Origin: Rhodospirillales bacterium BBD 1991-14
GTDB taxonomy: Bacteria > Pseudomonadota > Alphaproteobacteria > Kiloniellales > Kiloniellaceae
Direction: 5' to 3'
Assembly: GCA_001657395.1 (NCBI GenBank)
Contig: LYSY01000001.1
Coordinates: forward strand, 806,001-870,000
DNA: 64,000 nt
The notes beneath the pieces are model-generated. The model saw only the letters and a program-made list of their open reading frames with translations. It searched no databases and was not told the DNA's origin. The position numbers and the translations under genes are program-made. Shown here one piece after another: positions 1-64,000 of this stretch (position 1 is the stretch's first letter; each line of letters starts with the position of its first letter).

Positions 1-306
1 GAGCACGCGGATGTACTGGCCGCGCAACGGCACCTCGATCCCCAGCAGGCGCTCGACGCCGAGAGCAAAAGCGTGCTCCTGGTTCATCGGCGCGACGTAG
101 TCGAGCCGGTCGAAGTAGGGCACGGCCTGCAGATAGGTCTTGTACTCAATCAGCTTCTCGGTGCCCCGATGCAGCAGCCCGATGTGCGGATCGGCGCGCT
201 CGATTATCTCGCCGTCCATCTCCAGGACCAGGCGCAACACGCCGTGGGCGGCAGGATGCTGTGGGCCGAAGTTGAGCGTCAGCGGCTTGATCTGGACTTC
301 ACCCAT
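1..306 (-). CDS. nuoD: NADH-quinone oxidoreductase subunit D, N-terminal part (window edge)
   Basis: This is the first 102 codons of the 49-kDa subunit of respiratory complex I, which with NuoC lines the quinone site in the peripheral arm at the cytoplasmic face of the inner membrane. The reading frame contains the family hallmarks [28 protein letters not shown] and the YFDRLDYV segment. The ATG overlaps the TGA of nuoC by one base, so the two are translationally coupled. The gene continues beyond base 1 and is cut by the window, not broken. Confidence 0.95.
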
Positions 307-929
307 CAGGCGCCCTCCTCCTGGGTCTTCTCGGCCTCGGCCTTTTCATCGCCCGGCAGGCGCAGCATGCCCTCCCAGGGGCTGAGGAAGTCGAAGTGCC
401 GGAACTCCTGCGGCAGTTTCACGGGCTCATAGACAACCCGCTTTTGCTGTTCGTCGTAGCGCACTTCCTTGAAGCCGGTAAGCGGGAAGTCCTTGCGCAG
501 CGGATGTCCCTCGAAGCCGTAGTCGGTCAGAATGCGGCGCAGGTCGGGATGGCCGGCGAAGAACACTCCGAACATGTCCCAGGCCTCGCGCTCCAGCCAG
601 ATCGCCGAGGAGAACACGCCCGCCACAGAGTCGACCGGGCTGCGCTCGTCCGTGGTCAGCTTGACGCGAATGCGCTGGTTCAGCTTCAGGGACAGCAGAT
701 TGTAGACCAACTCCAAGCGGTCCGGCTGTTCCGGGCGGTCGACGGCCGTGATGTCCATAAGCTGCTTGAACTGACAGTTCTGGTCGTCGCGCAGAAGCGT
801 CAGCACCTTTATCAGCGATGCCCGGGTGGTCAGCAGATTCAACTGACCGTGCCCGATCTCCTGACCCTCCAGGTCATCGGCCAGGGCCGTCGAAAGGTAT
901 TCGCCAAGATCCCGCAGCGCTTCGATCAT
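306..929 (-). CDS. nuoC: NADH-quinone oxidoreductase subunit C
   Basis: This 207-residue protein is the 30-kDa subunit of complex I, part of the hydrophilic connecting arm. The diagnostic stretch [38 protein letters not shown] lies around residues 113-150 (quoted in pieces by family: [28 protein letters not shown]). A short acidic C-terminal tail ([13 protein letters not shown]) follows the conserved domain. It sits between nuoB (43-base gap) and nuoD (one-base overlap), the standard order A-B-C-D of an alphaproteobacterial nuo operon. Confidence 0.96.
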
Positions 930-971
930 CGGACTTCGGCTCTTCCTCTTAAAGACAGTGTCGTCTGCCGC

Positions 972-1541
972 TCAGCGAACGATGGCTGCAGAGCGTTTGA
1001 TCTTCTTCTGCAGCTGAATGATGCCGTAGAGCAGCGCTTCGGCCGTCGGCGGGCAGCCCGGAACGTAGATGTCCACCGGCACGATCCGGTCGCAGCCCCG
1101 CACCACCGAGTAGGAGTAGTGGTAGTAGCCGCCGCCGTTGGCACAGGAGCCCATGGAAAGCACCCAGCGCGGCTCGGGCATCTGGTCGTAGACCTTGCGC
1201 AGCGCGGGGGCCATCTTGTTGGTGAGCGTTCCGGCAACGATCATCACGTCTGACTGCCGCGGGCTGGGGCGGAAGAACATGCCGAAACGGTCCAGGTCGT
1301 AGCGGCTGCAGGCGGTGTGCATCATCTCCACAGCGCAGCAGGCCAGCCCGAAGGTCATGGGCCAGAGAGACCCGGACTGGGCCCAGGCGGCCAGCTTGTC
1401 CATCTGCGCGACCACGAAACCCTTGTCGGAAATCTCCTCGGCAACCCGGCTGATCACGGCATCCTGTGCGGCCCCTGGGGCCAGGGGCGAGTCGCTGCGG
1501 GCAGCGGCGGCGGCGGAGGGGTCCAATCGCTCTACTCCCAT
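972..1541 (-). CDS. nuoB: NADH-quinone oxidoreductase subunit B
   Basis: This is the 20-kDa subunit of complex I that carries the terminal cluster N2. The cluster ligands are visible: the adjacent cysteine pair in [11 protein letters not shown], the cysteine of [14 protein letters not shown] and that of [15 protein letters not shown] chose the ATG at 1541, which has GGGAG seven bases upstream and overlaps the end of nuoA by 10 bases. A GTG at 1562 would add seven residues. The Ala/Ser-rich first 30 residues are an ordinary variable extension. The protein is 189 residues, close to the family norm. Confidence 0.95.
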
Positions 1542-1897
1542 TCCAAGGCTCCCTTCTTCCACTCGTAGATGAAGCCGATCGTCAGGATCCCCAGGAAGAT
1601 CACCATGGACCAGAACCCGAAGAGCCCGATGTCGCCCAGGGCCACGGCCCAGGGAAAGAGAAAGGCGACTTCAAGATCGAAAATGATGAAGAGGATGGCG
1701 ACGAGATAGAAACGGACGTCAAACCGGCTGCGGGCGTCATCAAAAGCCTCGAAGCCGCACTCGTAGGCCGAGACCTTCTCGGAGTCCGGGCGCTGCCGGG
1801 CCAGAATGTAGGAGGCAGCCACGATCAGCACCGCAAGAGCCACTGCGATCCCGAGAAACATCAGGATCGGCAGGTACTCAGCCAACAAAGCATTCAT
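1532..1897 (-). CDS. nuoA: NADH-quinone oxidoreductase subunit A
   Basis: This 121-residue inner-membrane subunit of complex I has three predicted transmembrane helices (about residues 10-30, 63-83 and 92-112). It contains the conserved [20 protein letters not shown] loop after the first helix, whose cysteine is the classic conformational marker of the subunit. It is the first gene of the nuo operon. The 330 bases upstream up to tRNA-Asp should hold the operon promoter, but I cannot assign its boxes. Confidence 0.96.
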
Positions 1898-2227
1898 GCT
1901 TCACTCTCCTGCCCGCCATTGAAGGCGTGTCTTTCCGGCCGGCTTTGTGATGATTTTGGTGCAGCAAACCAGCGAAGGTTTACTGCCGCAAGCAATGCTG
2001 CAATGCAAGGTCATTCGTCCGGCGCAACTCCCATCGCCGTCATATACTGGAAATATAGGGCGGAAGGGATTCCCGGGAAAGCGCCAATCCCCCTGATTTT
2101 GGGGCCGCGCGTCCTTCTGTCGCGTGGATACGGCAAGGGCTTCAGGCCGCCCTCTACCGGGCCTTTCCTTGGCCTTTCCTCGGTCGACGCACCGGGGTCC
2201 GGCACCGCGCTGCTATGGTCGGGAGAA
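1898..2227. other. Intergenic region upstream of nuoA
   Basis: This 330-base stretch separates nuoA from tRNA-Asp. It must contain the nuo promoter and the end of the tRNA-Asp transcript. I see no convincing gene, riboswitch or operator in it. Confidence 0.5.
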
Positions 2228-2304
<77 letters not shown>

Positions 2305-2636
2305 GTAGCTGGGACGCGGTGATGTACTCCACCGCCCGGCGGGTGTCAAGCAGCGCGAAGCCATGCCGATGCGTATATTCCCCCTGATTTGCCTATGGGA
2401 ATGCCGAACCCGGACGTGACCCTGAGACAGGGTCGGGAAACCTCCGGTAGCCCACCGTCCATCCCCTGCCGGCGACTATGCCGTCCAAGGTCTTAACGCT
2501 TTCGAAAGATTCGCGGCACCGCGCCGGGACCGGGCTGACGGGGCTTGTCCACGCGCTGTCGCAGAGAAGGTCGCAGGGGCCGCAGAGGGGGCCGCAGAGG
2601 GGGCCGCAGAGGGGGAGGCAAAGGCTCGGGAAGGGG
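2305..2636. other. Spacer between tRNA-Asp and tRNA-Val
   Basis: This 332-base gap has no gene I can support. Its one distinctive item is the short tandem repeat at 2576-2623, annotated separately. Confidence 0.5.
2576..2623. repeat. Four-unit 12-bp tandem repeat
   Basis: Three identical copies of GGGGCCGCAGAG are followed by a degenerate fourth (GGGGAGGCAAAG). The array ends 13 bases from the 3' end of tRNA-Val, that is, downstream of that tRNA's transcript. It probably arose by slippage; no function is apparent. Confidence 0.8.
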
Positions 2637-2712
2637 TGGTGGGCGGTGACGGGATCGAACCGCCGACACTCGCGGTGTAAACGCGATGCTCTGCCAGCTG
2701 AGCTAACCGCCC
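2637..2712 (-). tRNA. tRNA-Val (TAC)
   Basis: The minus strand gives a 76-base cloverleaf. The acceptor stem is GGGCGGT/ACCGCCC and the discriminator A is followed by encoded CCA. The anticodon stem TCGCG/CGCGA holds the loop TTTACAC with anticodon TAC. It lies between tRNA-Asp and hupB on the same strand. Confidence 0.97.
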
Positions 2713-2882
2713 GAAGAGACTGTGGCAGCGCCGCTGCCCGATCCGGACGCCGTGGCCCCGGAGGCGTCGGCTTCCGCTGCCGTGCCGGAGACCCGGGATC
2801 GCGGCAGAAGCCCAAAATAGCACCGGCCGCCTCCGATGCAAGCGGGGCGGCCGGCAGCTTCTTGCAAGCTTGTGCAGGCGGT

Positions 2883-3155
2883 TTAGTTCACCGCGTCTTT
2901 CAGGCCCTTACCGGCCTTGAACTTCGGCTGCATGGACGCAGCAATCTGAATCGGCTCACCGGTGCGCGGGTTGCGCCCCTGAGAAGCAGCGCGCTTCGTC
3001 ACGGTAAAGGTGCCAAAGCCGACGAGGCGCACCTCGTTGCCGGACTTCAAAGACTCGGTGATTGCATCGAAGACGCCATCGACCGACTTCGTCGCATCAG
3101 CCTTCGACAGACCCGTCTTATCCGCGACAACTGCTACCAGATCATTCTTGTTCAC
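2883..3155 (-). CDS. hupB: DNA-binding protein HU
   Basis: This 90-residue histone-like protein bends and compacts DNA in the nucleoid. It starts MNKNDLVAVVADKTGLSKAD and has the family signature GFGTFTVTKRAASQGRNPRTGEPI around residues 46-70, including the RNPRTG tip that inserts into the minor groove. Length matches bacterial HU exactly. It is downstream of lon in the same orientation with a 195-base AT-leaning gap, long enough for its own promoter; the lon-hupB order is common in Proteobacteria. Confidence 0.97.
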   Translation of the reverse strand: MNKNDLVAVVADKTGLSKADATKSVDGVFDAITESLKSGNEVRLVGFGTFTVTKRAASQGRNPRTGEPIQIAASMQPKFKAGKGLKDAVN

Positions 3156-3350
3156 GTGGACCCCCTTCTAAACAGTAGGGATTAGGAAGTGCAGAGAGAT
3201 AAAGAAAACCGCTCCGAGGAGGCCCAAATTGTAGATCGCTAAATCAGACACAGTCAACGTGAGAAGCGCAGAAATGCAGGGGTTTTAGCCGGTATTGAGC
3301 TAAAGAACCCCCACAAATCAGCAAACGAATCGGCGATTTCCGAGTCGCGT

Positions 3351-5762
3351 CTAGTGTGTCAGGACACCGGAGCGACCGCCCTCACCTTCCCGCGCCCGAG
3401 TCGCGCCAACGTCCTCATCCGATTCGTTCCATTCGATCGGCGTGAGTTTTTCGACCAGCGCACGCTCCAGCACTTCGTCGACGGTCGAGGTCGGAATGAT
3501 CTCCATACCGCGCTTCACGTTGTCGGGAATGTCGGCGAGATCCTTCTCGTTCTCCTTGGGAATGAGAACGGTTTTGATGTTGGCACGCAGAGCCGCCAGC
3601 AGCTTTTCCTTCAAGCCGCCGATCGGCAGCACGCGCCCGCGCAGCGTCACCTCGCCGGTCATGGCGACGTCGCGGCGCACCGCGTTGCCGGTGAGCACCG
3701 ATACGATCGCCGTCACCATGGCTACGCCGGCGGAAGGACCGTCCTTCGGCGTTGCCCCTTCGGGCACGTGCACGTGGATGTCCTTGCGCTCGAACAGAGT
3801 GGGCTTGATGCCGTAGTCGACGGCCCGGCTCTTCACATAGGATTCGGCGGCCTGGATCGACTCCTTCATCACGTCGCCCAGCTTGCCGGTCGCCGTCACC
3901 TTGCCCTTGCCCGGCAGCGTGACGGCCTCGATCGACAACAGTTCGCCGCCCACCTCCGTCCAGGCCAGACCGGTGGACACGCCCACCATATCTTCCTGCT
4001 CGGCCTCACCGTGGCGATACCGCGGCACGCCGGCGAACTTGGCCAGGTTGCGGCGGTTCACCGCGACAACCTTGGTCTTGCCCATGGCGATCTCCTTGAC
4101 CGCCTTGCGCACCAGACCGGCAATCTCGCGCTCCAGGTTTCTGACCCCGGCCTCACGGGTATAGAGGCGGATGAGATCGCGCAGCGCCTGTTCGGAGATC
4201 GACCATTCTTCCGGCTTGATGCCGTGGTCCTTCATCTGCTTTGGGATCAGATACCGCACCGCGATCTGCGTCTTCTCGTCCTCGGTGTAACCGGGGATGC
4301 GGATCACCTCCATGCGGTCGAGCAGCGGGCCCGGCATCCGCAGGGTGTTCGCCGTCGTCACGAACATCACGTCCGAAAGATCGTAGTCGACCTCCAGATA
4401 GTGATCGTTGAAGCTGCTGTTCTGTTCGGGATCGAGCACCTCCAGCAACGCCGAGGAGGGATCGCCGCGCCAGTCGGCGCCCAACTTGTCGACCTCGTCG
4501 AGCAGGAACAGCGGGTTCGACGACTTCGCCTTCTTCATGCTCTGGATCACCTTGCCCGGCATCGAGCCGATGTAGGTGCGGCGATGACCACGCACCTCGG
4601 CCTCGTCGCGCACACCGCCCAGGCTCATGCGCACGAAGTTGCGCCCCGTTGCCTTGGCGATGGACTTGCCCAGCGAGGTCTTGCCCACGCCCGGCGGTCC
4701 GACGAGGCAAAGGATCGGGCCCTTCACCTTCTTCATGCGCTGCTGCACGGCCAGGTACTCCAGGATGCGTTCCTTGACCTTCTCCAGGCCATAGTGGTCG
4801 GCGTCCAGGATCTCCTGGGCGTTGTTGATGTCGCGCTTGATCTTGGTGCGCTTCTTCCAGGGGATCGAGAGGATCCAGTCCAGGTAGTTGCGCACGACAG
4901 TGGCTTCCGCCGACATCGGGCTCATGGACCGCAGCTTCTTCAGCTCCGCCATAGCCTTTTCGTTGGCTTCCTTGGAGAGCTTCGTGGACTTGATGCGCTC
5001 CTCGATCTCGGCCAGTTCGTCGCGGCCGTCCTCGCCCTCGCCCAGCTCCTTCTGGATGGCCTTCAGCTGCTCATTCAGATAGTACTCGCGCTGGGTCTTC
5101 TCCATCTGCCGCTTGACGCGGTTGCGGATGCGCTTTTCGACCTGAAGAACGCCGATCTCGCCTTCCATGAAGGCATAGACCTTTTCCAGACGGTCGCTGA
5201 CGGTCTCGCTCTCCAGAAGCTCCTGCTTCTCGGGAATCTTGAGCGCCAGATGCGAAGCCACCGTGTCCGCAAGCTTGCTGAAGTCGTCGATCTGATTGAT
5301 CGACACCAGCACTTCCGGCGGGATCTTCTTGTTCAGCTTGATGTACTGCTCGAACTGCGAGACCACCGTACGGGCCAGTGCGTCCAGCTCGCGGTCGTCG
5401 CCGTCGTCGTCCTGGACGATCTCCGCATGGGCCTGAAAGAAGTCCTCGGTGTCCGCATACTTGGTGATGCGCGCGCGCTGGCCGCCTTCGACCAGCACCT
5501 TCACCGTCCCGTCCGGCAGCTTGAGCAGTTGCAGCACGGTGCCGATGGTGCCGACCGAGTAGATGTCCGGCGGTGTCGGGTCGTCCTGGGCCGCGTTCTT
5601 CTGCGTCACCAGCAGGATCTGCTTGTCGTCCTTCATCACATCTTCGAGGGCGCGCACGGATTTGTCGCGGCCGACGAAGAGCGGCACGATCATGTGTGGA
5701 AAGACCACGATGTCCCGCAGGGGCAGGACCGGGAAGAGATTGCCGCGGGCGAGTTCCAACAT
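3351..5762 (-). CDS. lon: ATP-dependent protease Lon
   Basis: Lon is a soluble homohexameric AAA+ serine protease that degrades misfolded and regulatory proteins. The 803 residues show an N-terminal substrate-binding domain ([22 protein letters not shown] at about 11-32), Walker A GPPGVGKT at 355-362 and Walker [11 protein letters not shown] at 418-427. The protease domain has the Ser-Lys dyad: S677 in DGPSAGVAM and K720 in [10 protein letters not shown], the same 43-residue spacing as in E. coli. The ATG at 5762 has AGAGG just upstream. It follows clpX with a 144-base gap that contains a hairpin at 5863-5883. Confidence 0.98.
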
Positions 5763-5862
5763 AATACCTCTTATGAGATTACGAGCCGGACAGGGAGGGT
5801 TCCGGCAAACACCCAGAATGGACGGAGTCTACCGCATTTCGATTTAAAAATTGTAGATTCTG

Positions 5863-5883
5863 ACCGGGACTTCAAGGCCCGGT
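5863..5883 (-). terminator. Hairpin between clpX and lon, possible weak terminator
   Basis: Read on the minus strand, ACCGGG and CCCGGT form a 6-bp perfect stem around a 9-base loop CCTTGAAGT, 24 bases after the clpX stop. A T-run (TTTTT) comes only about 16 bases later, so termination would be weak. The loop also carries CTTGAA, the -35 core of sigma-32 promoters, so the element may be part of a lon promoter instead. Confidence 0.35.
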
Positions 5884-5906
5884 ATTAACCATGGTAAATC
5901 AGGCGC

Positions 5907-7172
<1,266 letters not shown>

Positions 7173-7449
7173 ACCGCTTTTCTAGAGGCCAGTTCCGCAC
7201 GGTGCCATGTTAGTCAAACGCCCCGTGCCCGCACAACGACAAAAACCAGCCTTGCCGGCTTCCTCGTACGTGCCGCCCGGCTTGGCGCCAACACGACAAT
7301 TTGAGCCTAATTGCCAGGGCTCAACAATCCCTTAATGAAAAGGTTAACGTCCCTTCGCGCACCAACAATCTTGCCGATCCTGGCCGGCCTGGGGGGCCGG
7401 CCTTTGCCGGGATGCCGGCGCGCGGGGCCGCGCCCCCCAGCCGACCTTA

Positions 7450-8124
7450 CTAGTCGATCTTGTCGGGATGGGAGGTCGCTTCCAGTTCGTCGCTCGGACG
7501 CTGCGAGACCACCTCGTCGATCAGCCCGAATTCCTTGGCCTCTTCCGGCGACATGAAGTTGTCGCGCTCCATCGAGGCCTCGACCGTGGCCAGGTCCTGG
7601 CCGCAGTGCTTGACGTAGATCTCATTCAGCCGGCTGCGCGTGCGCAGAATATCTTCGGCGTGGATCTGGATGTCCGTCACCTGTCCCTGGTAGCCGCCGG
7701 AGGGCTGGTGGATCATGATCTTCGAGTTGGGCAGCGCGAAGCGCTTGCCCGCCGCCCCGGCCATCAACAGCAGCGACCCCGCGGAGGCCGCCTGGCCGAT
7801 GCAGACGGTGTGCACATCCGGGCGCACGTACTGCATGGTGTCATACATCGCCAAACCCGACGTCACGACGCCGCCCGGGGAGTTGATGTAGAAGAAGATG
7901 TCCTGGTTCGGGTTCTCGGACTCCAGATAGAGCAGCTGGGCGCAGATCAGGCTGGCCACCGCATCGTGCACCGGGCCGGTCAGGAAGATGATACGCTCCT
8001 TCAACAGGCGCGAATAGATGTCGTAGGCGCGCTCCCCGCGGCTGGTCTGTTCGACCACCATGGGGACCAGGGTGTTCATCACCGTTTCTTGATGCTTCAT
8101 GACCGGATCGGACAGATAACTCAT
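7450..8124 (-). CDS. clpP: ATP-dependent Clp protease proteolytic subunit
   Basis: ClpP is the serine peptidase that forms the double-heptamer chamber used by ClpX and ClpA. The catalytic triad is S114 (GQAASAG), H139 (IMIHQPSGG) and D188 (MERDNF); the 25- and 49-residue spacings equal those of E. coli. The chosen ATG at 8124 has AGGA six bases upstream. It gives a 15-residue extension before [11 protein letters not shown], where many homologues begin after the propeptide. It follows tig by 120 bases, with a sigma-32-like promoter in that gap. Confidence 0.97.
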
Positions 8125-8168
8125 GGACCTTCCTCTGATGCGGGTGCGCCTCGGCGCAGCATGAACTC

Positions 8169-8197
8169 ACTTGGGGTCGGCGGGCTGTGACGACAAG
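8169..8197 (-). promoter_or_regulatory. Candidate sigma-32 (heat-shock) promoter of clpP
   Basis: On the minus strand CTTG (8197-8194) is followed after 17 bases by CCCCAAGT (8176-8169). The E. coli-type consensus is CTTGAA, 13-17 bases, CCCCATnT. The boxes would place the start of transcription about 35 bases before clpP, a sensible leader. The match is partial, so this is inference from motif and from the known heat-shock control of clpP. Confidence 0.4.
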
Positions 8198-8244
8198 TTC
8201 ACGGCGGGGCGGCGTTGCCGGCCCTGGTGCCCGCAGACCCCGTC

Positions 8245-9717
8245 TTAAGAGGGTTCCTCGTCTTCCTTCGCCTCGTCAGCCGCATCCTGCGTTTCGGTTT
8301 TCTTTGCCTTGCCTTGGGATTTCTTCTGGGCCTTCCCGGCCGCCTTTTTCGCGGGCTTCTTGTCCCCTTCGGCCTGCTTCTCGGCCGCAGCGGCGTCCTT
8401 CTCTTCCTCCTCGCGCAGCTGTTCGGGCGAGACCTCGCGCTCCGTGACCTTTGCCAGATCGATGATGAAGTCGATCACCTTGTCTTCGAACAGCGGCGCG
8501 CGAAGCTGGGCCAGCGCTTCCGGGTTTGCCTTGTAGAATTCCAGGACCTGCTGCTCCTGTCCGGGATGGCGCTGGGCCTCCTGGAACAGGGCGCGGTTCA
8601 CCTCCTCCTGGGCGACATCGATCTGGTTGAGGCGGCCAACCTCGGACAGCAGCAGACCAAGTCGGACACGGCGCTCGGCGATGGTCCGGTACTCGCCCTT
8701 GATGGCGTCCTCGTCCTTGCCTTCGTCGTCCGGATCGACGTTGCCCTTTTCACGGTCGGCTTCGACCTGGCGCCAGATCGCTTCGAATTCCAGATCGACC
8801 ATGCTCTCCGGCACGCCGAAGTCGTGCGCGTCGGCAAGCTGGTCCAGGATCTGCCGCTTCAGGCGCATGCGCGAGAGACCTTCGTAGTCGGCGCCGAGGC
8901 GCTCTTTCACCTTGTCACGCAGGTCTTCGACGCTCTCCGCGCCCATGGACTTGGCGAGTTCGTCGTTCATCTCCGCCGGCACGGCCTCGCGGATTTCCTT
9001 GATGGTGCACTGGAAGACCGCCGGCTGGCCCGCCAGCTTCTCGTTGCCGTAGGCTTCCGGAAAGGTCACGTTGACCTCGCGGGTCTCGCCGGCCTCGGTC
9101 CCGATCAGCTGATCCTCAAAGCCCTCGATAAAGCTGCTGGATCCCAGTTCCAGATGATGGTCATCGGCAGCCATCCCGGGCAGCGCCTCGCCATGGACCG
9201 TTCCCTTGAAGTCCAGCACGAGGATGTCGCCCGCCTCCGCCTTGCGCGGCGTCTCCAGGGGCTTGGACTCCTTGCGCGCCGAAGCCAGCCGCTCCATGGC
9301 CGCGTCGAGATCCCCTTCCGGAACCGCAACGCGCAGCCGCTCGAGTTCGATCGTCGAGAAATCCATCGGCTCGATCTCGGGCAGCAGCTCGATCGCCATG
9401 CTGTATTCGAGGTCCTTACCGTCGTCGAAGGACACGATTTCGATCTTCGGCTGAACGGCGGGGCGCAGTCCCCGCTCGTTGAGCGCCTGGGCCGAAGAGT
9501 CGGTTACGGCACGTTCCAGCACCTCGCCCATAACCGAGGGTCCATAGCGCTGTTTGAGAAGCTTGATCGGCGCCTTGCCCGGACGGAACCCGGGGATCTT
9601 CACCCGCGCGCTCAACTCCCGAAGCCGCGCTTCAACTTTCTCGCCTATCTCTTTGGCGCCAATAACGACTTTGAAGTCGCGCTTCAAGCCTTCGCTGCTT
9701 ACTTCCGTGACCTGCAT
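8245..9717 (-). CDS. tig: Trigger factor, ribosome-associated chaperone and prolyl isomerase
   Basis: Trigger factor binds ribosomal protein L23 at the exit tunnel and shields nascent chains. The 490-residue protein starts MQVTEVSSEGLKRDFKVVI and carries the ribosome-binding signature GFRPGKAP near residue 43. A central FKBP-type domain (GDILVLDFKGT onward, about 160-245) and a helical C-terminal domain follow. It ends in an unusually long Lys/Ala/Glu-rich tail of about 60 residues, longer than in E. coli (432 residues). The order tig-clpP-clpX-lon is a conserved quality-control cluster. Confidence 0.96.
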   Translation of the reverse strand: MQVTEVSSEGLKRDFKVVIGAKEIGEKVEARLRELSARVKIPGFRPGKAPIKLLKQRYGPSVMGEVLERAVTDSSAQALNERGLRPAVQPKIEIVSFDDGKDLEYSMAIELLPEIEPMDFSTIELERLRVAVPEGDLDAAMERLASARKESKPLETPRKAEAGDILVLDFKGTVHGEALPGMAADDHHLELGSSSFIEGFEDQLIGTEAGETREVNVTFPEAYGNEKLAGQPAVFQCTIKEIREAVPAEMNDELAKSMGAESVEDLRDKVKERLGADYEGLSRMRLKRQILDQLADAHDFGVPESMVDLEFEAIWRQVEADREKGNVDPDDEGKDEDAIKGEYRTIAERRVRLGLLLSEVGRLNQIDVAQEEVNRALFQEAQRHPGQEQQVLEFYKANPEALAQLRAPLFEDKVIDFIIDLAKVTEREVSPEQLREEEEKDAAAAEKQAEGDKKPAKKAAGKAQKKSQGKAKKTETQDAADEAKEDEEPS

Positions 9718-9814
9718 AATCGGCTAGGCCTTTCCGAGCCTTGTCTTGAGGGGATAAATCCGAGAGGCGCCCGACGTGCCAGGCGGGGCAGTCTTACTCG
9801 CCGCCTCCAGCTGC

Positions 9815-9899
9815 TGGTGCGGGCGGAGGGACTCGAACCCCCACGGATCGCTCCACTGGTACCTAAAACCAGCGCGTCTACCAGTTCCGCCACGCCCGC
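9815..9899 (-). tRNA. tRNA-Leu (TAG)
   Basis: The minus strand gives an 85-base class II tRNA. The acceptor stem is GCGGGCG/CGCCCGC and a long variable arm is present. The anticodon stem CTGGT/ACCAG holds the loop TTTAGGT with anticodon TAG. CCA is encoded. It lies just upstream of tig. Confidence 0.97.
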
Positions 9900-10092
9900 G
9901 CTTTCCGCGGATCGCCGATGTATATCATCGTAGCCGGTCACGCAATAGCAAGCGCACCCCCCTGGCCACACAAAGGAGTGAGATATCCGGCGCTTCGCCG
10001 GTGGTGACGGCACCCGAAGGGCGATGTGGAGCAGGCTGGGGGTTCGAAGGGTGGAACCGGCACCGATAAACCGAAAGCCGGTTGAGGGCGAG

Positions 10093-10431
10093 CTAGGACT
10101 TGATGGGCTCGCAGAAGTGCTCGACGAAGGTCTTCATGCCCAGCACCCGCGGCCCGTCCTCGAAGGGCCGATGTCCGGGCTGATCGATGCGCAGGTCGTA
10201 GCGCACATGCGGCATGCCGAGGATCTCGCAGAGCCCGATGACCGTCGCGGTCTCGGACCGGCCGCTGCCGTCGCTGTGGCGGAAGATACGCCCCGCCTTG
10301 ACGCTGTCCGGATTGGTGCCGCGACGCGAAAACAGGCCGCGCCGGTCGCCGCCCAGCGCTCCGGAGAGCTGCTGCCAGAGGCTGTTCGGACGAGCCGTCG
10401 TCGAGGTCTTATCCTGCCGCGTCGTAAGCAT
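10093..10431 (-). CDS. Conserved small protein, paralogue of the next gene
   Basis: I do not recognise a named family. The 112-residue protein has a basic, Ser/Thr-rich first third and then a compact domain with AGRIFRHSDGSGRSETATVI, ILGMPHVRYDLRI and RVLGMKTFVEHF. The neighbouring gene at 10560-10880 has the same pattern: a G-hydrophobic-aromatic-K/R-R start, ETAxVI, LGxPHVxY, and RxLGLxSFxExF. The pair therefore comes from a duplication. The domain looks like a small all-beta fold with a terminal helix. The ATG at 10431 was chosen because upstream residues do not fit the paralogue; no strong ribosome-binding site is visible. Confidence 0.65.
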   Translation of the reverse strand: MLTTRQDKTSTTARPNSLWQQLSGALGGDRRGLFSRRGTNPDSVKAGRIFRHSDGSGRSETATVIGLCEILGMPHVRYDLRIDQPGHRPFEDGPRVLGMKTFVEHFCEPIKS

Positions 10432-10559
10432 GTAAGGCAGATTAGAGCTAAATCTTTGACGTAGGATTAATGTCGTTCGCAGGCAGCCTTGCGGCATCTG
10501 AAACCGCCCGGGCCGATCTCATCAGACCGATCTCATCAGGCCGGTCTCGAGCGCTGCCG

Positions 10560-10880
10560 CTAGGCGTCGTGCTTGATCTTGGTTTTGGCGCCTTTGTCGG
10601 CCTTGGGCTGTTCCGCGCTGCCGGCCTCACCGCCGATCGACTCGCGGAAGCGTTCCGCGAAGCTTTCCAGCCCCAGGGTGCGGCGCTCTTCATACTTGGC
10701 GAGCCGCGCGCGCTCGACCGAGACCTCGTAGGTCACGTGGGGAATGCCAAGGGCATCACGCCCCACGTCGATCACCCGCGCGGTTTCGACGATGTTGCCT
10801 TCATGGGCGCGCTTGTAGACGCTGCCGACCTTGATCTCGTCGGTGCGTGCCGGTTGTTTGAACCAATGCGCTGCAAGCAT
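10560..10880 (-). CDS. Conserved small protein, paralogue of the preceding gene
   Basis: This 106-residue protein of unrecognised function opens MLAAHWFKQPARTDEIKVGS. Its core has VYKRAHEGNIVETARVIDV, ALGIPHVTYEVSV and RRTLGLESFAERFRESI, and a charged Lys/Ala-rich tail follows. It has no signal peptide or membrane segment, so it is presumably cytoplasmic. It shares its core with the gene 129 bases further along on the same strand (see that entry). The two may be co-transcribed. Confidence 0.72.
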   Translation of the reverse strand: MLAAHWFKQPARTDEIKVGSVYKRAHEGNIVETARVIDVGRDALGIPHVTYEVSVERARLAKYEERRTLGLESFAERFRESIGGEAGSAEQPKADKGAKTKIKHDA

Positions 10881-10993
10881 GATCTCAATACCTTTTCAAT
10901 CAAGGCCACCCCCCGATAAGGCCAATCCTTGACCGTATTAAACCCTATAGTGCGCCTGCAGCCATGAAGTTTTCGTTAACGAATGAGTCCGAA

Positions 10994-12580
10994 CTATCTC
11001 AAATTATTGAATAAATCCTGGTGATCCACAGCCCGGGAAGCGCTGTGGAGCTCTGCCATGACATCCGGCAGGGCATCGGGCAGGTCTTCGGCGATCATGC
11101 CCGGGCCGAAGGTTGAGGCCGCCGCCGCGTGCAACCAGACGGCGGCACTGGCTGCCATAACCGGCACCATGCCCTGGGCCAGAAGGCCGGCGATGAGGCC
11201 GGCGAGAACATCGCCCGTGCCGGCCGTTGCCAGCCATGGCGCCGCCGCCCCGTTGATGACGGCCGGACCCTCCGGCGCCGCGACGACAGTGTCGGGACCC
11301 TTCAACACCACGACCGCGCCGCTGCGCGCCGCCGCCGCGCTGGCGCGCTCCAGCCTGTTGCCGGAAAGGTCGGGAAACAGCCGGTGAAACTCCCCATCGT
11401 GCGGGGTCAGGACCGCATCGCCGGCGGAGCCCCCGACAGCCGCAAACAGCCGCTCTGCCCTGCCCTCAAACGATGACAGGGCATCTGCGTCCAGCACCAC
11501 CGCGCGGCCCGTGGGCGCACTCTCCAACGCCAGAAGCGCACGACCCCCGGTTTCTTCCGACACACCGTTGCCGGGCCCTAGAAGCACGGCATTCCTGCGC
11601 GGATCCGCCAGGACCTCGGCAAAATCCGCAGGATCGGTCAGCGGCTGCGTGATGACAGAGGGGTTGGCCAGGGCATAGATCGGCAGGCTGCCCGGCGTGC
11701 ATACAACGGTCACCAGACCGGCACCGACCCTGAGCGCAGCGCGTGAGGCAAGCTGCGCTGCCCCGGTCATGCGCGCGCCGCCGCAGATCACCACATGGCC
11801 CGCCTGGTACTTATGGGCCTCAGCTTTGCGCCAGGGAAAGGCGCGCGCCCACAACGCCGGCCCGTTCGCCCGGCAGCGAGGATTGATACCGTCGAGGACC
11901 CTCGCCGGGATACCGATGTCGATGACGTGTACGTCTCCGCAGAAAAGACGCGATGGTACAAGGAGGTGCGCGGGCTTCTTCCGAAAAAAGGTAATCGTTT
12001 CGAGGGCCCGAAAAGCGACGTCGCCCAAGGGCCTCGCCGTGTCGCCGGCAATCCCGCTCGGCACGTCGACGGCAAAGACCGGCAGACGCGCGTCGTGGGC
12101 GGCGCTGGCCAGGTGCGCCGGGACGCCGGAAAGGGGCCGGTCGAGGCCGGCGCCGAACAGCGCGTCGACCACCAGGGCCGCGCCGTCCAGGCTGTTCTCA
12201 TTCAGGGGTTCGACTGCGCCCTCCCAGGCCGCCGCGGCGGTGGCCGCATCGCCGGAGAGACGGTCTTTGGAGCCCAGAAGCGCCAGACGTACGGGGATGC
12301 CGGCAGCCTGCAGATGGCGCGCCGCGATGAAGCCGTCGCCGCCGTTGTTGCCCGGGCCGCAGAGCACGGCGGCAGGACCGTCGCCGACCTCATTGCGCCG
12401 CGCCAGGACGCGGGCCGCAACACCGGCGCCGGCCCGCTCCATCAGCGGGTAGCCGCTGCCGATCTCGGCGATGGCCAGGCGGTCGGCCTCATACATCTCC
12501 TGGACGGTCAGAACCTCCGCCGGTCCCCAGAGATCGGCTTCCCAGGGGCCGGCGCCGGCATGGTGATCCGGCAACACCAT
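10994..12580 (-). CDS. nnr: Bifunctional NAD(P)H-hydrate epimerase / ADP-dependent NAD(P)H-hydrate dehydratase
   Basis: This enzyme repairs hydrated NAD(P)H: the N-terminal YjeF domain epimerises NADHX and the C-terminal ribokinase-like domain dehydrates it with ADP. The 528 residues show VLTVQEMYEADRLAI, CGPGNNGGDGFIAARHL (epimerase Rossmann motif) and VDALFGAGLDRPL in the first half. GHVVICGGARMTGAAQLASRAALR, LDADAL, LTPHDGEFHRLF and ATAGTGDVLAGLIAG follow in the second half. The ATG at 12580 begins one base after the stop of the aldolase gene; longer upstream starts read through that gene in the wrong frame. Confidence 0.95.
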   Translation of the reverse strand: MVLPDHHAGAGPWEADLWGPAEVLTVQEMYEADRLAIAEIGSGYPLMERAGAGVAARVLARRNEVGDGPAAVLCGPGNNGGDGFIAARHLQAAGIPVRLALLGSKDRLSGDAATAAAAWEGAVEPLNENSLDGAALVVDALFGAGLDRPLSGVPAHLASAAHDARLPVFAVDVPSGIAGDTARPLGDVAFRALETITFFRKKPAHLLVPSRLFCGDVHVIDIGIPARVLDGINPRCRANGPALWARAFPWRKAEAHKYQAGHVVICGGARMTGAAQLASRAALRVGAGLVTVVCTPGSLPIYALANPSVITQPLTDPADFAEVLADPRRNAVLLGPGNGVSEETGGRALLALESAPTGRAVVLDADALSSFEGRAERLFAAVGGSAGDAVLTPHDGEFHRLFPDLSGNRLERASAAAARSGAVVVLKGPDTVVAAPEGPAVINGAAAPWLATAGTGDVLAGLIAGLLAQGMVPVMAASAAVWLHAAAASTFGPGMIAEDLPDALPDVMAELHSASRAVDHQDLFNNLR

Positions 12581-12581
12581 G

Positions 12582-13400
12582 TCAGGCCCCACCGCGCTCC
12601 GCCGCCGCCGTTGCGGCATCTTTGAGCGCGGCGACCCCGGCCACGGCACCGTCGCGCAGCAGAAGAACGTCGATATCGGCCAGGACCAGGTCGTACCCGG
12701 CCCGATAGAGATCGGCCGGCGAGCGCTCCGGCGTCGGAATCCCGCCGAGCAACCGCCCCTGCGCCTTTGCCGCCCGCTCCACATCGGCAATCGCCTTGCG
12801 AACCTGGGGATGATCGGGTTCGCCCATGAAGCCCAGGCTGGCGGAAAGGTCGAAGGGACCGATGAACAGCATGTCCAGCCCCTCGACCGCGGCAATGCCG
12901 TCGAGAGCGCCCAGCGCCTCCCGGGTTTCGATCTGGCAGATAACCAAGGTCGATTCGGCGGCATCCCGGACATAGGCCTGCCAGTCCTGGCCGTAGCGGG
13001 AGGCACGTACGATCGGCGCCGCCATGCCACGTACACCCTTGGGCGGATAGTGGCAGGCCGCCACGGCCGCCGCCGCCTCCTCGACCGAATTGACCGCGGG
13101 CACCATGATGCCGTGAGCCCCTCCGTCAAGCAGGCGTTTCACCCAGGCCGCGTCGTTGGCTGGCACGCGCACCAAAGGCGTACAGGCACTTGCCTGCATG
13201 GCCCGCATGATGGCGATCGCCGAGGCAGGGTCGCCAGGCCCGTGTTCGCAGTCGATCATCGCGCAGTCATAGCCCGCCGCCGCCATAATCTCCGCCGCTG
13301 CCGGGCTGAACAACTCCGCCCAGAACCCGCAGACTGCCTGTCCCGAGCGCATCCGCGCCTTCAGCGAAGCATCGCCGCTCATCATCCATTCTCCCGCCAT
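12582..13400 (-). CDS. HpcH/HpaI family aldolase (class II, metal-dependent)
   Basis: Members cleave or form 2-keto-3-deoxy acids such as 2-dehydro-3-deoxyglucarate or 4-hydroxy-2-oxoheptanedioate, using a divalent metal bound by Glu and Asp. Family motifs in the 272 residues are CGFWAELFSPAAAEI, the catalytic MIDCEHGPGDP, PLVRVPANDAAWVKRLLDGGAHGIMVP, the metal-ligand glutamate of CQIETREAL and the GPFDLSASLG loop. It is one base from nnr, so the two are coupled, but the substrate cannot be told from sequence or context. A start at the second Met pair (MMSGDAS) is also possible. Confidence 0.9.
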   Translation of the reverse strand: MAGEWMMSGDASLKARMRSGQAVCGFWAELFSPAAAEIMAAAGYDCAMIDCEHGPGDPASAIAIMRAMQASACTPLVRVPANDAAWVKRLLDGGAHGIMVPAVNSVEEAAAAVAACHYPPKGVRGMAAPIVRASRYGQDWQAYVRDAAESTLVICQIETREALGALDGIAAVEGLDMLFIGPFDLSASLGFMGEPDHPQVRKAIADVERAAKAQGRLLGGIPTPERSPADLYRAGYDLVLADIDVLLLRDGAVAGVAALKDAATAAAERGGA

Positions 13401-13795
13401 CAGGCCCTGCCGGCCAGCCGGACTCCGGCACCGGTTCCATCACGACCCCATCATAGTGACACGGCGACGGCATCCAAGGATCCCCTTCCCGGCCGGCATC
13501 GTGCCAGGGCAGTCGGTCGCGCCGCCAAGTATTCCGATTCGCGAGTTACTAAGAACCCCAGATTGCACGGGGCAAAGGCGTCCTTTCCCTCAAGGCGCCC
13601 AAATCACCGGGCCTCTCCGAAAGAGTTAATTCCAAAAGTCTGAATTCTTTACCTGGTCACAGCGATACCACAGACCTTATAATTGCCACAGGGCCCCGCC
13701 CGGCCACGCCGGATGACTTGTATGACGGGGCAATTACTCTGATTTCCGTGATTTATATTTCTGTAACCTCAGTATTAAAGATTCTGAGAACTTTT

Positions 13796-13811
13796 TGTTT
13801 CACGTGAAACG
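13796..13811. other. parS chromosome-partition site (ParB binding)
   Basis: TGTTTCACGTGAAACG matches the widely conserved bacterial parS consensus TGTTTCACGTGAAACA at 15 of 16 positions, and contains the perfect 14-bp palindrome GTTTCACGTGAAAC. It lies outside any gene in an AT-rich gap. ParB loads at such sites to form the partition complex. They usually cluster near the replication origin, but no parAB or origin genes are in this window. Confidence 0.8.
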
Positions 13812-13862
13812 CGTTCGAAAAACATGGTTTACGAAATATTAAGAGAATTACTTTATTATTTC

Positions 13863-13877
13863 TTAACGAAAGGTTAC
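13863..13877. promoter_or_regulatory. CtrA-like box upstream of the 13919 gene
   Basis: TTAA-CGAAAGG-TTAC fits the CtrA consensus TTAA-N7-TTAA with one mismatch, 42 bases before the start of the exported protein gene. Motif match only. Confidence 0.3.
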
Positions 13878-13918
13878 CGGGCCCTTCTCCCGACGACCAG
13901 ATGTGAGCAAGCCGGATT

Positions 13919-14800
13919 ATGGAGCCACACCTGCCTTCGATCCCGCTGAGAACCTGCATTCCTGCCGGCGCCCTTGCGCTCTTGCTCCTTGGTCTGTCAC
14001 CGATCCCATCCGAGGCCGAGGGACTGGACCTGGTCATGGAAGACGGCGGGCTTGCCACCGGCGAGCTCTCGGCAAGAGTCAGCCTGGGCCCGGTCACGTT
14101 CTCGCTCGAGCATCGTGAATACCTGGCCTACCTCAGCGAGGACGAAACGGCACCGGACGACCCTGTCGAGCGGCGCAGCCGCCTGGATGCAGCCGGGCAC
14201 TTCCAGGTGCCCGGCGGATTCGCCCTGCCCGTCAGCTTCAGCGGCGCCTACGATCAGCATGAATCCGGTAAGCAGGCGCTGGACTTCGAGCTGTCCGGCG
14301 GACTGAATCTCCCGGGCCTGCGGGTCGGGGCGGAGCTGGAACTGGGCAACAGCTTCGGGGCCGAGGCCCAGCCGACGCAGGACCTGGAGGGCTCGCTCTC
14401 GTTTGGCTTCGACTGGCTGGGAGGGCGCCACTCCGGCCGGCTCGACTACGGCGTCGTGCCCAATGGGGAAATCGCGGAACTGGCTCTATCGTCGCAGTTG
14501 CCCATCACGGAAGGGCTCGCGGCTGCCGTCGATCTCATACACAATCCCACGGATCAGCTTTCCGAAGCCCGCATCGGCCTGGATCAGCGCCAGGGCCCCT
14601 TTGTGCTGTCGACGGAGTTCAGCACCAAAAGCGACGGCGCCTTCGCGCTCGGCTTCAGCTTCACCGTGGACCTTGCGCCCAGCGCCCCGTCGCCGGAGCT
14701 GCGCCTTTCGGCCCTGCTGGCGAACCTGCGCGAGAACGTCCGACGCGAAGTCGTCTCCGACAGTTTTGGCCTGCTTTCGCTCGGCGAAGGCGCCAACTGA
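13919..14800 (+). CDS. Exported beta-rich protein of unknown function
   Basis: I do not recognise a family. The 293 residues begin with a Sec signal peptide (hydrophobic ALALLLLGLSPIPSEAEG near residues 18-35). The rest alternates short polar and hydrophobic stretches such as GFALPVSFSGAYDQHESGK, LDFELSGGL, VGAELELGN, GSLSFGFDWL, RLDYGVVPNGEIAELALSSQLP, FVLSTEFSTKS and FALGFSFTVDL. This two-residue amphipathic alternation suggests an outer-membrane beta-barrel, though no C-terminal aromatic signature is present. It is monocistronic, between the parS gap and tRNA-His, with a CtrA-like box upstream. Confidence 0.75.
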   Translation: MEPHLPSIPLRTCIPAGALALLLLGLSPIPSEAEGLDLVMEDGGLATGELSARVSLGPVTFSLEHREYLAYLSEDETAPDDPVERRSRLDAAGHFQVPGGFALPVSFSGAYDQHESGKQALDFELSGGLNLPGLRVGAELELGNSFGAEAQPTQDLEGSLSFGFDWLGGRHSGRLDYGVVPNGEIAELALSSQLPITEGLAAAVDLIHNPTDQLSEARIGLDQRQGPFVLSTEFSTKSDGAFALGFSFTVDLAPSAPSPELRLSALLANLRENVRREVVSDSFGLLSLGEGAN

Positions 14801-14886
14801 CCTCTCGCCGCTCAGCTCATCCGAAGCCGGCGTCTTGATCCCCGGGCGATGTCTTGCCGCGGGAGGTTTCGTCATGGGGAGCGGAT

Positions 14887-14963
14887 TGGGGTGGCTGATG
14901 GGACTTGAACCCACGACCTCCTGGACCACAACCAGGCGCTCTAACCAACTGAGCTACAGCCAC
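14887..14963 (-). tRNA. tRNA-His (GTG)
   Basis: The minus strand gives the acceptor stem GTGGCTG/CAGCCAC, the anticodon stem CCTGG/CCAGG with loop TTGTGGT (anticodon GTG), and an encoded CCA. The base at -1 (14964) is G and the discriminator is C, the ordinary tRNA-His identity pair. Some alphaproteobacteria lack an encoded G-1. Confidence 0.96.
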
Positions 14964-15231
14964 CATCTGCGAAGCCCCGTATGCGGGTGCAGTCTGCGCT
15001 GACCCGACCGCCGAGAGACCGGCAGACTGTACGGAGATCGCGTGTTTAAGCCCATAGCACTGGAGCGTCAAGAGCAGCCGTGCACCGGGCGCCACGATTG
15101 GCAAAGCGCGCTTTGCCCCCCGAGCAGGTCCGAACCGCGCTCGCCCCTTTCAAAGCTGCTGCCGCCGGGAATCCTTCTGCTCGGGCTTACGACTTCGCCG
15201 ACTCTGCCATATGTCGCCTCAAAGCGTTCAT

Positions 15232-15639
15232 CTAGGAGTGCAAGGTCTCCAGACGTGCGAGAATGCCATCCAGGCGGGCTTTCGCTGCATCGACTTCCTG
15301 CGAGATCAGTCGCAACTCCTGAAAGAGCAGTTGGACGTCATCCGCAACGGCATCAACCGGGCCCTCGCCCCCGCCAGTCAACAACCAAGCGGGGCTGACC
15401 GCCAGGGTACCCGCGATCATGATCAACTTGTTGGAGCGGGGCTCGGATCGGTTGTTCTCCCAAGACTGCCAGGTCGCAGTCTTGACAGCCAAGCGGCGGG
15501 CGGCCTGAGCGGCGGTCAATCCGGCGGCTTCCCGAGCACGGCCAATCCGACCGCCGATGGTCTCCGTATGATTGTGATCCTCTGTACTGAAAGTCGCGGT
15601 TTCTATAGCTAGGTCCTCCAGCTTCGGTGGATTTGCCAA
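15232..15639 (-). CDS. XRE-family helix-turn-helix regulator
   Basis: The DNA-binding domain reads IGGRIGRAREAAGLTAAQAA, RRLAVKTATWQSWENNRSEP and IAGTLAVSPAWLLTGGGEGP, the Cro/C1 five-helix fold ending in the typical PxWLLTG motif. A C-terminal helix of about 40 residues (QELRLISQEVDAAKARLDGILARLE) probably dimerises. The start is uncertain. No ATG precedes the HTH in frame; the TTG at 15639 is one option. A TTG at 15699 would lie inside a TTGACA box that looks like the promoter. It faces away from the aminotransferase gene. Confidence 0.8.
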   Translation of the reverse strand: MANPPKLEDLAIETATFSTEDHNHTETIGGRIGRAREAAGLTAAQAARRLAVKTATWQSWENNRSEPRSNKLIMIAGTLAVSPAWLLTGGGEGPVDAVADDVQLLFQELRLISQEVDAAKARLDGILARLETLHS

Positions 15640-15671
15640 TCGACAATGCGCCGTTGCCCTGATGCGGCGGG

Positions 15672-15699
15672 AGCCTAGGGCCAATACGCGAATTGTCAA
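15672..15699 (-). promoter_or_regulatory. Candidate sigma-70 promoter of the XRE regulator gene
   Basis: On the minus strand TTGACA (15699-15694) is followed after 16 bases by TAGGCT (15677-15672). The -35 is perfect, the -10 poor. If used, the start codon must lie downstream of it. Confidence 0.3.
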
Positions 15700-15914
15700 T
15701 CTGACACACCCCCAGCGCCGCCATTCTTCCTATGCAACGGTCGAGTTCAATGCTGCTGTAATCCGCAAGAGCAAATTGCTGACAGGTTCCCACGAAACGC
15801 GGTCAAGAGACTGAACAGCGAGCCGCGGCGAGCGCACAGCTTGCCGCCCCGCATGCCCCTGCCTTAGTGTGCTGCCGTCCGGAAAAGGGCGGACAAAAAA
15901 GGGAAACAGCGGAA

Positions 15915-17102
15915 ATGCATCAGCTGGCCACAGCCACCGATCGTCTTGGCACCGAAAGCGCATTCGAGGTCCTCGCGCGGGCCAAGCAACTGGAACAGCA
16001 GGGAAAGTCCATCATCAACCTGGGCATCGGTCAGCCCGACTTCCAGACGCCCGATCATATCGTCGAGGCCGCCGTGAAAGCGCTGCGCGACGGTCACCAC
16101 GGCTACACCCCGGCCAACGGTATTCCGGAACTGCGCGAAGCGGTCGCAGAGGATCTTGAACTGCGCCACCGGGTCAGCGTCGACCCGGGCCAGGTTGTGG
16201 TGGTTCCCGGCGGCAAGGTCACCATGTTCTTTGCCGTGCTCATGTTCGGCGAACCGGGCGCCGAGATCCTCTATCCGAACCCGGGGTTCCCCATCTACGA
16301 ATCGGTGATCAACTTCTCCGGGGCCAAGGCGGTCCCGATCGCCCTGTCGGAGGACAAGGGTTTCGCCTTCTCCGCCGAAGCCGTGCTGGACTCCATCACG
16401 CCGCAAACGCGCCTGATCATCATCAACAGCCCGGCCAACCCCACCGGCGGCGTGACCCCGCGCGAGGAGGTGGAACGCCTGGTGGAGGGGCTGAGCGCCC
16501 ATCCGCAGGTCGCGATCCTGTCCGACGAGATCTACAGCCAGATGCTCTATGACGGGCGCGAGCACGTCAGCCTGCTGCAGTACCCGGAGATCCGCGACCG
16601 GGTCATCATGCTCGACGGCTGGAGCAAGACCTACGCGATGACCGGCTGGCGGCTCGGATTTGCCGTCTGGCCGGCCGGCCTCGTCGACGTCGCCACACGT
16701 CTGGCCATCAACTGTCACTCCTGCGTCAACGCCGCCGCGCAGTTCGCCGGCCTGGCGGCGCTGCGCGGATCGCAGGACGCCGTTGCCGAGATGATGGCGG
16801 CTTTCGACGTGCGCCGGCGCGCCATCCACTCTGCCCTGAACGGCATTCCCGGCGTCTCCTGCGTCGAGCCCGCCGGCGCGTTCTACGCCTTCCCCAACAT
16901 CGCCGGAACCGGCGTGCCGGCAAAGACGCTGGAAATCGAACTCCTCGAAGACGCCGGCGTGGCCACCATCGCCGGAACATCCTTCGGGCGCTTCGGCGAA
17001 GGCTACCTGCGGCTGTCCTATGCCAACTCCCTGGAAAACATCCGCCTGGCGCTGGACCGCATCCGCCATCATCTCGAGGCCCGTCAGTCCGGCGCAGCCT
17101 GA
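15915..17102 (+). CDS. Pyridoxal-phosphate aminotransferase, class I/II fold
   Basis: This cytosolic fold-type I aminotransferase moves an amino group between an amino acid and a 2-oxo acid. Motifs in the 395 residues are NLGIGQPDFQTPDHI, YTPANGIPELREAV, YPNPGFPIYES, NSPANPTGGV, the PLP-ring Asp/Tyr in ILSDEIYSQM and the Schiff-base lysine in DGWSKTYAMTGWRLGF. The family includes aspartate, alanine and aromatic transaminases; the exact substrate cannot be set. I took the ATG at 15915 (MHQLATATDRLG), the usual family N-terminus. It is followed by glnB after about 190 bases. Confidence 0.9.
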   Translation: MHQLATATDRLGTESAFEVLARAKQLEQQGKSIINLGIGQPDFQTPDHIVEAAVKALRDGHHGYTPANGIPELREAVAEDLELRHRVSVDPGQVVVVPGGKVTMFFAVLMFGEPGAEILYPNPGFPIYESVINFSGAKAVPIALSEDKGFAFSAEAVLDSITPQTRLIIINSPANPTGGVTPREEVERLVEGLSAHPQVAILSDEIYSQMLYDGREHVSLLQYPEIRDRVIMLDGWSKTYAMTGWRLGFAVWPAGLVDVATRLAINCHSCVNAAAQFAGLAALRGSQDAVAEMMAAFDVRRRAIHSALNGIPGVSCVEPAGAFYAFPNIAGTGVPAKTLEIELLEDAGVATIAGTSFGRFGEGYLRLSYANSLENIRLALDRIRHHLEARQSGAA

Positions 17103-17186
17103 TCAGAAAACTCTCATGCTGCCTATAAATTGGGCAGAATGACGTCACATCCCGCACCGGAATTGACGCGTAGGCCAACAAACCCC

Positions 17187-17209
17187 TGGGGACGGGCTGA
17201 CCGTCCCCA
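17187..17209. promoter_or_regulatory. 9-bp perfect inverted repeat upstream of the glnB promoter
   Basis: TGGGGACGG and CCGTCCCCA flank a 5-base GCTGA spacer. The right arm ends three bases before the TTGGCAC of the sigma-54 promoter. It could be an operator overlapping the promoter edge, or a terminator of the aminotransferase gene, although no T-run follows. Confidence 0.45.
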
Positions 17210-17211
17210 AT

Positions 17212-17228
17212 TGGCACGCCTCCTGCTT
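17212..17228 (+). promoter_or_regulatory. Sigma-54 (-24/-12) promoter of glnBA
   Basis: TGGCAC-GCCTC-CTGCTT matches the RpoN consensus TGGCAC-N5-TTGC(A/T). The invariant GG (17213-17214) and GC (17225-17226) are exactly 10 bases apart. Transcription would begin near 17238, about 55 bases before glnB. NtrC control of glnBA is well established in alphaproteobacteria, but I found no clear NtrC site. Confidence 0.8.
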
Positions 17229-17230
17229 AA

Positions 17231-17632
<402 letters not shown>

Positions 17633-17724
17633 CCGCGGCATCGCTGTCGGCCCGGGGGTGTCAGAGGGGCCCGGGCGACCGAATCAACAGTCCATCACAA
17701 GACTTCAGGAACGGAAGAATATCC

Positions 17725-19134
17725 ATGTCAGACGTCAAATCCATCCTCGAGATGATCAAGGAAAACAATGTCGCCTATGTCGACTATCGCTTCACCGACC
17801 CGCGCGGGAAGTGGCAGCATCTGGCGATGCATGTCGACGCCGTCGACGAGGACGCGCTCTCCGAGGGCGTCATGTTCGACGGCTCTTCGATTGCCGGCTG
17901 GAAGGCGATCAACGAGTCGGACATGATCCTGCGGCCGGACCTCAGCACCGCGGTCATGGACCCTTTCTCCAACCTGCCGCAGCTGATCCTGTTCTGTAAC
18001 ATCGTCGAACCTTCGACGGGCCAGCTCTACAACCGCGACCCGCGCTCCACCGCTGTGCGCGCGGAGAACTACCTGAAGGCTTCCGGCATCGGCGATCAGT
18101 GCTTCTGGGGGCCTGAAGCCGAGTTCTTCGTGTTCGACGACGTGCGCTTCGACGTTACGCAGAACCAGACCTACTACTTCCTGGATTCAGAGGAAGGCCC
18201 CTACAACACCGGCTCGATCTTCGAGAACGGCAACCTGGGCCACCGCCCGGGCATCAAGGGCGGTTACTTCCCGGTGCCGCCGGTGGACTCGGGCATGGAC
18301 CTGCGTGCCGAGATGCTGAAGGTCATGGGCGAGATGGGGCTGGACGTCGAGAAGCACCACCACGAAGTGGCCCCGTCCCAGCACGAGCTCGGCATCAAGT
18401 TCGCGCCGATCGTCCAGGCGGCCGACGCTTTGCAGATCTACAAGTACGTCGTTCATCAGGTCGCCCATCAGTACGGCAAGTCCGCGACCTTCATGCCCAA
18501 GCCGGTCGCGGAGGACAACGGCTCCGGCATGCACACCCACCAGTCGATCTGGAAGGACGGCAACCCGCTGTTCGCCGGTGACGGCTACGCAGGCCTTTCC
18601 GAGACCTGCCTGCACTACATCGGCGGCATCATCAAGCATGCCAAGACGATCAACGCCTTCACCAATCCCTCGACCAACAGCTACAAGCGCCTTATTCCTG
18701 GCTTCGAGGCACCGGTGCTGCTCGCCTATTCGGCGCGCAACCGCTCCGCCTCCTGCCGCATTCCCTACGGCGACAGCCCCAAGGCAAAGCGTGTCGAGGT
18801 GCGCTTCCCGGATCCGACGGCCAATCCCTATCTCGCCTTCTCGGCGATGCTGATGGCCGGCCTTGACGGCATCAAGAACAAGATCCATCCGGGCGATCCC
18901 ATGGACAAGGATCTCTACGATCTGCCCCCCGAGGAGCTGGCCGACGTCCCGACCGTCTGCGGCTCTCTGCGGGAAGCGGTCGAGGCCTTGGAAGCCGATC
19001 ACGAGTTCCTGCTTGCCGGCGACGTCTTCAGCCCGGACCAGATCGCCGGCTACGCCGAGCTCAAATGGGAAGAGGTGTATCAGTTCGAACACGCCCCTCA
19101 CCCGGTCGAGTTTAAGATGTACTACTCGGTCTGA
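17725..19134 (+). CDS. glnA: Glutamine synthetase, type I
   Basis: This dodecameric enzyme makes glutamine from glutamate, ammonia and ATP in the cytosol. The 469 residues contain [19 protein letters not shown], the catalytic [36 protein letters not shown], the flexible glutamate flap region and the [11 protein letters not shown] phosphate-binding stretch. The adenylylation site is Tyr398 in [10 protein letters not shown], so it is of the GlnE-regulated GSI-beta class. It is the second gene of the glnBA operon and ends before a strong terminator. Confidence 0.98.
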
Positions 19135-19180
19135 TCGAGTGAGATGCAGCGCCCGTCCGGGCGCCTGCATCGAAGCGCAA

Positions 19181-19215
19181 AAGGCCCCGCCGGTACCCGG
19201 CGGGGCCTTCTTTTT
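19181..19215 (+). terminator. Rho-independent terminator of glnBA
   Basis: A perfect 13-bp stem (AAGGCCCCGCCGG with CCGGCGGGGCCTT) closes a TAC loop and is followed by CTTTTT. It lies 46 bases after glnA. Confidence 0.93.
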
Positions 19216-19374
19216 GGCCTGCGATGAAGCGAGGTGTTAAGGAACCGTAAAGCCGATCGCGAAATCACAGAACAGCTTTATTTTCACCATATTTCTGCCG
19301 CCAAGAGAACACGCCGCAAGCACAAGAAAGACTGTAAGAAACCTGCAGTGTAATACGGTGCGGTATATACAGAG

Positions 19375-19596
19375 ATGCCCTCAACAACACCCGTTTGGCG
19401 CGGCTGCGTCGTTGTCTTCTTTCTGGCCCTCGGTCTGTTCGCCTTCCCGCGCTCGGCCCAGGTGCCCTGGATCACCACGGCAGAGGCACGCCCCATTCCT
19501 CCGCGCATCGCCATTGCGCCGGAGCGCCTGAGCCTTGCGGTAAGCGAAGGCCGCGCCACCGTCGAGAGTGTCGCCCAAGACGCTGTCGGCCCCTGA
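19375..19596 (+). CDS. Possible small exported protein
   Basis: A 73-codon frame starts MPSTTPVWRGC and has a hydrophobic segment VVVFFLALGLFAF (about residues 12-24), which could be a signal peptide or anchor. A proline-rich and then polar tail follows. I recognise no family, and the ribosome-binding site is weak (ACAGAG abutting the ATG). It stands alone between the glnA terminator and an AT-rich gap. It may be a chance frame. Confidence 0.3.
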   Translation: MPSTTPVWRGCVVVFFLALGLFAFPRSAQVPWITTAEARPIPPRIAIAPERLSLAVSEGRATVESVAQDAVGP

Positions 19597-19943
19597 AGAC
19601 CGCCGACGCGGACGTCAGGAAAGCGCGCATGGACTGAGACCCACCGGCCGGCGTTTTGACCCAGGAGCGCTTGGCGCAGCTTTCAGGCATAGACGGAGCG
19701 ATACAGCTTCGCCGGTCCCGCGACGGCGTGGTCGACCATGACGTCAGCGCACCAGAGTATTTTATTAAGTAAATATGAATATAAAATATGAAGTAATTGT
19801 AAAAACCTAAAGAATTATTAATTTATTCCAGAAATCATTTCTTTCTCTTTTTGATATCATAAAAACAGCGCCAATATCGCACGCCCGTAGCACAGTATTT
19901 CTCTTACAACTCCGGCAATCGCACTTCCGACCCGGAGTTCACT
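19597..19943. other. AT-rich intergenic region
   Basis: This 347-base gap is strongly AT-rich from about 19755 to 19870. I see no gene, RNA fold or clear operator in it. It must contain the promoter of the Tat-exported peptidase gene at 19944. Confidence 0.5.
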
Positions 19944-20573
19944 GTGACACCCCAGACCTTGTCCTCCAGCCATGCCATACAGCTTCGCCGACGGCAGTTT
20001 CTCGGCGTGCTTGGCGGGCTGGCCGCGAGCTGCATTCTGCCTTCAGAAAGCAGCGCCAATCTCACCACCCTGCCGCCGCCGCTGCCGCTGTCGACGGCGA
20101 TGCGCGAAAGCGGCTTTCGGGCCGCGCCGGTCGCCTGGCTAAAGCTGATCGAACAGCATCCGGACCTCGATCCGGCGGCCCATCCTTTTGCGACGATGGC
20201 GCTGACGCCGGAGCGCGAGGCCGAACTCTGGCAGGTGCACCAGCAGGTCAACCGTCTCATCCGCTTTCGCCCGGACGGTCCGGACCGCTGGCAGCTTGTG
20301 CATTCCGAGGGCGATTGCGAGGACTACGCCATCCGCAAGCTGCACATGCTCTGCAGCGCCCACGGCTGGCCGCGCTCGGCCCTCACCCTGGCCGCCTGTC
20401 ATATCGAGAGCGGACAGGGCCACGCCGTGCTTCTCGTGCACACCACCCAGGGCGTCTACGCGCTCGACAACCGCCGCCGCCGCGTCGAGCCCTGGCATCG
20501 CCTGCCCTACAACTGGATCGCACGCGAGGAACCGGGAGCCCCCTTCGGCCTGTGGCGCAAACTGAGCGCCTGA
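19944..20573 (+). CDS. Tat-exported bacterial transglutaminase-like cysteine peptidase (BTLCP family)
   Basis: The 209 residues begin with a twin-arginine signal (RRRQFLGVLGGLAASC around 15-30), so the protein is exported folded to the periplasm. The papain-like triad of this family is visible: C125 in SEGDCEDYAIRKL, H160 in GQGHAVLLV and D175 in YALDN. The best-known member is the c-di-GMP-controlled adhesin protease LapG. No LapD-type receptor or large adhesin is adjacent, so a LapG role is not supported here. The cysteine in AASC is not in a proper lipobox. Confidence 0.87.
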   Translation: MTPQTLSSSHAIQLRRRQFLGVLGGLAASCILPSESSANLTTLPPPLPLSTAMRESGFRAAPVAWLKLIEQHPDLDPAAHPFATMALTPEREAELWQVHQQVNRLIRFRPDGPDRWQLVHSEGDCEDYAIRKLHMLCSAHGWPRSALTLAACHIESGQGHAVLLVHTTQGVYALDNRRRRVEPWHRLPYNWIAREEPGAPFGLWRKLSA

Positions 20574-20603
20574 TCTGCCCGGAACCCGGCAGAGGCTCAG
20601 CGG

Positions 20604-20984
20604 TCAACGCGGCAGGGGTATGCTCAGTTCCGCGCCGCCGTTGCCGTGGACGGAGTCATGCGCACGGATGGTCACCCTATCGATATGCTCGGGGATAACC
20701 ACGCCGCCGAGGGAGCGGGTGAAGGGCTGCTCGTTTTCGTGCGGATGCAGCAAGACCCGCGTCCCCAGCACCCGGCCGTCCGGGGCCACCACTTCCCAGC
20801 GGTCGGCGTAGTGGTCCCAGCCCTCGTCCGCATGGGCGACGGTGACCCGGAAGCGCCAGCTCCCGTCGCCCTCCTGCACGGCTTCGGCTGCGACCACATC
20901 GGCCTCCCCCGCAGCCGCCTGCCCGAGCCCGCCAAGAAGCAAAGCAGTCGCCAGCGCCAGTTTTGCCACACTCGAAGTCTTCAT
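20604..20984 (-). CDS. Exported conserved hypothetical protein
   Basis: This 126-residue protein has a Sec signal peptide (MKTSSVAKLALATALLLGGL, cleavage likely after QAAA-GEA). A single small domain follows with GSWRFRVTVAHADEGWDHYADRWEVV, GRVLGTRVLLHPHENEQPF and HIDRVTIRAHDSVHGNGG. The predicted beta content is high and several His and Asp residues are clustered. I do not assign a function. It overlaps the preceding thioesterase gene by four bases (ATGA), so they form one operon. Confidence 0.8.
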   Translation of the reverse strand: MKTSSVAKLALATALLLGGLGQAAAGEADVVAAEAVQEGDGSWRFRVTVAHADEGWDHYADRWEVVAPDGRVLGTRVLLHPHENEQPFTRSLGGVVIPEHIDRVTIRAHDSVHGNGGAELSIPLPR

Positions 20985-21427
20985 GCCGCCGGCTCCTTGC
21001 GGGTGCGTGTCTCTTCCGTCACGTCCGGCGCCGGCGGCACCGGCCGCGGCTGGCCCTGATCGTCGATCGCCACAAAGGTGAACGTGCCCTCGGTCACTTT
21101 CACGCGCTCGCTCTGCCGGCCCCTCAAGGCCCAGGCCTCGGTATGAATGGCGATGGAGGTGCGTCCGATCCAGATGATGTCGGCATAGACGCAGAGCACA
21201 TCGCCCACGAAGACCGGGCGGTGAAATGTCATGGCGTCGACCGCCACGGTGGCGACGCGTCCGGCAGCCCGGGCACCGGCGGTGATGCCACCGGCAATGT
21301 CCATCTGCGAGAGCACCCAGCCGCCGAAAATGTCCCCACTGGGGTTGGCGTCGGCGGGCATGGCGAGGGTCCGCGTTGCCAGATCGCCGCGCGGCTCCTC
21401 CGGCCCCTTACCGCCGCTAGCGGCCAT
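20981..21427 (-). CDS. Acyl-CoA thioesterase, YciA-type hotdog fold
   Basis: This cytosolic enzyme hydrolyses acyl-CoA esters. The 148 residues contain the hotdog helix motif NPSGDIFGGWVLSQMDIAGGITA, with the catalytic Asp on it, and VDAMTFHRPVFVGDVLCVYADIIWIGRTSIAIHTEAW-type strands (seen as VAVDAMTFHRPVFVGD and VYADIIWIGRTS). These are typical of the YciA/BACH group. It is translationally coupled to a small exported protein downstream and faces away from parE. Confidence 0.9.
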   Translation of the reverse strand: MAASGGKGPEEPRGDLATRTLAMPADANPSGDIFGGWVLSQMDIAGGITAGARAAGRVATVAVDAMTFHRPVFVGDVLCVYADIIWIGRTSIAIHTEAWALRGRQSERVKVTEGTFTFVAIDDQGQPRPVPPAPDVTEETRTRKEPAA

Positions 21428-21612
21428 GTTCGCAAGACATGGGCTTGTCCCTTCCCTTCGACTCGGCTATCTGGACAACTAGATATCGGGGGTTAACTTC
21501 AGGTACCATACTTTATAAGCCGATTCCTTCTGCAGACCAGCGCGCCTGCCGCCCGAGGGCCCGGAGCGGTCTGCCGGCGGTCACGGCCAAGCCTTTCGAA
21601 CCATAGGCCAAG

Positions 21613-23604
21613 ATGGCAGACCTTTTCCAATCCGCACCGAAGAAATCCCAGCGCAACTACTCGGCCAAGGACATCGAGGTCCTGGAGGGGCTGGAGCCGG
21701 TGCGCCGCCGCCCGGGCATGTACATCGGCGGCAGCGACGAAAAGGCAATGCACCACCTGGTCGCCGAGGTGCTGGACAACGCCATGGACGAGGCCGTCGC
21801 CGGCCACGCCAGCCGCATCGAGCTGCAGCTGGCGAAGGACAACGTGGTGGTGATCACCGACAACGGGCGCGGCATCCCGGTGGACCCGCATCCGAAGTTC
21901 AAGCCGAAGTCGGCGCTGGAGGTCATCCTCACCACCCTGCACTCCGGCGCCAAGTTCTCGCAGAAGGCCTACGCGACCTCGGGCGGTCTGCACGGGGTCG
22001 GCGTCTCCGTCGTCAACGCGCTGTCCGACGACCTGGTCATCGAGGTGGCCCGCGACCAGAAGCTCTATACCCAGACCTACGCCAAGGGGAAGCCGAAGAC
22101 CAAGCTCTCCAAAGGCAAGCCGGTGAAGAACCGCCGCGGCACGACGATCCAGTTTCATCCGGACCCGCAGATCTTCGGCAAGGAAGCGCAGTTCCGTCCG
22201 GCTCAGCTCTATCGCATGGCGCGCTCGAAGGCCTATCTTTATCGCGGTGTGGAGATCCGCTGGAGCTGCGACAAGAGCCTGATCGAGAAGGGCGACGCAA
22301 CGCCCGAGAAGGACAGCCTGCATTTCCCCAACGGCCTCTCCGACTTTCTCGAAGCGACGCTGCAGAAACGCAAGACCCTGACCCCCGATCCCTTCGTCGG
22401 CGAAGCGACCTTTCCGGACGAGCAGGGCCGGGTGGAGTGGGCGATCTCCTGGCCGGCCGACGAGAACGGCTTCCTCAACTCCTACTGCAACACCGTGCCG
22501 ACGCCCGAGGGGGGCAGCCACGAGTCGGGCCTGCGCTCCGGCCTCCTGAAGAGCCTCAAGGCCTATGGCGAGCTGACGGGCAGCAAGAAGACCGGCCAGG
22601 TGAACGCCGACGACATCCTGGGCGGCGGCTGCGCCATGCTGTCGCTGTTCATCCGCGATCCGCAATTCCAGGGGCAGACCAAGGAAAAGCTGGCGACCAC
22701 GGCGGCGACGCGCCTCGTCGAAACCTCCATCAAGGATCACTTCGATCACTGGCTCTCCGGCCACCCGGAGCGGGCCAAGATGCTGCTGGAGCGCTTCATC
22801 GAGCGCGCCGAGGAGCGGCAGCGCCGCCGCCAGGAGAAGGAACAGAGCCGCAAGACCGCGACCCGCAAGCTGCGGCTGCCCGGCAAGCTTTCCGACTGCA
22901 GCCGCAGCCGCGCCGAGGGGACGGAGATCTTCCTGGTGGAGGGCGATTCCGCCGGCGGCTCCGCCAAGCAGGCCCGCTCGCGCGAGACCCAGGCGGTGCT
23001 GCCGCTGCGCGGCAAGATCCTGAATGTCGCCAGCGCCTCGGCCGACAAGCTGAAGGCCAACCAGGAAATCTCCGACATCTCCCAGGCGCTGGGCTGTGGC
23101 ACGCGCGGCAACTTCGATGTCGACAAGCTGCGCTACGAGCGCATCGTCATCATGACCGACGCCGATGTCGACGGCGCCCACATTGCCTCGCTGCTCATCA
23201 CCTTCTTTTACCGCGAGATGCCGGGCCTGATCGAAAGCGGCCGCCTCTACCTGGCACAGCCGCCGCTCTACCGCCTCACCCAGGGCAGCGAGAGCGTCTA
23301 TGCCATGGACGATGCCGACAAGGACCGCCTCATGAAGTCCCACTTCAAGGGCCGTGGCAAGATCGACGTCAGCCGCTTCAAGGGTCTGGGCGAGATGCCG
23401 GCGCGCCAGCTGAAGGAAACCACCATGGACCCGGCCAAGCGCACCCTGCTGCGGGTCACCATCGCGGACAAGAAAGACAAGAGCCCCGCCGCCGAGGACA
23501 AGAAGGCCGCCGATATGATCGAGCGCCTGATGGGCCGCAAGCCCGAGGCACGCTTCGCCTTCATCCAGGAAAACGCCCGCTTCGTCGCCGACCTGGACGT
23601 CTGA
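21613..23604 (+). CDS. parE: DNA topoisomerase IV subunit B
   Basis: ParE is the ATPase half of topoisomerase IV, which decatenates daughter chromosomes. The 663 residues show the GHKL ATP site (EVLDNAMDEAVAG with E60, TDNGRGIPVDPHP, GGLHGVGVSVVNALS) and the transducer domain. The Toprim motifs EGDSAGGSAKQARSR and DADVDGAHIASLL follow, then the C-terminal KGLGEMPARQLKETTMDP. The KFSQKAYATSGGLHGVG pattern and length near 660 favour ParE over GyrB. No parC is in the window. Confidence 0.94.
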   Translation: MADLFQSAPKKSQRNYSAKDIEVLEGLEPVRRRPGMYIGGSDEKAMHHLVAEVLDNAMDEAVAGHASRIELQLAKDNVVVITDNGRGIPVDPHPKFKPKSALEVILTTLHSGAKFSQKAYATSGGLHGVGVSVVNALSDDLVIEVARDQKLYTQTYAKGKPKTKLSKGKPVKNRRGTTIQFHPDPQIFGKEAQFRPAQLYRMARSKAYLYRGVEIRWSCDKSLIEKGDATPEKDSLHFPNGLSDFLEATLQKRKTLTPDPFVGEATFPDEQGRVEWAISWPADENGFLNSYCNTVPTPEGGSHESGLRSGLLKSLKAYGELTGSKKTGQVNADDILGGGCAMLSLFIRDPQFQGQTKEKLATTAATRLVETSIKDHFDHWLSGHPERAKMLLERFIERAEERQRRRQEKEQSRKTATRKLRLPGKLSDCSRSRAEGTEIFLVEGDSAGGSAKQARSRETQAVLPLRGKILNVASASADKLKANQEISDISQALGCGTRGNFDVDKLRYERIVIMTDADVDGAHIASLLITFFYREMPGLIESGRLYLAQPPLYRLTQGSESVYAMDDADKDRLMKSHFKGRGKIDVSRFKGLGEMPARQLKETTMDPAKRTLLRVTIADKKDKSPAAEDKKAADMIERLMGRKPEARFAFIQENARFVADLDV

Positions 23605-23740
23605 ACCGGTCGCACTCCTCGGGCACCCTAAAGCCACAATGCATCGCAGGTGCGGCCCGGTCGATGCCGTCGGGGAACGCCTGCTGCTCGCGTTGCAATT
23701 CGTTTGCAATGAGACGCAATCTACCGCACAGTGCGCGCCG

Positions 23741-23935
23741 ATGGTTCTGCCGCCTCCTCAAGGGTCGGCGGATGAAAAGGGAACACGGTGCGGTCTGCTG
23801 TTGCAGCGCCAATGCCGTGGCTGCCCCCGCAACTGTAAGCGGCGAGCGAGCACCCGACGAAGCCACTGATCCGGCAGGATCGGGAAGGCGGGTGCGAAGC
23901 GATGAGCCGCGAGCCAGGAGACCTGCCATCACCAC
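23741..23935 (+). promoter_or_regulatory. Cobalamin (B12) riboswitch
   Basis: The region carries the conserved elements in order: GGTTCTGCCG and the GGATGAAAAGGGAACACGGTG segment, the CCCCCGCAACTGTAAGC core, the B12 box region AAGCCACTG, GGGAAGGCGGGTGC, and the closing GAGCCAGGAGACCTGCC. The ABC importer gene starts 131 bases after it. Adenosylcobalamin binding should repress the transporter genes downstream. Confidence 0.95.
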
Positions 23936-24065
23936 GTTTGAAACCGGGACGGGGTGTTTCCGAGGGTTGAATGGCCTACCACACTTACTCTGAAAAGACT
24001 TGCTCCGGTCGTTCCTCCGGGCCGCACACTCCGTTCCCGTCCTCACCAACAGACCAGAACTGGCC

Positions 24066-24878
24066 ATGACGGACTCACCCGCCAATCCGGTTGTGCTTCG
24101 GGCCGAAGGGCTCACCTACCAAACCAGCGCCGGGCGCCCTCTTGTCGCGGACGCAAATGTCACGGTCCGGGCTGGTGATATGGTCGCCATCGCAGGGCCG
24201 AACGGCGCGGGCAAATCGACTCTGCTGCGGATGCTGGCCGGCCTGCTGGCCCCGACCGAGGGCACGCTTCACCTCTGCGGCCGGCCTTTCAACGCCTACG
24301 CGCCGCTGGAACGCGCCCGCAGAATTGCCTATGTCGGCCAACTGGATGAACCGGACCGCCGGCTGACTGTCTATGACTACGTCGCCCTTGGCCGCATCCC
24401 GCACAGGGCAAGGGTCTCAGGCGCGGAAGACCGGCGGATCGTCGAAGAAGCGATCGCGGAACTCCGGCTTACCGGCAAGGAACTGAGCCCGCTTGGACAG
24501 ATCTCGGGTGGTGAACTGCAACGGGCCTCGGTGGCGCGCGCGCTCTGCCAGCAACCGGACATCCTGTTTCTGGACGAACCGACCAATCACCTGGACCCCA
24601 AGGCCAAGGGGACGCTCCTGTCCCTTCTCTACGCCCGCGGGATCACCAGCCTCTGCGTGCTCCACGAGCTGGCGCTGATTCCGAAGCTTGCCAGCCACAC
24701 GCTGCTCATGAACCGCGGCCGTGTGGTGGCCGCCGGGCGCACTGCAGACGTGCTGACCGCGCAGGCCGTGCACAAAGTCTTTGGTGTCGATTTCCTCCAT
24801 CTCGCCCATCCGACAGAGGACCGCGTGGTTTCCGTCCTGGATATTCCGGTCGGCAGCAGTCATTCCGCCTCGAACTGA
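24066..24878 (+). CDS. Cobalamin-type ABC transporter, ATP-binding protein
   Basis: This is the ATPase of a FecCD/BtuCD-class importer. The 270 residues have Walker A GPNGAGKST, the signature ISGGELQRASVARAL, Walker B DILFLDEPTNHLD and the switch His in CVLHELALI. I use the ATG at 24066 after the riboswitch. The B12 substrate is inferred from the riboswitch, since the family also imports iron siderophores and heme. It is the first gene of a three-gene operon with the binding protein (14-base gap) and the permease. Confidence 0.92.
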   Translation: MTDSPANPVVLRAEGLTYQTSAGRPLVADANVTVRAGDMVAIAGPNGAGKSTLLRMLAGLLAPTEGTLHLCGRPFNAYAPLERARRIAYVGQLDEPDRRLTVYDYVALGRIPHRARVSGAEDRRIVEEAIAELRLTGKELSPLGQISGGELQRASVARALCQQPDILFLDEPTNHLDPKAKGTLLSLLYARGITSLCVLHELALIPKLASHTLLMNRGRVVAAGRTADVLTAQAVHKVFGVDFLHLAHPTEDRVVSVLDIPVGSSHSASN

Positions 24879-24892
24879 AGGAAGCTCATTCG

Positions 24893-25840
24893 ATGAAATA
24901 CCTCCTGCCGACCCTGCTCAGCCTTGCAGTTGCAGGCACCGCTCAGGCCTTCCCGGTGACGGTCGACAACTGCGGGGAGGCTCTGACTTTCGACAAGCCA
25001 CCGGAGCGCCTGGTCGTCCACGACATCAATATGTCCGAGATGGCCTTTGCCCTCGGCCTTCAGGACAGGATGGTAGGCGTGACCGGGATTTCCGGCTGGT
25101 ACAAGACAAGCCCGGAGTTCGAGATCAAAAGGGGCGCAATCCCCGAACTGGCACCCAAGTACCCGACGGTCGAAACCCTGGTCGCGGCCGCTCCGGATGC
25201 CTTCCTTGCCGGCTGGTACTACGGCATGAAGCCCGGCGGGGACGTCACCCCAGACACCCTTGCCCCCCACGGCATCAAGACCCTGATCCTCTCCGAAAGC
25301 TGCATTCACCTGAACAAATCCCAGCCCCCGGCCTCCATGGACCTGCTCTACAAGGACGTCCTGCGTCTAGGCGCGGTCTTCGGCAAGTCTGCAGAAGCCG
25401 AAGCGCTGGTGGAGGGCTGGAAAGCGCAGCTTGCCGACATCACGGCCAAGATCGGCGATGCAAAGGGCACCCGGGTGTTCCTGTTCGACTCAGGCGAAGA
25501 CAAACCCTTCACCGCAGGCAAGTACGCCATCATCAACGCCATGATCGAAGCAGCCGGCGGCGTCAACGTCATGGGCGATATGGAAACCAGCTGGGGACGA
25601 TCGTCGTGGGAAGCTGTTGCCGCGGCCAACCCGCAGTTTCTGATCTTGCTCGACTATCAGCAGGGCACCGGTGCCGAGGGCCTTCTCGACTGGCTGCAGT
25701 CCCATCCGGCCATGAAGGAAACGGATGCGGTCAAGGCCGGACGCTTCGTGGCGCTTCGCTATGAGGAGCTGACGCCCGGCCCGGCCAACATCGCCGCCAT
25801 TGCCAAGATTGCAGAGGCGATGAACCCCAAAGCCTTCTGA
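24893..25840 (+). CDS. Cobalamin-type ABC transporter, periplasmic binding protein
   Basis: The 315-residue protein has a Sec signal peptide (MKYLLPTLLSLAVAGTAQA, cleavage before FPV). A class III binding-protein fold follows: KPPERLVVHDINMSEMAFALGL, GAIPELAPKYPTVETLVAAAPD and a C-terminal lobe with AGRFVALRYEEL. BtuF and siderophore-binding proteins share this fold. The upstream B12 riboswitch supports a corrinoid ligand. ATGAAATA follows GAAGGAAGC, a good ribosome-binding site. Confidence 0.9.
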   Translation: MKYLLPTLLSLAVAGTAQAFPVTVDNCGEALTFDKPPERLVVHDINMSEMAFALGLQDRMVGVTGISGWYKTSPEFEIKRGAIPELAPKYPTVETLVAAAPDAFLAGWYYGMKPGGDVTPDTLAPHGIKTLILSESCIHLNKSQPPASMDLLYKDVLRLGAVFGKSAEAEALVEGWKAQLADITAKIGDAKGTRVFLFDSGEDKPFTAGKYAIINAMIEAAGGVNVMGDMETSWGRSSWEAVAAANPQFLILLDYQQGTGAEGLLDWLQSHPAMKETDAVKAGRFVALRYEELTPGPANIAAIAKIAEAMNPKAF

Positions 25841-25847
25841 TCGTCTT

Positions 25848-26858
25848 GTGTTCCGTCTGTCCTTCACGGCCGCGGCAGGGGTGGCGGGCCTTGCGGCCCT
25901 GACGCTGCTGTCCGTCGGCTGGGGCGCGACTTCCATCCCCGTCGCGGACGTCCTGGCTGCATTTGCGCGGGCCCTCGGCTTGACGGAAGGAGCAGCGGCC
26001 ACGCCGATTGACCGCATCGTCATCGACCTGCGGACACCGCGGGCCCTGCTTGCAATCCTGGTCGGTGGCGGGCTCGGGATGGTGGGCTGCCTGCTGCAGA
26101 CCGTGACGCGCAACGATCTGGCCGACCCGTTTCTCTTCGGCCTCTCGTCCGGCGCCGCCGCTGGCGCGGTCTTTGTCATTACCGTAACCGGCGACCGGCT
26201 CGGCATCTGGACCCTGCCCCTGGCGGCCTTCTGCGGCGGCATGCTGGCGGCCCTGATCGTCCTCGCGCTGGTCCGGCGGATGGGGTTTCAAGGGCCGGAG
26301 AAGCTTGTGCTCGCCGGGCTGGCTGTCTCCTTCCTGTTTACCGCAGTGACCAACTACATGGTTTTCGCCGGCGACCAGCGCGCCGCCCACTCCGTCCTGT
26401 TCTGGAGCCTCGGCGGCCTCGGCCTGGCGCGCTGGGAGAACCTTCCCCTCGTGCTCTTCGGATTCTCCGCGCTCCTGGTCTTCGCTGTCGCGCGCCACCG
26501 TCATCTGGATGCCCTCTTGGGCGGCGAGTTGACGGCGAACAGCCTGGGCGTGAGCGCGGACCGCTTTCGCCTCCAGGTCTTTCTGGCCGCTGCCTTCTCG
26601 ACGGCAATCTTCGTCTCGGTGACCGGTGTCATCGGCTTCGTCGGGCTGATGGTGCCGCACATCGCACGGGCCTTGGTCGGGCCGCTGCACCGTGCCAGCC
26701 TTGTGCTCAGCGCTCTCTTCGGGGCGCTGCTCCTGCTGGCCAGCGACCTCGTTTCACGCGTTCTGCTTGCCCCTCAGGAGCTTCCCATCGGGATCGTGAC
26801 CGCGTCGATTGGCGCGAGCTTCATCGTGGTGCTGCTGCTCCAGCGCCGCCTCGCCTGA
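25848..26858 (+). CDS. Cobalamin-type ABC transporter, FecCD/BtuC-family permease
   Basis: The 336-residue integral membrane protein has about nine or ten hydrophobic helices and the family marks LRTPRALLAILVGGGLGMVGCLLQTVTRNDLADPF near residues 62-96 (LRTPRALLAIL and NDLADPFLFGLSSGAA) and GFVGLMVPHIAR at about 263. The start is a GTG at 25848, seven bases after the binding-protein stop, with no obvious ribosome-binding site, which suggests translational coupling. It completes the riboswitch-controlled importer. Confidence 0.92.
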   Translation: MFRLSFTAAAGVAGLAALTLLSVGWGATSIPVADVLAAFARALGLTEGAAATPIDRIVIDLRTPRALLAILVGGGLGMVGCLLQTVTRNDLADPFLFGLSSGAAAGAVFVITVTGDRLGIWTLPLAAFCGGMLAALIVLALVRRMGFQGPEKLVLAGLAVSFLFTAVTNYMVFAGDQRAAHSVLFWSLGGLGLARWENLPLVLFGFSALLVFAVARHRHLDALLGGELTANSLGVSADRFRLQVFLAAAFSTAIFVSVTGVIGFVGLMVPHIARALVGPLHRASLVLSALFGALLLLASDLVSRVLLAPQELPIGIVTASIGASFIVVLLLQRRLA

Positions 26859-26890
26859 GCCGGCCCCTCGTCCCGCCTCTTGATCGACTG

Positions 26891-27592
26891 TCAGCCCTGA
26901 AGCCAGCGCCGCATGGCGGCGGTGACGGGCTCCGGGCGCTCCAGCGGGGCCAGATGGCCGCAGTCCTCCACTACCACCAACTCGGCATCCGGAATGGCCG
27001 CGGCCATGGCCTCGTGGTCGGCCAGCGGCGTCAGGGCATCCTGCCGCCCGCAGAGTACAAGGGTCGGTACTGCGATGCCGGGCAGCGTTTCCCGGTGGTC
27101 GCGCCGGGTCATGATGGCGTGCTGCTGGGAGAGGAAGGCGTCGCGTCCGACCCGCTCGGCCATGCCCATCACCGCCGAAGTCAGAGCCTCGTCATCCATC
27201 CGGCTTTCCAGAATGAACAGCGGCAGCAGCCGCGGCGTCACGCCCTTGAACTGACCCTTCCGGGCAAGCTGGATCAGGCCGCGCCGGCGCGCCGTCGCTT
27301 CCTCCGAATCCCCCTGGGCGCGGGTGTCGATCAGGGCCAGGCGCTCCACCCGCTCCGGCGCACGGGCCATCAGCTCCAGCGCCACATAGCCGCCCATGGA
27401 CAGCCCGGCCAGAGCGAAGCGCGGCGGCATCGCCGCCAGCACGTGGTCCACCATGGCGGCACTGCTGTCCTGGGTGGTGAAGTCGGCCACCCAGCAGTCG
27501 GCAATATCGGACAGGCCGTCGATCTGGTGGTCCCAGAGGGCCCGGTCGCAGAGCAGCCCCGGCAAAAGCGCAAGCGGGATCTTTTCGGTCAT
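26891..27592 (-). CDS. Alpha/beta hydrolase
   Basis: This 233-residue cytosolic hydrolase has the nucleophile elbow GLSMGGYVALELM (Ser near residue 71), a conserved LLPGLLCDRALWDHQ oxyanion region at the start and the catalytic His in VVEDCGHLAPLERPEPV. The acid is likely the Asp of CGRQDALTPL. The fold resembles BioH/MenH-like esterases; the substrate is unknown. I start at the ATG at 27592 (MTEKIPLALLPG); longer frames add low-quality sequence. It is 71 bases downstream of the isochorismatase-like gene on the same strand. Confidence 0.87.
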   Translation of the reverse strand: MTEKIPLALLPGLLCDRALWDHQIDGLSDIADCWVADFTTQDSSAAMVDHVLAAMPPRFALAGLSMGGYVALELMARAPERVERLALIDTRAQGDSEEATARRRGLIQLARKGQFKGVTPRLLPLFILESRMDDEALTSAVMGMAERVGRDAFLSQQHAIMTRRDHRETLPGIAVPTLVLCGRQDALTPLADHEAMAAAIPDAELVVVEDCGHLAPLERPEPVTAAMRRWLQG

Positions 27593-27663
27593 GGGAGGAT
27601 TCTTAGCTTGGGAAGGTCGTAACGTCGCGGCTCGGACGGACCACTCTAGGCGGTTCCGACGGC

Positions 27664-28197
27664 CTACCCAAGCCCCCCGGCCAGCACGAACTCGCTGTTC
27701 GTCAGCGCAACCCCACCCGCTGCGATGCGCCGCAGTGCCAGCGCCTTGTTCAGCGGCACACGCGACGCAACCGCATCGCTGATCAGGGCGACCTCGGTTC
27801 TCCTTGCGCGCAGGCACAGCACGGTCTGGAGCACGCAGACGTGTGCTTCCATGCCGGCCACAATCCACGCCGTGACCCCGGAGTGGCGAGCAAGCGCCGC
27901 CTCGAAGGCGGCCTCCCGCGGCGCGCCGAAGGCGGTCTTCTCGATGATCTCTTCCGGCGCAAGGCGGCCGCGCAGCGGTGCAACCGTCGGACCCAGCCCC
28001 CTGGAGTACTGCTCGGTTGCGAGAACCGGCCGACCGGCGGCCTTGAAAGCCTCCAGCAGCCGCTGACAGCGCGCGACAACTGCCGGGCTTTCGGCGATTG
28101 CCGGCGCAAGGCGCTCCTGAAGATCGACCAAAAGCAGCCCGGCATCGTTACAGTCAACCAGAGGCTGCAGCCCAGTTGTATCGGAAACATTAACCAT
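27664..28197 (-). CDS. Isochorismatase-like cysteine hydrolase
   Basis: The 177-residue protein belongs to the isochorismatase/nicotinamidase superfamily. The catalytic Asp is in GLLLVDLQERLAP, the Lys in IEKTAFGAP and the Cys in GMEAHVCVLQT, the usual Asp-Lys-Cys arrangement. Short length and the AHVCV motif place it with the YcaC-like uncharacterised hydrolases rather than true isochorismatase. I chose the ATG at 28197 (MVNVSDTTGLQP). It may be co-transcribed with the alpha/beta hydrolase. Confidence 0.87.
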   Translation of the reverse strand: MVNVSDTTGLQPLVDCNDAGLLLVDLQERLAPAIAESPAVVARCQRLLEAFKAAGRPVLATEQYSRGLGPTVAPLRGRLAPEEIIEKTAFGAPREAAFEAALARHSGVTAWIVAGMEAHVCVLQTVLCLRARRTEVALISDAVASRVPLNKALALRRIAAGGVALTNSEFVLAGGLG

Positions 28198-28315
28198 AAT
28201 ACGCCCAAGATATAGGAACATTATTTTATTGGGAATGACGACTGTTCGCTAATTCATGAATAGGGCCGCAAATGATTGACATGTTGACGGCAATTCTTAT
28301 GATCCGCGCAGCCGT

Positions 28316-28334
28316 GATTGAATCGAATTCAATC
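28316..28334. promoter_or_regulatory. Palindrome 33 bases before the rhlE-type gene
   Basis: GATTGAAT and ATTCAATC form a perfect 8-bp inverted repeat around CGA. It could be an operator, or a hairpin in the 5' leader of the helicase mRNA. Confidence 0.4.
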
Positions 28335-28367
28335 GGCGTAGCTACCCCAGAGTGACAAACGGTTTAC

Positions 28368-29906
28368 ATGATTTTTGAAGATCTTGGACTGAGTCCAGAG
28401 GTCCTGAAGGCGGTTGAGGAAGTGGGTTATTCCACCCCGACCCCGATTCAGGAAAAAGCGATCCCGGTCGTCCTGATGGGACGCGACGTCTTGGGCTGTG
28501 CGCAGACCGGCACCGGCAAGACGGCGGGTTTCACACTGCCGATGATCGACATCCTCTCCAGTGGCCGCGCCCGGGCCCGCATGCCCCGTTCTCTGATCAT
28601 CGCGCCGACGCGCGAACTGGCCGCCCAGGTGTCCGAGAACTTCGAACTCTACGGCAAGTACGGCAAGCTCTCCATGGCCCTGCTCATCGGCGGCTCGTCC
28701 TTTGTCGAGCAGGAGCAGAAGCTGGACCGCGGCGTCGATGTTCTGATCGCAACGCCGGGCCGTCTCATCGATCTCTTCGAGCGCGGCAAGATCCTGCTGG
28801 CCGACGTGAAGATCCTGGTCATCGACGAGGCCGACCGCATGCTGGACATGGGCTTCATGCCCGACGTCGAGCGCATCGTCGGTCTGCTGCCCAAGATCCG
28901 CCAGACCCTGTTCTTCTCGGCCACCATGCCGCCGGAGATCCGGCGGCTGGCCGACAGCTTCCTGATGAACCCGAAGGAGATCTCCGTCGACCCGCCGGCC
29001 TCGGCGGCCGAGACCGTGACCCAGGGCCTTCTCAAGGTCCGCGGCGCGGCGAAGGAAAAGCGGGCCGCGCTGCGCGATCTGATCCGCAGCGAGGAGGTCA
29101 AGTCCGCCCTCGTGTTCTGCAACCGCAAGCGCGACGTGGACATCGTCTTCCGCTCCATGCAGCGCCACGGCTTCTCGGTTGCCGCCCTGCACGGCGACAT
29201 GGCTCAGCCGGTGCGCATGGAAACCCTGCAGACCTTCAAGGACGGCGAGGTGCAGTTCCTGGTGTGCTCCGACGTGGCCGCACGCGGGCTGGACATTCCT
29301 GCCGTATCCCACGTTTTCAATTTCGATGTGCCGTCGAACCCCGAAGACTACGTCCACCGGATCGGACGGACGGGGCGCGCCGGACGCAGCGGCAAGGCCT
29401 TTACCCTGGCGCTGCCGGAAGAAGGCAAGTATCTGGCTTCCGTGGTTCGCATGATCGGCAAAGAGATCCCCAAGGTCGCGCTCGAAGGCGCGGAAAGCTG
29501 GGACGCCGGCGAGGCCGAGGACCAGACCGGCCGCCGCCGCCGCGGATCGACGCGCCGGGGGTCCCGCTCCGCCGCGGGCAAGAGTTCCGAGGGCCGGGGC
29601 CGCAAGGACCGCGGTGAGCGGAACCGGCGCGAAAAGGACCGGCGTGAAAAGGATCTGGGTGAGAACGACGGCGGCGAGAGAAGCCGGGGCGAAAGTGACC
29701 GTTCCGCGAAAGACCTCGAGGTTGTGTCCTTCGAAGGCGCGGCCGAGCAGGACGCTGCCACGAGCAGCGGGAGCACAGCCAAGCGGGAGAAACGCGAGCC
29801 CCGCCGCGGCAAACAGAAGCAGGGTAACGATACCCTCGCGCCCGGCGAAACCGCCTTCGGCGACCACATTCCGGCCTTCCTGCTGCGTCCGGCGAAGGTC
29901 GCCTGA
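28368..29906 (+). CDS. rhlE: DEAD-box ATP-dependent RNA helicase, RhlE-type
   Basis: The 512-residue helicase unwinds RNA duplexes, typically in ribosome assembly, cold adaptation and degradosome function. Motifs in order are the Q motif (GYSTPTPIQEKAIP), AQTGTGKTAGFTLP, PTRELAAQ, TPGRLIDL, VIDEADRMLDMGF, SATMP, FCNRKRDV, CSDVAARGLDIP and HRIGRTGRAGRSG. From about residue 385 the tail is low-complexity and very rich in Arg, Lys, Glu, Gly and Ser with ERxRxEKDRREKD-like repeats, a likely RNA-binding extension. The 170-base upstream region is AT-rich and has a palindrome. Confidence 0.93.
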   Translation: MIFEDLGLSPEVLKAVEEVGYSTPTPIQEKAIPVVLMGRDVLGCAQTGTGKTAGFTLPMIDILSSGRARARMPRSLIIAPTRELAAQVSENFELYGKYGKLSMALLIGGSSFVEQEQKLDRGVDVLIATPGRLIDLFERGKILLADVKILVIDEADRMLDMGFMPDVERIVGLLPKIRQTLFFSATMPPEIRRLADSFLMNPKEISVDPPASAAETVTQGLLKVRGAAKEKRAALRDLIRSEEVKSALVFCNRKRDVDIVFRSMQRHGFSVAALHGDMAQPVRMETLQTFKDGEVQFLVCSDVAARGLDIPAVSHVFNFDVPSNPEDYVHRIGRTGRAGRSGKAFTLALPEEGKYLASVVRMIGKEIPKVALEGAESWDAGEAEDQTGRRRRGSTRRGSRSAAGKSSEGRGRKDRGERNRREKDRREKDLGENDGGERSRGESDRSAKDLEVVSFEGAAEQDAATSSGSTAKREKREPRRGKQKQGNDTLAPGETAFGDHIPAFLLRPAKVA

Positions 29907-29918
29907 CGGCCTCCCGGC

Positions 29919-30947
29919 TTACCGCGTTACCACCGCCGCCTCGGGCGCAAAGCCATCGTCGACCGCAGCCAGGACCACGCCGCGTTCGGCCACGCCCTCG
30001 GGTAGCGGCAGACCCCTGGTGACCCGGAAGGCGCCGTCGTAGGCGCCGATGAAGACGGCCCGCTCATCGGCCAGTGCGCCGAGTTTGGCCGCCTCATCGA
30101 AGCTATGCCCCAGTCCGGAGACGGCGTAGCCCGGCGGTGCCGGCTGCGGTTCCAGATAGCCCTCCACCGACAACCGCTCGAGCGGACCGGCCAATCCCCG
30201 GAAGCGTCCCGCCGTTACGCGCTCGGCAACCAGCAGATCGCCGCGGCGGCGGCCCACGGCCGTTACGAAGCCGCCGGCCTGCGGCTGAGCGGTGCCGGGG
30301 GGAAGCACCAGGTCGAGACCACCAAGGCGCAGCCGGCCCCGCGCACCGCCCGCGAGGGCAACGCCTGCGACGACATCGTCGAGGCTGACCGCGCTCAAAA
30401 GATCGACCCGCGCCGCCACCACGCTGTTGCCGCGCCACAGACCGGAGACGGCGACCCGCTGACCCGGGGCGGGCTGGAAGGTACCCTCTGGCGCCTTGAG
30501 AAGCGCCCCCGCCTCGACCAGCACGTCGACACCCAGACAGCGGAACCCGTCCTCGGTCAGGCTTTCGATCCGGCCGATCAGCGGATGCTCGACCGTGACC
30601 GCCGCGGCGACCAGGCGTCCATCCTGTCCGGCCGCCGCCTCAACGGTGACGGCATGACCCGCACCAACCGCCTCCACAGGCAGCGCGCCGAGCGCGTGCC
30701 GCACGGCGAGGTCCGGCGGCGTCTCCACCGTCAAACCGTTGACCAGCAGGCTGGCGGTGCCGTGCACCAGACCGAAGATGCCGGTGCCGCCGACCCCGCC
30801 CTCGGATGGACGGTCGGAGGATCCGCCGGATGCCTGCGGGATGCGTTGCCCGCGCTGTGACAAGCCCGGCGGGCTGCAGGCCGCGAGTGCCGTCAGTCCA
30901 AATCCGATGAGGACGGCCCGTCGCTTGGCATCGATCTTCTGTCCCAT
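29919..30947 (-). CDS. Exported lipoprotein with DUF5666-like repeats
   Basis: The 342-residue protein has a signal with lipobox LTALAAC (Cys near residue 24), preceded by KRRAVLIGFG. It should be anchored to a membrane and exposed to the periplasm. The body is a series of small beta modules (GRIESLTEDGFRCLGVDVLVEAG, GQRVAVSGLWRGNSVVAARV, GGFVTAVGRRRGDLLVAERV) like the DUF5666/OB-fold-like repeats of envelope lipoproteins of unknown function. It is 14 bases downstream of the DUF6502-type gene on the same strand, so they are likely an operon; that pairing is a useful clue to function. Confidence 0.82.
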   Translation of the reverse strand: MGQKIDAKRRAVLIGFGLTALAACSPPGLSQRGQRIPQASGGSSDRPSEGGVGGTGIFGLVHGTASLLVNGLTVETPPDLAVRHALGALPVEAVGAGHAVTVEAAAGQDGRLVAAAVTVEHPLIGRIESLTEDGFRCLGVDVLVEAGALLKAPEGTFQPAPGQRVAVSGLWRGNSVVAARVDLLSAVSLDDVVAGVALAGGARGRLRLGGLDLVLPPGTAQPQAGGFVTAVGRRRGDLLVAERVTAGRFRGLAGPLERLSVEGYLEPQPAPPGYAVSGLGHSFDEAAKLGALADERAVFIGAYDGAFRVTRGLPLPEGVAERGVVLAAVDDGFAPEAAVVTR

Positions 30948-30961
30948 GATCCTCCCCTGAC

Positions 30962-31813
30962 TCAGCGCTCGTCCTCTGAGGCCTCGTCTTCCCGATAAAA
31001 GTACACGCCGAAGCGGAAACGTTCGTTGGCTCCGCCCGCCCCTACATCCTCTTCGTCCGCGCTCTGGCGCTCAAAGCCCAGGCGGTTGAGCTCGGCCAGC
31101 ACCTCCCCGGCGAGAACGCGCGCACGCTCCTCGATCGCATCCACCGAGTCGGCGGTCAGGTTATTGTAGAAGACGGCTCTCTCAAGAAAGGGCGCAGGGC
31201 CCTCTTCGATCAGTATGTTCTCTACGGCAGCGGAGACGTGGTCGCCGATGTTGCGGGAGAAGAAGTGAAAACGCTCGGCGCCGCCGTCGCGCGCCACCAG
31301 AGCATCGCCGCGCAGGACGACCGTGTCGGCCTCCCTATCGTGGACGACCAGGCCGCGGCGCAGCAGCTCGTCCAGGATCGTACGCGGACGCACGTCCCTG
31401 CTGACCGATTCCACCAGCGTCTCGAATGATATCGCGTCCTTGGCCTGCCTGGGCAAGGGGCGCGGCGCTCCCTCACTGGTCGTCGTTTGCGGGTCGGCCA
31501 GCCAGCGTCCGACAACCGTCGCCAATACACTGACACGTTGGCCGAGGGCCGTGTCTTCGGTGCCCGCGCTTTCGCGCAGCGCCCGCACGTCCTTGCGGTG
31601 AACCCCGGTGATGACACTGACACGGCTGTCGGTCGGCTGTTCGCCGTTCAGCCGGAAGTCCTCGCGGGCCACCTCCACATAGAGCTCCTTGAGTACCCGA
31701 TAGAGCGCCGGTGCGGTGATGCCCTTGGCAATCAGGGCTTTCACCAGAGGCCGCAGAAGCCGCCTGACGGCAGGCCCCAGCCCCGACGCGTCCGGGTCAC
31801 CAGACTGTGTCAT
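30962..31813 (-). CDS. DUF6502-type protein with possible winged-helix segments
   Basis: I assign this 283-residue protein by resemblance to the uncharacterised DUF6502 group. Its sequence has LGPAVRRLLRPLVKALIAKGI, ALYRVLKELYVEVAREDF, the SVITGVHRKDVRAL helix-turn-helix-like stretch, then PRTILDELLRRGLVVHDREADTVVLRGDALV-type wing sequence (seen as ILDELLRRGLVVHDREADT). A regulatory role is therefore plausible, unproven. The ATG at 31813 is preferred; a longer frame adds MVFFPTKLYITP. It is divergent from the RTX protein gene. Confidence 0.7.
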   Translation of the reverse strand: MTQSGDPDASGLGPAVRRLLRPLVKALIAKGITAPALYRVLKELYVEVAREDFRLNGEQPTDSRVSVITGVHRKDVRALRESAGTEDTALGQRVSVLATVVGRWLADPQTTTSEGAPRPLPRQAKDAISFETLVESVSRDVRPRTILDELLRRGLVVHDREADTVVLRGDALVARDGGAERFHFFSRNIGDHVSAAVENILIEEGPAPFLERAVFYNNLTADSVDAIEERARVLAGEVLAELNRLGFERQSADEEDVGAGGANERFRFGVYFYREDEASEDER

Positions 31814-31971
31814 GGGCGTGATATAGAGCTTGGTGGGAAAAAAGACCACAAAAAACCTTGGAGTTCAGGAAACCCGGCGTATATGGTGGGCCAATAAATG
31901 GGATTTTTTCCCACAAACAATCATATGGGGTCTTAACCGCAGTCCTGCAACGTTTTTGAGGAGCTCCCCCC

Positions 31972-33654
31972 ATGTCCTTTCTCTCCGGATTCCTGAGTTT
32001 CTTCGGCGGGTTCACCCGCTTCGGTAGCAATGATGACGACGTCATTACGCGGTTCCTGGGCGGCCGCACCGTCGCCCGTGACGGCGACGACACGGTTGTC
32101 GGCGGTTTCTTCAATGATGTGGTTTACGGCGGCGATGGCAACGACCTGATCCGCGGCCGCACCGGCCACGACCGCCTTTTCGGCGAAGACGGCGACGACG
32201 ATCTGCGGGCCGGCCGCGGCGACGACACCCTGGTCGGCGGCAGCGGCAACGACCACCTGCGGAGCGGCTTCGGGGCCGACCGCTTCGTTTTCGACCCCTC
32301 CAATCCGGATGAAGGCGACGATGTGATAAAGGACCTGGATATCGCTGCCGGCGATCGCCTGGTCCTGAACGCCGCCGACGTGCTGCGCTCCGCCCCGGGC
32401 GTCGCCTCCGCCTCGCCCTTCGGCGACCCCGGCGCCGTCGAAGGCGCGGACCTGGATGAAGACCCCGACTGGACCATCAGCGCCTCTCCCGACGGCTTTG
32501 TCGTCGTCGGGCATCCCGGCGGCACCATCACCATCGAGGGGCTCGCATTCTCGGATGCGCTGCGCTTTGACGACCTTCTGCCCGCCATCGAAATCGCCAA
32601 TGCCCAGGCCGGCGATGCCGGCGACGACCGTCTGCGCGGCGGGCGCGACGACGACTTCCTGAACGGCCTGGCCGGCGACGACCGGCTCTTGGGCCGGGCC
32701 GGCGACGACGTCATCCTGGGTGGGGAAGGCAACGACACGCTGCGCGGCGGGCGCGACAACGACCTCCTGAACGGAGGCCTCGACGATGACCGTGTCATCG
32801 GAAACAGCGGCGACGATACCCTGATCGGCGGCAGCGGCGACGATCATCTGCGCGGCGATGCCGGCATCGACCGCTTCGTCTTCGACCCCAGCAATCCGGA
32901 CGAAGGCGCCGATGTCGTCCAGGACTTCACCCTGGGCGAAGACCTGCTGGTGCTGTCGGCGGCCGACATCGCCAAGGCGACGCCGGAGATCCTCTCGGCG
33001 CTGGCCAGTGGCGATACCTCGGCCATCGCCGGGGCCGCCGAGCTGTTGACCGCGCTGGACAACAGCCCGGAATGGAGCATATCCGGAGCACCGGGCAGCA
33101 ACAATCTGACGGTCGGCCATCCGGGCGGCACCATCGAGTTCGAAGGGCTGGCATTTGCCGGGCAGAGTTTCGTCGATCTGGCCGGTGCCTTCGATGCCGC
33201 GGCGCTCAACCTGCAGAACGGCACTGGTGGTGACGAGACGCTGGCCGGCGGGCGCGGCGACGATCTTTTGAACGGCGGCGCCGGACTGGATCTCCTGATC
33301 GGCGACAGCGGCGACGACCTGCTGGTCGGCGGCGCTGATGCAGACCTCTTCCGCTTCGACCCCTCCAATGGCAACGAGGGTGACGACATCATTGCCGATT
33401 TCAATCCCGGCGAGGGCGATCTCATCCAACTCGCGGTCCAGGACGTGATCGACTCCCTGGAGCCGGAGCTGCTGGACGACGGCCTGCAACTGACCGATCT
33501 GGATACCTCGGCCAATTGGGACTTCAACGCCACCCCCGGCGGCGATGCGACCATCACCCATACCGGCGGCACCATCACCCTGGTCGGCCTGGGCGACGCC
33601 CTGGGCGGGGTGACCAGCTTCAACGACCTGAGCGGATCTCTGGACCTGGTGTAA
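31972..33654 (+). CDS. RTX (hemolysin-type calcium-binding) repeat protein
   Basis: The 560-residue acidic protein is built of Ca-binding nonapeptides of the form GGxGxDxLx in three clusters (about 53-100, 214-298, 417-455). After each cluster comes a copy of a longer module: residues 104-190, 301-395 and 459-540, each with RFxFDPSNxxEGxD, then a W, then a GGTI-hydrophobic-GL(A) ending. No N-terminal signal peptide is seen, as expected for type I secretion via an uncleaved C-terminal signal, but no type I exporter is nearby. GAGGAGC precedes the ATG. Likely a secreted or surface protein of unknown target. Confidence 0.85.
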   Translation: MSFLSGFLSFFGGFTRFGSNDDDVITRFLGGRTVARDGDDTVVGGFFNDVVYGGDGNDLIRGRTGHDRLFGEDGDDDLRAGRGDDTLVGGSGNDHLRSGFGADRFVFDPSNPDEGDDVIKDLDIAAGDRLVLNAADVLRSAPGVASASPFGDPGAVEGADLDEDPDWTISASPDGFVVVGHPGGTITIEGLAFSDALRFDDLLPAIEIANAQAGDAGDDRLRGGRDDDFLNGLAGDDRLLGRAGDDVILGGEGNDTLRGGRDNDLLNGGLDDDRVIGNSGDDTLIGGSGDDHLRGDAGIDRFVFDPSNPDEGADVVQDFTLGEDLLVLSAADIAKATPEILSALASGDTSAIAGAAELLTALDNSPEWSISGAPGSNNLTVGHPGGTIEFEGLAFAGQSFVDLAGAFDAAALNLQNGTGGDETLAGGRGDDLLNGGAGLDLLIGDSGDDLLVGGADADLFRFDPSNGNEGDDIIADFNPGEGDLIQLAVQDVIDSLEPELLDDGLQLTDLDTSANWDFNATPGGDATITHTGGTITLVGLGDALGGVTSFNDLSGSLDLV

Positions 33655-33691
33655 GAGGGCACGTCTGAAGCGCCCGCTGCGGGGCTGCCGT

Positions 33692-34225
33692 TTAGACGGC
33701 TCCGCAGCGGCGCAATGGCTTGACCATGCAAACACGCGGACTGATCCCGTCCAGACCGCACGCCCGCTCTCCGACGCGCACCGCCTGGAGGTCGGGACCA
33801 ACCCGGTCTTCGCCGACGACCGCGAACCCCAGGACCTCGTAGTAGGGACGGTTCCAGGGCACGTCGCGGAAGGTGGTCAGGAAGAGGCTTTGAGACCCCT
33901 GCCCCAGCGCCCAGGCCTCGACCCGGGCGATCAACGCGCGACCGAGACCGCGGCGTCCGTGGTCCGGATGCACCGAGACCTCCGCCAGATAGCCTTCCCC
34001 GTCGACGCTGCCGGCAATGGCCAGGCCAACAGGAATTCCGGCGTCTGTCTCCGCCACCCAAAGGCGCCCCTCCTCCGCCAGTGAACGGTACTCCTCGGCA
34101 GCCGTCGGGCGCCCTTCGGCGATGACGTCCAGGCCGACCGCGCGAAAGCGTGCGGCCGCGGCGCGTTCCACGGCTCCAAGAAACTGGGAGTCCGCCAGGC
34201 AGCCACGGCGCAGCCGTGCCGTCAC
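33692..34225 (-). CDS. GNAT-family N-acetyltransferase
   Basis: The 177-residue enzyme transfers an acetyl group from acetyl-CoA to an amine. The core motif A is VHPDHGRRGLGRALIARVEAWA (acetyl-CoA pyrophosphate loop RRGLGRAL at about 87-95). The preceding strand is YLAEVSV, and motif B follows as NRPYYEVLGFAVV. The substrate is unknown. It converges with the RTX gene; a GC-rich hairpin at about 33669-33713 overlaps its last codons and could end transcription from both sides. Its start is divergent from the Lrp-domain gene. Confidence 0.88.
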   Translation of the reverse strand: MTARLRRGCLADSQFLGAVERAAAARFRAVGLDVIAEGRPTAAEEYRSLAEEGRLWVAETDAGIPVGLAIAGSVDGEGYLAEVSVHPDHGRRGLGRALIARVEAWALGQGSQSLFLTTFRDVPWNRPYYEVLGFAVVGEDRVGPDLQAVRVGERACGLDGISPRVCMVKPLRRCGAV

Positions 34226-34357
34226 CGTGCCGCCCGCCCGCTACCGCCCTTGGCCTCAGGCGCTGAACGGCTATGATGGCGGCTGCGTGTTCGGGGCCAG
34301 CCGCAAATCCCGGCACCGCCCGCGATCAGGTTCAAAGGCAGGGAAAGACGGGACGGC

Positions 34358-34600
34358 ATGCAGACGATCTTCATCATGATCAAGTGCGACCTTGGAAAGG
34401 CCTATCCGGTGGCCGACGCGTTGGTGGAGAACGTGGAACAGGTCTCGGAGGTGCACTCGACCTCAGGCGAATATGACCTGCTGGTCAAGTGCTACCTTCA
34501 GGACAGCGACGACATCGGGCACTTCGTGAACGAAGAGGTTCAGACCCTGCCCGGCATCAAGGACACCTTTACCCTGATCGCTTTCAAGGCGTTTTCCTGA
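34358..34600 (+). CDS. Stand-alone Lrp/AsnC ligand-binding (RAM) domain protein
   Basis: The 80-residue protein consists only of the C-terminal alpha-beta sandwich of Lrp/AsnC regulators, with no DNA-binding half. It contains VENVEQVSEVHSTSGEYDLLVKCYL and LPGIKDTFTLIAFKAF, the usual VxEVxxxxGxYDLLL and GVxxTxTLI motifs. Such stand-alone domains bind amino acids and may modulate full-length Lrp proteins or enzymes; neither partner is evident here. GGGACGGC precedes the ATG. Confidence 0.9.
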   Translation: MQTIFIMIKCDLGKAYPVADALVENVEQVSEVHSTSGEYDLLVKCYLQDSDDIGHFVNEEVQTLPGIKDTFTLIAFKAFS

Positions 34601-34631
34601 CCGCCTGGCTGATCGGCGCAAATCCCAGGCT

Positions 34632-35051
34632 TCAGACGCCGCGGATTGTGACCGGCTCGTCACGCTCCCGCGCAGCCTGCAGCCATGAGCCGAGATCCTG
34701 CAGCATCGTGCAGAACTGCTGCCGCCCGACCTCCCAGTCGTCGATAGAGAGGAACTGGGTGTAGCCGTAGCTGGCGGTGAGCGGCCAGACCTGCTTGGGG
34801 CTGTCGCTGTGGGAGATGCGCCGAGACGCCTCCTCCAGTTCCTCGACCAGCCGGTCGATCGCAAAGCCATTAAGGGTGGTGGTGCTGGTGACCCTGAAGT
34901 TCCCTGCAACGAAACAGAGGGCTTCAAAGGCGTCGCCATCCATGTAAACGGTATCGCCCGGCCGCAGGGGCGCGTCCTGCTCCCCCGGATAGAAAGCGGC
35001 GTAGTAGGAGCCGACCAGGTCCTCGGCGTTCTTGACCAGCGTCAACTGCAT
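34632..35051 (-). CDS. Conserved hypothetical protein
   Basis: I do not recognise this 139-residue protein. It reads MQLTLVKNAEDLVGSYYAAF, then GDTVYMDGDAFEALCFVAGNFRV, a helical stretch RLVEELEEASRRI and a last segment with WEVGRQQFCTMLQDLGSWLQAARE. It has no signal peptide. The ATG at 35051 has no clear ribosome-binding site; a TTG at 35087 is an alternative. It directly follows the P460-like gene (about 50 bases) on the same strand, so it may belong to that transcript, but a role is not inferable. Confidence 0.65.
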   Translation of the reverse strand: MQLTLVKNAEDLVGSYYAAFYPGEQDAPLRPGDTVYMDGDAFEALCFVAGNFRVTSTTTLNGFAIDRLVEELEEASRRISHSDSPKQVWPLTASYGYTQFLSIDDWEVGRQQFCTMLQDLGSWLQAARERDEPVTIRGV

Positions 35052-35102
35052 CCGGTCATTCTGCGCCAGGCTGCCGACGGCGAGCAACGGCGCAGATGCG
35101 CT

Positions 35103-35786
35103 CTAATCCGCCGTCACGCGGCGCTCCACCGGAACGAAGTACAGGTGGTCCTGGTCTTCCTGTGCCAGGTGGCAGGCAATGCAGAACTCCACCCGCTGGG
35201 CGCCCTCGCCCCCCGTTTCACCCAGGAACGCACCGGTTTCGGAGATCATCGAGTAGCGCCAGTCGCCGGTCACGTAGTTGAAGCCCGGGGCCATCTTCTC
35301 CATCACGAACAGCGGGCCCAGGGTGATCTCTCCCGCGTCGGTGACCACGAAGCTGTCCTTGACCACCACGGACCCCACAGGCAGCTGCCCGGCTTCCTCG
35401 TAGCGGCCGTAGTCGCGGGCCTGGGCATTGGCATAGTTGCTGACGTAGCGCCGCCCGTGCGTCATGGATTTGTAGGGTGCGCTGCTGTAGCGCTGCCAGG
35501 TCTGGTAGTCCGCGACCACGCGGCTGCCGCTGCGGGCATAGACGGCGGCCAGTTCGTCGGCGAGGCCCAGATAGATCTCCGCGGCTTCCCGGTCGCTGAG
35601 AACAGCGGGATTGGGGACCCGGAAATGCCGGCGTGGTTGTTCGGTGCTGCCGCCGAGACCTTGGACGGTCTGCAGCGGTTCAGAGACGCTGCCGGCAGGC
35701 GAAGCGTTCTCCGGCTCGCCTGCTGTGGCACTCTGGGCGAGCCCGGCAGCAATCACGGCAACCATGACGGCGGGGCGTATGAGCAT
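35103..35786 (-). CDS. Cytochrome P460-like c-type heme protein (copy 1)
   Basis: The 227-residue exported protein has a Sec signal (MLIRPAVMVAVIAAGLAQSATA) and one heme-attachment site CIACH at residues 202-206. The domain shows WQRYSSAPYKSMTHGRRYVSNYAN, GQLPVGSVVVKDSF, GPLFVMEKMAPGF and GDWRYSM, features I associate with the cytochrome P460/cytochrome c-prime-beta fold. Known P460 proteins act on hydroxylamine or NO; activity here is unproven. The ATG at 35786 has AAGGAGG nine bases upstream. Two paralogues lie at 39693 and 41078 on the same strand. Confidence 0.83.
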   Translation of the reverse strand: MLIRPAVMVAVIAAGLAQSATAGEPENASPAGSVSEPLQTVQGLGGSTEQPRRHFRVPNPAVLSDREAAEIYLGLADELAAVYARSGSRVVADYQTWQRYSSAPYKSMTHGRRYVSNYANAQARDYGRYEEAGQLPVGSVVVKDSFVVTDAGEITLGPLFVMEKMAPGFNYVTGDWRYSMISETGAFLGETGGEGAQRVEFCIACHLAQEDQDHLYFVPVERRVTAD

Positions 35787-35953
35787 ACGCGCATACCTCC
35801 TTACAGCGACCCCAACTCTTCCCTTCGATCCTGCATAGGGAAGATATGGGGTGCCGCAGACTACAAGAAAAGGTTGTAGCGGGCCGCAATGCTCGCCGCG
35901 GAGCAACAGTCGCAGCGGCGCCGCACTGGCGCTGCGGCCGACGACCGCTGCCG

Positions 35954-36586
35954 CTACTTGGTGCCGAAGATGCGATCCCCTGCGTCGCCCAGACCGGGCA
36001 CGATGTAGCCCTTGTCGTTCAGGCGCTCGTCGACGGCGGCGGTAAAGATCGGCACGTCCGGATGGGCGTCCTGCAGGGTCTTGATCCCTTCCGGGGCCGC
36101 GACCAGACAGACGAAGCTGAGCGACCCGGCGTTGTCGCGCTTGAGCAGTTCCAGGGCCGCGACGGCGGTGTGTCCGGTCGCCAGCATCGGGTCGACGACA
36201 ATGGCAAGCCGCCGGCTCATATCCTGCGGCACCTTGTAGTAGTACTCCACCGCCTCGAGGGTCGAAGGATCGCGGTAGAGCCCGACATGGCCGACCGAGG
36301 CTGCCGGGATCAGGTCGAGCATGCCGTCGAGGAGACCGTTGCCGGCCCGGAGAATGGTGATGAAGCAGGGTTCCGGCTCCGCCAACACCGGCAGTTCCGC
36401 CTGAGAGACAGGCGTCTCCACCGTGACGGTCTTCAGTTCCAGATGCCGGGTTACCTCATAGGCGAGGAGAAGGCTGATCTCCCGCAACAGGCGGCGGAAC
36501 TCCGGCAGCGCCGTATCCTTGTCGCGCATCAGCGTCAGTTTGTGCTGGACCAGCGGGTGGTCGACCGTCGTCACCGAGTTCTGCAT
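35954..36586 (-). CDS. upp: Uracil phosphoribosyltransferase
   Basis: UPRTase converts uracil and PRPP to UMP in pyrimidine salvage. The 210 residues have [15 protein letters not shown] at the N-terminus, [25 protein letters not shown]-type sequence (seen as [13 protein letters not shown]), the PRPP-binding [19 protein letters not shown] and the C-terminal uracil loop [17 protein letters not shown]. Length and motifs match E. coli Upp. It lies within the heme-protein region between the MscS channel and P460 copy 1 but is a housekeeping gene unrelated to them. Confidence 0.96.
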
Positions 36587-36740
36587 GGTTCCCCTGCTTG
36601 TCGGCCCCTGGATGGTCCGGGGCGCTTTCGTTGGCGTTCCGCCCCTTCCCTGCCGGGCCGAAGCTTGGGCAGAGTGTTAGAAGACGGGGACGATTCTGTC
36701 GAGAGCCAAGGCGGTGGCGGGCCGCCCGCGAGCGGCCCCG

Positions 36741-39008
36741 TTACGCCTTGTTGGCTGCGGCCTCGGCGCCGGTGACTGCGGAGGCGGCCGCCTTTTCCGC
36801 CGCCGCCCGCTCCTCCGGATCCATTTCTTCGGACCCCGGGACATGCACCGTCACCCGGCGGTCGGCGAACTTGATGCCCTCGCGCGCAAAGGCCTCCTGG
36901 ACCGCCTGGAACACGGCCCTGCGTATCAGGAACTGGCGGCCGGGCCTGGCCATGAACTTGCCGCGCACAACAAAGGCGCTGTCGTCCGTGGCCAGCACGC
37001 CCTGGGACTTGAAGGGCTGCAGGAAGTCCGGGCCGATCTCCTCGTGCTTCATCAGGTCCTGACCGATGCGCTTGAAGATCTTGCGCACCTTCTCCAGGTC
37101 GGTGTCGAAGGGGACGCGGAACTCCAGCTTCATGATCGCCCAGTCGCGGCTGTAGTTGGTGAGATGCTGGATCTCGCCGAAGGGAACCGTGTGCAGGGCG
37201 CCGCGGTGGTGGCGCAGGCGCAGCGAGCGCAGCGAGATCTTCTCGACCGTTCCCTTGACCACCCCGACGTCGATGTATTCGCCAAGGCGGAAGGCGTCGT
37301 CCACCAGGAAGAAGACGCCGGAGACGATATCGCGCACCAGCGTCTGCGCACCAAAGCCGACGGCCAGTCCGACGACCCCGGCGCCGGCCAGAAGCGGGCC
37401 GATGTTGACCCCGAGCGCGCTGAGCACGAGCATCACGGCCATCACGACGATGGTGATCTGGATGGCGAGACGCATCAGCGGCAGCAGGGTGCGCACCCGC
37501 GAGGCCCCCTGCCCGCCCTGTTCGCCCGGTTCGGGCTCGCCCTGGCCTTCCGCCGCCGCCTGGGCCGCATCCTCCGCCAGGCGGCGGTCGATGGTGATGC
37601 GCGCCAGCTCCCAGAGCACATAGGCCACCAGGCCGGTGAGGCCGATGTCCACCATGGCGCCGGCGAGGCGACCGCCGAAGCTTTTCTCCGCCAGGGAAAA
37701 CAGGTCGACCCCCCAGATGCGTGCCAGAAACAGGGCCACGGCAATGCAGAGCAGGAAGCGCGAAGCCCGGAGCCCGACGATGCGCAGCTGTGCAAAGAGG
37801 GTTTCTTCCTGGGCGCTGCGCCGATCCAGACGCTGTGCCGCCCGCTCCAGAATCGCGTCCATATGCGGAAGGAAAATGACCGCCAGCAGGCTGCCGAAGG
37901 AGGCGAGGTAAGAAACGCTTCCCCCCGTCAGTTCGATAACCACGACGATCACATAGAGCGCGGCCGAGTACACGATCGTTACCAATGGCCAGTACTGCGC
38001 CAGCATGGCCCGGAAGGGCACCGCCCGCTCCGGCTCCCAATTGAGGTCGCCGGCAATGGCGTGGCGTGCCCTGGCCAGGGTGTAGATCAGCGTGGCGATG
38101 AGAATCAGGCCGACGCTGAAGGTCAGCACCTGATGGGCGTCATCCGGCATACCCAGGCTGTGCAGCAGACTGCAGGTCAGGAACCCGAAACCGGCGATGC
38201 TGGCCATAATCACGTTCTGACGGTGAATGGTGCGGGCATCGTGATCGCTCATATGGGCAAGCCGCAGGCCCGGCAGGCGCGGCGCCAGCAGGAAACGCGA
38301 GAAGATGGCGTAGCTGCGCACCACCACGACCGCCGCAACGTAGGTCATGACGGCGGTGCGCGTGACCTCGTTGCCCTGGGTGAGCGCGAAGAAGACCGCG
38401 AGCGCACCGGCGACGAAAACGCCAAGCAGGACGAACTCCAGGAACAGCCGCAGAACCAGTCGCCCGAAACGTGCCGCGGCGGCATCCGGATGGGCTTCGG
38501 CGATCTGACTGAAGAGTTCCCGCAGAGTCCGCCGCGCCAGCCACTCCGCCAGCCAGCCCACCGCCATCATCAGTGCAAAGCCCGCGGCGATCCAGAGCAG
38601 GATCCCCGCCGGACGGCCGTCGCGCAGGCGGTCCAGCGCAGCCGGCATCGCGGTCGGCAAGACCGGCACGGCGGCAACCAGTCGCGCAAGGCCGTCACGC
38701 AGCGCCTCCGCGCGGTCGCGCGTCTGCATCAGGAGGCCGCCCAGGTCTTCGCTCTCGGGCGCGGCCTGCTGCCCGGCCACCGCATCCAGGCGCTCCAGCA
38801 GCAGACGGCGCACCTCGGCATCGTCGAGGCGGGCCACCAGGTCGCGGATGGTCGCCTCGGAAAGCCCGGGGTCGGCTGCCTTCAGGGCCTCGATTGCAGG
38901 GTCCGGTGTATCCCCTTCCACCAGCGGCTGCTCTTGCGCGAGCGCGCTGGGTGCGATCAGGCAGGACATGAAGAGCGCCGCGACGAGGCGCCTGAGATGA
39001 GAGCCCAC
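36741..39008 (-). CDS. Large MscS-family mechanosensitive channel
   Basis: The 755-residue inner-membrane protein has a signal peptide (MGSHLRRLVAALFMSCLIAPSALA), a periplasmic helical domain (about 30-130) and around ten transmembrane helices. The MscS core is near residues 515-700: GVVGLAVGFGAQTLVRDIVSGVFFLVDDAFRLGEYIDVG is its pore helix and beta domain (key parts GAQTLVRDIVSG and GEYIDVG). The C-terminus is Ala/Glu-rich. It resembles YbiO/MscM-type larger channels that release solutes on hypo-osmotic shock. It is downstream of the Sel1 gene on the same strand with a 156-base gap. Confidence 0.92.
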   Translation of the reverse strand: MGSHLRRLVAALFMSCLIAPSALAQEQPLVEGDTPDPAIEALKAADPGLSEATIRDLVARLDDAEVRRLLLERLDAVAGQQAAPESEDLGGLLMQTRDRAEALRDGLARLVAAVPVLPTAMPAALDRLRDGRPAGILLWIAAGFALMMAVGWLAEWLARRTLRELFSQIAEAHPDAAAARFGRLVLRLFLEFVLLGVFVAGALAVFFALTQGNEVTRTAVMTYVAAVVVVRSYAIFSRFLLAPRLPGLRLAHMSDHDARTIHRQNVIMASIAGFGFLTCSLLHSLGMPDDAHQVLTFSVGLILIATLIYTLARARHAIAGDLNWEPERAVPFRAMLAQYWPLVTIVYSAALYVIVVVIELTGGSVSYLASFGSLLAVIFLPHMDAILERAAQRLDRRSAQEETLFAQLRIVGLRASRFLLCIAVALFLARIWGVDLFSLAEKSFGGRLAGAMVDIGLTGLVAYVLWELARITIDRRLAEDAAQAAAEGQGEPEPGEQGGQGASRVRTLLPLMRLAIQITIVVMAVMLVLSALGVNIGPLLAGAGVVGLAVGFGAQTLVRDIVSGVFFLVDDAFRLGEYIDVGVVKGTVEKISLRSLRLRHHRGALHTVPFGEIQHLTNYSRDWAIMKLEFRVPFDTDLEKVRKIFKRIGQDLMKHEEIGPDFLQPFKSQGVLATDDSAFVVRGKFMARPGRQFLIRRAVFQAVQEAFAREGIKFADRRVTVHVPGSEEMDPEERAAAEKAAASAVTGAEAAANKA

Positions 39009-39164
39009 GAGCCGTCCCAGACCTTGTTGATTCAGACTGCCTAGACAGGCTGACTATATACCCGGCTTGCCGCAAACCCAAACCGGGTCGGCCTCAAGAT
39101 CCTGGCGGGTCTTGGGATGCGCGGCAGAGCTGAAAGGTTTCAGCGGCTAATCCGCCAAAGCGGT

Positions 39165-39683
39165 TTAGTAGCCCGCGCGCAGCCGGCGGCTCAGGGTTGC
39201 CGCCGCCTCGCGTTGCGCCGCTGTCAGGTCGCTTTGCAGGGCGTCGCGCCGCTCCGCAGCCCATTGGCGCCCCTGCTCGGCTGCCAGGGAGAACCAGGCC
39301 AGCGCCTGGACGCGGTCGCGTGCAAGGCCCCAGCCTTGTGCGTACATCTGACCGAGGTTCATCTGGGCCACCGCATCGCCCCGCTCCGCCGCCTGTCGGT
39401 ACCAGCGCGCCGCGGCGGACAGATCGCGGGCAAGACCGCTTCCGCCGGTCTCCAGGATGCCGGCAAGGGCGACTTGAGCCTGGAGGTTGCCGGCCTCGCC
39501 AAGAGGAAGCCACTCGGCATAGGCCGTGCCCAGGTCGCCGGCGTCGTAGGCCTCGACACCTTCTGCGAAGTCCGCAAAAGCAGGCCGCCCCGACCCGAGG
39601 GTCGAGGCGGCCATCGCCAGAAGGATCGAGAAGACGGCCCGGCCCACGGCGGCGATGCGGCGCCGCCCGGGCCGGACAGCCAT
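39165..39683 (-). CDS. Exported Sel1-repeat protein
   Basis: The 172-residue protein has an N-terminal signal (AVFSILLAMAASTLGSGRPAFA) and three Sel1/TPR-like helical repeats: AYDAGDLGTAYAEWLPLGEAGNLQAQVALAGIL, AARWYRQAAERGDAVAQMNLGQMYAQGWG and ALAWFSLAAEQGRQWAAERRD (each given in family-typical pieces AYAEWLPLGEAG, RWYRQAAERGDA, AWFSLAAEQG). Such periplasmic scaffolds mediate protein contacts. It begins nine bases after the Cys-rich P460-like gene, so the two are almost certainly co-transcribed and the Sel1 protein may assist that heme protein. Confidence 0.87.
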   Translation of the reverse strand: MAVRPGRRRIAAVGRAVFSILLAMAASTLGSGRPAFADFAEGVEAYDAGDLGTAYAEWLPLGEAGNLQAQVALAGILETGGSGLARDLSAAARWYRQAAERGDAVAQMNLGQMYAQGWGLARDRVQALAWFSLAAEQGRQWAAERRDALQSDLTAAQREAAATLSRRLRAGY

Positions 39684-39692
39684 CGATCCGGC

Positions 39693-40889
39693 CTATCTCA
39701 CCCGGTACTCCTCGGGCAACAGAAGGACATTGTCCTGGTCCGGGGTCACCGACTGATGGCAACCGATGCAGAAGGCAACGTTGTCCGATCCGGCGCCGTT
39801 CGTCGTGCCGAAGATGGAGCCGTTCGGCATGATCAGCGTGTAACGCCAGTCGTCGCTATCCGGGTTGAAGCCGGCCTGCATCTTCTCCATCAGGAACAGC
39901 GGCCCGACCGAGACGCCGCCCTTGGCGTTCACTGCAAAGCTGTCCTTGGCCAGCTTGGCGCCCTGCGGAAAGGTGCCGGCGCTCTCGTAGTTGCCGTAGG
40001 CCTTCGCCGCCGTGTTTCCCCAGTTCTGGACGTAGCGCCCGCCGTGGGTATCAGACACGTAGGCCTGGGTGCTGTAGCGGCGCCAGTTGGTGAAGCCGGC
40101 GGCATCGCCCTTGTCCGACTTCGCGTAGGCGGCCTTCATGGTCTCGAACATGCAATCGTAGGCAGCCAGCGCTTCCGCATCGGTCAGTTCAGGGGCTGCC
40201 CCTGCTGCGCAAGGATTACAGGGATTGCAGGGATTACACGGATTGCAGGGGTTGGCCGCTGCACAGGGATTGCAGGGATTGGCTGCGCAGGGGTTGCAGG
40301 GGTTGGCAGCAGCGCAAGGGTTGCACGGGTTCGCCGCGGCGCAGGGGTTGCACGGGTTCGCCGCCGCACAGGGATTGCACGGATTGGCCGCGCAAGGATT
40401 ACAAGGGTTGGCAGCGGCGCAAGGATTGCACGGGTTGCAAGGATTCGCTGCAGCACAGGGATTCGCCAGGGCCGCAGCCTGGATGCGCGGGATCGCGCAG
40501 GCCGCAACAGTGCCCCCGCCGCCGGCCGCGCAGGGATTGCACGGGTTACATGGGTTGCATGGGTTCGCTGCTGCGCAGGGATTACAGGGATTGGCCGCGC
40601 AGGGATTGGCCGCGCAGGGATTGGCCGCGCAGGGATTGCACGGACTCGCCGCAGCACAGGGGTTGCACGGGTTCGGGGCGGCGCAAGGGTTGCAGGGGTT
40701 CGCTGCCGCGCAGGGGTTGCACGGGTTTACCGGCTTCTTCGCCGCGCAGGGATTGCAGGGGTTACAGGCAGCCCGGGCCATGGGGACGCCCACCTGCCCT
40801 GTGGCAATCAGTTCGCCGGCCGCCACGCCGGCCAAGACCACCAGGGGAACCATGGCAGTCGACATGAGTAGGCGTTTCCTGGACTTCAT
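39693..40889 (-). CDS. Cytochrome P460-like heme protein with NPC cysteine arrays (copy 2)
   Basis: This 398-residue exported protein has a signal peptide (about 1-40), then two low-complexity arrays of Asn-Pro-Cys separated by Ala-Ala(-Ala): residues 42-120 with 19 Cys and 143-227 with 21 Cys. A Gly-rich linker (121-142) with one further Cys lies between them. A P460-like domain follows (about 234-398) with [36 protein letters not shown] and DDWRYTL, ending in heme site CIGCH at 374-378. The arrays suggest metal binding or a disulfide-linked stalk; neither is shown. It is followed after nine bases by the Sel1 gene. I know of no characterised protein with this architecture. Confidence 0.85.
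40209..40766 (-). repeat. NPC-encoding tandem repeat
   Basis: About 40 copies of a 9-base unit coding Asn-Pro-Cys are arranged singly, in pairs, fours or fives, with Ala-Ala spacers. Copies differ at third positions (AAC/AAT, CCC/CCG/CCT/CCA, TGC/TGT) while the tripeptide is kept, which points to selection on the protein rather than recent slippage alone. Confidence 0.93.
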
Positions 40890-41007
40890 CAGATCACTCC
40901 CAGACCGATTTTTTTGGTTTTCTGTTTGCTTGCGAAGCCAGCCTTTGCGGCGAACTTCGGTCCCCTAAGCCTATGACTCCCGTGCAATTCTGTAGAGTCA
41001 CGGCAAC

Positions 41008-41021
41008 TCACGATATCGTGA
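41008..41021. promoter_or_regulatory. 14-bp perfect palindrome upstream of the Cys-array gene
   Basis: TCACGATATCGTGA lies 119 bases before the start of the 40889 gene and 57 bases after the end of P460 copy 3. It has the size of a dimeric repressor site; the regulator is unknown. Confidence 0.4.
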
Positions 41022-41077
41022 TGCTTCACAACTGTCTCCGCAGCGGCCTTCGTCCAAAAACTGCTCGCGCCGCGGAC

Positions 41078-41758
41078 CTACCGGAGATTGAGGAACTGAA
41101 CCCGAAACTCCTGCGGCACAAAGAACAGCTGCTGCTGATCTTCGCCCACGGCTTCGTGGCATGTGATGCAGAACTCCACCCTTTCGTTACCCTCGCCATT
41201 GGTGGTTCCGAACAGGCTGCCGTCCGGCATGATCATGGTGTAACGCCAGTCGTGCGCCTCGGGCCGGAAGCCCTTGGGCATCTTCTCCATCAGAAACAGC
41301 GGGCCGGTGAAGACATCGCCGCGCTGCGTCACGGCAAAGGAGTCTTTTGCAAGGACGGAGCCGACGGGCAATTCGTCGGCGTTCTCGTAGTCGCCGTAGG
41401 CCCGCGCAGTGGCGTTGGCGTAATTGTTGACGAAACGCTGACCGTGGGTGGCGGAGCGGTAAGGCGCAGAGTTGTAGCGGCGCCACTCCACGAAGCGCTC
41501 CGCGACCGGATCGTGCGACAGTCGATAGCCCGCAACCATGCGGTCGCGGACTTTGTCGTAAATCACCATCGCATCGGCCGGCGACAGCTTCGCCGGGCGG
41601 TCGACCGAAAAGTGGTGTTCCGGCCTTGAGAACTCAGAGGATTGTCCGTGGGCTGCGGCGGGTATCGCGAAGAGCACCACTGCAAGGGACCGGCCAAGAA
41701 GCCTCAGAATTCCTGGCCTGAAGCCAAGGCAGCCACCTGGCAACGACATAGGGACCAA
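41078..41758 (-). CDS. Cytochrome P460-like c-type heme protein (copy 3)
   Basis: The 226-residue exported protein has a signal (RLLGRSLAVVLFAIPAAAHG) and heme site CITCH at 197-201. The domain [55 protein letters not shown] and HDWRYTMIMPDGSLFGTTNG is closest to copy 2 (shared GTTNGxG near the end) and also matches copy 1. The start is likely TTG at 41758, with GGGAGG five bases upstream; an ATG three codons in lacks a site. It is the middle of the three copies and lies between the cytochrome c pair and copy 2. Confidence 0.84.
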   Translation of the reverse strand: MVPMSLPGGCLGFRPGILRLLGRSLAVVLFAIPAAAHGQSSEFSRPEHHFSVDRPAKLSPADAMVIYDKVRDRMVAGYRLSHDPVAERFVEWRRYNSAPYRSATHGQRFVNNYANATARAYGDYENADELPVGSVLAKDSFAVTQRGDVFTGPLFLMEKMPKGFRPEAHDWRYTMIMPDGSLFGTTNGEGNERVEFCITCHEAVGEDQQQLFFVPQEFRVQFLNLR

Positions 41759-41905
41759 GCCAGCCTCCCGCTGAAGTCCGGCACGGGCGCCGCTTGAGAG
41801 CCCGCTCTATGTCCATTTTGTGCCTGTTGGGCTTTCTTGGCGCATCAACTCCCGATCACAAGAGGTTGAGGCGCAAGTGCTTGAGACGCCGCAAACGTCA
41901 AAGCA

Positions 41906-41927
41906 GCCGGCCCTTGCCGGGGCCGGC
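41906..41927 (-). terminator. Hairpin after the 41953 cytochrome gene
   Basis: GCCGGCCC and GGGCCGGC form an 8-bp perfect stem with a 6-base loop, 26 bases after the cytochrome stop. Read on the minus strand only TGCTTTG follows, so this is a moderate terminator at best. Confidence 0.4.
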
Positions 41928-41952
41928 GCTTCACATCAGGGTGGTGGGTGCC

Positions 41953-42348
41953 TTACTCCGCAGGCTTGAACTGCAGAAGGTAGGCGATCACGTCAGCCCT
42001 TTCCTCAGGCTTCCTGAGCCCGGCGAAGGCCATTTTCGTGCCTTTGACGGCTTTGCGCGGTGCCTCGAGATAAGCGCCCAGGGTCTCTGCGTCCCACACA
42101 GCGCCGCCTTCGCCATAGGCGATCATGGCCTTGGAGTATTTGTAGCCCTCAACCGTGCCGACCGCCCGGTCGACAATGTTGTACAGGCTCGGGCCGACCT
42201 TGTTCTTGCCCTCTTCAACGGCGTGGCAGGCTTTGCACTTGCGGAAGACTTTCTCACCGTTGGCGGCATCGCCCTCGGCCAGGGCGGGCATGGTATGAAA
42301 CGCGGCGGCGGCGAACACCACTGCGACAAGCGAGCTCTTTACTCCCAT
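41953..42348 (-). CDS. Class I c-type cytochrome (c2/c550-like), copy A
   Basis: The 131-residue periplasmic electron carrier has a signal peptide (VAVVFAAAAFHTMPALA), heme site CKACH at 38-42 and the likely axial Met in KGTKMAFAGL. KVGPSLYNIVDRAVG and WDAETLGAYLEAPRKAV are typical of mitochondrial-type cytochrome c2. GGAG lies seven bases before the ATG. It is a tandem paralogue of the gene at 42509 (shared NGEKxFxKCxACHxxEEGKxKVGPSLY). It may pass electrons to or from the neighbouring P460-like proteins, by inference from context. Confidence 0.93.
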   Translation of the reverse strand: MGVKSSLVAVVFAAAAFHTMPALAEGDAANGEKVFRKCKACHAVEEGKNKVGPSLYNIVDRAVGTVEGYKYSKAMIAYGEGGAVWDAETLGAYLEAPRKAVKGTKMAFAGLRKPEERADVIAYLLQFKPAE

Positions 42349-42508
42349 GAATTCACTCCGGTCTTGGTCTTTTTTGGTTTCCCTCGCGGGAAAGGCTCTC
42401 CTGAGGCCGCGGCTACAAGCCGCCGACGCGGGTGAGTATGGAGTTCTGAGCGATTAAGACAAGGTCCGAAGTGTCGCAGGCCGGCCCCGGAAAAAGCCTG
42501 AATCCCTG

Positions 42509-42898
42509 TTACTCTGAGAGGCTCTTCAGGTAAGCGATCATATCGGCGCGGTCCTCAACCTTCTTGAATCCGGGAAAGGCCATCTTTGTCCGCTTTACAA
42601 CGTCTTTGGGCTTCGTCAGCCAAGCGTCCAGGGTCTCCGCGTCCCAGACCGCACCGGTCTGGCCGTACTCCACCAAGCCCTTGGAATACCTGAACTTAGG
42701 CACCTGACCCGGGGTCGCCCCGAAGATCTTGTAAAGGCTCGGACCGACTTTCTTCTTGCCTTCCTCCAGGGAGTGGCAGGCCGCGCACTTCTTGAAGAGC
42801 TTTTCGCCGTTGGCGGGATTTCCCGCCGCCGTCGACGGCGCCGAGAGGCCAAAGGCAATCGCAGCCGCCATGAGGCCCGCTGAAACGATCCGCAGCAT
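42509..42898 (-). CDS. Class I c-type cytochrome (c2/c550-like), copy B
   Basis: The 129-residue exported cytochrome has a signal (MLRIVSAGLMAAAIAFGLSAPSTAA), heme site CAACH at 38-42 and axial Met in RTKMAFPGF. It aligns along its whole length with the cytochrome 160 bases downstream. Charged surface residues differ (more Lys here: KKVGPSLYKIF, KPKDVVKR), which could mean different partners. I chose the ATG at 42898, eight bases after GGGAG; the ATG at 42913 would add five residues. It is divergent from the small Cys protein at 43177. Confidence 0.92.
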   Translation of the reverse strand: MLRIVSAGLMAAAIAFGLSAPSTAAGNPANGEKLFKKCAACHSLEEGKKKVGPSLYKIFGATPGQVPKFRYSKGLVEYGQTGAVWDAETLDAWLTKPKDVVKRTKMAFPGFKKVEDRADMIAYLKSLSE

Positions 42899-43176
42899 AT
42901 CTGTCACTCCCATCCAGTTTTTGACTCCTGCTTCCGGACTGCAGGCTTTGGACGCGGGGTCCCCGCAATCCCGCCCCACCATTCCTCCGAGGATCGCGTC
43001 TGGGACGCAATTCAAAGCCCCGGGGTTACATCTCAACAAAGCGTGAGGGCCCGCTGATCGGAAGGCGAACCGTTCGCGCCGGCGCCCCGACTCAGAGTCA
43101 TGTGGCCAATGTCCGCCTCGCGGGCTCGGGCAGAGGTCTGGAAGTTCCTGAACTGAGACTGGAAAGGGTTTTCACG

Positions 43177-43551
43177 ATGTCGACGCCGTCTCTGGCAAAG
43201 ACCACAACCTTCGCAGTTACCGCCGCATTTGCAGTCCTCTTGGCCGGCCCGGCTGCCGTCAAAGCAAACGACACCCCAGCAGGCAATGACTACGTCCAGG
43301 TTGCAGTCCAGCAACTCAAAACACCTCAGCGCGAGACGCTGCCGCCGCGTCCGACTGCAGGCCCTCACAAACTGAACACGCAGGGCCAACGCGGCACGCT
43401 GAACACCTCGGGATGTGATGACGGCGCTGCCAAGCAGTCCTACGAAGGGTCGTGCCATCAGTATCCGGAGTACGAGGCCACCGGCGGCTGTCAAAGCGAC
43501 ACCACCCAGTCGTCGTATCCGGGCAACTGCGCGAACAGCAGCGAGCCCTGA
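43177..43551 (+). CDS. Small exported four-cysteine protein
   Basis: I do not recognise this 124-residue protein. A Sec signal (TTTFAVTAAFAVLLAGPAAVKA) is followed by a polar Gln/Pro/Thr-rich segment and a C-terminal part with two related units: GCDDGAAKQSYEGSC and GCQSDTTQSSYPGNC, each GC, four or five residues, QS(S)Y, x, G, x, C. The cysteines may form two disulfides or bind a metal. It is divergent from cytochrome copy B with a shared 278-base control region and ends before a terminator. Possible part of the heme-protein group by position only. Confidence 0.72.
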   Translation: MSTPSLAKTTTFAVTAAFAVLLAGPAAVKANDTPAGNDYVQVAVQQLKTPQRETLPPRPTAGPHKLNTQGQRGTLNTSGCDDGAAKQSYEGSCHQYPEYEATGGCQSDTTQSSYPGNCANSSEP

Positions 43552-43609
43552 TCGCGGACTTAGGTGCGGGGCCGCCCGCCTGAACCATCCAGATCAATCG
43601 GAGTTTTCA

Positions 43610-43641
43610 AGGGGAGGCACCCGGTGCCTCCCCTCTTTTCC
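43610..43641 (+). terminator. Rho-independent terminator of the 43177 gene
   Basis: An 11-bp perfect stem (AGGGGAGGCAC with GTGCCTCCCCT) closes a CCG loop and is followed by CTTTTCC. It separates the small exported protein from the suf operon. Confidence 0.88.
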
Positions 43642-43755
43642 TGTGCAGCGTCGCAGCCGCCGGTGAGGCCGCCCGCAAGCGGCCTGGAAACTTTACCAAA
43701 ATAGTCCGAGTTGCGAGCCGTTATCACTTGATTATCCCGCAATATCTTATATTTA

Positions 43756-43780
43756 AAATCATACCAGATTAGTATGATTT
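43756..43780. promoter_or_regulatory. Palindromic operator candidate of the suf operon
   Basis: AAATCATAC and GTATGATTT form a perfect 9-bp inverted repeat with a 7-base spacer, ending 10 bases before the Rrf2 regulator ATG in an AT-rich promoter region. Size and place fit an Rrf2/IscR or iron-responsive operator giving autoregulation. Confidence 0.65.
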
Positions 43781-43790
43781 GAGGCTCACC

Positions 43791-44261
43791 ATGTTCCGGT
43801 TGAACCGGCTGACAGACTACGCGGTGGTGGTGATGGCGCAGATGAGCCTGCGCGGAGAGCTGCGCTCGGCGCAGCAGATTTCCGAGGACACCGCCGTTCC
43901 GCTGCCGACCGTATCCAAGCTGCTGAACCTCTTGGGACGGGCCGGCCTTGTGACCGCGCAACGGGGCGCGGCGGGCGGCTACACGCTGAGCCGCAGTGCC
44001 GAGCAGATCACCGTCGCCCAGATCATTCAGGCGCTCGAAGGGCCGATCGCCCTGACCGCCTGCGTGGACGGCGCCGCGGATTCCTGCGGCGTGGAGGCCC
44101 TTTGCCCGATGCACGGCAACTGGAACAAGGTGAACAGCGCGATCCACAAGGCGCTGAACAGCGTCAGCCTGGCGGATATGTCCACCCTCCCGGAACCCTT
44201 CGGCATTCCGGCCGGCGGCAAGGACAATCCGCGCGAGGCCGCACCCCTAAGCAAAGTCTGA
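43791..44261 (+). CDS. SUF-associated Rrf2-family Fe-S regulator
   Basis: The 156-residue regulator starts MFRLNRLTDYAVVVMAQMS. It has the Rrf2 winged helix (SAQQISEDTAVPLPTVSKLLNLLGRAGLV, GAAGGYTLSR) and three cysteines in CVDGAADSCGVEALC around residue 87-101 for an Fe-S cluster. It resembles the SUF-system regulator group of alphaproteobacteria and is often annotated iscR. It heads the suf operon, 46 bases before sufB, and probably senses cluster supply to control it. The ATG at 43791 follows GAGG; an upstream TTG is unlikely. Confidence 0.92.
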   Translation: MFRLNRLTDYAVVVMAQMSLRGELRSAQQISEDTAVPLPTVSKLLNLLGRAGLVTAQRGAAGGYTLSRSAEQITVAQIIQALEGPIALTACVDGAADSCGVEALCPMHGNWNKVNSAIHKALNSVSLADMSTLPEPFGIPAGGKDNPREAAPLSKV

Positions 44262-44307
44262 TCGCAAGAGTCCCAGGTAAGAACGGGAATGTCAGGAGAA
44301 TAGTTGG

Positions 44308-45759
<1,452 letters not shown>

Positions 45760-45769
45760 GTAGCTCCCG

Positions 45770-46165
45770 ATGATCGAGGACACCATCACGCTCTACCGAC
45801 CGACGGGCTCGAACGAGTTGGCCCTGATCCGCGAAGCCGGCTTTGAGGGCTTCCCGCCGCGCCTGCCGGAGCAACCGATCTTCTATCCGGTGACGAATGA
45901 GTCTTACGCCTGCCAGATCGCGCGGGACTGGAACACCAAGACCGGCGACGGCAAGGGCTTTGTGACCCGCTTCGAAGTGCGCAAGGCCTTCCTCGACGGC
46001 TTCGAGCGCAAGATCGTTGGTGGCGCTGAGCATGAGGAGTATTGGATCCCGGCAGAGCGGCTGGACGACTTCAACGCCAGCATCGTCGGCAAGATCGAAG
46101 TGATCAAAGAGTTCACGCCCGCGGACCGCGAAGCGGCGCAAGGCAAAGAGACAGAGGATGCGTAG
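45770..46165 (+). CDS. Conserved protein of unknown function inserted in the suf operon
   Basis: The 131-residue cytosolic protein reads MIEDTITLYRPTGSNELALI, then GFEGFPPRLPEQPIFYPVTN, SYACQIARDWNTK, GFVTRFEVRKAFL and EYWIPAERLDDFNASIVGKIEVI. I recall similar proteins under the uninformative database label ADP-ribosylation/crystallin J1, but see no ADP-ribosylhydrolase motifs. It begins 10 bases after sufB and ends five bases before sufC, so it is firmly within the operon. An accessory role in Fe-S assembly is possible; nothing in the sequence shows it. Confidence 0.85.
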   Translation: MIEDTITLYRPTGSNELALIREAGFEGFPPRLPEQPIFYPVTNESYACQIARDWNTKTGDGKGFVTRFEVRKAFLDGFERKIVGGAEHEEYWIPAERLDDFNASIVGKIEVIKEFTPADREAAQGKETEDA

Positions 46166-46170
46166 ACCCA

Positions 46171-46920
46171 ATGCTTGAGATCAAGAACCTGCACGCCACC
46201 GTCGACGGCAAGGAAATCCTGAAGGGCATAGACCTGACGATTGCGCCCGGCGAGGTGCATGCCATCATGGGGCCCAACGGCTCGGGCAAGTCGACCCTTT
46301 CCTACGTGCTGACCGGCCGCGAGGGCTATGAGGCGAGCGAGGGCGAGGTCCTTTTCAAAGGCAAGAACCTTCTTGATATGGAGCCGGACGAGCGGGCCGG
46401 CGAAGGCGTCTTCCTGGCCTTTCAGTACCCGGTGGAAATCCCCGGCGTCCCCAACACCACCTTCCTGAAGGAGGCGCTGAACGCCGTGCGCCGCTATCGC
46501 GGGGAGGACGAACTGGACGCCATGCAGTTCGTGAAGATGGTGCGCGAGAAGACCAAGCTGCTGGACATCAACGACGAGATGCTGAAGCGCGCCGTCAACG
46601 TCGGCTTTTCCGGCGGCGAGAAGAAGCGCAACGAAGCGCTGCAGATGGCGGTTCTGGAGCCTTGCCTTGCGGTGCTCGACGAGACGGACTCCGGCCTCGA
46701 CATCGACGCCCTGAAGACGGTCGCGAACTCCGTCAACCTGCTGCGCGGGCCCGAAAACGCCATGCTCGTCATCACGCACTATCAGCGGCTGCTCGAATAC
46801 ATCGTTCCGGACCGCGTGCACGTGCTGGCCGGGGGCCGCATTCAACGCAGCGGCGGTAAGGAACTGGCGCACGAGCTGGAAGAAAAGGGCTACGCCGAGT
46901 TCACCGGTGCGGCGGCCTAG
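46171..46920 (+). CDS. sufC: Fe-S cluster assembly ATPase SufC
   Basis: SufC is a soluble ABC-type ATPase that drives the SufBC2D scaffold. The 249 residues have Walker A MGPNGSGKSTLSYVLTG, the signature GFSGGEKKRNEALQ, Walker B CLAVLDETDSGLDIDALK and the switch VITHYQRLLEYI. The divergent FSGGEKKR signature is characteristic of SufC. It has no membrane partner, as expected, and is followed by sufD. Confidence 0.97.
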   Translation: MLEIKNLHATVDGKEILKGIDLTIAPGEVHAIMGPNGSGKSTLSYVLTGREGYEASEGEVLFKGKNLLDMEPDERAGEGVFLAFQYPVEIPGVPNTTFLKEALNAVRRYRGEDELDAMQFVKMVREKTKLLDINDEMLKRAVNVGFSGGEKKRNEALQMAVLEPCLAVLDETDSGLDIDALKTVANSVNLLRGPENAMLVITHYQRLLEYIVPDRVHVLAGGRIQRSGGKELAHELEEKGYAEFTGAAA

Positions 46921-46947
46921 GCGGCAGGCAGGACGAAGAGAACACCC

Positions 46948-48264
46948 ATGACGCAAGCATTCAGTGAGCATTTCGGCGCCCTGCAGGACCACCTTCCGGG
47001 CCAGGACCTGCCCTGGCTGACGGACCTGCGCGCCCGCGGCCTCAAGCGCTTCACCGACAGTGGGCTGCCCACCCCGCGCTGGGAAAGCTGGAAGTACACC
47101 AGCCTGAGGCCCATCGAGAAACTCGATTTCGCGGCTGAAGGCGTGCCGCGCGCCTGCGTGTCCATCGACCGGGCACCCAGCCTTCTGCCCGATACCACCG
47201 AGAGCCATCGCCTGGTCTTCGTGGACGGTCACTTCCGCAGCGATCTCTCGAGCCTCGGCACCCTGCCGAAGGGCGCCAGCCTGCTTCCGCTCAGCGAGCA
47301 GTTGGCAAACGACCCTGACTGGCTGGCAGGGCATCTGGATCATCTGGACGATGCCGCGGCGCAGCCGATGCTCGCCCTCAACACGGCGATGATGATGAAC
47401 GGCTTCGTGCTGCGTCTGGAGCGCGGCACCATCCTGCCGCACCCGGTCGAGGTCATTCATCTCGGCGGTGCCGGCATGGCGCCCCTCGCCTATCACCCGC
47501 GCAACCTGGTGGTCCTGGAAGAAGGCAGCCAGGCCACGCTGATCGAGCACTTCAGCCACATCGGCGAGCAGGCCTATCTCAACAACGCGTTCACGGAGGT
47601 GAGCATCGGCCAGGGCGCCATGCTGCGCCATTACAAGCTGCAGGCCGATGCGCTGAACGCCTTCCACCTTGCAACGGTGAAGGCAGAGCTCGGACGTGAC
47701 GCCAGCTACGATTCCTTCGTCATGACCACCGGCGCGCGCCTGTCGCGCAACGAGGCCAGCGTGCGGCTGGCCGGCGAAGGCGCCAACTGCCATCTGAACG
47801 GCGCCTATCTGGTGCGCGGCGAACAGCACTGCGACAACACGACCGTGGTCGACCACCTGGTGCCCCACACCACCTGCCGCGAGGTCTTCAAGGGCGTGAT
47901 CGACGACCGCGCCCGCGCCGTCTTCCAGGGCAAGCTGAAGGTCCACCGCGACGCCCAGCAGACCAACGGTCACCAGTTGAGCAAGGCCCTTCTGCTGTCG
48001 GACAAGGCCGAGATCGACGCCAAGCCGGAGCTGGAGATCTACGCCGACGACGTGGTCTGCAGTCATGGTGCCACCGCGGGCGACCTGGACCATGACGCGC
48101 TGTTTTACCTGCGCGCCCGGGGCATTCCGGAGGCTCTCGCCCGCTCCATGCTGATCGAGGCCTTTCTGGGCGAAAGCATCGACCAGATCGCCGCGGAGGG
48201 CCTCTGCCCGGCGCTGATGACCTCCATCGGTCACTGGCTGGCGGACACGCGGGGAGATGCCTGA
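46948..48264 (+). CDS. sufD: Fe-S cluster assembly protein SufD
   Basis: SufD is the second beta-helix subunit of the SufBC2D scaffold and is needed for iron loading. The 438 residues contain PTPRWESWKYTSLRPI near residue 45, LALNTAMMMNGFVLRLERGT, GANCHLNGAYLVRGEQHCDNTTVVDHLVPHTTCREVFKGVIDDRARAVFQGKLKVH-type core (pieces such as NNTxVxH and VFKGVIDDRARAVFQG) and the C-terminal CSHGATAGDLDHDALFYLRARGIP. It follows sufC by 27 bases; its stop lies two bases before the preferred sufS ATG. Confidence 0.96.
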   Translation: MTQAFSEHFGALQDHLPGQDLPWLTDLRARGLKRFTDSGLPTPRWESWKYTSLRPIEKLDFAAEGVPRACVSIDRAPSLLPDTTESHRLVFVDGHFRSDLSSLGTLPKGASLLPLSEQLANDPDWLAGHLDHLDDAAAQPMLALNTAMMMNGFVLRLERGTILPHPVEVIHLGGAGMAPLAYHPRNLVVLEEGSQATLIEHFSHIGEQAYLNNAFTEVSIGQGAMLRHYKLQADALNAFHLATVKAELGRDASYDSFVMTTGARLSRNEASVRLAGEGANCHLNGAYLVRGEQHCDNTTVVDHLVPHTTCREVFKGVIDDRARAVFQGKLKVHRDAQQTNGHQLSKALLLSDKAEIDAKPELEIYADDVVCSHGATAGDLDHDALFYLRARGIPEALARSMLIEAFLGESIDQIAAEGLCPALMTSIGHWLADTRGDA

Positions 48265-48265
48265 G

Positions 48266-49534
48266 ATGACCGCCGCGAGCACCCTGGCGGAGATCGCCGC
48301 CGGCAGCAACTCGACCCTCGCCTTCGATGTTGATCGGGTACGCGAGGACTTTCCGATCCTGAAGCAAGAGGTCTACGGCAAGCCCCTGGTTTACCTGGAC
48401 AGCGGTGCCTCGGCGCAGAAGCCGCAGGTGGTGATCGACACCATGCGCGAGATCCAGGAGACCTGCTACGCCAACGTCCACCGCGGCGCCTACTACTTCA
48501 GCCAGCACCTGACGGAACGCTATGAAGGCGTGCGCGAGACCGTGGCCCGCTTTCTGAACGCCGGGTCCGAGCGCGAGATCGTCTTTACCCGCAACGTCAC
48601 CGAGGCCATCAACCTGGTGGCCCACAGCGTCGGCAACAGACTGTCGGCGGGCGACGAGGTGATCATCACCGAGATGGAGCACCACGCCAACATCGTGCCC
48701 TGGCAGCTTCTGCGCGACCGTATCGGCATTACTCTGAAGGTGGTGCCAGTCGCCGACGACGGCAGCTTCCGCATGGATGCCTATGAGGCCATGCTGGGCC
48801 CGCGGACGAAGCTGGTGGCGATGACCCACATCTCCAACGTGCTGGGCACGGTCTTGCCGATGAAGGAGATCATCCGCCTCGCCCATGCGGCCGGCGCCCT
48901 GGTGCTGGTGGACGGCGCCCAGGCCGCCGTGCACGGCAAGGTCGATGTCCGGGACCTGGATGCGGATTTCTACGGCTTTACCGGCCACAAGCTCTACGGG
49001 CCGACCGCTATCGGCGTGCTCTACGGCAAGGCGGAGCTGCTGAAGGAAATGCCGCCCTTCATGGGCGGCGGAGACATGATCCGCTCCGTCAGTTTCGAGG
49101 AAACGGTCTATGCCGATCCGCCGCACCGCTTCGAGGCCGGCACGCCGCCCATCGTCGAAGCCATCGGTCTGGGCGCGGCCATCGACTACGTGCAGACCAT
49201 CGGCCACGAAGCGATCGCCGCCCACGAAGCCGGGCTGCTTGCCTACGCCACCGAGCGGCTGCAGCAGATCGACGGGCTGACCATCTACGGCACCGCCAAG
49301 GAAAAGGCGGCGATCGTTTCCTTTGCCCTGGACGGTATCCATCCCCACGACATCGGCACGATCATCGACCGCGAGGGCGTGGCGATCCGCGTCGGCCACC
49401 ACTGCGCCCAGCCGCTGATGGAACGCTTCGGCCTGCCGGCGACGGCACGCGCCTCCTTCGGGCTGTACAACACCCGGGCCGAGGTGGACGCCCTGGCCCG
49501 CGCGCTGGAGAAGGTGAAGGAGCTCTTCGGATAA
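48266..49534 (+). CDS. sufS: Cysteine desulfurase SufS
   Basis: SufS is the PLP enzyme that takes sulfur from cysteine as a persulfide for cluster assembly. The 422 residues have VYLDSGASAQKPQVVID, NVHRGAYYFSQHLTERYEG, the PLP lysine in YGFTGHKLYGPTAIG and the active cysteine in RVGHHCAQPLMERFG. The ATG at 48266 has GGGGAG nine bases upstream; an ATG at 48257 abuts that site and is less likely. It is followed by its sulfur acceptor gene sufU after four bases. Confidence 0.97.
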   Translation: MTAASTLAEIAAGSNSTLAFDVDRVREDFPILKQEVYGKPLVYLDSGASAQKPQVVIDTMREIQETCYANVHRGAYYFSQHLTERYEGVRETVARFLNAGSEREIVFTRNVTEAINLVAHSVGNRLSAGDEVIITEMEHHANIVPWQLLRDRIGITLKVVPVADDGSFRMDAYEAMLGPRTKLVAMTHISNVLGTVLPMKEIIRLAHAAGALVLVDGAQAAVHGKVDVRDLDADFYGFTGHKLYGPTAIGVLYGKAELLKEMPPFMGGGDMIRSVSFEETVYADPPHRFEAGTPPIVEAIGLGAAIDYVQTIGHEAIAAHEAGLLAYATERLQQIDGLTIYGTAKEKAAIVSFALDGIHPHDIGTIIDREGVAIRVGHHCAQPLMERFGLPATARASFGLYNTRAEVDALARALEKVKELFG

Positions 49535-49538
49535 CCCC

Positions 49539-50009
49539 ATGGAGCAGGACCTGCGCGAACTCTACCAGGAAGTCATCCTGGATCACGGCAAGCATCCGCG
49601 GAACCACCGCCACCCGACGGATGCGAACCATGAAGCGCGCGGCTACAACCCGCTCTGCGGCGACCAGGTAACGGTCTATCTGTCGACCGACGAAGCGGGC
49701 AAGATCACCGATGCCGCCTTCGAGGGGCATGGCTGCGCGATTTCCATCGCCTCGGCGTCCATGATGACCGAAATCCTGCTGGGCAAGACGGAGGCCGAGG
49801 CGCGCCAGCTCTTCGATGACTTTCACCGGCTGTGCACCGAGGAAGACTTCTCCCTTGAGGCTGCCGCCACAGCGGACAAAGACGCCCTGGACCGCCTGCA
49901 GGTTCTGGCCGGCGTGCGCGAATTCCCGGTCCGGGTGAAGTGCGCGACCCTCGCCTGGCACGCCATGGCTTCCGCCCTCAACGGCGGTGAAGACGCGACG
50001 ACAGAATAG
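49539..50009 (+). CDS. sufU: SUF Fe-S assembly protein SufU (NifU-like)
   Basis: SufU accepts sulfur from SufS or carries zinc that opens the SufS active site. The 156-residue protein has LYQEVILDHGKHPRN, the three conserved cysteines in NPLCGDQV, GHGCAISIASASM and RVKCATLAWHA, and lacks the NifU-specific ferredoxin and Nfu domains. The combination with sufS four bases upstream is standard where SufE is absent. Confidence 0.96.
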   Translation: MEQDLRELYQEVILDHGKHPRNHRHPTDANHEARGYNPLCGDQVTVYLSTDEAGKITDAAFEGHGCAISIASASMMTEILLGKTEAEARQLFDDFHRLCTEEDFSLEAAATADKDALDRLQVLAGVREFPVRVKCATLAWHAMASALNGGEDATTE

Positions 50010-50020
50010 GGGTTGGAACG

Positions 50021-50422
50021 ATGAACGATCACCCTCTCGGTATGGAGAGCTTCGGGTTCGGCGCCGCGCCGGAAGGCCTGACGGCGCGGGCCGGTTCTCC
50101 CCTTCAGCCGGGCATGCCGGCCGCGGAACGCCTGACCGTGGAGAACGCGATCCGCGAGGTTCACGACCCGGAGATCCCGGTGAACATCTATGACCTCGGT
50201 CTGATCTACGACCTCGACATCCACAAGGACGGCTCTGTGGCGATCCAGATGACCCTGACGGCCCCCGCCTGCCCGGTGGCCGGCGAGATGCCGCAGCAGG
50301 TGGCCGAGGCCGTGGCCGGCGCCGAGGGCGTCGGCGAAGTCCAGGTGACCCTCACCTGGGATCCGCCCTGGACGCCGGAGAAGATGTCGGAAGACGCCAA
50401 GCTGGCGTTAGGAATGTTTTAG
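50021..50422 (+). CDS. sufT: SUF-associated MIP18 (DUF59) protein SufT
   Basis: The 133-residue protein has a variable first 45 residues and then the MIP18/DUF59 domain: ENAIREVHDPEIPVNIYDLGLIYDLDI, MTLTAPACPVAGEMPQQVAEAV and VTLTWDPPWTPEKMSEDAKLALGMF (quoted in pieces). The cysteine of APACP is the conserved one. SufT proteins help mature Fe-S clusters under stress. It is between sufU and sufA in the operon. Confidence 0.94.
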   Translation: MNDHPLGMESFGFGAAPEGLTARAGSPLQPGMPAAERLTVENAIREVHDPEIPVNIYDLGLIYDLDIHKDGSVAIQMTLTAPACPVAGEMPQQVAEAVAGAEGVGEVQVTLTWDPPWTPEKMSEDAKLALGMF

Positions 50423-50502
50423 AGAAAACAGATAGTTAAGACCCCTTCCGGTTGGCGACCCGAATCCCTATATTAGGGACTGAGAACACGGAACAGAGAC
50501 CC

Positions 50503-50841
50503 ATGGCCATAGCGAACCTCATCACCTTGACCGACGCCGCCGCCGAGCGGGTGAAGCTGCTGATCGCCAAGAGCGCGGAGCCGGTGCTCGGCCTCAGGGT
50601 CGGCGTCAGCACCAAGGGCTGCTCGGGCATGAGCTACGTCGTCGAATACGCCAAGGAGCAGCGCAAGCTGGAGGACGTGGTCGAGGACAAGGGGGTCAAG
50701 ATCTTCATCGATCCGACCGCTGTGATGTTCCTGCTGGGCAGCGAAATGGACTATGTCGAGGACAAGTTCCAGACCGGCTTTGTGTTCTCCAACCCGAACG
50801 AAAAGGGCCGCTGCGGCTGCGGCGAGTCCTTTCACGTCTAG
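50503..50841 (+). CDS. sufA: A-type Fe-S carrier, SufA/IscA
   Basis: This 112-residue A-type carrier transfers clusters to apo-proteins. The three cluster cysteines are in TKGCSGMSYVVEY and GRCGCGESF, the canonical CxnCGC pattern. I use the ATG at 50503 (MAIANLITLTDAAAERV); a longer frame adds 17 poor residues. It is the last suf gene, 80 bases after sufT, with its own small AT-rich leader and a weak terminator after it. Confidence 0.96.
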   Translation: MAIANLITLTDAAAERVKLLIAKSAEPVLGLRVGVSTKGCSGMSYVVEYAKEQRKLEDVVEDKGVKIFIDPTAVMFLLGSEMDYVEDKFQTGFVFSNPNEKGRCGCGESFHV

Positions 50842-50853
50842 GGCCTGCCTGGG

Positions 50854-50877
50854 AGCCCGCCCCTTTCCGGGCTTTTC
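50854..50877 (+). terminator. Weak terminator after sufA
   Basis: AGCCCG and CGGGCT pair around an 8-base pyrimidine-rich loop and run into TTTCC, 12 bases after the sufA stop. Confidence 0.5.
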
Positions 50878-50909
50878 CACAGATACGCATGGGCGCGCCT
50901 GACGCCGGC

Positions 50910-50924
50910 TTAACCCCAGTTTAA
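50910..50924. promoter_or_regulatory. CtrA box, exact consensus
   Basis: TTAA-CCCCAGT-TTAA is an exact match to the CtrA consensus TTAA-N7-TTAA, 63 bases before the methyltransferase-like gene. A close relative precedes each of the next three genes at similar distance. Confidence 0.55.
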
Positions 50925-50987
50925 CGGGCAGCGGCGAGAATCGCCTTCTCTTGTCGAAGGCGAACAGAGTCTCGGTCACGGCCCGTC

Positions 50988-51725
50988 ATGCAGACGTTCA
51001 AACGCACCTACGCTCATGCCATGCAAGGCCTGGGCAGCGGTCTCTACAGCAGCGGCGTGCTGCGGCGCGAGGAAGTGCCGCCATCAAGTGACTGGCAGCG
51101 CTGGCTCCACAGCCTCTTCGCCATCCACGACATCGACGCTCTTACAAGCCTGGACCTGCCGCGCTGGACTTTGCGCGCGGCCGCGCTGACCGATCGTTTC
51201 CTGCAGCACCGCCCGGGCGCGAAAGTTTTCGAGTACGGCGCCGGCGCCGCCACGGTCTTTCTCGCCAAGCGCGCCGAGATTGTCATCAGCGCGGAGCACG
51301 ACCCCTCCTGGCATGGGGTGGTCAGCCGCCTTGTCGCCCCGCACCCCAACGTGCTTGCCACCCTGGTCGAACCCGGGGCCGCAGAGGCAGACTGCAGCCA
51401 CTGGTCCGCCCATCCCGGCTGGAGCGGGCGGGATTTCCTGGACTATGTCCATGCGATCGACCGCTTCGAGGGGCAGTTCGATCTGATCGTCATCGACGGC
51501 CGCTGCCGGGCGCACTGCCTGAAAGCGGCCCTCAGGCGCGTCAAGCCGGACGGACTCATCGTCTTCAACGATGCGGCCCGCCGCCGCTACCGCGCGGCGC
51601 TGGAAAGCTGCTCGATACCCAAGCTGGCCACCGGCGGCCTCACGGCCTGCCTGCCCTATCCGAACCCGACGGCCCTGCTGACCCCGGACCCCAAACTGCT
51701 GCAACGGCTTGTCGACGCCGCCTAG
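50988..51725 (+). CDS. Class I SAM-dependent methyltransferase-like protein
   Basis: The 245-residue cytosolic protein has a Rossmann-like core: motif I KVFEYGAGAATVFLA, the acidic strand end VISAEHD, and motif IV QFDLIVIDGRC followed by RVKPDGLIVFNDA. This matches class I methyltransferases, most like O-methyltransferase-type proteins in envelope polysaccharide clusters. The first 70 residues are family-specific. Substrate unknown. It opens a run of four envelope-related genes that share CtrA-like upstream boxes. Confidence 0.82.
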   Translation: MQTFKRTYAHAMQGLGSGLYSSGVLRREEVPPSSDWQRWLHSLFAIHDIDALTSLDLPRWTLRAAALTDRFLQHRPGAKVFEYGAGAATVFLAKRAEIVISAEHDPSWHGVVSRLVAPHPNVLATLVEPGAAEADCSHWSAHPGWSGRDFLDYVHAIDRFEGQFDLIVIDGRCRAHCLKAALRRVKPDGLIVFNDAARRRYRAALESCSIPKLATGGLTACLPYPNPTALLTPDPKLLQRLVDAA

Positions 51726-51765
51726 CATGACGTTTCGGTGAAGCCCTTCACCAGCCCTCTGCCCA

Positions 51766-51780
51766 TTAACCCCAGCTAAA
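51766..51780. promoter_or_regulatory. CtrA-like box
   Basis: TTAA-CCCCAGC-TAAA differs from the consensus at one base and is nearly identical to the box at 50910. It ends 61 bases before the PAP2 gene. Confidence 0.42.
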
Positions 51781-51841
51781 CGCCTAGGCGGGATGATACG
51801 GCTGCCGTTGTCTTGACCCTCAGGTAGATGGATCGGAATCA

Positions 51842-52918
51842 ATGGACAGCTATACCGATGTCCAGCGGTTGAAGCCCGCGTCCGCGAAAGCAGGCAGCAC
51901 CCTGTCGGCAGCGATCCAGGGCGCGGTCAGCCGCCTGCTTGCACTGCCCAATCACCTGGGTGCGGCCATCATCATTGTCGGCGCCTTTGCCGCCACGGTG
52001 ACGCTGATCGCCCTGATTTACGGCGCCCCGTTCTCCGTACCGCGCGAGCGCACCAGCGCCGCCTTGGGTGTCAATGCGGTGCTCCCGGTCGCCCTGACGG
52101 TCTTTCTCTACCTGTCGCTGCGCATCTGTAAGGCGCTGCTGCGCAAGGCCGAACCCAGCGATCCGCCGCTGCTGAGAATCATCGCGATCGACTTGACGCT
52201 GATGATACTCTTCGTAGCGGTAACGTACTTCCACTTCAGCCTGAAGACCTGGGTGCAGGTGATCAACCCGAACCTCTATGACGAGGCCTACTTCGCCGTC
52301 GACAACGCATTCCGACCGGTCATCGATGCCTTCTACTGGATCCGCCAGGAGTCCTTTACCTTGGTCCCCGGTACTGACCGCTGGTATCAAGCGGCCTTTA
52401 TACTGATGTTCAGTTCCAGCTTCTGCAGCTATGCGGTCTCCAGGCACCCGATCTATCCCCGTTTCTGCATCGGTGTGCTGCTGACGATGAGCCTCGGCGC
52501 CCTCTCCTACTTGATCGCCCCGGCGCTTGGCCCCTTTATCTATGAGCAAGGCCTGAACGCCGACGCCACTGGCGCTCAGGCGGGCATGTTGCGCGCCCAT
52601 GAGGAGGTCCTCAAGCACGGAATGGCATGGATCGAGGCCGCCGGCCCCTATTACTTCACCGGTGCTCTGGCGGCGATGCCCTCGCTTCACATCGCTCATG
52701 CCGCCGTCATGACGTACTTCGCCATTGCGGCACGCTCGGCCCTCACTCCGATTTTCCTGATCATCTGCTTCTGGGTAATCGTCGAATCGGTCGCCTCGCG
52801 CTGGCATTATCTGATCGATCTACCATTCGGGCTGCTCGTCGCATTCATCGTGATCTGGCTGACCAACCGCATCTGCCGGGAACGCCCGAACCGCCTGACT
52901 CAGGCAGCCGTCGTCTAG
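51842..52918 (+). CDS. PAP2-superfamily membrane phosphatase/phosphotransferase
   Basis: The 358-residue integral membrane protein has about seven hydrophobic helices. Its catalytic motifs are AMPSLHIAHAAVM (PSLH, conserved His) and ASRWHYLIDLPFG (SRxHYxxD), placing it with PAP2 and the inositolphosphoryl-ceramide-synthase (Aur1/Ipt1-like) group. A typical first motif KxxxxxxRP is not evident, as in that group. It may move phospho-head groups or dephosphorylate an undecaprenyl carrier for envelope lipids. Confidence 0.87.
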   Translation: MDSYTDVQRLKPASAKAGSTLSAAIQGAVSRLLALPNHLGAAIIIVGAFAATVTLIALIYGAPFSVPRERTSAALGVNAVLPVALTVFLYLSLRICKALLRKAEPSDPPLLRIIAIDLTLMILFVAVTYFHFSLKTWVQVINPNLYDEAYFAVDNAFRPVIDAFYWIRQESFTLVPGTDRWYQAAFILMFSSSFCSYAVSRHPIYPRFCIGVLLTMSLGALSYLIAPALGPFIYEQGLNADATGAQAGMLRAHEEVLKHGMAWIEAAGPYYFTGALAAMPSLHIAHAAVMTYFAIAARSALTPIFLIICFWVIVESVASRWHYLIDLPFGLLVAFIVIWLTNRICRERPNRLTQAAVV

Positions 52919-52950
52919 TTCGTCTCACCGCTGTGCGCTAGCCCACAGAC

Positions 52951-52965
52951 TTAATCGTTCCTTAG
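52951..52965. promoter_or_regulatory. CtrA-like box
   Basis: TTAA-TCGTTCC-TTAG matches the consensus with one mismatch and ends 53 bases before the GT-C gene. Confidence 0.38.
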
Positions 52966-53018
52966 CGCTTTGTATCCAGGATTGCGCCCACGCGGGCGGC
53001 ACAACAAGCGGCAGGTCG

Positions 53019-54878
53019 ATGCAATCATACTCTGCGAGACGTATTGGGGCAGGTCAGCTGCTGCCCTATGTCGCCCTTCTCATCACCTGGGCCCTGGTAC
53101 ACGCCAGCCTGATCGTCTTCCGTGAGCTGCCGGTTTTCGAGTCCGGCCTTGCCGGCCCCGACAGCTACATGCGCATGCTGCGCGTCACCGAGCTTTACCA
53201 GGGATGGAACTGGTTCGACATCACCATTGACCGCGCCAACGCGCCCTACGGCGATACACTGCACTGGACCCGCCCCTTCGATCTGCTGATTCTCCTGCTC
53301 GCCCTGCCAGCATCCTTCGGGATGGACTTTGAAACGGCGATCTATCTGTCCGGGATCATCGTCTCACCGCTGCTGCAGCTCACCACCGCCTTTGTGCTGG
53401 TCTGGGCCATGCGGCCGCTTATTCGCCCCGAGGCATGGTTCCTGCCAGCGGTGGCGTTCTTCCTCCAGCCTGGTGCTCTTGCCTATTCGGTGGCCGGCCG
53501 CGCCGACCATCACACTTTGCTGATGCTGGTTTTCGTAGTCACTGCAGGCTTTGCCCTGCGAGCCCTGCAGAATCCACTAGACGCCCGCCCCGCAGCCTAT
53601 GCCGGCGCCTTTGCCGGCTTCGGTGTCTGGCTCTCGACCGAGTTCCTGCTGGTCCTGCTGGTCTGCGTGGCCGCTCTCGGCCTGCCGTGGCTGGCCGGCG
53701 AGCGGGAAAGAGCCGCACAGAGCAAGTGGTTTGCCCTCACGGTGAGCTGCGTCCTGCTGGTCGCGCTCTTCGTCGAGCGGCCCCTGGAGCGCTTTCTGGA
53801 GGCCAGCTACGACCGGGTCTCCGTGGTGCAGTTCCTGGTCTGCGTCTGCATCCTGCTGTTCTGGCGCATAGCGGAAAGCTACGAGAACCGCGCTGGAACC
53901 GGCAGCGGCCCGTTCGGCCGCCTGCTTTTGGGCCTCTTCGGCACTGCCTCCGCAGTCCTGCTGGTGAACAGCGCCTACCCTCTTTTCTTTGCCGGACCGA
54001 TGGCGGAGGTCGATCCACGGATCCTGCCAATCTGGCTGGACCGGGTTCTGGAGATGCGCCCTCTGGTACCCAACGACATGAACAACCTGGGGCGCTTCAT
54101 CTTCTATTTCGGGACCGGTCTTCTGGTGGTGCCGCTCTTCGCCGTCATCCTTTTTCAAGAGCGCCGCTCCGGCGTCTTTTGGGTCATGTCGCTGGTTGCC
54201 CTGGCCTGCCTCCTGCTGTGGCCGGTGGCGATCAAACACATGCGCTTTTCCGGTTACGCGGAGATCGCCTTCGTCATGGCCCTTGCAATCGTCTTTGACC
54301 GCTTTCTGCAATGGAGCCACGGCGTCGCCAACGATCTCGCCCGGGGCCTGCTGCGTGGCTCTACAATCACGGTCCTGCTCCTGGGTCCGCTGATGGTCGG
54401 AACCACCTTGATGGCGAAGCCCATCGAGGACAAGGACGCGGCGGGTCAGTCGCTGGCGGCCTGCAGCGTCCGGGAAGTCGCGGCCTTCCTGGAGACCGAT
54501 CCACGCTGGACCGGCTCCCCGCAGACAATCCTGACGTTCCTCGATATCGGGCCGGAGCTCCTCTATCGCACCCGCCACGCGGTTATCGGCACCCCCTACC
54601 ACCGCAACGGCGACGGCATTTACGACAGCCACCGCATGCTGGCAACGAACGACCTGGCGGAGGCCCGCAGGATGATGACACAACGGGACATCGACCTCGT
54701 GCTTCTCTGCCAGAGCTCGGCCGAGCGCGTTTTCTTTACCGCACAAAATACGGGCACAGGCGCTGAGGCCGGACTCTATCAGCGTCTCTCTGAGGGCCAC
54801 TCCCCGGCCTGGCTGACCGAGATAGAGCTGCCCGGGCCATTGGCCCGGCAGGCCAGGCTCTTCAGCGTCGAGCGCTGA
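53019..54878 (+). CDS. Polytopic membrane protein, GT-C / STT3-like
   Basis: The 619-residue protein has about 12 transmembrane helices and a C-terminal soluble part of roughly 150 residues. The first periplasmic loop has GPDSYMRMLRVTELYQG, an acidic motif like the DxD-type catalytic loop of GT-C glycosyltransferases and STT3 oligosaccharyltransferases, and a second loop has GRADHHTLLML. It likely uses a lipid-linked sugar donor in the envelope. Function is inferred from topology and motifs; the closest named family cannot be set by eye. Confidence 0.8.
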   Translation: MQSYSARRIGAGQLLPYVALLITWALVHASLIVFRELPVFESGLAGPDSYMRMLRVTELYQGWNWFDITIDRANAPYGDTLHWTRPFDLLILLLALPASFGMDFETAIYLSGIIVSPLLQLTTAFVLVWAMRPLIRPEAWFLPAVAFFLQPGALAYSVAGRADHHTLLMLVFVVTAGFALRALQNPLDARPAAYAGAFAGFGVWLSTEFLLVLLVCVAALGLPWLAGERERAAQSKWFALTVSCVLLVALFVERPLERFLEASYDRVSVVQFLVCVCILLFWRIAESYENRAGTGSGPFGRLLLGLFGTASAVLLVNSAYPLFFAGPMAEVDPRILPIWLDRVLEMRPLVPNDMNNLGRFIFYFGTGLLVVPLFAVILFQERRSGVFWVMSLVALACLLLWPVAIKHMRFSGYAEIAFVMALAIVFDRFLQWSHGVANDLARGLLRGSTITVLLLGPLMVGTTLMAKPIEDKDAAGQSLAACSVREVAAFLETDPRWTGSPQTILTFLDIGPELLYRTRHAVIGTPYHRNGDGIYDSHRMLATNDLAEARRMMTQRDIDLVLLCQSSAERVFFTAQNTGTGAEAGLYQRLSEGHSPAWLTEIELPGPLARQARLFSVER

Positions 54879-54915
54879 TCCGTCCGCGTCCGGCCCTGTC
54901 GGCCAGCCCGGCCCG

Positions 54916-54930
54916 TTAGGGAAATCTTGA
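54916..54930. promoter_or_regulatory. Degenerate CtrA-like box
   Basis: TTAG-GGAAATC-TTGA has two mismatches to the consensus. It is noted because it keeps the N7 spacing and ends 63 bases before the GT2 gene, like its neighbours. Confidence 0.25.
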
Positions 54931-54993
54931 GCCTCTTCGACAACACTGCCGGTTCGGTATCAGGCAGATCCGTGACCAACCGGCAGCGAGCCC

Positions 54994-56049
54994 ATGACGC
55001 AAGGCATCCCCGTACACCGGCAGCAAGCAGCCCTGGCGGCTTCCTGGCCCACTGAGGGGCCGACGGTGGCCGTGCTCCTGCCCTGCTACAACGAGGAAGC
55101 CGCGATCGGCCAGGTGGTCAGGGACTTTCATGAGGCCCTGCCGGCGGCCCGGATCTTCGTCTACGATAACGCTTCCAGCGACAAGACTTCAGAGGTAGCC
55201 CGGGAAGCCGGCGCGACCGTGATCAGTGAGGCTCTGAGGGGCAAAGGCAACGTTGTCCGCCGCATGTTTTCCGATGTTGAGGCGGACATCTACGTGCTTG
55301 CCGATGGCGACGATACCTACGATGCCACCGCAGCGCCGAAGCTGATCGAGCGTCTCTGCCGAGAGCAACTGGATATGGTCAATGCGGCGCGCCGGAACAC
55401 CAGCGAACAGGCGTATCGCCCGGGACACCGGTTCGGTAACCTTCTGTTTACCAAGCTGGTCAGCTCCATCTTCGGCGAGCGTTTCGGCGACATTCTTTCC
55501 GGCTATCGCGTCTTCTCGCGGCGCTTCGTGAAGTCCTTTCCGGCTCTCGCAAAGGGCTTCGAGATCGAGACCGAATTGACGGTTCACGCGCTGGAACTGC
55601 GCATGCCGGTGGCCGAGGTGCCGACGGCCTACAAGGAGCGCCCGGAAGGCTCCGAGAGCAAGCTCAACACTTTCCGGGACGGATTCCGCATTCTCAAGAC
55701 AATCGTCCGCCTTGCGAAGGACGAGCGGCCGCTGGCCTTCTTTTCGGTGGCCGCGGCTCTGCTGAGCGTCTCGGCCATAGGCCTGGCGATCCCTCTGTTC
55801 TTCACCTACTTCGAGACCGGGCTGGTTCCCCGTTTGCCCACGGCAGTCCTGGTCTGCGCACTGATGCTGCTGGCTTCGCTCAGCACCGCCTGCGGCCTGA
55901 TCCTGGATTCCGTATCGCTGGGGCGGCGGGAGATGAAGCGCCTGCACTATCTGCGCCTACCCGCCCCACCGACCATGCCGTTCCCGTGGAGCGCCGAAAA
56001 GGCGGGCTCAGCAGCGGACGGTAAAGATACGGAGCGGTTCAGTGCTTAG
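54994..56049 (+). CDS. Glycosyltransferase family 2 with C-terminal membrane helices
   Basis: The 351-residue protein has the GT-A fold marks VAVLLPCYNEEAAIG, VYDNASSDKTSE, ALRGKGNVVRRMF, the metal-binding DGDDTYD and the SGYRVFSRRFVKSFP acceptor region. It then has two transmembrane helices near residues 250-300 and a short tail. This is the dolichyl/polyprenyl-phosphate glycosyltransferase-like type, which would load a sugar on a lipid carrier that the GT-C protein next to it could use. The pairing is inference from adjacency. Confidence 0.9.
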   Translation: MTQGIPVHRQQAALAASWPTEGPTVAVLLPCYNEEAAIGQVVRDFHEALPAARIFVYDNASSDKTSEVAREAGATVISEALRGKGNVVRRMFSDVEADIYVLADGDDTYDATAAPKLIERLCREQLDMVNAARRNTSEQAYRPGHRFGNLLFTKLVSSIFGERFGDILSGYRVFSRRFVKSFPALAKGFEIETELTVHALELRMPVAEVPTAYKERPEGSESKLNTFRDGFRILKTIVRLAKDERPLAFFSVAAALLSVSAIGLAIPLFFTYFETGLVPRLPTAVLVCALMLLASLSTACGLILDSVSLGRREMKRLHYLRLPAPPTMPFPWSAEKAGSAADGKDTERFSA

Positions 56050-56281
56050 GAGCACAGTCCGGCAGGATCAGCCGCTTCAGCCGGAAACCCCAGATTTTCT
56101 GGCGATTACTTAAAACATTATTTAATTGCCCGAATCATTCACCAGATGTTTATTCAAATATAGGCATTAAGTGTTTGGATTATTTTGATTTTTTGGCTTG
56201 AGACAGCCTTTGTTTTTTACTCTTTCTTAATGCGATGAGCGGATTATTCGCTCGGATATGCGTGCATAGGAGGTCGCAATC

Positions 56282-56488
56282 ATGTTGAACACGATCAAGT
56301 CCTTTCTGAAGGACGATTCCGGCGCCACGGCCATCGAGTATGGCCTGATCGCCGCCCTGGTTTCGGTTGCCGCCATCGCGGCCCTTGGCTCTCTGGGTAA
56401 CTCGCTGCGGGATATCTTCGGCGTTGTGTCCGACGAGCTGGGTGACGCGGCGAACAACGCCTCGGCCGCTCCGGCACCGTCGCCGTAA
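56282..56488 (+). CDS. flp: Flp/Fap-type pilin
   Basis: This 68-residue protein is the major subunit precursor of the tight-adherence (Flp) pilus. It has a short positive leader (MLNTIKSFLKDDSG), the processing motif G-ATAIEYGLI with conserved Glu and Tyr, and a 20-residue hydrophobic helix. CpaA cleaves after the Gly. AGGAGG lies just before the ATG (GGAGGTCGCAATC), a strong site suited to an abundant product. A terminator follows it. Confidence 0.95.
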   Translation: MLNTIKSFLKDDSGATAIEYGLIAALVSVAAIAALGSLGNSLRDIFGVVSDELGDAANNASAAPAPSP

Positions 56489-56534
56489 TGCTTGAACCGG
56501 CGGACCGTTAGGTGCGCCGGGCTCATGCCGACAC

Positions 56535-56577
56535 GATAGGGCCCGGGGCTGCGTCCTCGTGGCCCTATCTGTCTTTT
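56535..56577 (+). terminator. Terminator/attenuator between flp and cpaA
   Basis: GATAGGGCC pairs with GGCCCTATC and the stem extends through CGGGG/CCTCG with one bulge, followed by TGTCTTTT. It probably stops most flp transcripts before cpaA, giving high pilin relative to assembly proteins. Confidence 0.8.
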
Positions 56578-56656
56578 CGGTGTTGCGCACACGGACCTAC
56601 GTGCCAATGGGCACCAGTCCGGATGCACTGTTTGTCGATGAGCGACTGACCAAGTC

Positions 56657-57163
56657 ATGGATTTAAGTCTCGCAACTTCACAGTTTACGGTTCTGGCGTT
56701 TGCCGGCCTTCTGATCATGGCCGCCGCAAGCGACTGCCGTAATCTGACGGTGCCGAACCGCTTCAGCCTGGCGCTGGTGGCGCTCTACCCCTCTTTTGTG
56801 ATCGCCACGGGCGGGTCTGTCGACTGGCTGGGCGGCCTTATCTGTGCGTCAGCCGCCTTTGCTGTCGGCTTCACCCTCTTCGCGCTGCGGCTTTGCGGCG
56901 GCGCAGACGTCAAACTCTTCGCCGCAGTCACCCTCTGGGCCGGGCCGACGCTCATCGTACCGATGCTGATCTACACCACTATCGCCGGCGGCCTGCTCGC
57001 CCTCGCGATGTGGTTCCGGCATCGTCTTCTGCGCGCGGCAACGCCGACGGCCGTCTTTTTCGTCAAAGCCGACCCGGACTTCATCAAGCAGCCGATGCCC
57101 TACGGCGTCGCCATTGCGGCAGGCGGCTTCTACGTCGCCTTTCAGCTGCTAGCGAGGATCTGA
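56657..57163 (+). CDS. cpaA: Type IV prepilin peptidase CpaA (A24 family)
   Basis: The 168-residue inner-membrane aspartic peptidase processes Flp and pseudopilins. Catalytic aspartates are in AAASDCRNLTVPNRF (SDxR) and LCGGADVKLFAAV (GGxD). It has about five transmembrane helices and lacks the N-methylation domain of PilD, as is usual for CpaA/TadV. It follows flp and its terminator and precedes cpaB by 94 bases. Confidence 0.94.
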   Translation: MDLSLATSQFTVLAFAGLLIMAAASDCRNLTVPNRFSLALVALYPSFVIATGGSVDWLGGLICASAAFAVGFTLFALRLCGGADVKLFAAVTLWAGPTLIVPMLIYTTIAGGLLALAMWFRHRLLRAATPTAVFFVKADPDFIKQPMPYGVAIAAGGFYVAFQLLARI

Positions 57164-57257
57164 AGAGATGCCCGCCAACTCCATCTTTGGCGCCCTGACA
57201 GCCGTGGCCTTGCCCCATCGCGCATGCCGCCGAGCCGGCGCCCAGGAGGTCTGACCC

Positions 57258-58142
57258 ATGTCACTCAGAAACGTATTGCTGATCGCCGCCGCTCTGCTGA
57301 TCACGCTCGGCACGACCTTCGTGGCGCGCAGCTGGCTGGCCAACCAGCGCGCCCAGCCCGCCGTCGTCACCGCCCCTGCCCCAGAGCCTGAAGGAATCAA
57401 GGTGCTGGTCGCGAAGACCGACCTGCCGACCGGCGTCTTTATCCAGGAAGAGCAGTTGCGCTGGCAGATTTGGCCGGATGACGACATTCCGGAGAACTAC
57501 TTCACCGAAGAGGAGATCGACCCGTCGGAGCTCTACGGCGCCGTGGTGCGCCGCGGCTTCACCACCGGTGAGCCGATCACGCCCAAGCGCGTCATCCGGC
57601 CGGGCGAGCGTGGTTTCCTCGCGGCCGTCCTGCGCCCCGGTTTCCGGGCCATGGCCATTCGCGTCAACGCCACCTCCGGCGTCAGTGGGCTGGTGTTCCC
57701 CGGCGACCGGATTGACATCATTTTGACACATACCGTCGCGGACTCCTCGGGCGAGGAGGTGATCCAGCGACGCGCGAGTGAAACCGTACTCCGCAACGTG
57801 AGGGTGTTGGCTATCGACCAGTTGGTAGACGATAGCGGGTCCGAGCCGAAGTACGCCAAGAACTTTACCCTCGAGGTTACCCCGAAGCAGACCGAGATGC
57901 TCTCCGTCGTGCGCGAGCTTGGCGCCCTCTCCATCAGCCTGCGCAGCCTGGCCAAGGACGAGGAGGAGCTGGAGCGCCTGGCGGTCCTGAACGAGACCAA
58001 GGAAGAGTCTGATCCTGAGCGCGGCGATACCCACACCTGGGATTCCGAGGTCAGCCGGCTGGTCGGCCTGCGCGGCGACAACGGCAATAAGAAGGTTGTT
58101 AACGTTACACGTGGTAATGAGGTGCAGGAGCTGCGCTTCTAA
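57258..58142 (+). CDS. cpaB: Flp pilus assembly protein CpaB/RcpC
   Basis: The 294-residue periplasmic protein is anchored by an N-terminal helix (LLIAAALLITLGTTFVA). It has an SAF domain (KVLVAKTDLPTGVFIQEEQLRWQIWP, about 48-75) and the RcpC core with GFRAMAIRVNATSGVSGLVFPGDRIDIILTHTV (pieces GVSGLVFPGDRID). It is thought to stabilise the secretin channel. The last 45 residues are charged and variable. CAGGAGG precedes the ATG. Confidence 0.95.
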   Translation: MSLRNVLLIAAALLITLGTTFVARSWLANQRAQPAVVTAPAPEPEGIKVLVAKTDLPTGVFIQEEQLRWQIWPDDDIPENYFTEEEIDPSELYGAVVRRGFTTGEPITPKRVIRPGERGFLAAVLRPGFRAMAIRVNATSGVSGLVFPGDRIDIILTHTVADSSGEEVIQRRASETVLRNVRVLAIDQLVDDSGSEPKYAKNFTLEVTPKQTEMLSVVRELGALSISLRSLAKDEEELERLAVLNETKEESDPERGDTHTWDSEVSRLVGLRGDNGNKKVVNVTRGNEVQELRF

Positions 58143-58154
58143 GTGAGGTCCGTT

Positions 58155-59525
58155 ATGCGGGTGTTTTCAAGGCTTTGGCTGGCTGTCGCCCTGTTGGTCG
58201 CGGCAATGGTCTGGACCGGCCCGGCAAGTGCCGGGCTGCAGGGCCGTGCCGTGCCGACCAATGGCGACCCCATCGTTGTCGAGCTCAGCGAGGGTCAACT
58301 GCTGCGCCTCGACCGAGCAATGTCATCGGTCTTCATCGCCAATCCCGCTATCGCAGACATCAGCGCAAAGTCCGAGCGTCTGCTCTACCTCTTCGGCAAA
58401 GCCGTGGGCACCACGACCCTCTTTGCCCTGGACGCCAACGAAAACATCATTGCCAGCGTCACCGTGGAGGTGAACCACAACCTCTCCCAACTGCGCGCCG
58501 CGCTGAAGGAGCTGGTACCCAGTGGCCGGATCAACGTCAACTCGGTCAGCGGCGCCATCATTCTCTCCGGCAGCGTCGGAACCGCCACCGAATCGGAAGA
58601 CGCCCGCCGGGTCGCCGCCCGCTTCATCGGCGAAGGCGAAGAGATCATCAACCGCCTGGCCGTCACGGCACCAAATCAGGTGAATCTGCGCGTGCGGATT
58701 GCCGAGGTATCGCGCGAGGTCATCAACCAGTTCGGCTTCAATTGGGATATCTTCGTCGAAGGCGACTTCCAGTTCGGCCTGCAGTCCCTGCCGCCGGTAG
58801 CCGGCATCAACACCATCTTCGCCGGCGGTGACATCGGAGATGTATCAATCGACACGCTGATCGACGCCCTCGCAGAAGACAATCTGGTCGCGATCCTGGC
58901 TGAACCCAACTTGACCGCGCTCTCCGGTGAGACCGCGAGTTTTCTGGCCGGCGGCGAGTTCCCCATCCCCGTCTCACAGGACGAAGACACGGTAACCGTT
59001 CTGTTCAAGCAATTCGGCGTCAGCCTTGCTTTCACGCCAACGATCCTGGGCCGCAGCCGCATCTCGATGCGCGTCCGCCCCGAGGTAAGTCAGCTTTCCA
59101 ATGCGGTCCAGATCCTCGCCGGCGGCCTCTCGGTCCCCTCGCTGACGACGCGGCGGGCGGAGACCACGGTCGAGCTTGCCTCCGGGCAAAGCTTTGCGAT
59201 CGCCGGGTTGATCCTCGATAACAGCCGTCAGGAGAACCGCAAGATCCCCGGCCTGGGCGATCTCCCCATCCTTGGTCCGCTGTTTCAGAGCGACCGCTTC
59301 GAGCGCGATGAGACGGAACTGGTGATCATCGTCACGCCCTACATCGTCCAGCCGGTTGACGCGGACGAGTTGAAGACGCCTCTTGATCCTTACCGCGCCC
59401 CGCCGCCGCCCGCCGGCAGCGCCCCCGCCACCGCAGGCGACCAGGGCGGACGCACGGTGCCCTTGGAGGCAAACCAGGCACGACGCCTTGGCGGCGCCCC
59501 CAAGACCGGTTTCATTCTGGACTAG
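58155..59525 (+). CDS. cpaC: Flp pilus secretin CpaC
   Basis: CpaC forms the outer-membrane ring through which the pilus passes. The 456-residue protein has a signal peptide (LWLAVALLVAAMVWTGPASAG), the N-domain (ELSEGQLLRLDRAMSSVFIANPAIAD), a BON-like region (GAIILSGSVG) and the secretin core with ILAEPNLTALSGETASFLAGGEFPIP and ETELVIIVTPYIVQP. The ATG at 58155 has GAGGT five bases upstream and overlaps no gene; a GTG at 58143 is the alternative. A proline/alanine-rich tail follows the core. Confidence 0.95.
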   Translation: MRVFSRLWLAVALLVAAMVWTGPASAGLQGRAVPTNGDPIVVELSEGQLLRLDRAMSSVFIANPAIADISAKSERLLYLFGKAVGTTTLFALDANENIIASVTVEVNHNLSQLRAALKELVPSGRINVNSVSGAIILSGSVGTATESEDARRVAARFIGEGEEIINRLAVTAPNQVNLRVRIAEVSREVINQFGFNWDIFVEGDFQFGLQSLPPVAGINTIFAGGDIGDVSIDTLIDALAEDNLVAILAEPNLTALSGETASFLAGGEFPIPVSQDEDTVTVLFKQFGVSLAFTPTILGRSRISMRVRPEVSQLSNAVQILAGGLSVPSLTTRRAETTVELASGQSFAIAGLILDNSRQENRKIPGLGDLPILGPLFQSDRFERDETELVIIVTPYIVQPVDADELKTPLDPYRAPPPPAGSAPATAGDQGGRTVPLEANQARRLGGAPKTGFILD

Positions 59526-59535
59526 GAGCATGGCG

Positions 59536-60252
59536 ATGACGGGACGCAAACAGATCCGCCTGACAACGGCCCTTGCTCTGTGCCTGCTGGCGACAGGCTG
59601 CGCCGGCGATCCGGAACGCTCGCCGGACGCGCAGGCGGTCGCCGATGCCATCAACGTGGTCTTCCACCATGCCAAGTGGCAGCAGATCCCGGCCTCTCCG
59701 GCGAACCAGGCCGATGCAATCCTGTTCCAGCAGTCGGTCTTCTTCACCGGCAACTCCGCGCTGCTTGACGAGGATGCTCAACAGGCGATCGATGCCCTTC
59801 TCTGGGAATCCGAACCCGACCCCGGCACCGTCGTCTCGCTCTCGGCGGGCAGCGGTGATGCCCCACGGTACGACCGCCTGACACTGCAGCGCCTGGAAGC
59901 CGTGCGCGTTGCGCTGGCCGACCGCGGGTACGAAGCCGTGCTGGGAGATGCGCCTGCCGTCCCTGCACCAGGATCGCAGAGCAACGAAGTGCGTATGAGC
60001 CTGACCAAGTTCATGCCCATCCTGCCGGACTGTGACCAGCCCCAACCGCTGGAACCCGACCGGCCGGCGTTTGACACGGCTTTCGGCTGCTCCAATGCTC
60101 ACAACCTGGGCGTTATGGTCGCCAACCCTGGCGATCTAGAGCGCGGGCGCACACTGGAGCCCGCGGACGGCGAGTTCGCGGCCAGTTCGGTGCGGCGTTA
60201 TCGCCTCGGTGAGATTGAGCCCCTCAAGGCAGAGGACTCCAAATCTCAATGA
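59536..60252 (+). CDS. cpaD: Flp pilus assembly lipoprotein CpaD
   Basis: The 238-residue protein has a signal with lipobox LLATGC and the CpaD features: VFFTGNSALLDEDAQQAID (OmpA-like start), RYDRLTLQRLEAVRVALADRGYEAV, PDCDQP and GCSNAHNLGVMVANPGDLERGR. It aids the secretin and is an outer-membrane lipoprotein. I prefer the ATG at 59536, seven bases after AGGAG, over the ATG at 59530. Its end overlaps cpaE by four bases. Confidence 0.9.
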   Translation: MTGRKQIRLTTALALCLLATGCAGDPERSPDAQAVADAINVVFHHAKWQQIPASPANQADAILFQQSVFFTGNSALLDEDAQQAIDALLWESEPDPGTVVSLSAGSGDAPRYDRLTLQRLEAVRVALADRGYEAVLGDAPAVPAPGSQSNEVRMSLTKFMPILPDCDQPQPLEPDRPAFDTAFGCSNAHNLGVMVANPGDLERGRTLEPADGEFAASSVRRYRLGEIEPLKAEDSKSQ

Positions 60253-61493
60253 GCGTGGCTGAACGAATCCTGGAGCACAAGCCGTCCGATGCGACAGCCG
60301 CCGAATGCGTCGCCTTCGTGGGGGATAATCAGACCCACTCCGTCGTAGACTCGGTTCTGCGGGAGTACTTCGCCGAGCCTTTGTTGAAGGATGGCGGCCC
60401 CAATCAGGCGATCGAGTTCCTGAGCTCCACGGTTCCGCCGAGCGTCATCATCGTCGATGTTTCCGAGGCAACGTCGCCTCAGACGGCCATGATGTCGCTG
60501 CGCGCGGCAATCCCAGAGACAACGAAAATCATCGGCATCGGAACCGTCAACGACATCTCGGTCTATCGCGAGATTGTCGATTCCGGCGCGACCGACTACC
60601 TGGTGAAGCCGGTCACGGAAAAGGCCCTGGCATCGGCGCTCAACCGGACCGAGGAGTCGCACGAGCCCACCGTGCCCGAGGTGACGCCGGAAGAAAAGGC
60701 GCGGATCGCCGTCATCGGATCGCGCGGCGGCGTCGGTTCCAGCACGCTCGCCGTCAACCTGGCGTGGATCCTGAGCGAGGAGCGCAAACACAAGACCGCC
60801 CTGATCGACCTCGATCTCGAGTTCGGAACGATTGCATTGTCCCTGGACCTGGAGCCCACGCGCGGCCTGCGCGAAGCCCTGGAGAATCCTGCGCGCGTCG
60901 ACGGTCTGTTCATCTCGAGCGCCACCGCCAAGCTCACCGAGAAGCTCTCGGTCATGGCTACGGAAGAGAATCTGACCGCGGAGATCAAGTACAACCCCAA
61001 TGCCGTCGATGCCCTCTTCGAAGCCTTGGGCCGCACCAACGACGCCATCGTCATCGACGTGCCCCGCTCGGCCTATGCTGTGCGCCGTCGGATCTTCGAG
61101 ACGGCGACCGAGGTCATGCTGGTCACGGAGCTCAACCTCTGCGGCCTGCGCGACTCGCTTCGGATCCTCGCTGGCATCAAAGAGGTTGCGCCGGACACCA
61201 AGGTCCGTGTCATCGCCAACCGCTCCGCGGGTCCGAAGCAGGCAATGCAGCTGAAGGACTTCCAGCGGGCACTGGACCACAAGGTGGACCTGCTGCTGCC
61301 GGATGAGCCCAAGGTCTTCAATGCGGCTGCAAACACCGGAAAACCGCTGGCTCAGTCGCATGCGAAGGCCAAAGTCAGCAAGGTCATCCGCAAGCTCGCC
61401 GGTGAGATCAAGCTGCCCGAGCCAAAGCAGCCGAAGGCCCAGAAAGGCGCCAAGAAAAAACAGGGATTTGGCGGATTTTTCCGCAGGAGCTAG
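60249..61493 (+). CDS. cpaE: Flp pilus localisation ATPase CpaE
   Basis: The 414-residue protein has an N-terminal receiver-like domain (about 15-130, PPSVIIVDVSE, SGATDYLVKPV) and a MinD/ParA-like ATPase. Its deviant Walker A reads GSRGGVGSST (157-166), without the usual lysines of KGGVGKT, so nucleotide use may be atypical, as in other CpaE proteins. LIDLDLEFGTIALSLDLEP and VIDVPRSAYAVRRRIFETA follow. A basic Lys-rich C-terminus (KGAKKKQGFGGFFRRS) may touch membrane. It places the pilus machinery at the cell pole in relatives. Confidence 0.94.
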   Translation: MSVAERILEHKPSDATAAECVAFVGDNQTHSVVDSVLREYFAEPLLKDGGPNQAIEFLSSTVPPSVIIVDVSEATSPQTAMMSLRAAIPETTKIIGIGTVNDISVYREIVDSGATDYLVKPVTEKALASALNRTEESHEPTVPEVTPEEKARIAVIGSRGGVGSSTLAVNLAWILSEERKHKTALIDLDLEFGTIALSLDLEPTRGLREALENPARVDGLFISSATAKLTEKLSVMATEENLTAEIKYNPNAVDALFEALGRTNDAIVIDVPRSAYAVRRRIFETATEVMLVTELNLCGLRDSLRILAGIKEVAPDTKVRVIANRSAGPKQAMQLKDFQRALDHKVDLLLPDEPKVFNAAANTGKPLAQSHAKAKVSKVIRKLAGEIKLPEPKQPKAQKGAKKKQGFGGFFRRS

Positions 61494-61499
61494 CAGACC

Positions 61500-63137
61500 G
61501 TGACGGGGGTGGCAGACAGCGATCAGACAGGCAAGCCCGGCGCGGAGGAAATCGAGGACGCCAACCTCGATGCTGTCCGCCGCCAGTTGCAGCCTGCCGT
61601 CCTCGGCCTCTTCGGAGATGACGACATCTCGATGATCCCGCGGCCTGAGCTGGCGCTGCGGATCGGCAACCTCCTCACCAACGAAGTCGAGCGCAGCGGC
61701 ACCAAGCTGACGCTCCTGCAAAGACGCAAGCTGGTCACCGGCCTGATCGACTGGCTTCTGCAGTGCGAGGCCTTGCAGCCGGAGGAACGCCAGGAAATCA
61801 TCGGCACGATTCCCGAGGCCCAGTCCGGAGCCGTGACGCCCCCCGAAGGTCACCCCAAGGACAAGGCGACGACACACACGCCGACCATCGAAGCCGCCAG
61901 GAACAAGGTTCATCCGATGGTCATGGACCGGCTCGACGTTTCGGCCGCCTCCCAGTTGCCGCGCGACGATCTCACGCGCCAGATTGGCGAGATCGTGCGT
62001 GAGATCACAATTGACGAGAAGCTGAACCTCAACGCCCCAGAACAGCAGTCGATCGTCGACCTGATGCTCGACGACATGCTGGGTCTCGGTCCGCTCGAGC
62101 CCTTGCTGGCCGACGAGAGCGTCACCGACATCATGGTGAATGGCCCATACCAGATTTACGTGGAGCGGCGCGGCAAGCTGGAGCTCTCGGGCGTGCGCTT
62201 CCAGAACGACGAGCATGTTCTGAACATCGCGCGCAGGATCGTGTCGCAAATCGGCCGGCGCGTCGACGAAACAACGCCTCTGGTCGACGCCCGCCTTCTC
62301 GATGGCAGCCGTGTCAACATCATCATTCCCCCCTTGGCCATCGATGGACCCTCGATCTCGATCCGTAAGTTTTCCAAGAAGGGCATCACTCTGGACGTGA
62401 TGCAGAACCAGAAGAACATCTCACCGGCCATGGGAACGGTCTTGAAGATCGCGTCGCGCAGCCAGCTCAACATCCTGATCTCCGGCGGTACGGGTTCCGG
62501 TAAGACAACGCTGCTCAACGCGATGTCCCAGATGATCGACCCCGGTGAGCGCATCGTCACCATCGAGGACGCGGCCGAGTTGCAGCTTCAGCAGCCCCAT
62601 GTGGTGCGCCTGGAAACACGGCCGCCCAACCTGGAGGGCAGCGGCGAGATCACCATGCGCGACCTCGTCAAGAACGCTCTGCGTATGCGGCCCGACCGCA
62701 TCATCCTGGGCGAGGTGCGCGGCTCCGAAGCCGTCGACATGCTGCAGGCCATGAACACGGGCCATGACGGCTCTCTGGGTACGATCCACGCCAACCGCCC
62801 CCGCGAGGCCCTGACGCGTCTGGAGAACATGATCGGCATGGCCGGCATCAATCTGCCGGCCCGCGCCGTCCGGACACAGATCGCCTCGGCCCTCGATATG
62901 ATTGTTCAGGTTTCGCGCATGCGCGACGGCATGCGCCGCATCACCCATGTCGAGGAAATCGTCGGCATGGAAGGTGAGATCATCACAACCCAGACGCTTT
63001 TCACCTACGAGTTCGAGGGCGAAGGCAAGGACGGCTTGCTTCTGGGCAGCTTCAAGTCTTCCGGACTGCGCCCCCACTTCACCCCCCGCGCCGCCTACTT
63101 CGGCCTCGACAAGCCGTTGATGGAGGTCATGGGATGA
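61500..63137 (+). CDS. cpaF: Flp pilus secretion ATPase CpaF/TadA with duplicated N-terminal domain
   Basis: This 545-residue hexameric ATPase powers pilus assembly. Walker [12 protein letters not shown] is at 329-339, then the Asp box [10 protein letters not shown], Walker [16 protein letters not shown] and the His box [15 protein letters not shown]. Unusually two related helical N-domains precede it, about 23-90 and 130-196, each with the pattern A-xR, P, PRxxL, IG and VxxLxxxxL. Typical CpaF has one and is about 450-500 residues. The start is GTG at 61500, ten bases after GGAG. It overlaps tadB by four bases. Confidence 0.94.
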
Positions 63138-64000
63138 TCATCGAGCTGCCGATGGGCCTCGGCTCCGTGTCGGCCGAACTGCTGCTGATCATCTTGCCCG
63201 CGCTGGCGGCCTTGATCGTCTTTGCTCTGGTCTTTGGCGGCGACAGCACAGGCAAGCAGACCCGGCGGCGCATCGACCGGATTCGCACTTCCAACATGAA
63301 GACGATCACGCCGGAGGAAATCGTCTCCATCCGCCGTTCCGACACGGACAGTGAGATCGCGGTTCTCGACAGCCTGATCAAGCGGCTGACGCCACGGCCG
63401 GAGGTCCTCCGGCTGCGCCTCGCAAGCGCCGGCTACGGCAGTTCCCTTGGCCGCTATCTCTTTATCTGCCTGATCTTCGGCCTGGTTACGTTTTCCGGGC
63501 TTCAGTTCTTCAAGCTCGTCCCGATCCTGGTCTCCGTCCTGGTCGCCCTCTTCACCGCAATCATGCTGCCCCACCTGGGCCTGACATTCCTGATCCGGCG
63601 GCGCAGAAACCGGTTCATCGCCCATTTTCCCGAAGCCATCGACCTGATGGTCCGGGGTTTGAAGTCCGGACTGCCGATTACCGAGTCCATCAAGGCCGCC
63701 GGCTCCGAAATCCCTGACCCCGTGGGCACGGAGCTTTCGCGTATCACCGATACGGTTCGCCTGGGCGAATCACTTGAGGACGCCCTCTGGGATGCGTCGA
63801 AACGCCTCGACATCCAGGAGTTCAACTTTTTCACCGTCGCCCTGGCCATCCAATCCGAGACCGGCGGCAACCTGGCCGAGACTCTGTCCAACCTCTCGGA
63901 CGTGTTGCGACGTCGGCGGCAGTTGAAGCTCAAGATCAAGGCACTCTCCTCGGAGGCCAAGGCCAGTGCCTACATCATCGGGTCGCTGCCCTTCATCATG
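63134..64000 (+). CDS. tadB: Tad pilus inner-membrane platform protein TadB, partial (window end)
   Basis: 289 codons are present before the window ends. The N-terminus has one helix (ELLLIILPALAALIVFALVFGG), then a cytosolic part and a helix pair (RYLFICLIFGLVTFSG and LVSVLVALFTAIMLPHLGL). The T2SSF domain follows with FPEAIDLMVRGLKSGLPITESI and LAIQSETGGNLAETLSNLSDVLRRR. It forms the inner-membrane platform with TadC, which should follow. The ATG overlaps the cpaF stop (ATGA). Confidence 0.95.
   Translation, partial: MIIELPMGLGSVSAELLLIILPALAALIVFALVFGGDSTGKQTRRRIDRIRTSNMKTITPEEIVSIRRSDTDSEIAVLDSLIKRLTPRPEVLRLRLASAGYGSSLGRYLFICLIFGLVTFSGLQFFKLVPILVSVLVALFTAIMLPHLGLTFLIRRRRNRFIAHFPEAIDLMVRGLKSGLPITESIKAAGSEIPDPVGTELSRITDTVRLGESLEDALWDASKRLDIQEFNFFTVALAIQSETGGNLAETLSNLSDVLRRRRQLKLKIKALSSEAKASAYIIGSLPFIM

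Follow-up and report, generated by a model that had tools for sequence, protein, structure and literature searches.

A tandem x-Pro-Cys array of an exported P460-type cytochrome recurs on unrelated exported proteins of many bacteria and probably holds metal ions or electrons

The window analysed here, a stretch of 64,000 nucleotides from Rhodospirillales bacterium BBD 1991-14 (contig LYSY01000001.1, positions 806,001 to 870,000), contains on its minus strand an intact coding sequence with an ATG start (39693..40889) for an exported P460-type cytochrome of 398 amino acids with two arrays of Asn-Pro-Cys (NPC) units. A signal peptide of about 40 residues (40770..40889), whose cleavage site between MARA and ACNPC was placed by eye, is followed by array 1 (residues 42-120; 40530..40766), a linker with the motif C-x-[VI]-P-R-[LI], delimited from the sequence and a comparison of linkers (residues 121-142; 40464..40529), array 2 (residues 143-227; 40209..40463) and a P460/c'-beta heme domain (residues 228-398; 39696..40208), all on the minus strand. 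The c-type heme attachment motif CIGCH occupies residues 374-378 (39756..39770, minus strand), where a first-pass annotation had located it; its description of the overall layout agreed with the sequence, and its total of 44 cysteines in a single exported heme protein was confirmed on recounting. Its figure of 41 cysteines in the two arrays was correct as a total for this region, but the arrays themselves hold 40 (19 + 21 by sequence count) and the remaining one is Cys131 of the linker (codon 40497..40499, minus strand). The other three are Cys246, in a YDC motif (codon 40152..40154, minus strand), and Cys374 and Cys377.

The arrays are extremely simple in composition: array 2 is written with Ala, Asn, Pro and Cys only, and array 1 with the same residues plus two Lys, one Val and one Ser. 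The protein contains 38 NPC tripeptides and one SPC, where 0.68 NPC would be expected from its own composition and at most six were found across 2000 shuffles. At the DNA level, the NPCNPCAA pattern occurs 17 times in the source genome, and its reversed control does not occur there. The possibility of extra heme sites was rejected: without a single His, the arrays of this protein add no CxxCH.

Directly upstream of the array gene on the same strand lies an array-less P460 paralogue (41078..41758), identified with Pfam, in a tandem arrangement that is kept in relatives; a second array-less P460 paralogue, also identified with Pfam, is found at 35103..35906 (minus strand). A gene for a Sel1-repeat protein (39165..39683, minus strand; Pfam) starts 9 bp after the array gene, and a similar neighbour was seen in four loci among the matches listed. 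Two cytochrome c genes on the minus strand (41953..42348 and 42509..43039) each had the c-550 CycA family as their best NCBIfam match, below its cut-off. Between the cytochrome c genes and a SUF regulator, positions 43102-43551 encode a small exported protein with several cysteines and without a Pfam match, and an RTX calcium-binding repeat protein (PF00353) is encoded at 31972-33654.

The first-pass annotation had called the heme domain P460-like. By sequence the match of the 398-residue protein to PF16694 is borderline (28.7 bits against a cut-off of 27), and single-sequence searches of PDB sequences with the heme domain and the paralogue returned chance matches only or none. An AlphaFold model of the domain, built from an alignment of 34 domains (mean pLDDT 91.7), had cytochrome P460 or c'-beta structures as all ten of its best PDB matches, the best being 6hiu (E 1.3e-6, TMq 0.55). 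The predicted fold thus clearly places the domain in the cytochrome P460/c'-beta superfamily and bears out the earlier call. The superfamily also shares the CxxCH motif, whose two Cys and His are invariant in 34/34 aligned domains, and Lys315 (codon 39945..39947, minus strand), likewise invariant in all 34. The position of the heme-Lys cross-link in P460 proteins is given in Table 2 of PMC11928373, and Lys315 appears from the alignments to occupy it; in weak alignments, with residues counted by hand and an offset of 20 assumed for 7s5o, Lys315 falls on Phe61 of the Thermus thermophilus cytochrome c'-beta 7ead (E 0.2) and on a Met of the Nitrosomonas europaea protein 7s5o (E 0.0021). For the distal carboxylate that serves hydroxylamine oxidation in P460 proper, these two alignments give differing positions, Glu335 or about Gly340. 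We know of no structurally solved P460/c'-beta protein that carries a cysteine array, as the 398-residue protein does. In the part of the P460 review PMC11928373 available to us, the words Cys-rich, repeat, N-terminal and fusion are absent.

We compared 93 P460 domains from the collected loci. An equivalent of Cys246, which the model and alignment place in helix 1 of the heme domain, was present in 48 of 55 array-bearing domains versus 2 of 38 array-less ones, and in 44/44 proteins with the linker versus 6/49 without it (linker motif C-x-[VI]-[PE]-[RSL]-[LIMV]). Three of the six linker-less exceptions are cut upstream, and the other three, L140 and the array-less proteins of G444 and G445, carry a different lone Cys ahead of the domain. 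This co-occurrence suggests a Cys131-Cys246 disulfide, with Cys246 as the predicted partner of the linker cysteine. However, a tree of the P460 domains required only seven linker changes and six Cys changes, with two independent pairs on well-supported branches; a test of independent pairs had no power, and shared descent could account for much of the pattern.

The peptide sequence of the array is under strong purifying selection, as the first-pass annotation had proposed from third-base differences between units; codon usage and dN/dS against orthologues both support it. The 39 array units are spelled by 13 different 9-mers, with all four Pro codons and both codons for Asn and for Cys in use. 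Array dN/dS was 0.026, 0.021 and 0.005 in the three of four orthologue pairs for which it was computed (none for L006), with the caveat that array dS is inflated by unit shuffling, and the heme domain gave 0.046, 0.065 and 0.051 in orthologue pairs. A unit-wise pN was set aside, because the units had been chosen by their Pro-Cys and it is low by construction. Because the first residue varies in the related genome G455, whose units include CDPC, CAPC and CGPC, the conserved pattern is x-Pro-Cys.

A family search with the protein matched 22 of 23 genomes; genus g5 has array-less P460 only, in 8 of its 9 genomes. The NPCNPCAA pattern was found in 34 of the 61 genomes of the order and in 6 of 398 genomes of a phylum sample, two of them belonging to the same order; a search of plasmids returned no match. 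Array-less and array-bearing P460 genes lie less than 2 kb apart on one strand in 17 genomes of the order and on opposite strands in G018, by a tally that was read by hand (for G433 and G436 with additional searches). The array is carried by 55 of the 93 P460 domains in the collected loci, a figure that gives no prevalence since most of these loci had been retrieved by way of the array or the 398-residue protein, and its length in P460 proteins ranges from 7 to 44 x-Pro-Cys units, some cut by locus ends. Homologues thus keep the array with varying copy number, a check that the first-pass annotation had called for, and its idea of an odd single protein fails, as many P460 homologues bear an array and it occurs on unrelated exported proteins as well. 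In one locus of G455 (L263:348-1625, plus strand), a class III cyclase domain (PF00211) is fused to P460 (PF16694), and P460 may be the sensor there.

A scan of named genomes with the NPC pattern yielded at least 117 stretches, a sample and a lower bound, 95 of which were named as Pseudomonadota (alpha, gamma, beta and Mariprofundia). Arrays among the matches listed also occur in Acidobacteriota, Ignavibacteriota, Nitrospinota, Poribacteria, Methylomirabilota and others. Array ORFs with at least four NPC units, 139 in all, were present in 110 of the 117 listed stretches, although a few of these, L089 and L144 among them, seemed doubtful on visual inspection. Classified by profile, with single members confirmed by Pfam (PF21342 for the SoxA/TsdA type), the listed ORFs comprised 65 array-only proteins, 40 P460 proteins, 21 SoxA/TsdA-type cytochromes, 5 YceI proteins and 8 that are cut by locus ends. 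The YceI-domain proteins with NPC arrays (L155, L105, L177, L084 and L148, with L177 assigned by profile only) come from Ignavibacteriota, KSB1 and Poribacteria. As read from these sequences, the same cysteine string is present on several unrelated exported proteins in many bacteria. It may precede the carrier, follow it or flank it on both sides in the listed loci, and in one P460 protein (L131:3557-4351, minus strand) an NPC array lies inside a beta-hairpin of the heme domain in addition to the N-terminal array. Array-only and array-cytochrome ORFs occur together in 26 listed loci, on one strand in 26/26 and within 703 bp of each other in 25/26; in L086 and L194 the two ORFs overlap, and a frame shift within a single gene may explain the pair. 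The first-pass annotation would have given way if homologues commonly carried the array and its function were already published: homologues do carry it, but no published function for NPC arrays was found in the literature searched.

From the first to the last x-Pro-Cys, Ala, Cys, Pro, Asn and Lys account for 77% of residues in the 139 listed ORFs (a figure that includes the carrier where arrays flank it on both sides), and the commonest Cys spacing is 3, that is, CxxC. Thiols would be the main ligands, since His, Asp and Glu make up only about 1% each. Of the 139 listed ORFs, cut ones included, 75 have an even and 64 an odd total of cysteines, and complete intramolecular disulfide pairing therefore seems not to be selected. 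The variable number of units and variable position of the array are easier to reconcile with a module that supplies ligands in bulk than with a fixed scaffold.

We clustered the ORFs within 3 kb of the 110 listed loci (simple longest-ORF rule, single-linkage BLAST clusters) and checked one to three members of each cluster with Pfam. DUF6969 proteins were near 42 of the 110 loci and FGE-like proteins near 23, followed by histidine kinases (14), YeeE/YedE proteins (12; one member scanned, PF04143) and multiheme cytochromes (12). Cupredoxin-like proteins, so named by eye and without a Pfam match in the two members scanned, were near nine listed loci, as were FAD pyridine-nucleotide-disulfide oxidoreductases (one scanned), and a DUF302 cluster (one scanned) was near four. 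DUF6969 or FGE-like genes lay within 3 kb of 52 of the 110 listed loci, with neither present in 58, and they were found at 20/40 P460, 10/21 SoxA/TsdA, 4/5 YceI, 15/39 array-only and 3/5 unclear listed loci. As they are present whatever the carrier, they go with the array and not with the heme. A Pfam/NCBIfam scan of 137 other neighbours gave, among the families listed, six arsenite-methyltransferase-like proteins and four redoxins. The arsenite-methyltransferase-like genes lie near arrays in L109, L131, L141, L167, L170 and L190, with Mariprofundaceae accounting for five of these six; arsenite has an affinity for thiols. Beyond the cupredoxin-like proteins, the first 25 recurrent neighbour families listed contained no gene for copper export or copper regulation.

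Genomes of the order carry at most two DUF6969 genes, so the proximity of DUF6969 to the arrays is far above chance. An obligate partnership with DUF6969 was nevertheless rejected: among genomes of the order, 32 contain both the array pattern and DUF6969, 2 the array only, 14 DUF6969 only and 13 neither. In the 30 DUF6969 loci listed, no Cys-rich ORF lay closer to DUF6969 than about 1.5 kb. A DUF6969 model (pLDDT 93.5, from 36 of 42 cluster members) had no PDB match at E<1, and its fold was dropped as a functional clue, with no function inferred from it. One DUF6969 protein (L226:9398-10156, minus strand) looks cytoplasmic, and an alignment of 36 relatives has six invariant His.

The FGE-like proteins have a hydrophobic N-terminus in 20 of 23 cases by a crude rule, and are thus probably exported. 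The first Cys of their CxxC is present in 20/23 and the second in 16/23, and this pair presumably differs from the two catalytic cysteines of FGE, which means that these proteins may use a cofactor other than copper. Two of these proteins (L167 and L170) lie more than 1.5 kb from the array and may be of another kind. In the source genome, the DUF6969 and FGE-like genes are adjacent to each other on contig C13, away from the arrays. Across the 61 genomes of the order, 30 have both an FGE-like gene (E<1e-100) and an array-bearing P460, 4 the FGE-like gene only (G017 and G443-G445, the latter three without arrays), 1 the array-bearing P460 only (G455) and 26 neither; this tally was made by hand, counts G433 and G450 as array-bearing although they are cut by contig ends, and covers related genomes, such that a Fisher value overstates their independence. 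Three of the 26 (G422, G038 and G423) have array-only proteins and no strong FGE-like match.

Several known systems resemble the arrays in part. Metallothioneins consist of many CxxC thiols and little else, a likeness in both thiols and scarcity of other residues; the array protein differs in being exported, in having Pro before nearly every array Cys and in the fusion of arrays to heme or YceI domains. Neither a metallothionein family nor a bufferin family (DUF2282 or other) gave a Pfam match in the 398-residue protein or in one array-only protein. SoxAX acts on a cysteine carrier, and the arrays resemble this system in placing such a carrier beside a heme, although we know of no motif shared by the array and SoxY. 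The SoxA/TsdA domain PF21342 is one of the carrier domains of other arrays, whereas the carrier in the 398-residue protein is P460, and PF21342 was absent from it in a Pfam scan with E up to 1. Bufferins (Buf1/DUF2282, Buf2 and EGKCG/oxazolin; MNIO-modified RiPPs) are likewise exported and Cys-rich and include both small free forms and fusions to cytochrome c and FGE (PMC12452194), but their motif differs from the NPC array. Section 14 of that paper describes them as copper-chelating, with fusions of Buf1, Cytochrom_C and FGE-sulfatase domains, and FGEs as cuproenzymes. MNIO (PF05114) had one match in the source genome, on contig C9 beside a bufferin-like gene and not by the arrays, and an MNIO-like motif searched as a regular expression was absent from 690 neighbour ORFs of the listed loci. 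With no family match and no MNIO by the arrays, we rejected the array as an MNIO-made bufferin. The bufferin-like operon of the source genome (L271:31-2811, minus strand), unlinked to arrays, comprises an MNIO assigned by family and a precursor, a DUF2063-like and a DoxX-like gene assigned by eye.

Overall, the array is probably a store of metal ions or electrons on the outer side of the cell membrane. Our preferred model, to which we give a probability of about 0.4, is that CxPC units form a modular exported thiol array that would buffer a soft metal, with copper(I) as the first candidate, in the vicinity of redox proteins. In this model, an exported heme domain of P460/c'-beta fold would bear a mobile module of tandem x-Pro-Cys units, with CxPC pairs and few other likely ligands; the Cys131-Cys246 disulfide would dock the linker on the heme domain and leave the arrays as two flexible arms. 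Through their thiolates these arms would take up numerous soft metal ions, copper(I) foremost, and so act as a metal buffer next to the redox protein. The small array-only products of the adjacent gene may be a free form of the same buffer, and the FGE-like protein and DUF6969 may load, modify or maintain the array. A soft-metal buffer is our first choice because of the thiol-only ligands, the CxxC spacing, the variable number and position of units, the free and tethered forms, the FGE-like and cupredoxin-like neighbours and the bufferin precedent. Several observations count against it: the listed neighbour families include no copper exporter or regulator, the CxxC of the FGE-like proteins presumably differs from that of FGE, the DUF6969 and FGE-like pair of the source genome lies on a contig without the arrays, some genomes have arrays without a strong FGE-like match or the reverse, and neither partner is near 58 of the 110 listed loci.

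A close rival, only somewhat less probable, is a thiol-redox or sulfur relay. CxPC pairs would then alternate between the dithiol and the disulfide state, or bear sulfane sulfur, and pass electrons or sulfur to and from the attached heme, in analogy to the action of SoxAX on its cysteine carrier. The CxPC pair is of the thioredoxin type, and retention of Pro and Cys with a variable first residue, as in the G455 units, would suit such chemistry, although in thioredoxin it depends on the fold and the arrays have no known fold. Known SoxA/TsdA members form S-S bonds, and the second carrier family belongs to this type (PF21342); together with the YeeE/YedE neighbours it would serve a sulfur or redox role equally well, and the FAD oxidoreductases and the DUF302 cluster point the same way. 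However, YeeE/YedE genes are near only 7/40 P460 and 1/21 SoxA/TsdA listed loci, and we know of no sulfur chemistry for the P460 or YceI carriers.

Less probable still is a structural tether: disulfides between arrays would build an envelope stalk or mesh to which the heme domains are anchored, and array-only proteins would fill it in. The co-occurrence of the linker Cys and Cys246, the adjoining array-only and array-cytochrome ORFs and the resemblance by eye of three array proteins (L120, L080 and L095) to lipoproteins would be consistent with such a tether, but array position and length are very variable, the parity of Cys number looks random, and an array inside the heme-domain hairpin of L131 suits a flexible module better. 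A chance product, or a low-complexity expansion by slippage that gave the array no function of its own, is very improbable: unit number does differ between close relatives and one of them (L005) has the damaged units NPR and NHC, but array dN/dS is 0.005-0.026 in the three computed pairs, synonymous codons are scrambled across units, and three carrier families in several phyla have retained the array along with the same neighbours.

Soft-metal buffering remains our preferred model, and a broader proposal, possible rather than probable, is that CxPC arrays make up an exported thiol system in its own right, transferable between proteins and served by dedicated maturation partners, namely DUF6969 and a probably exported FGE-like enzyme that would modify or metal-load its cysteines, and that it is carried by at least three unrelated extracytoplasmic proteins (P460 heme, SoxA/TsdA heme and YceI) in several phyla as a built-in metal or electron store for heme proteins. 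A simple module that is repeated up to dozens of times and selected on unrelated exported proteins would be expected to have a definable chemistry, and the array ties an unexplained branch of P460, SoxA/TsdA-like cytochromes and YceI to DUF6969 and FGE-like proteins as putative partners. If the arrays store copper, they would constitute a periplasmic metal store beyond the bufferin families; if they store electrons or sulfur, they would amount to a novel means of wiring heme proteins.
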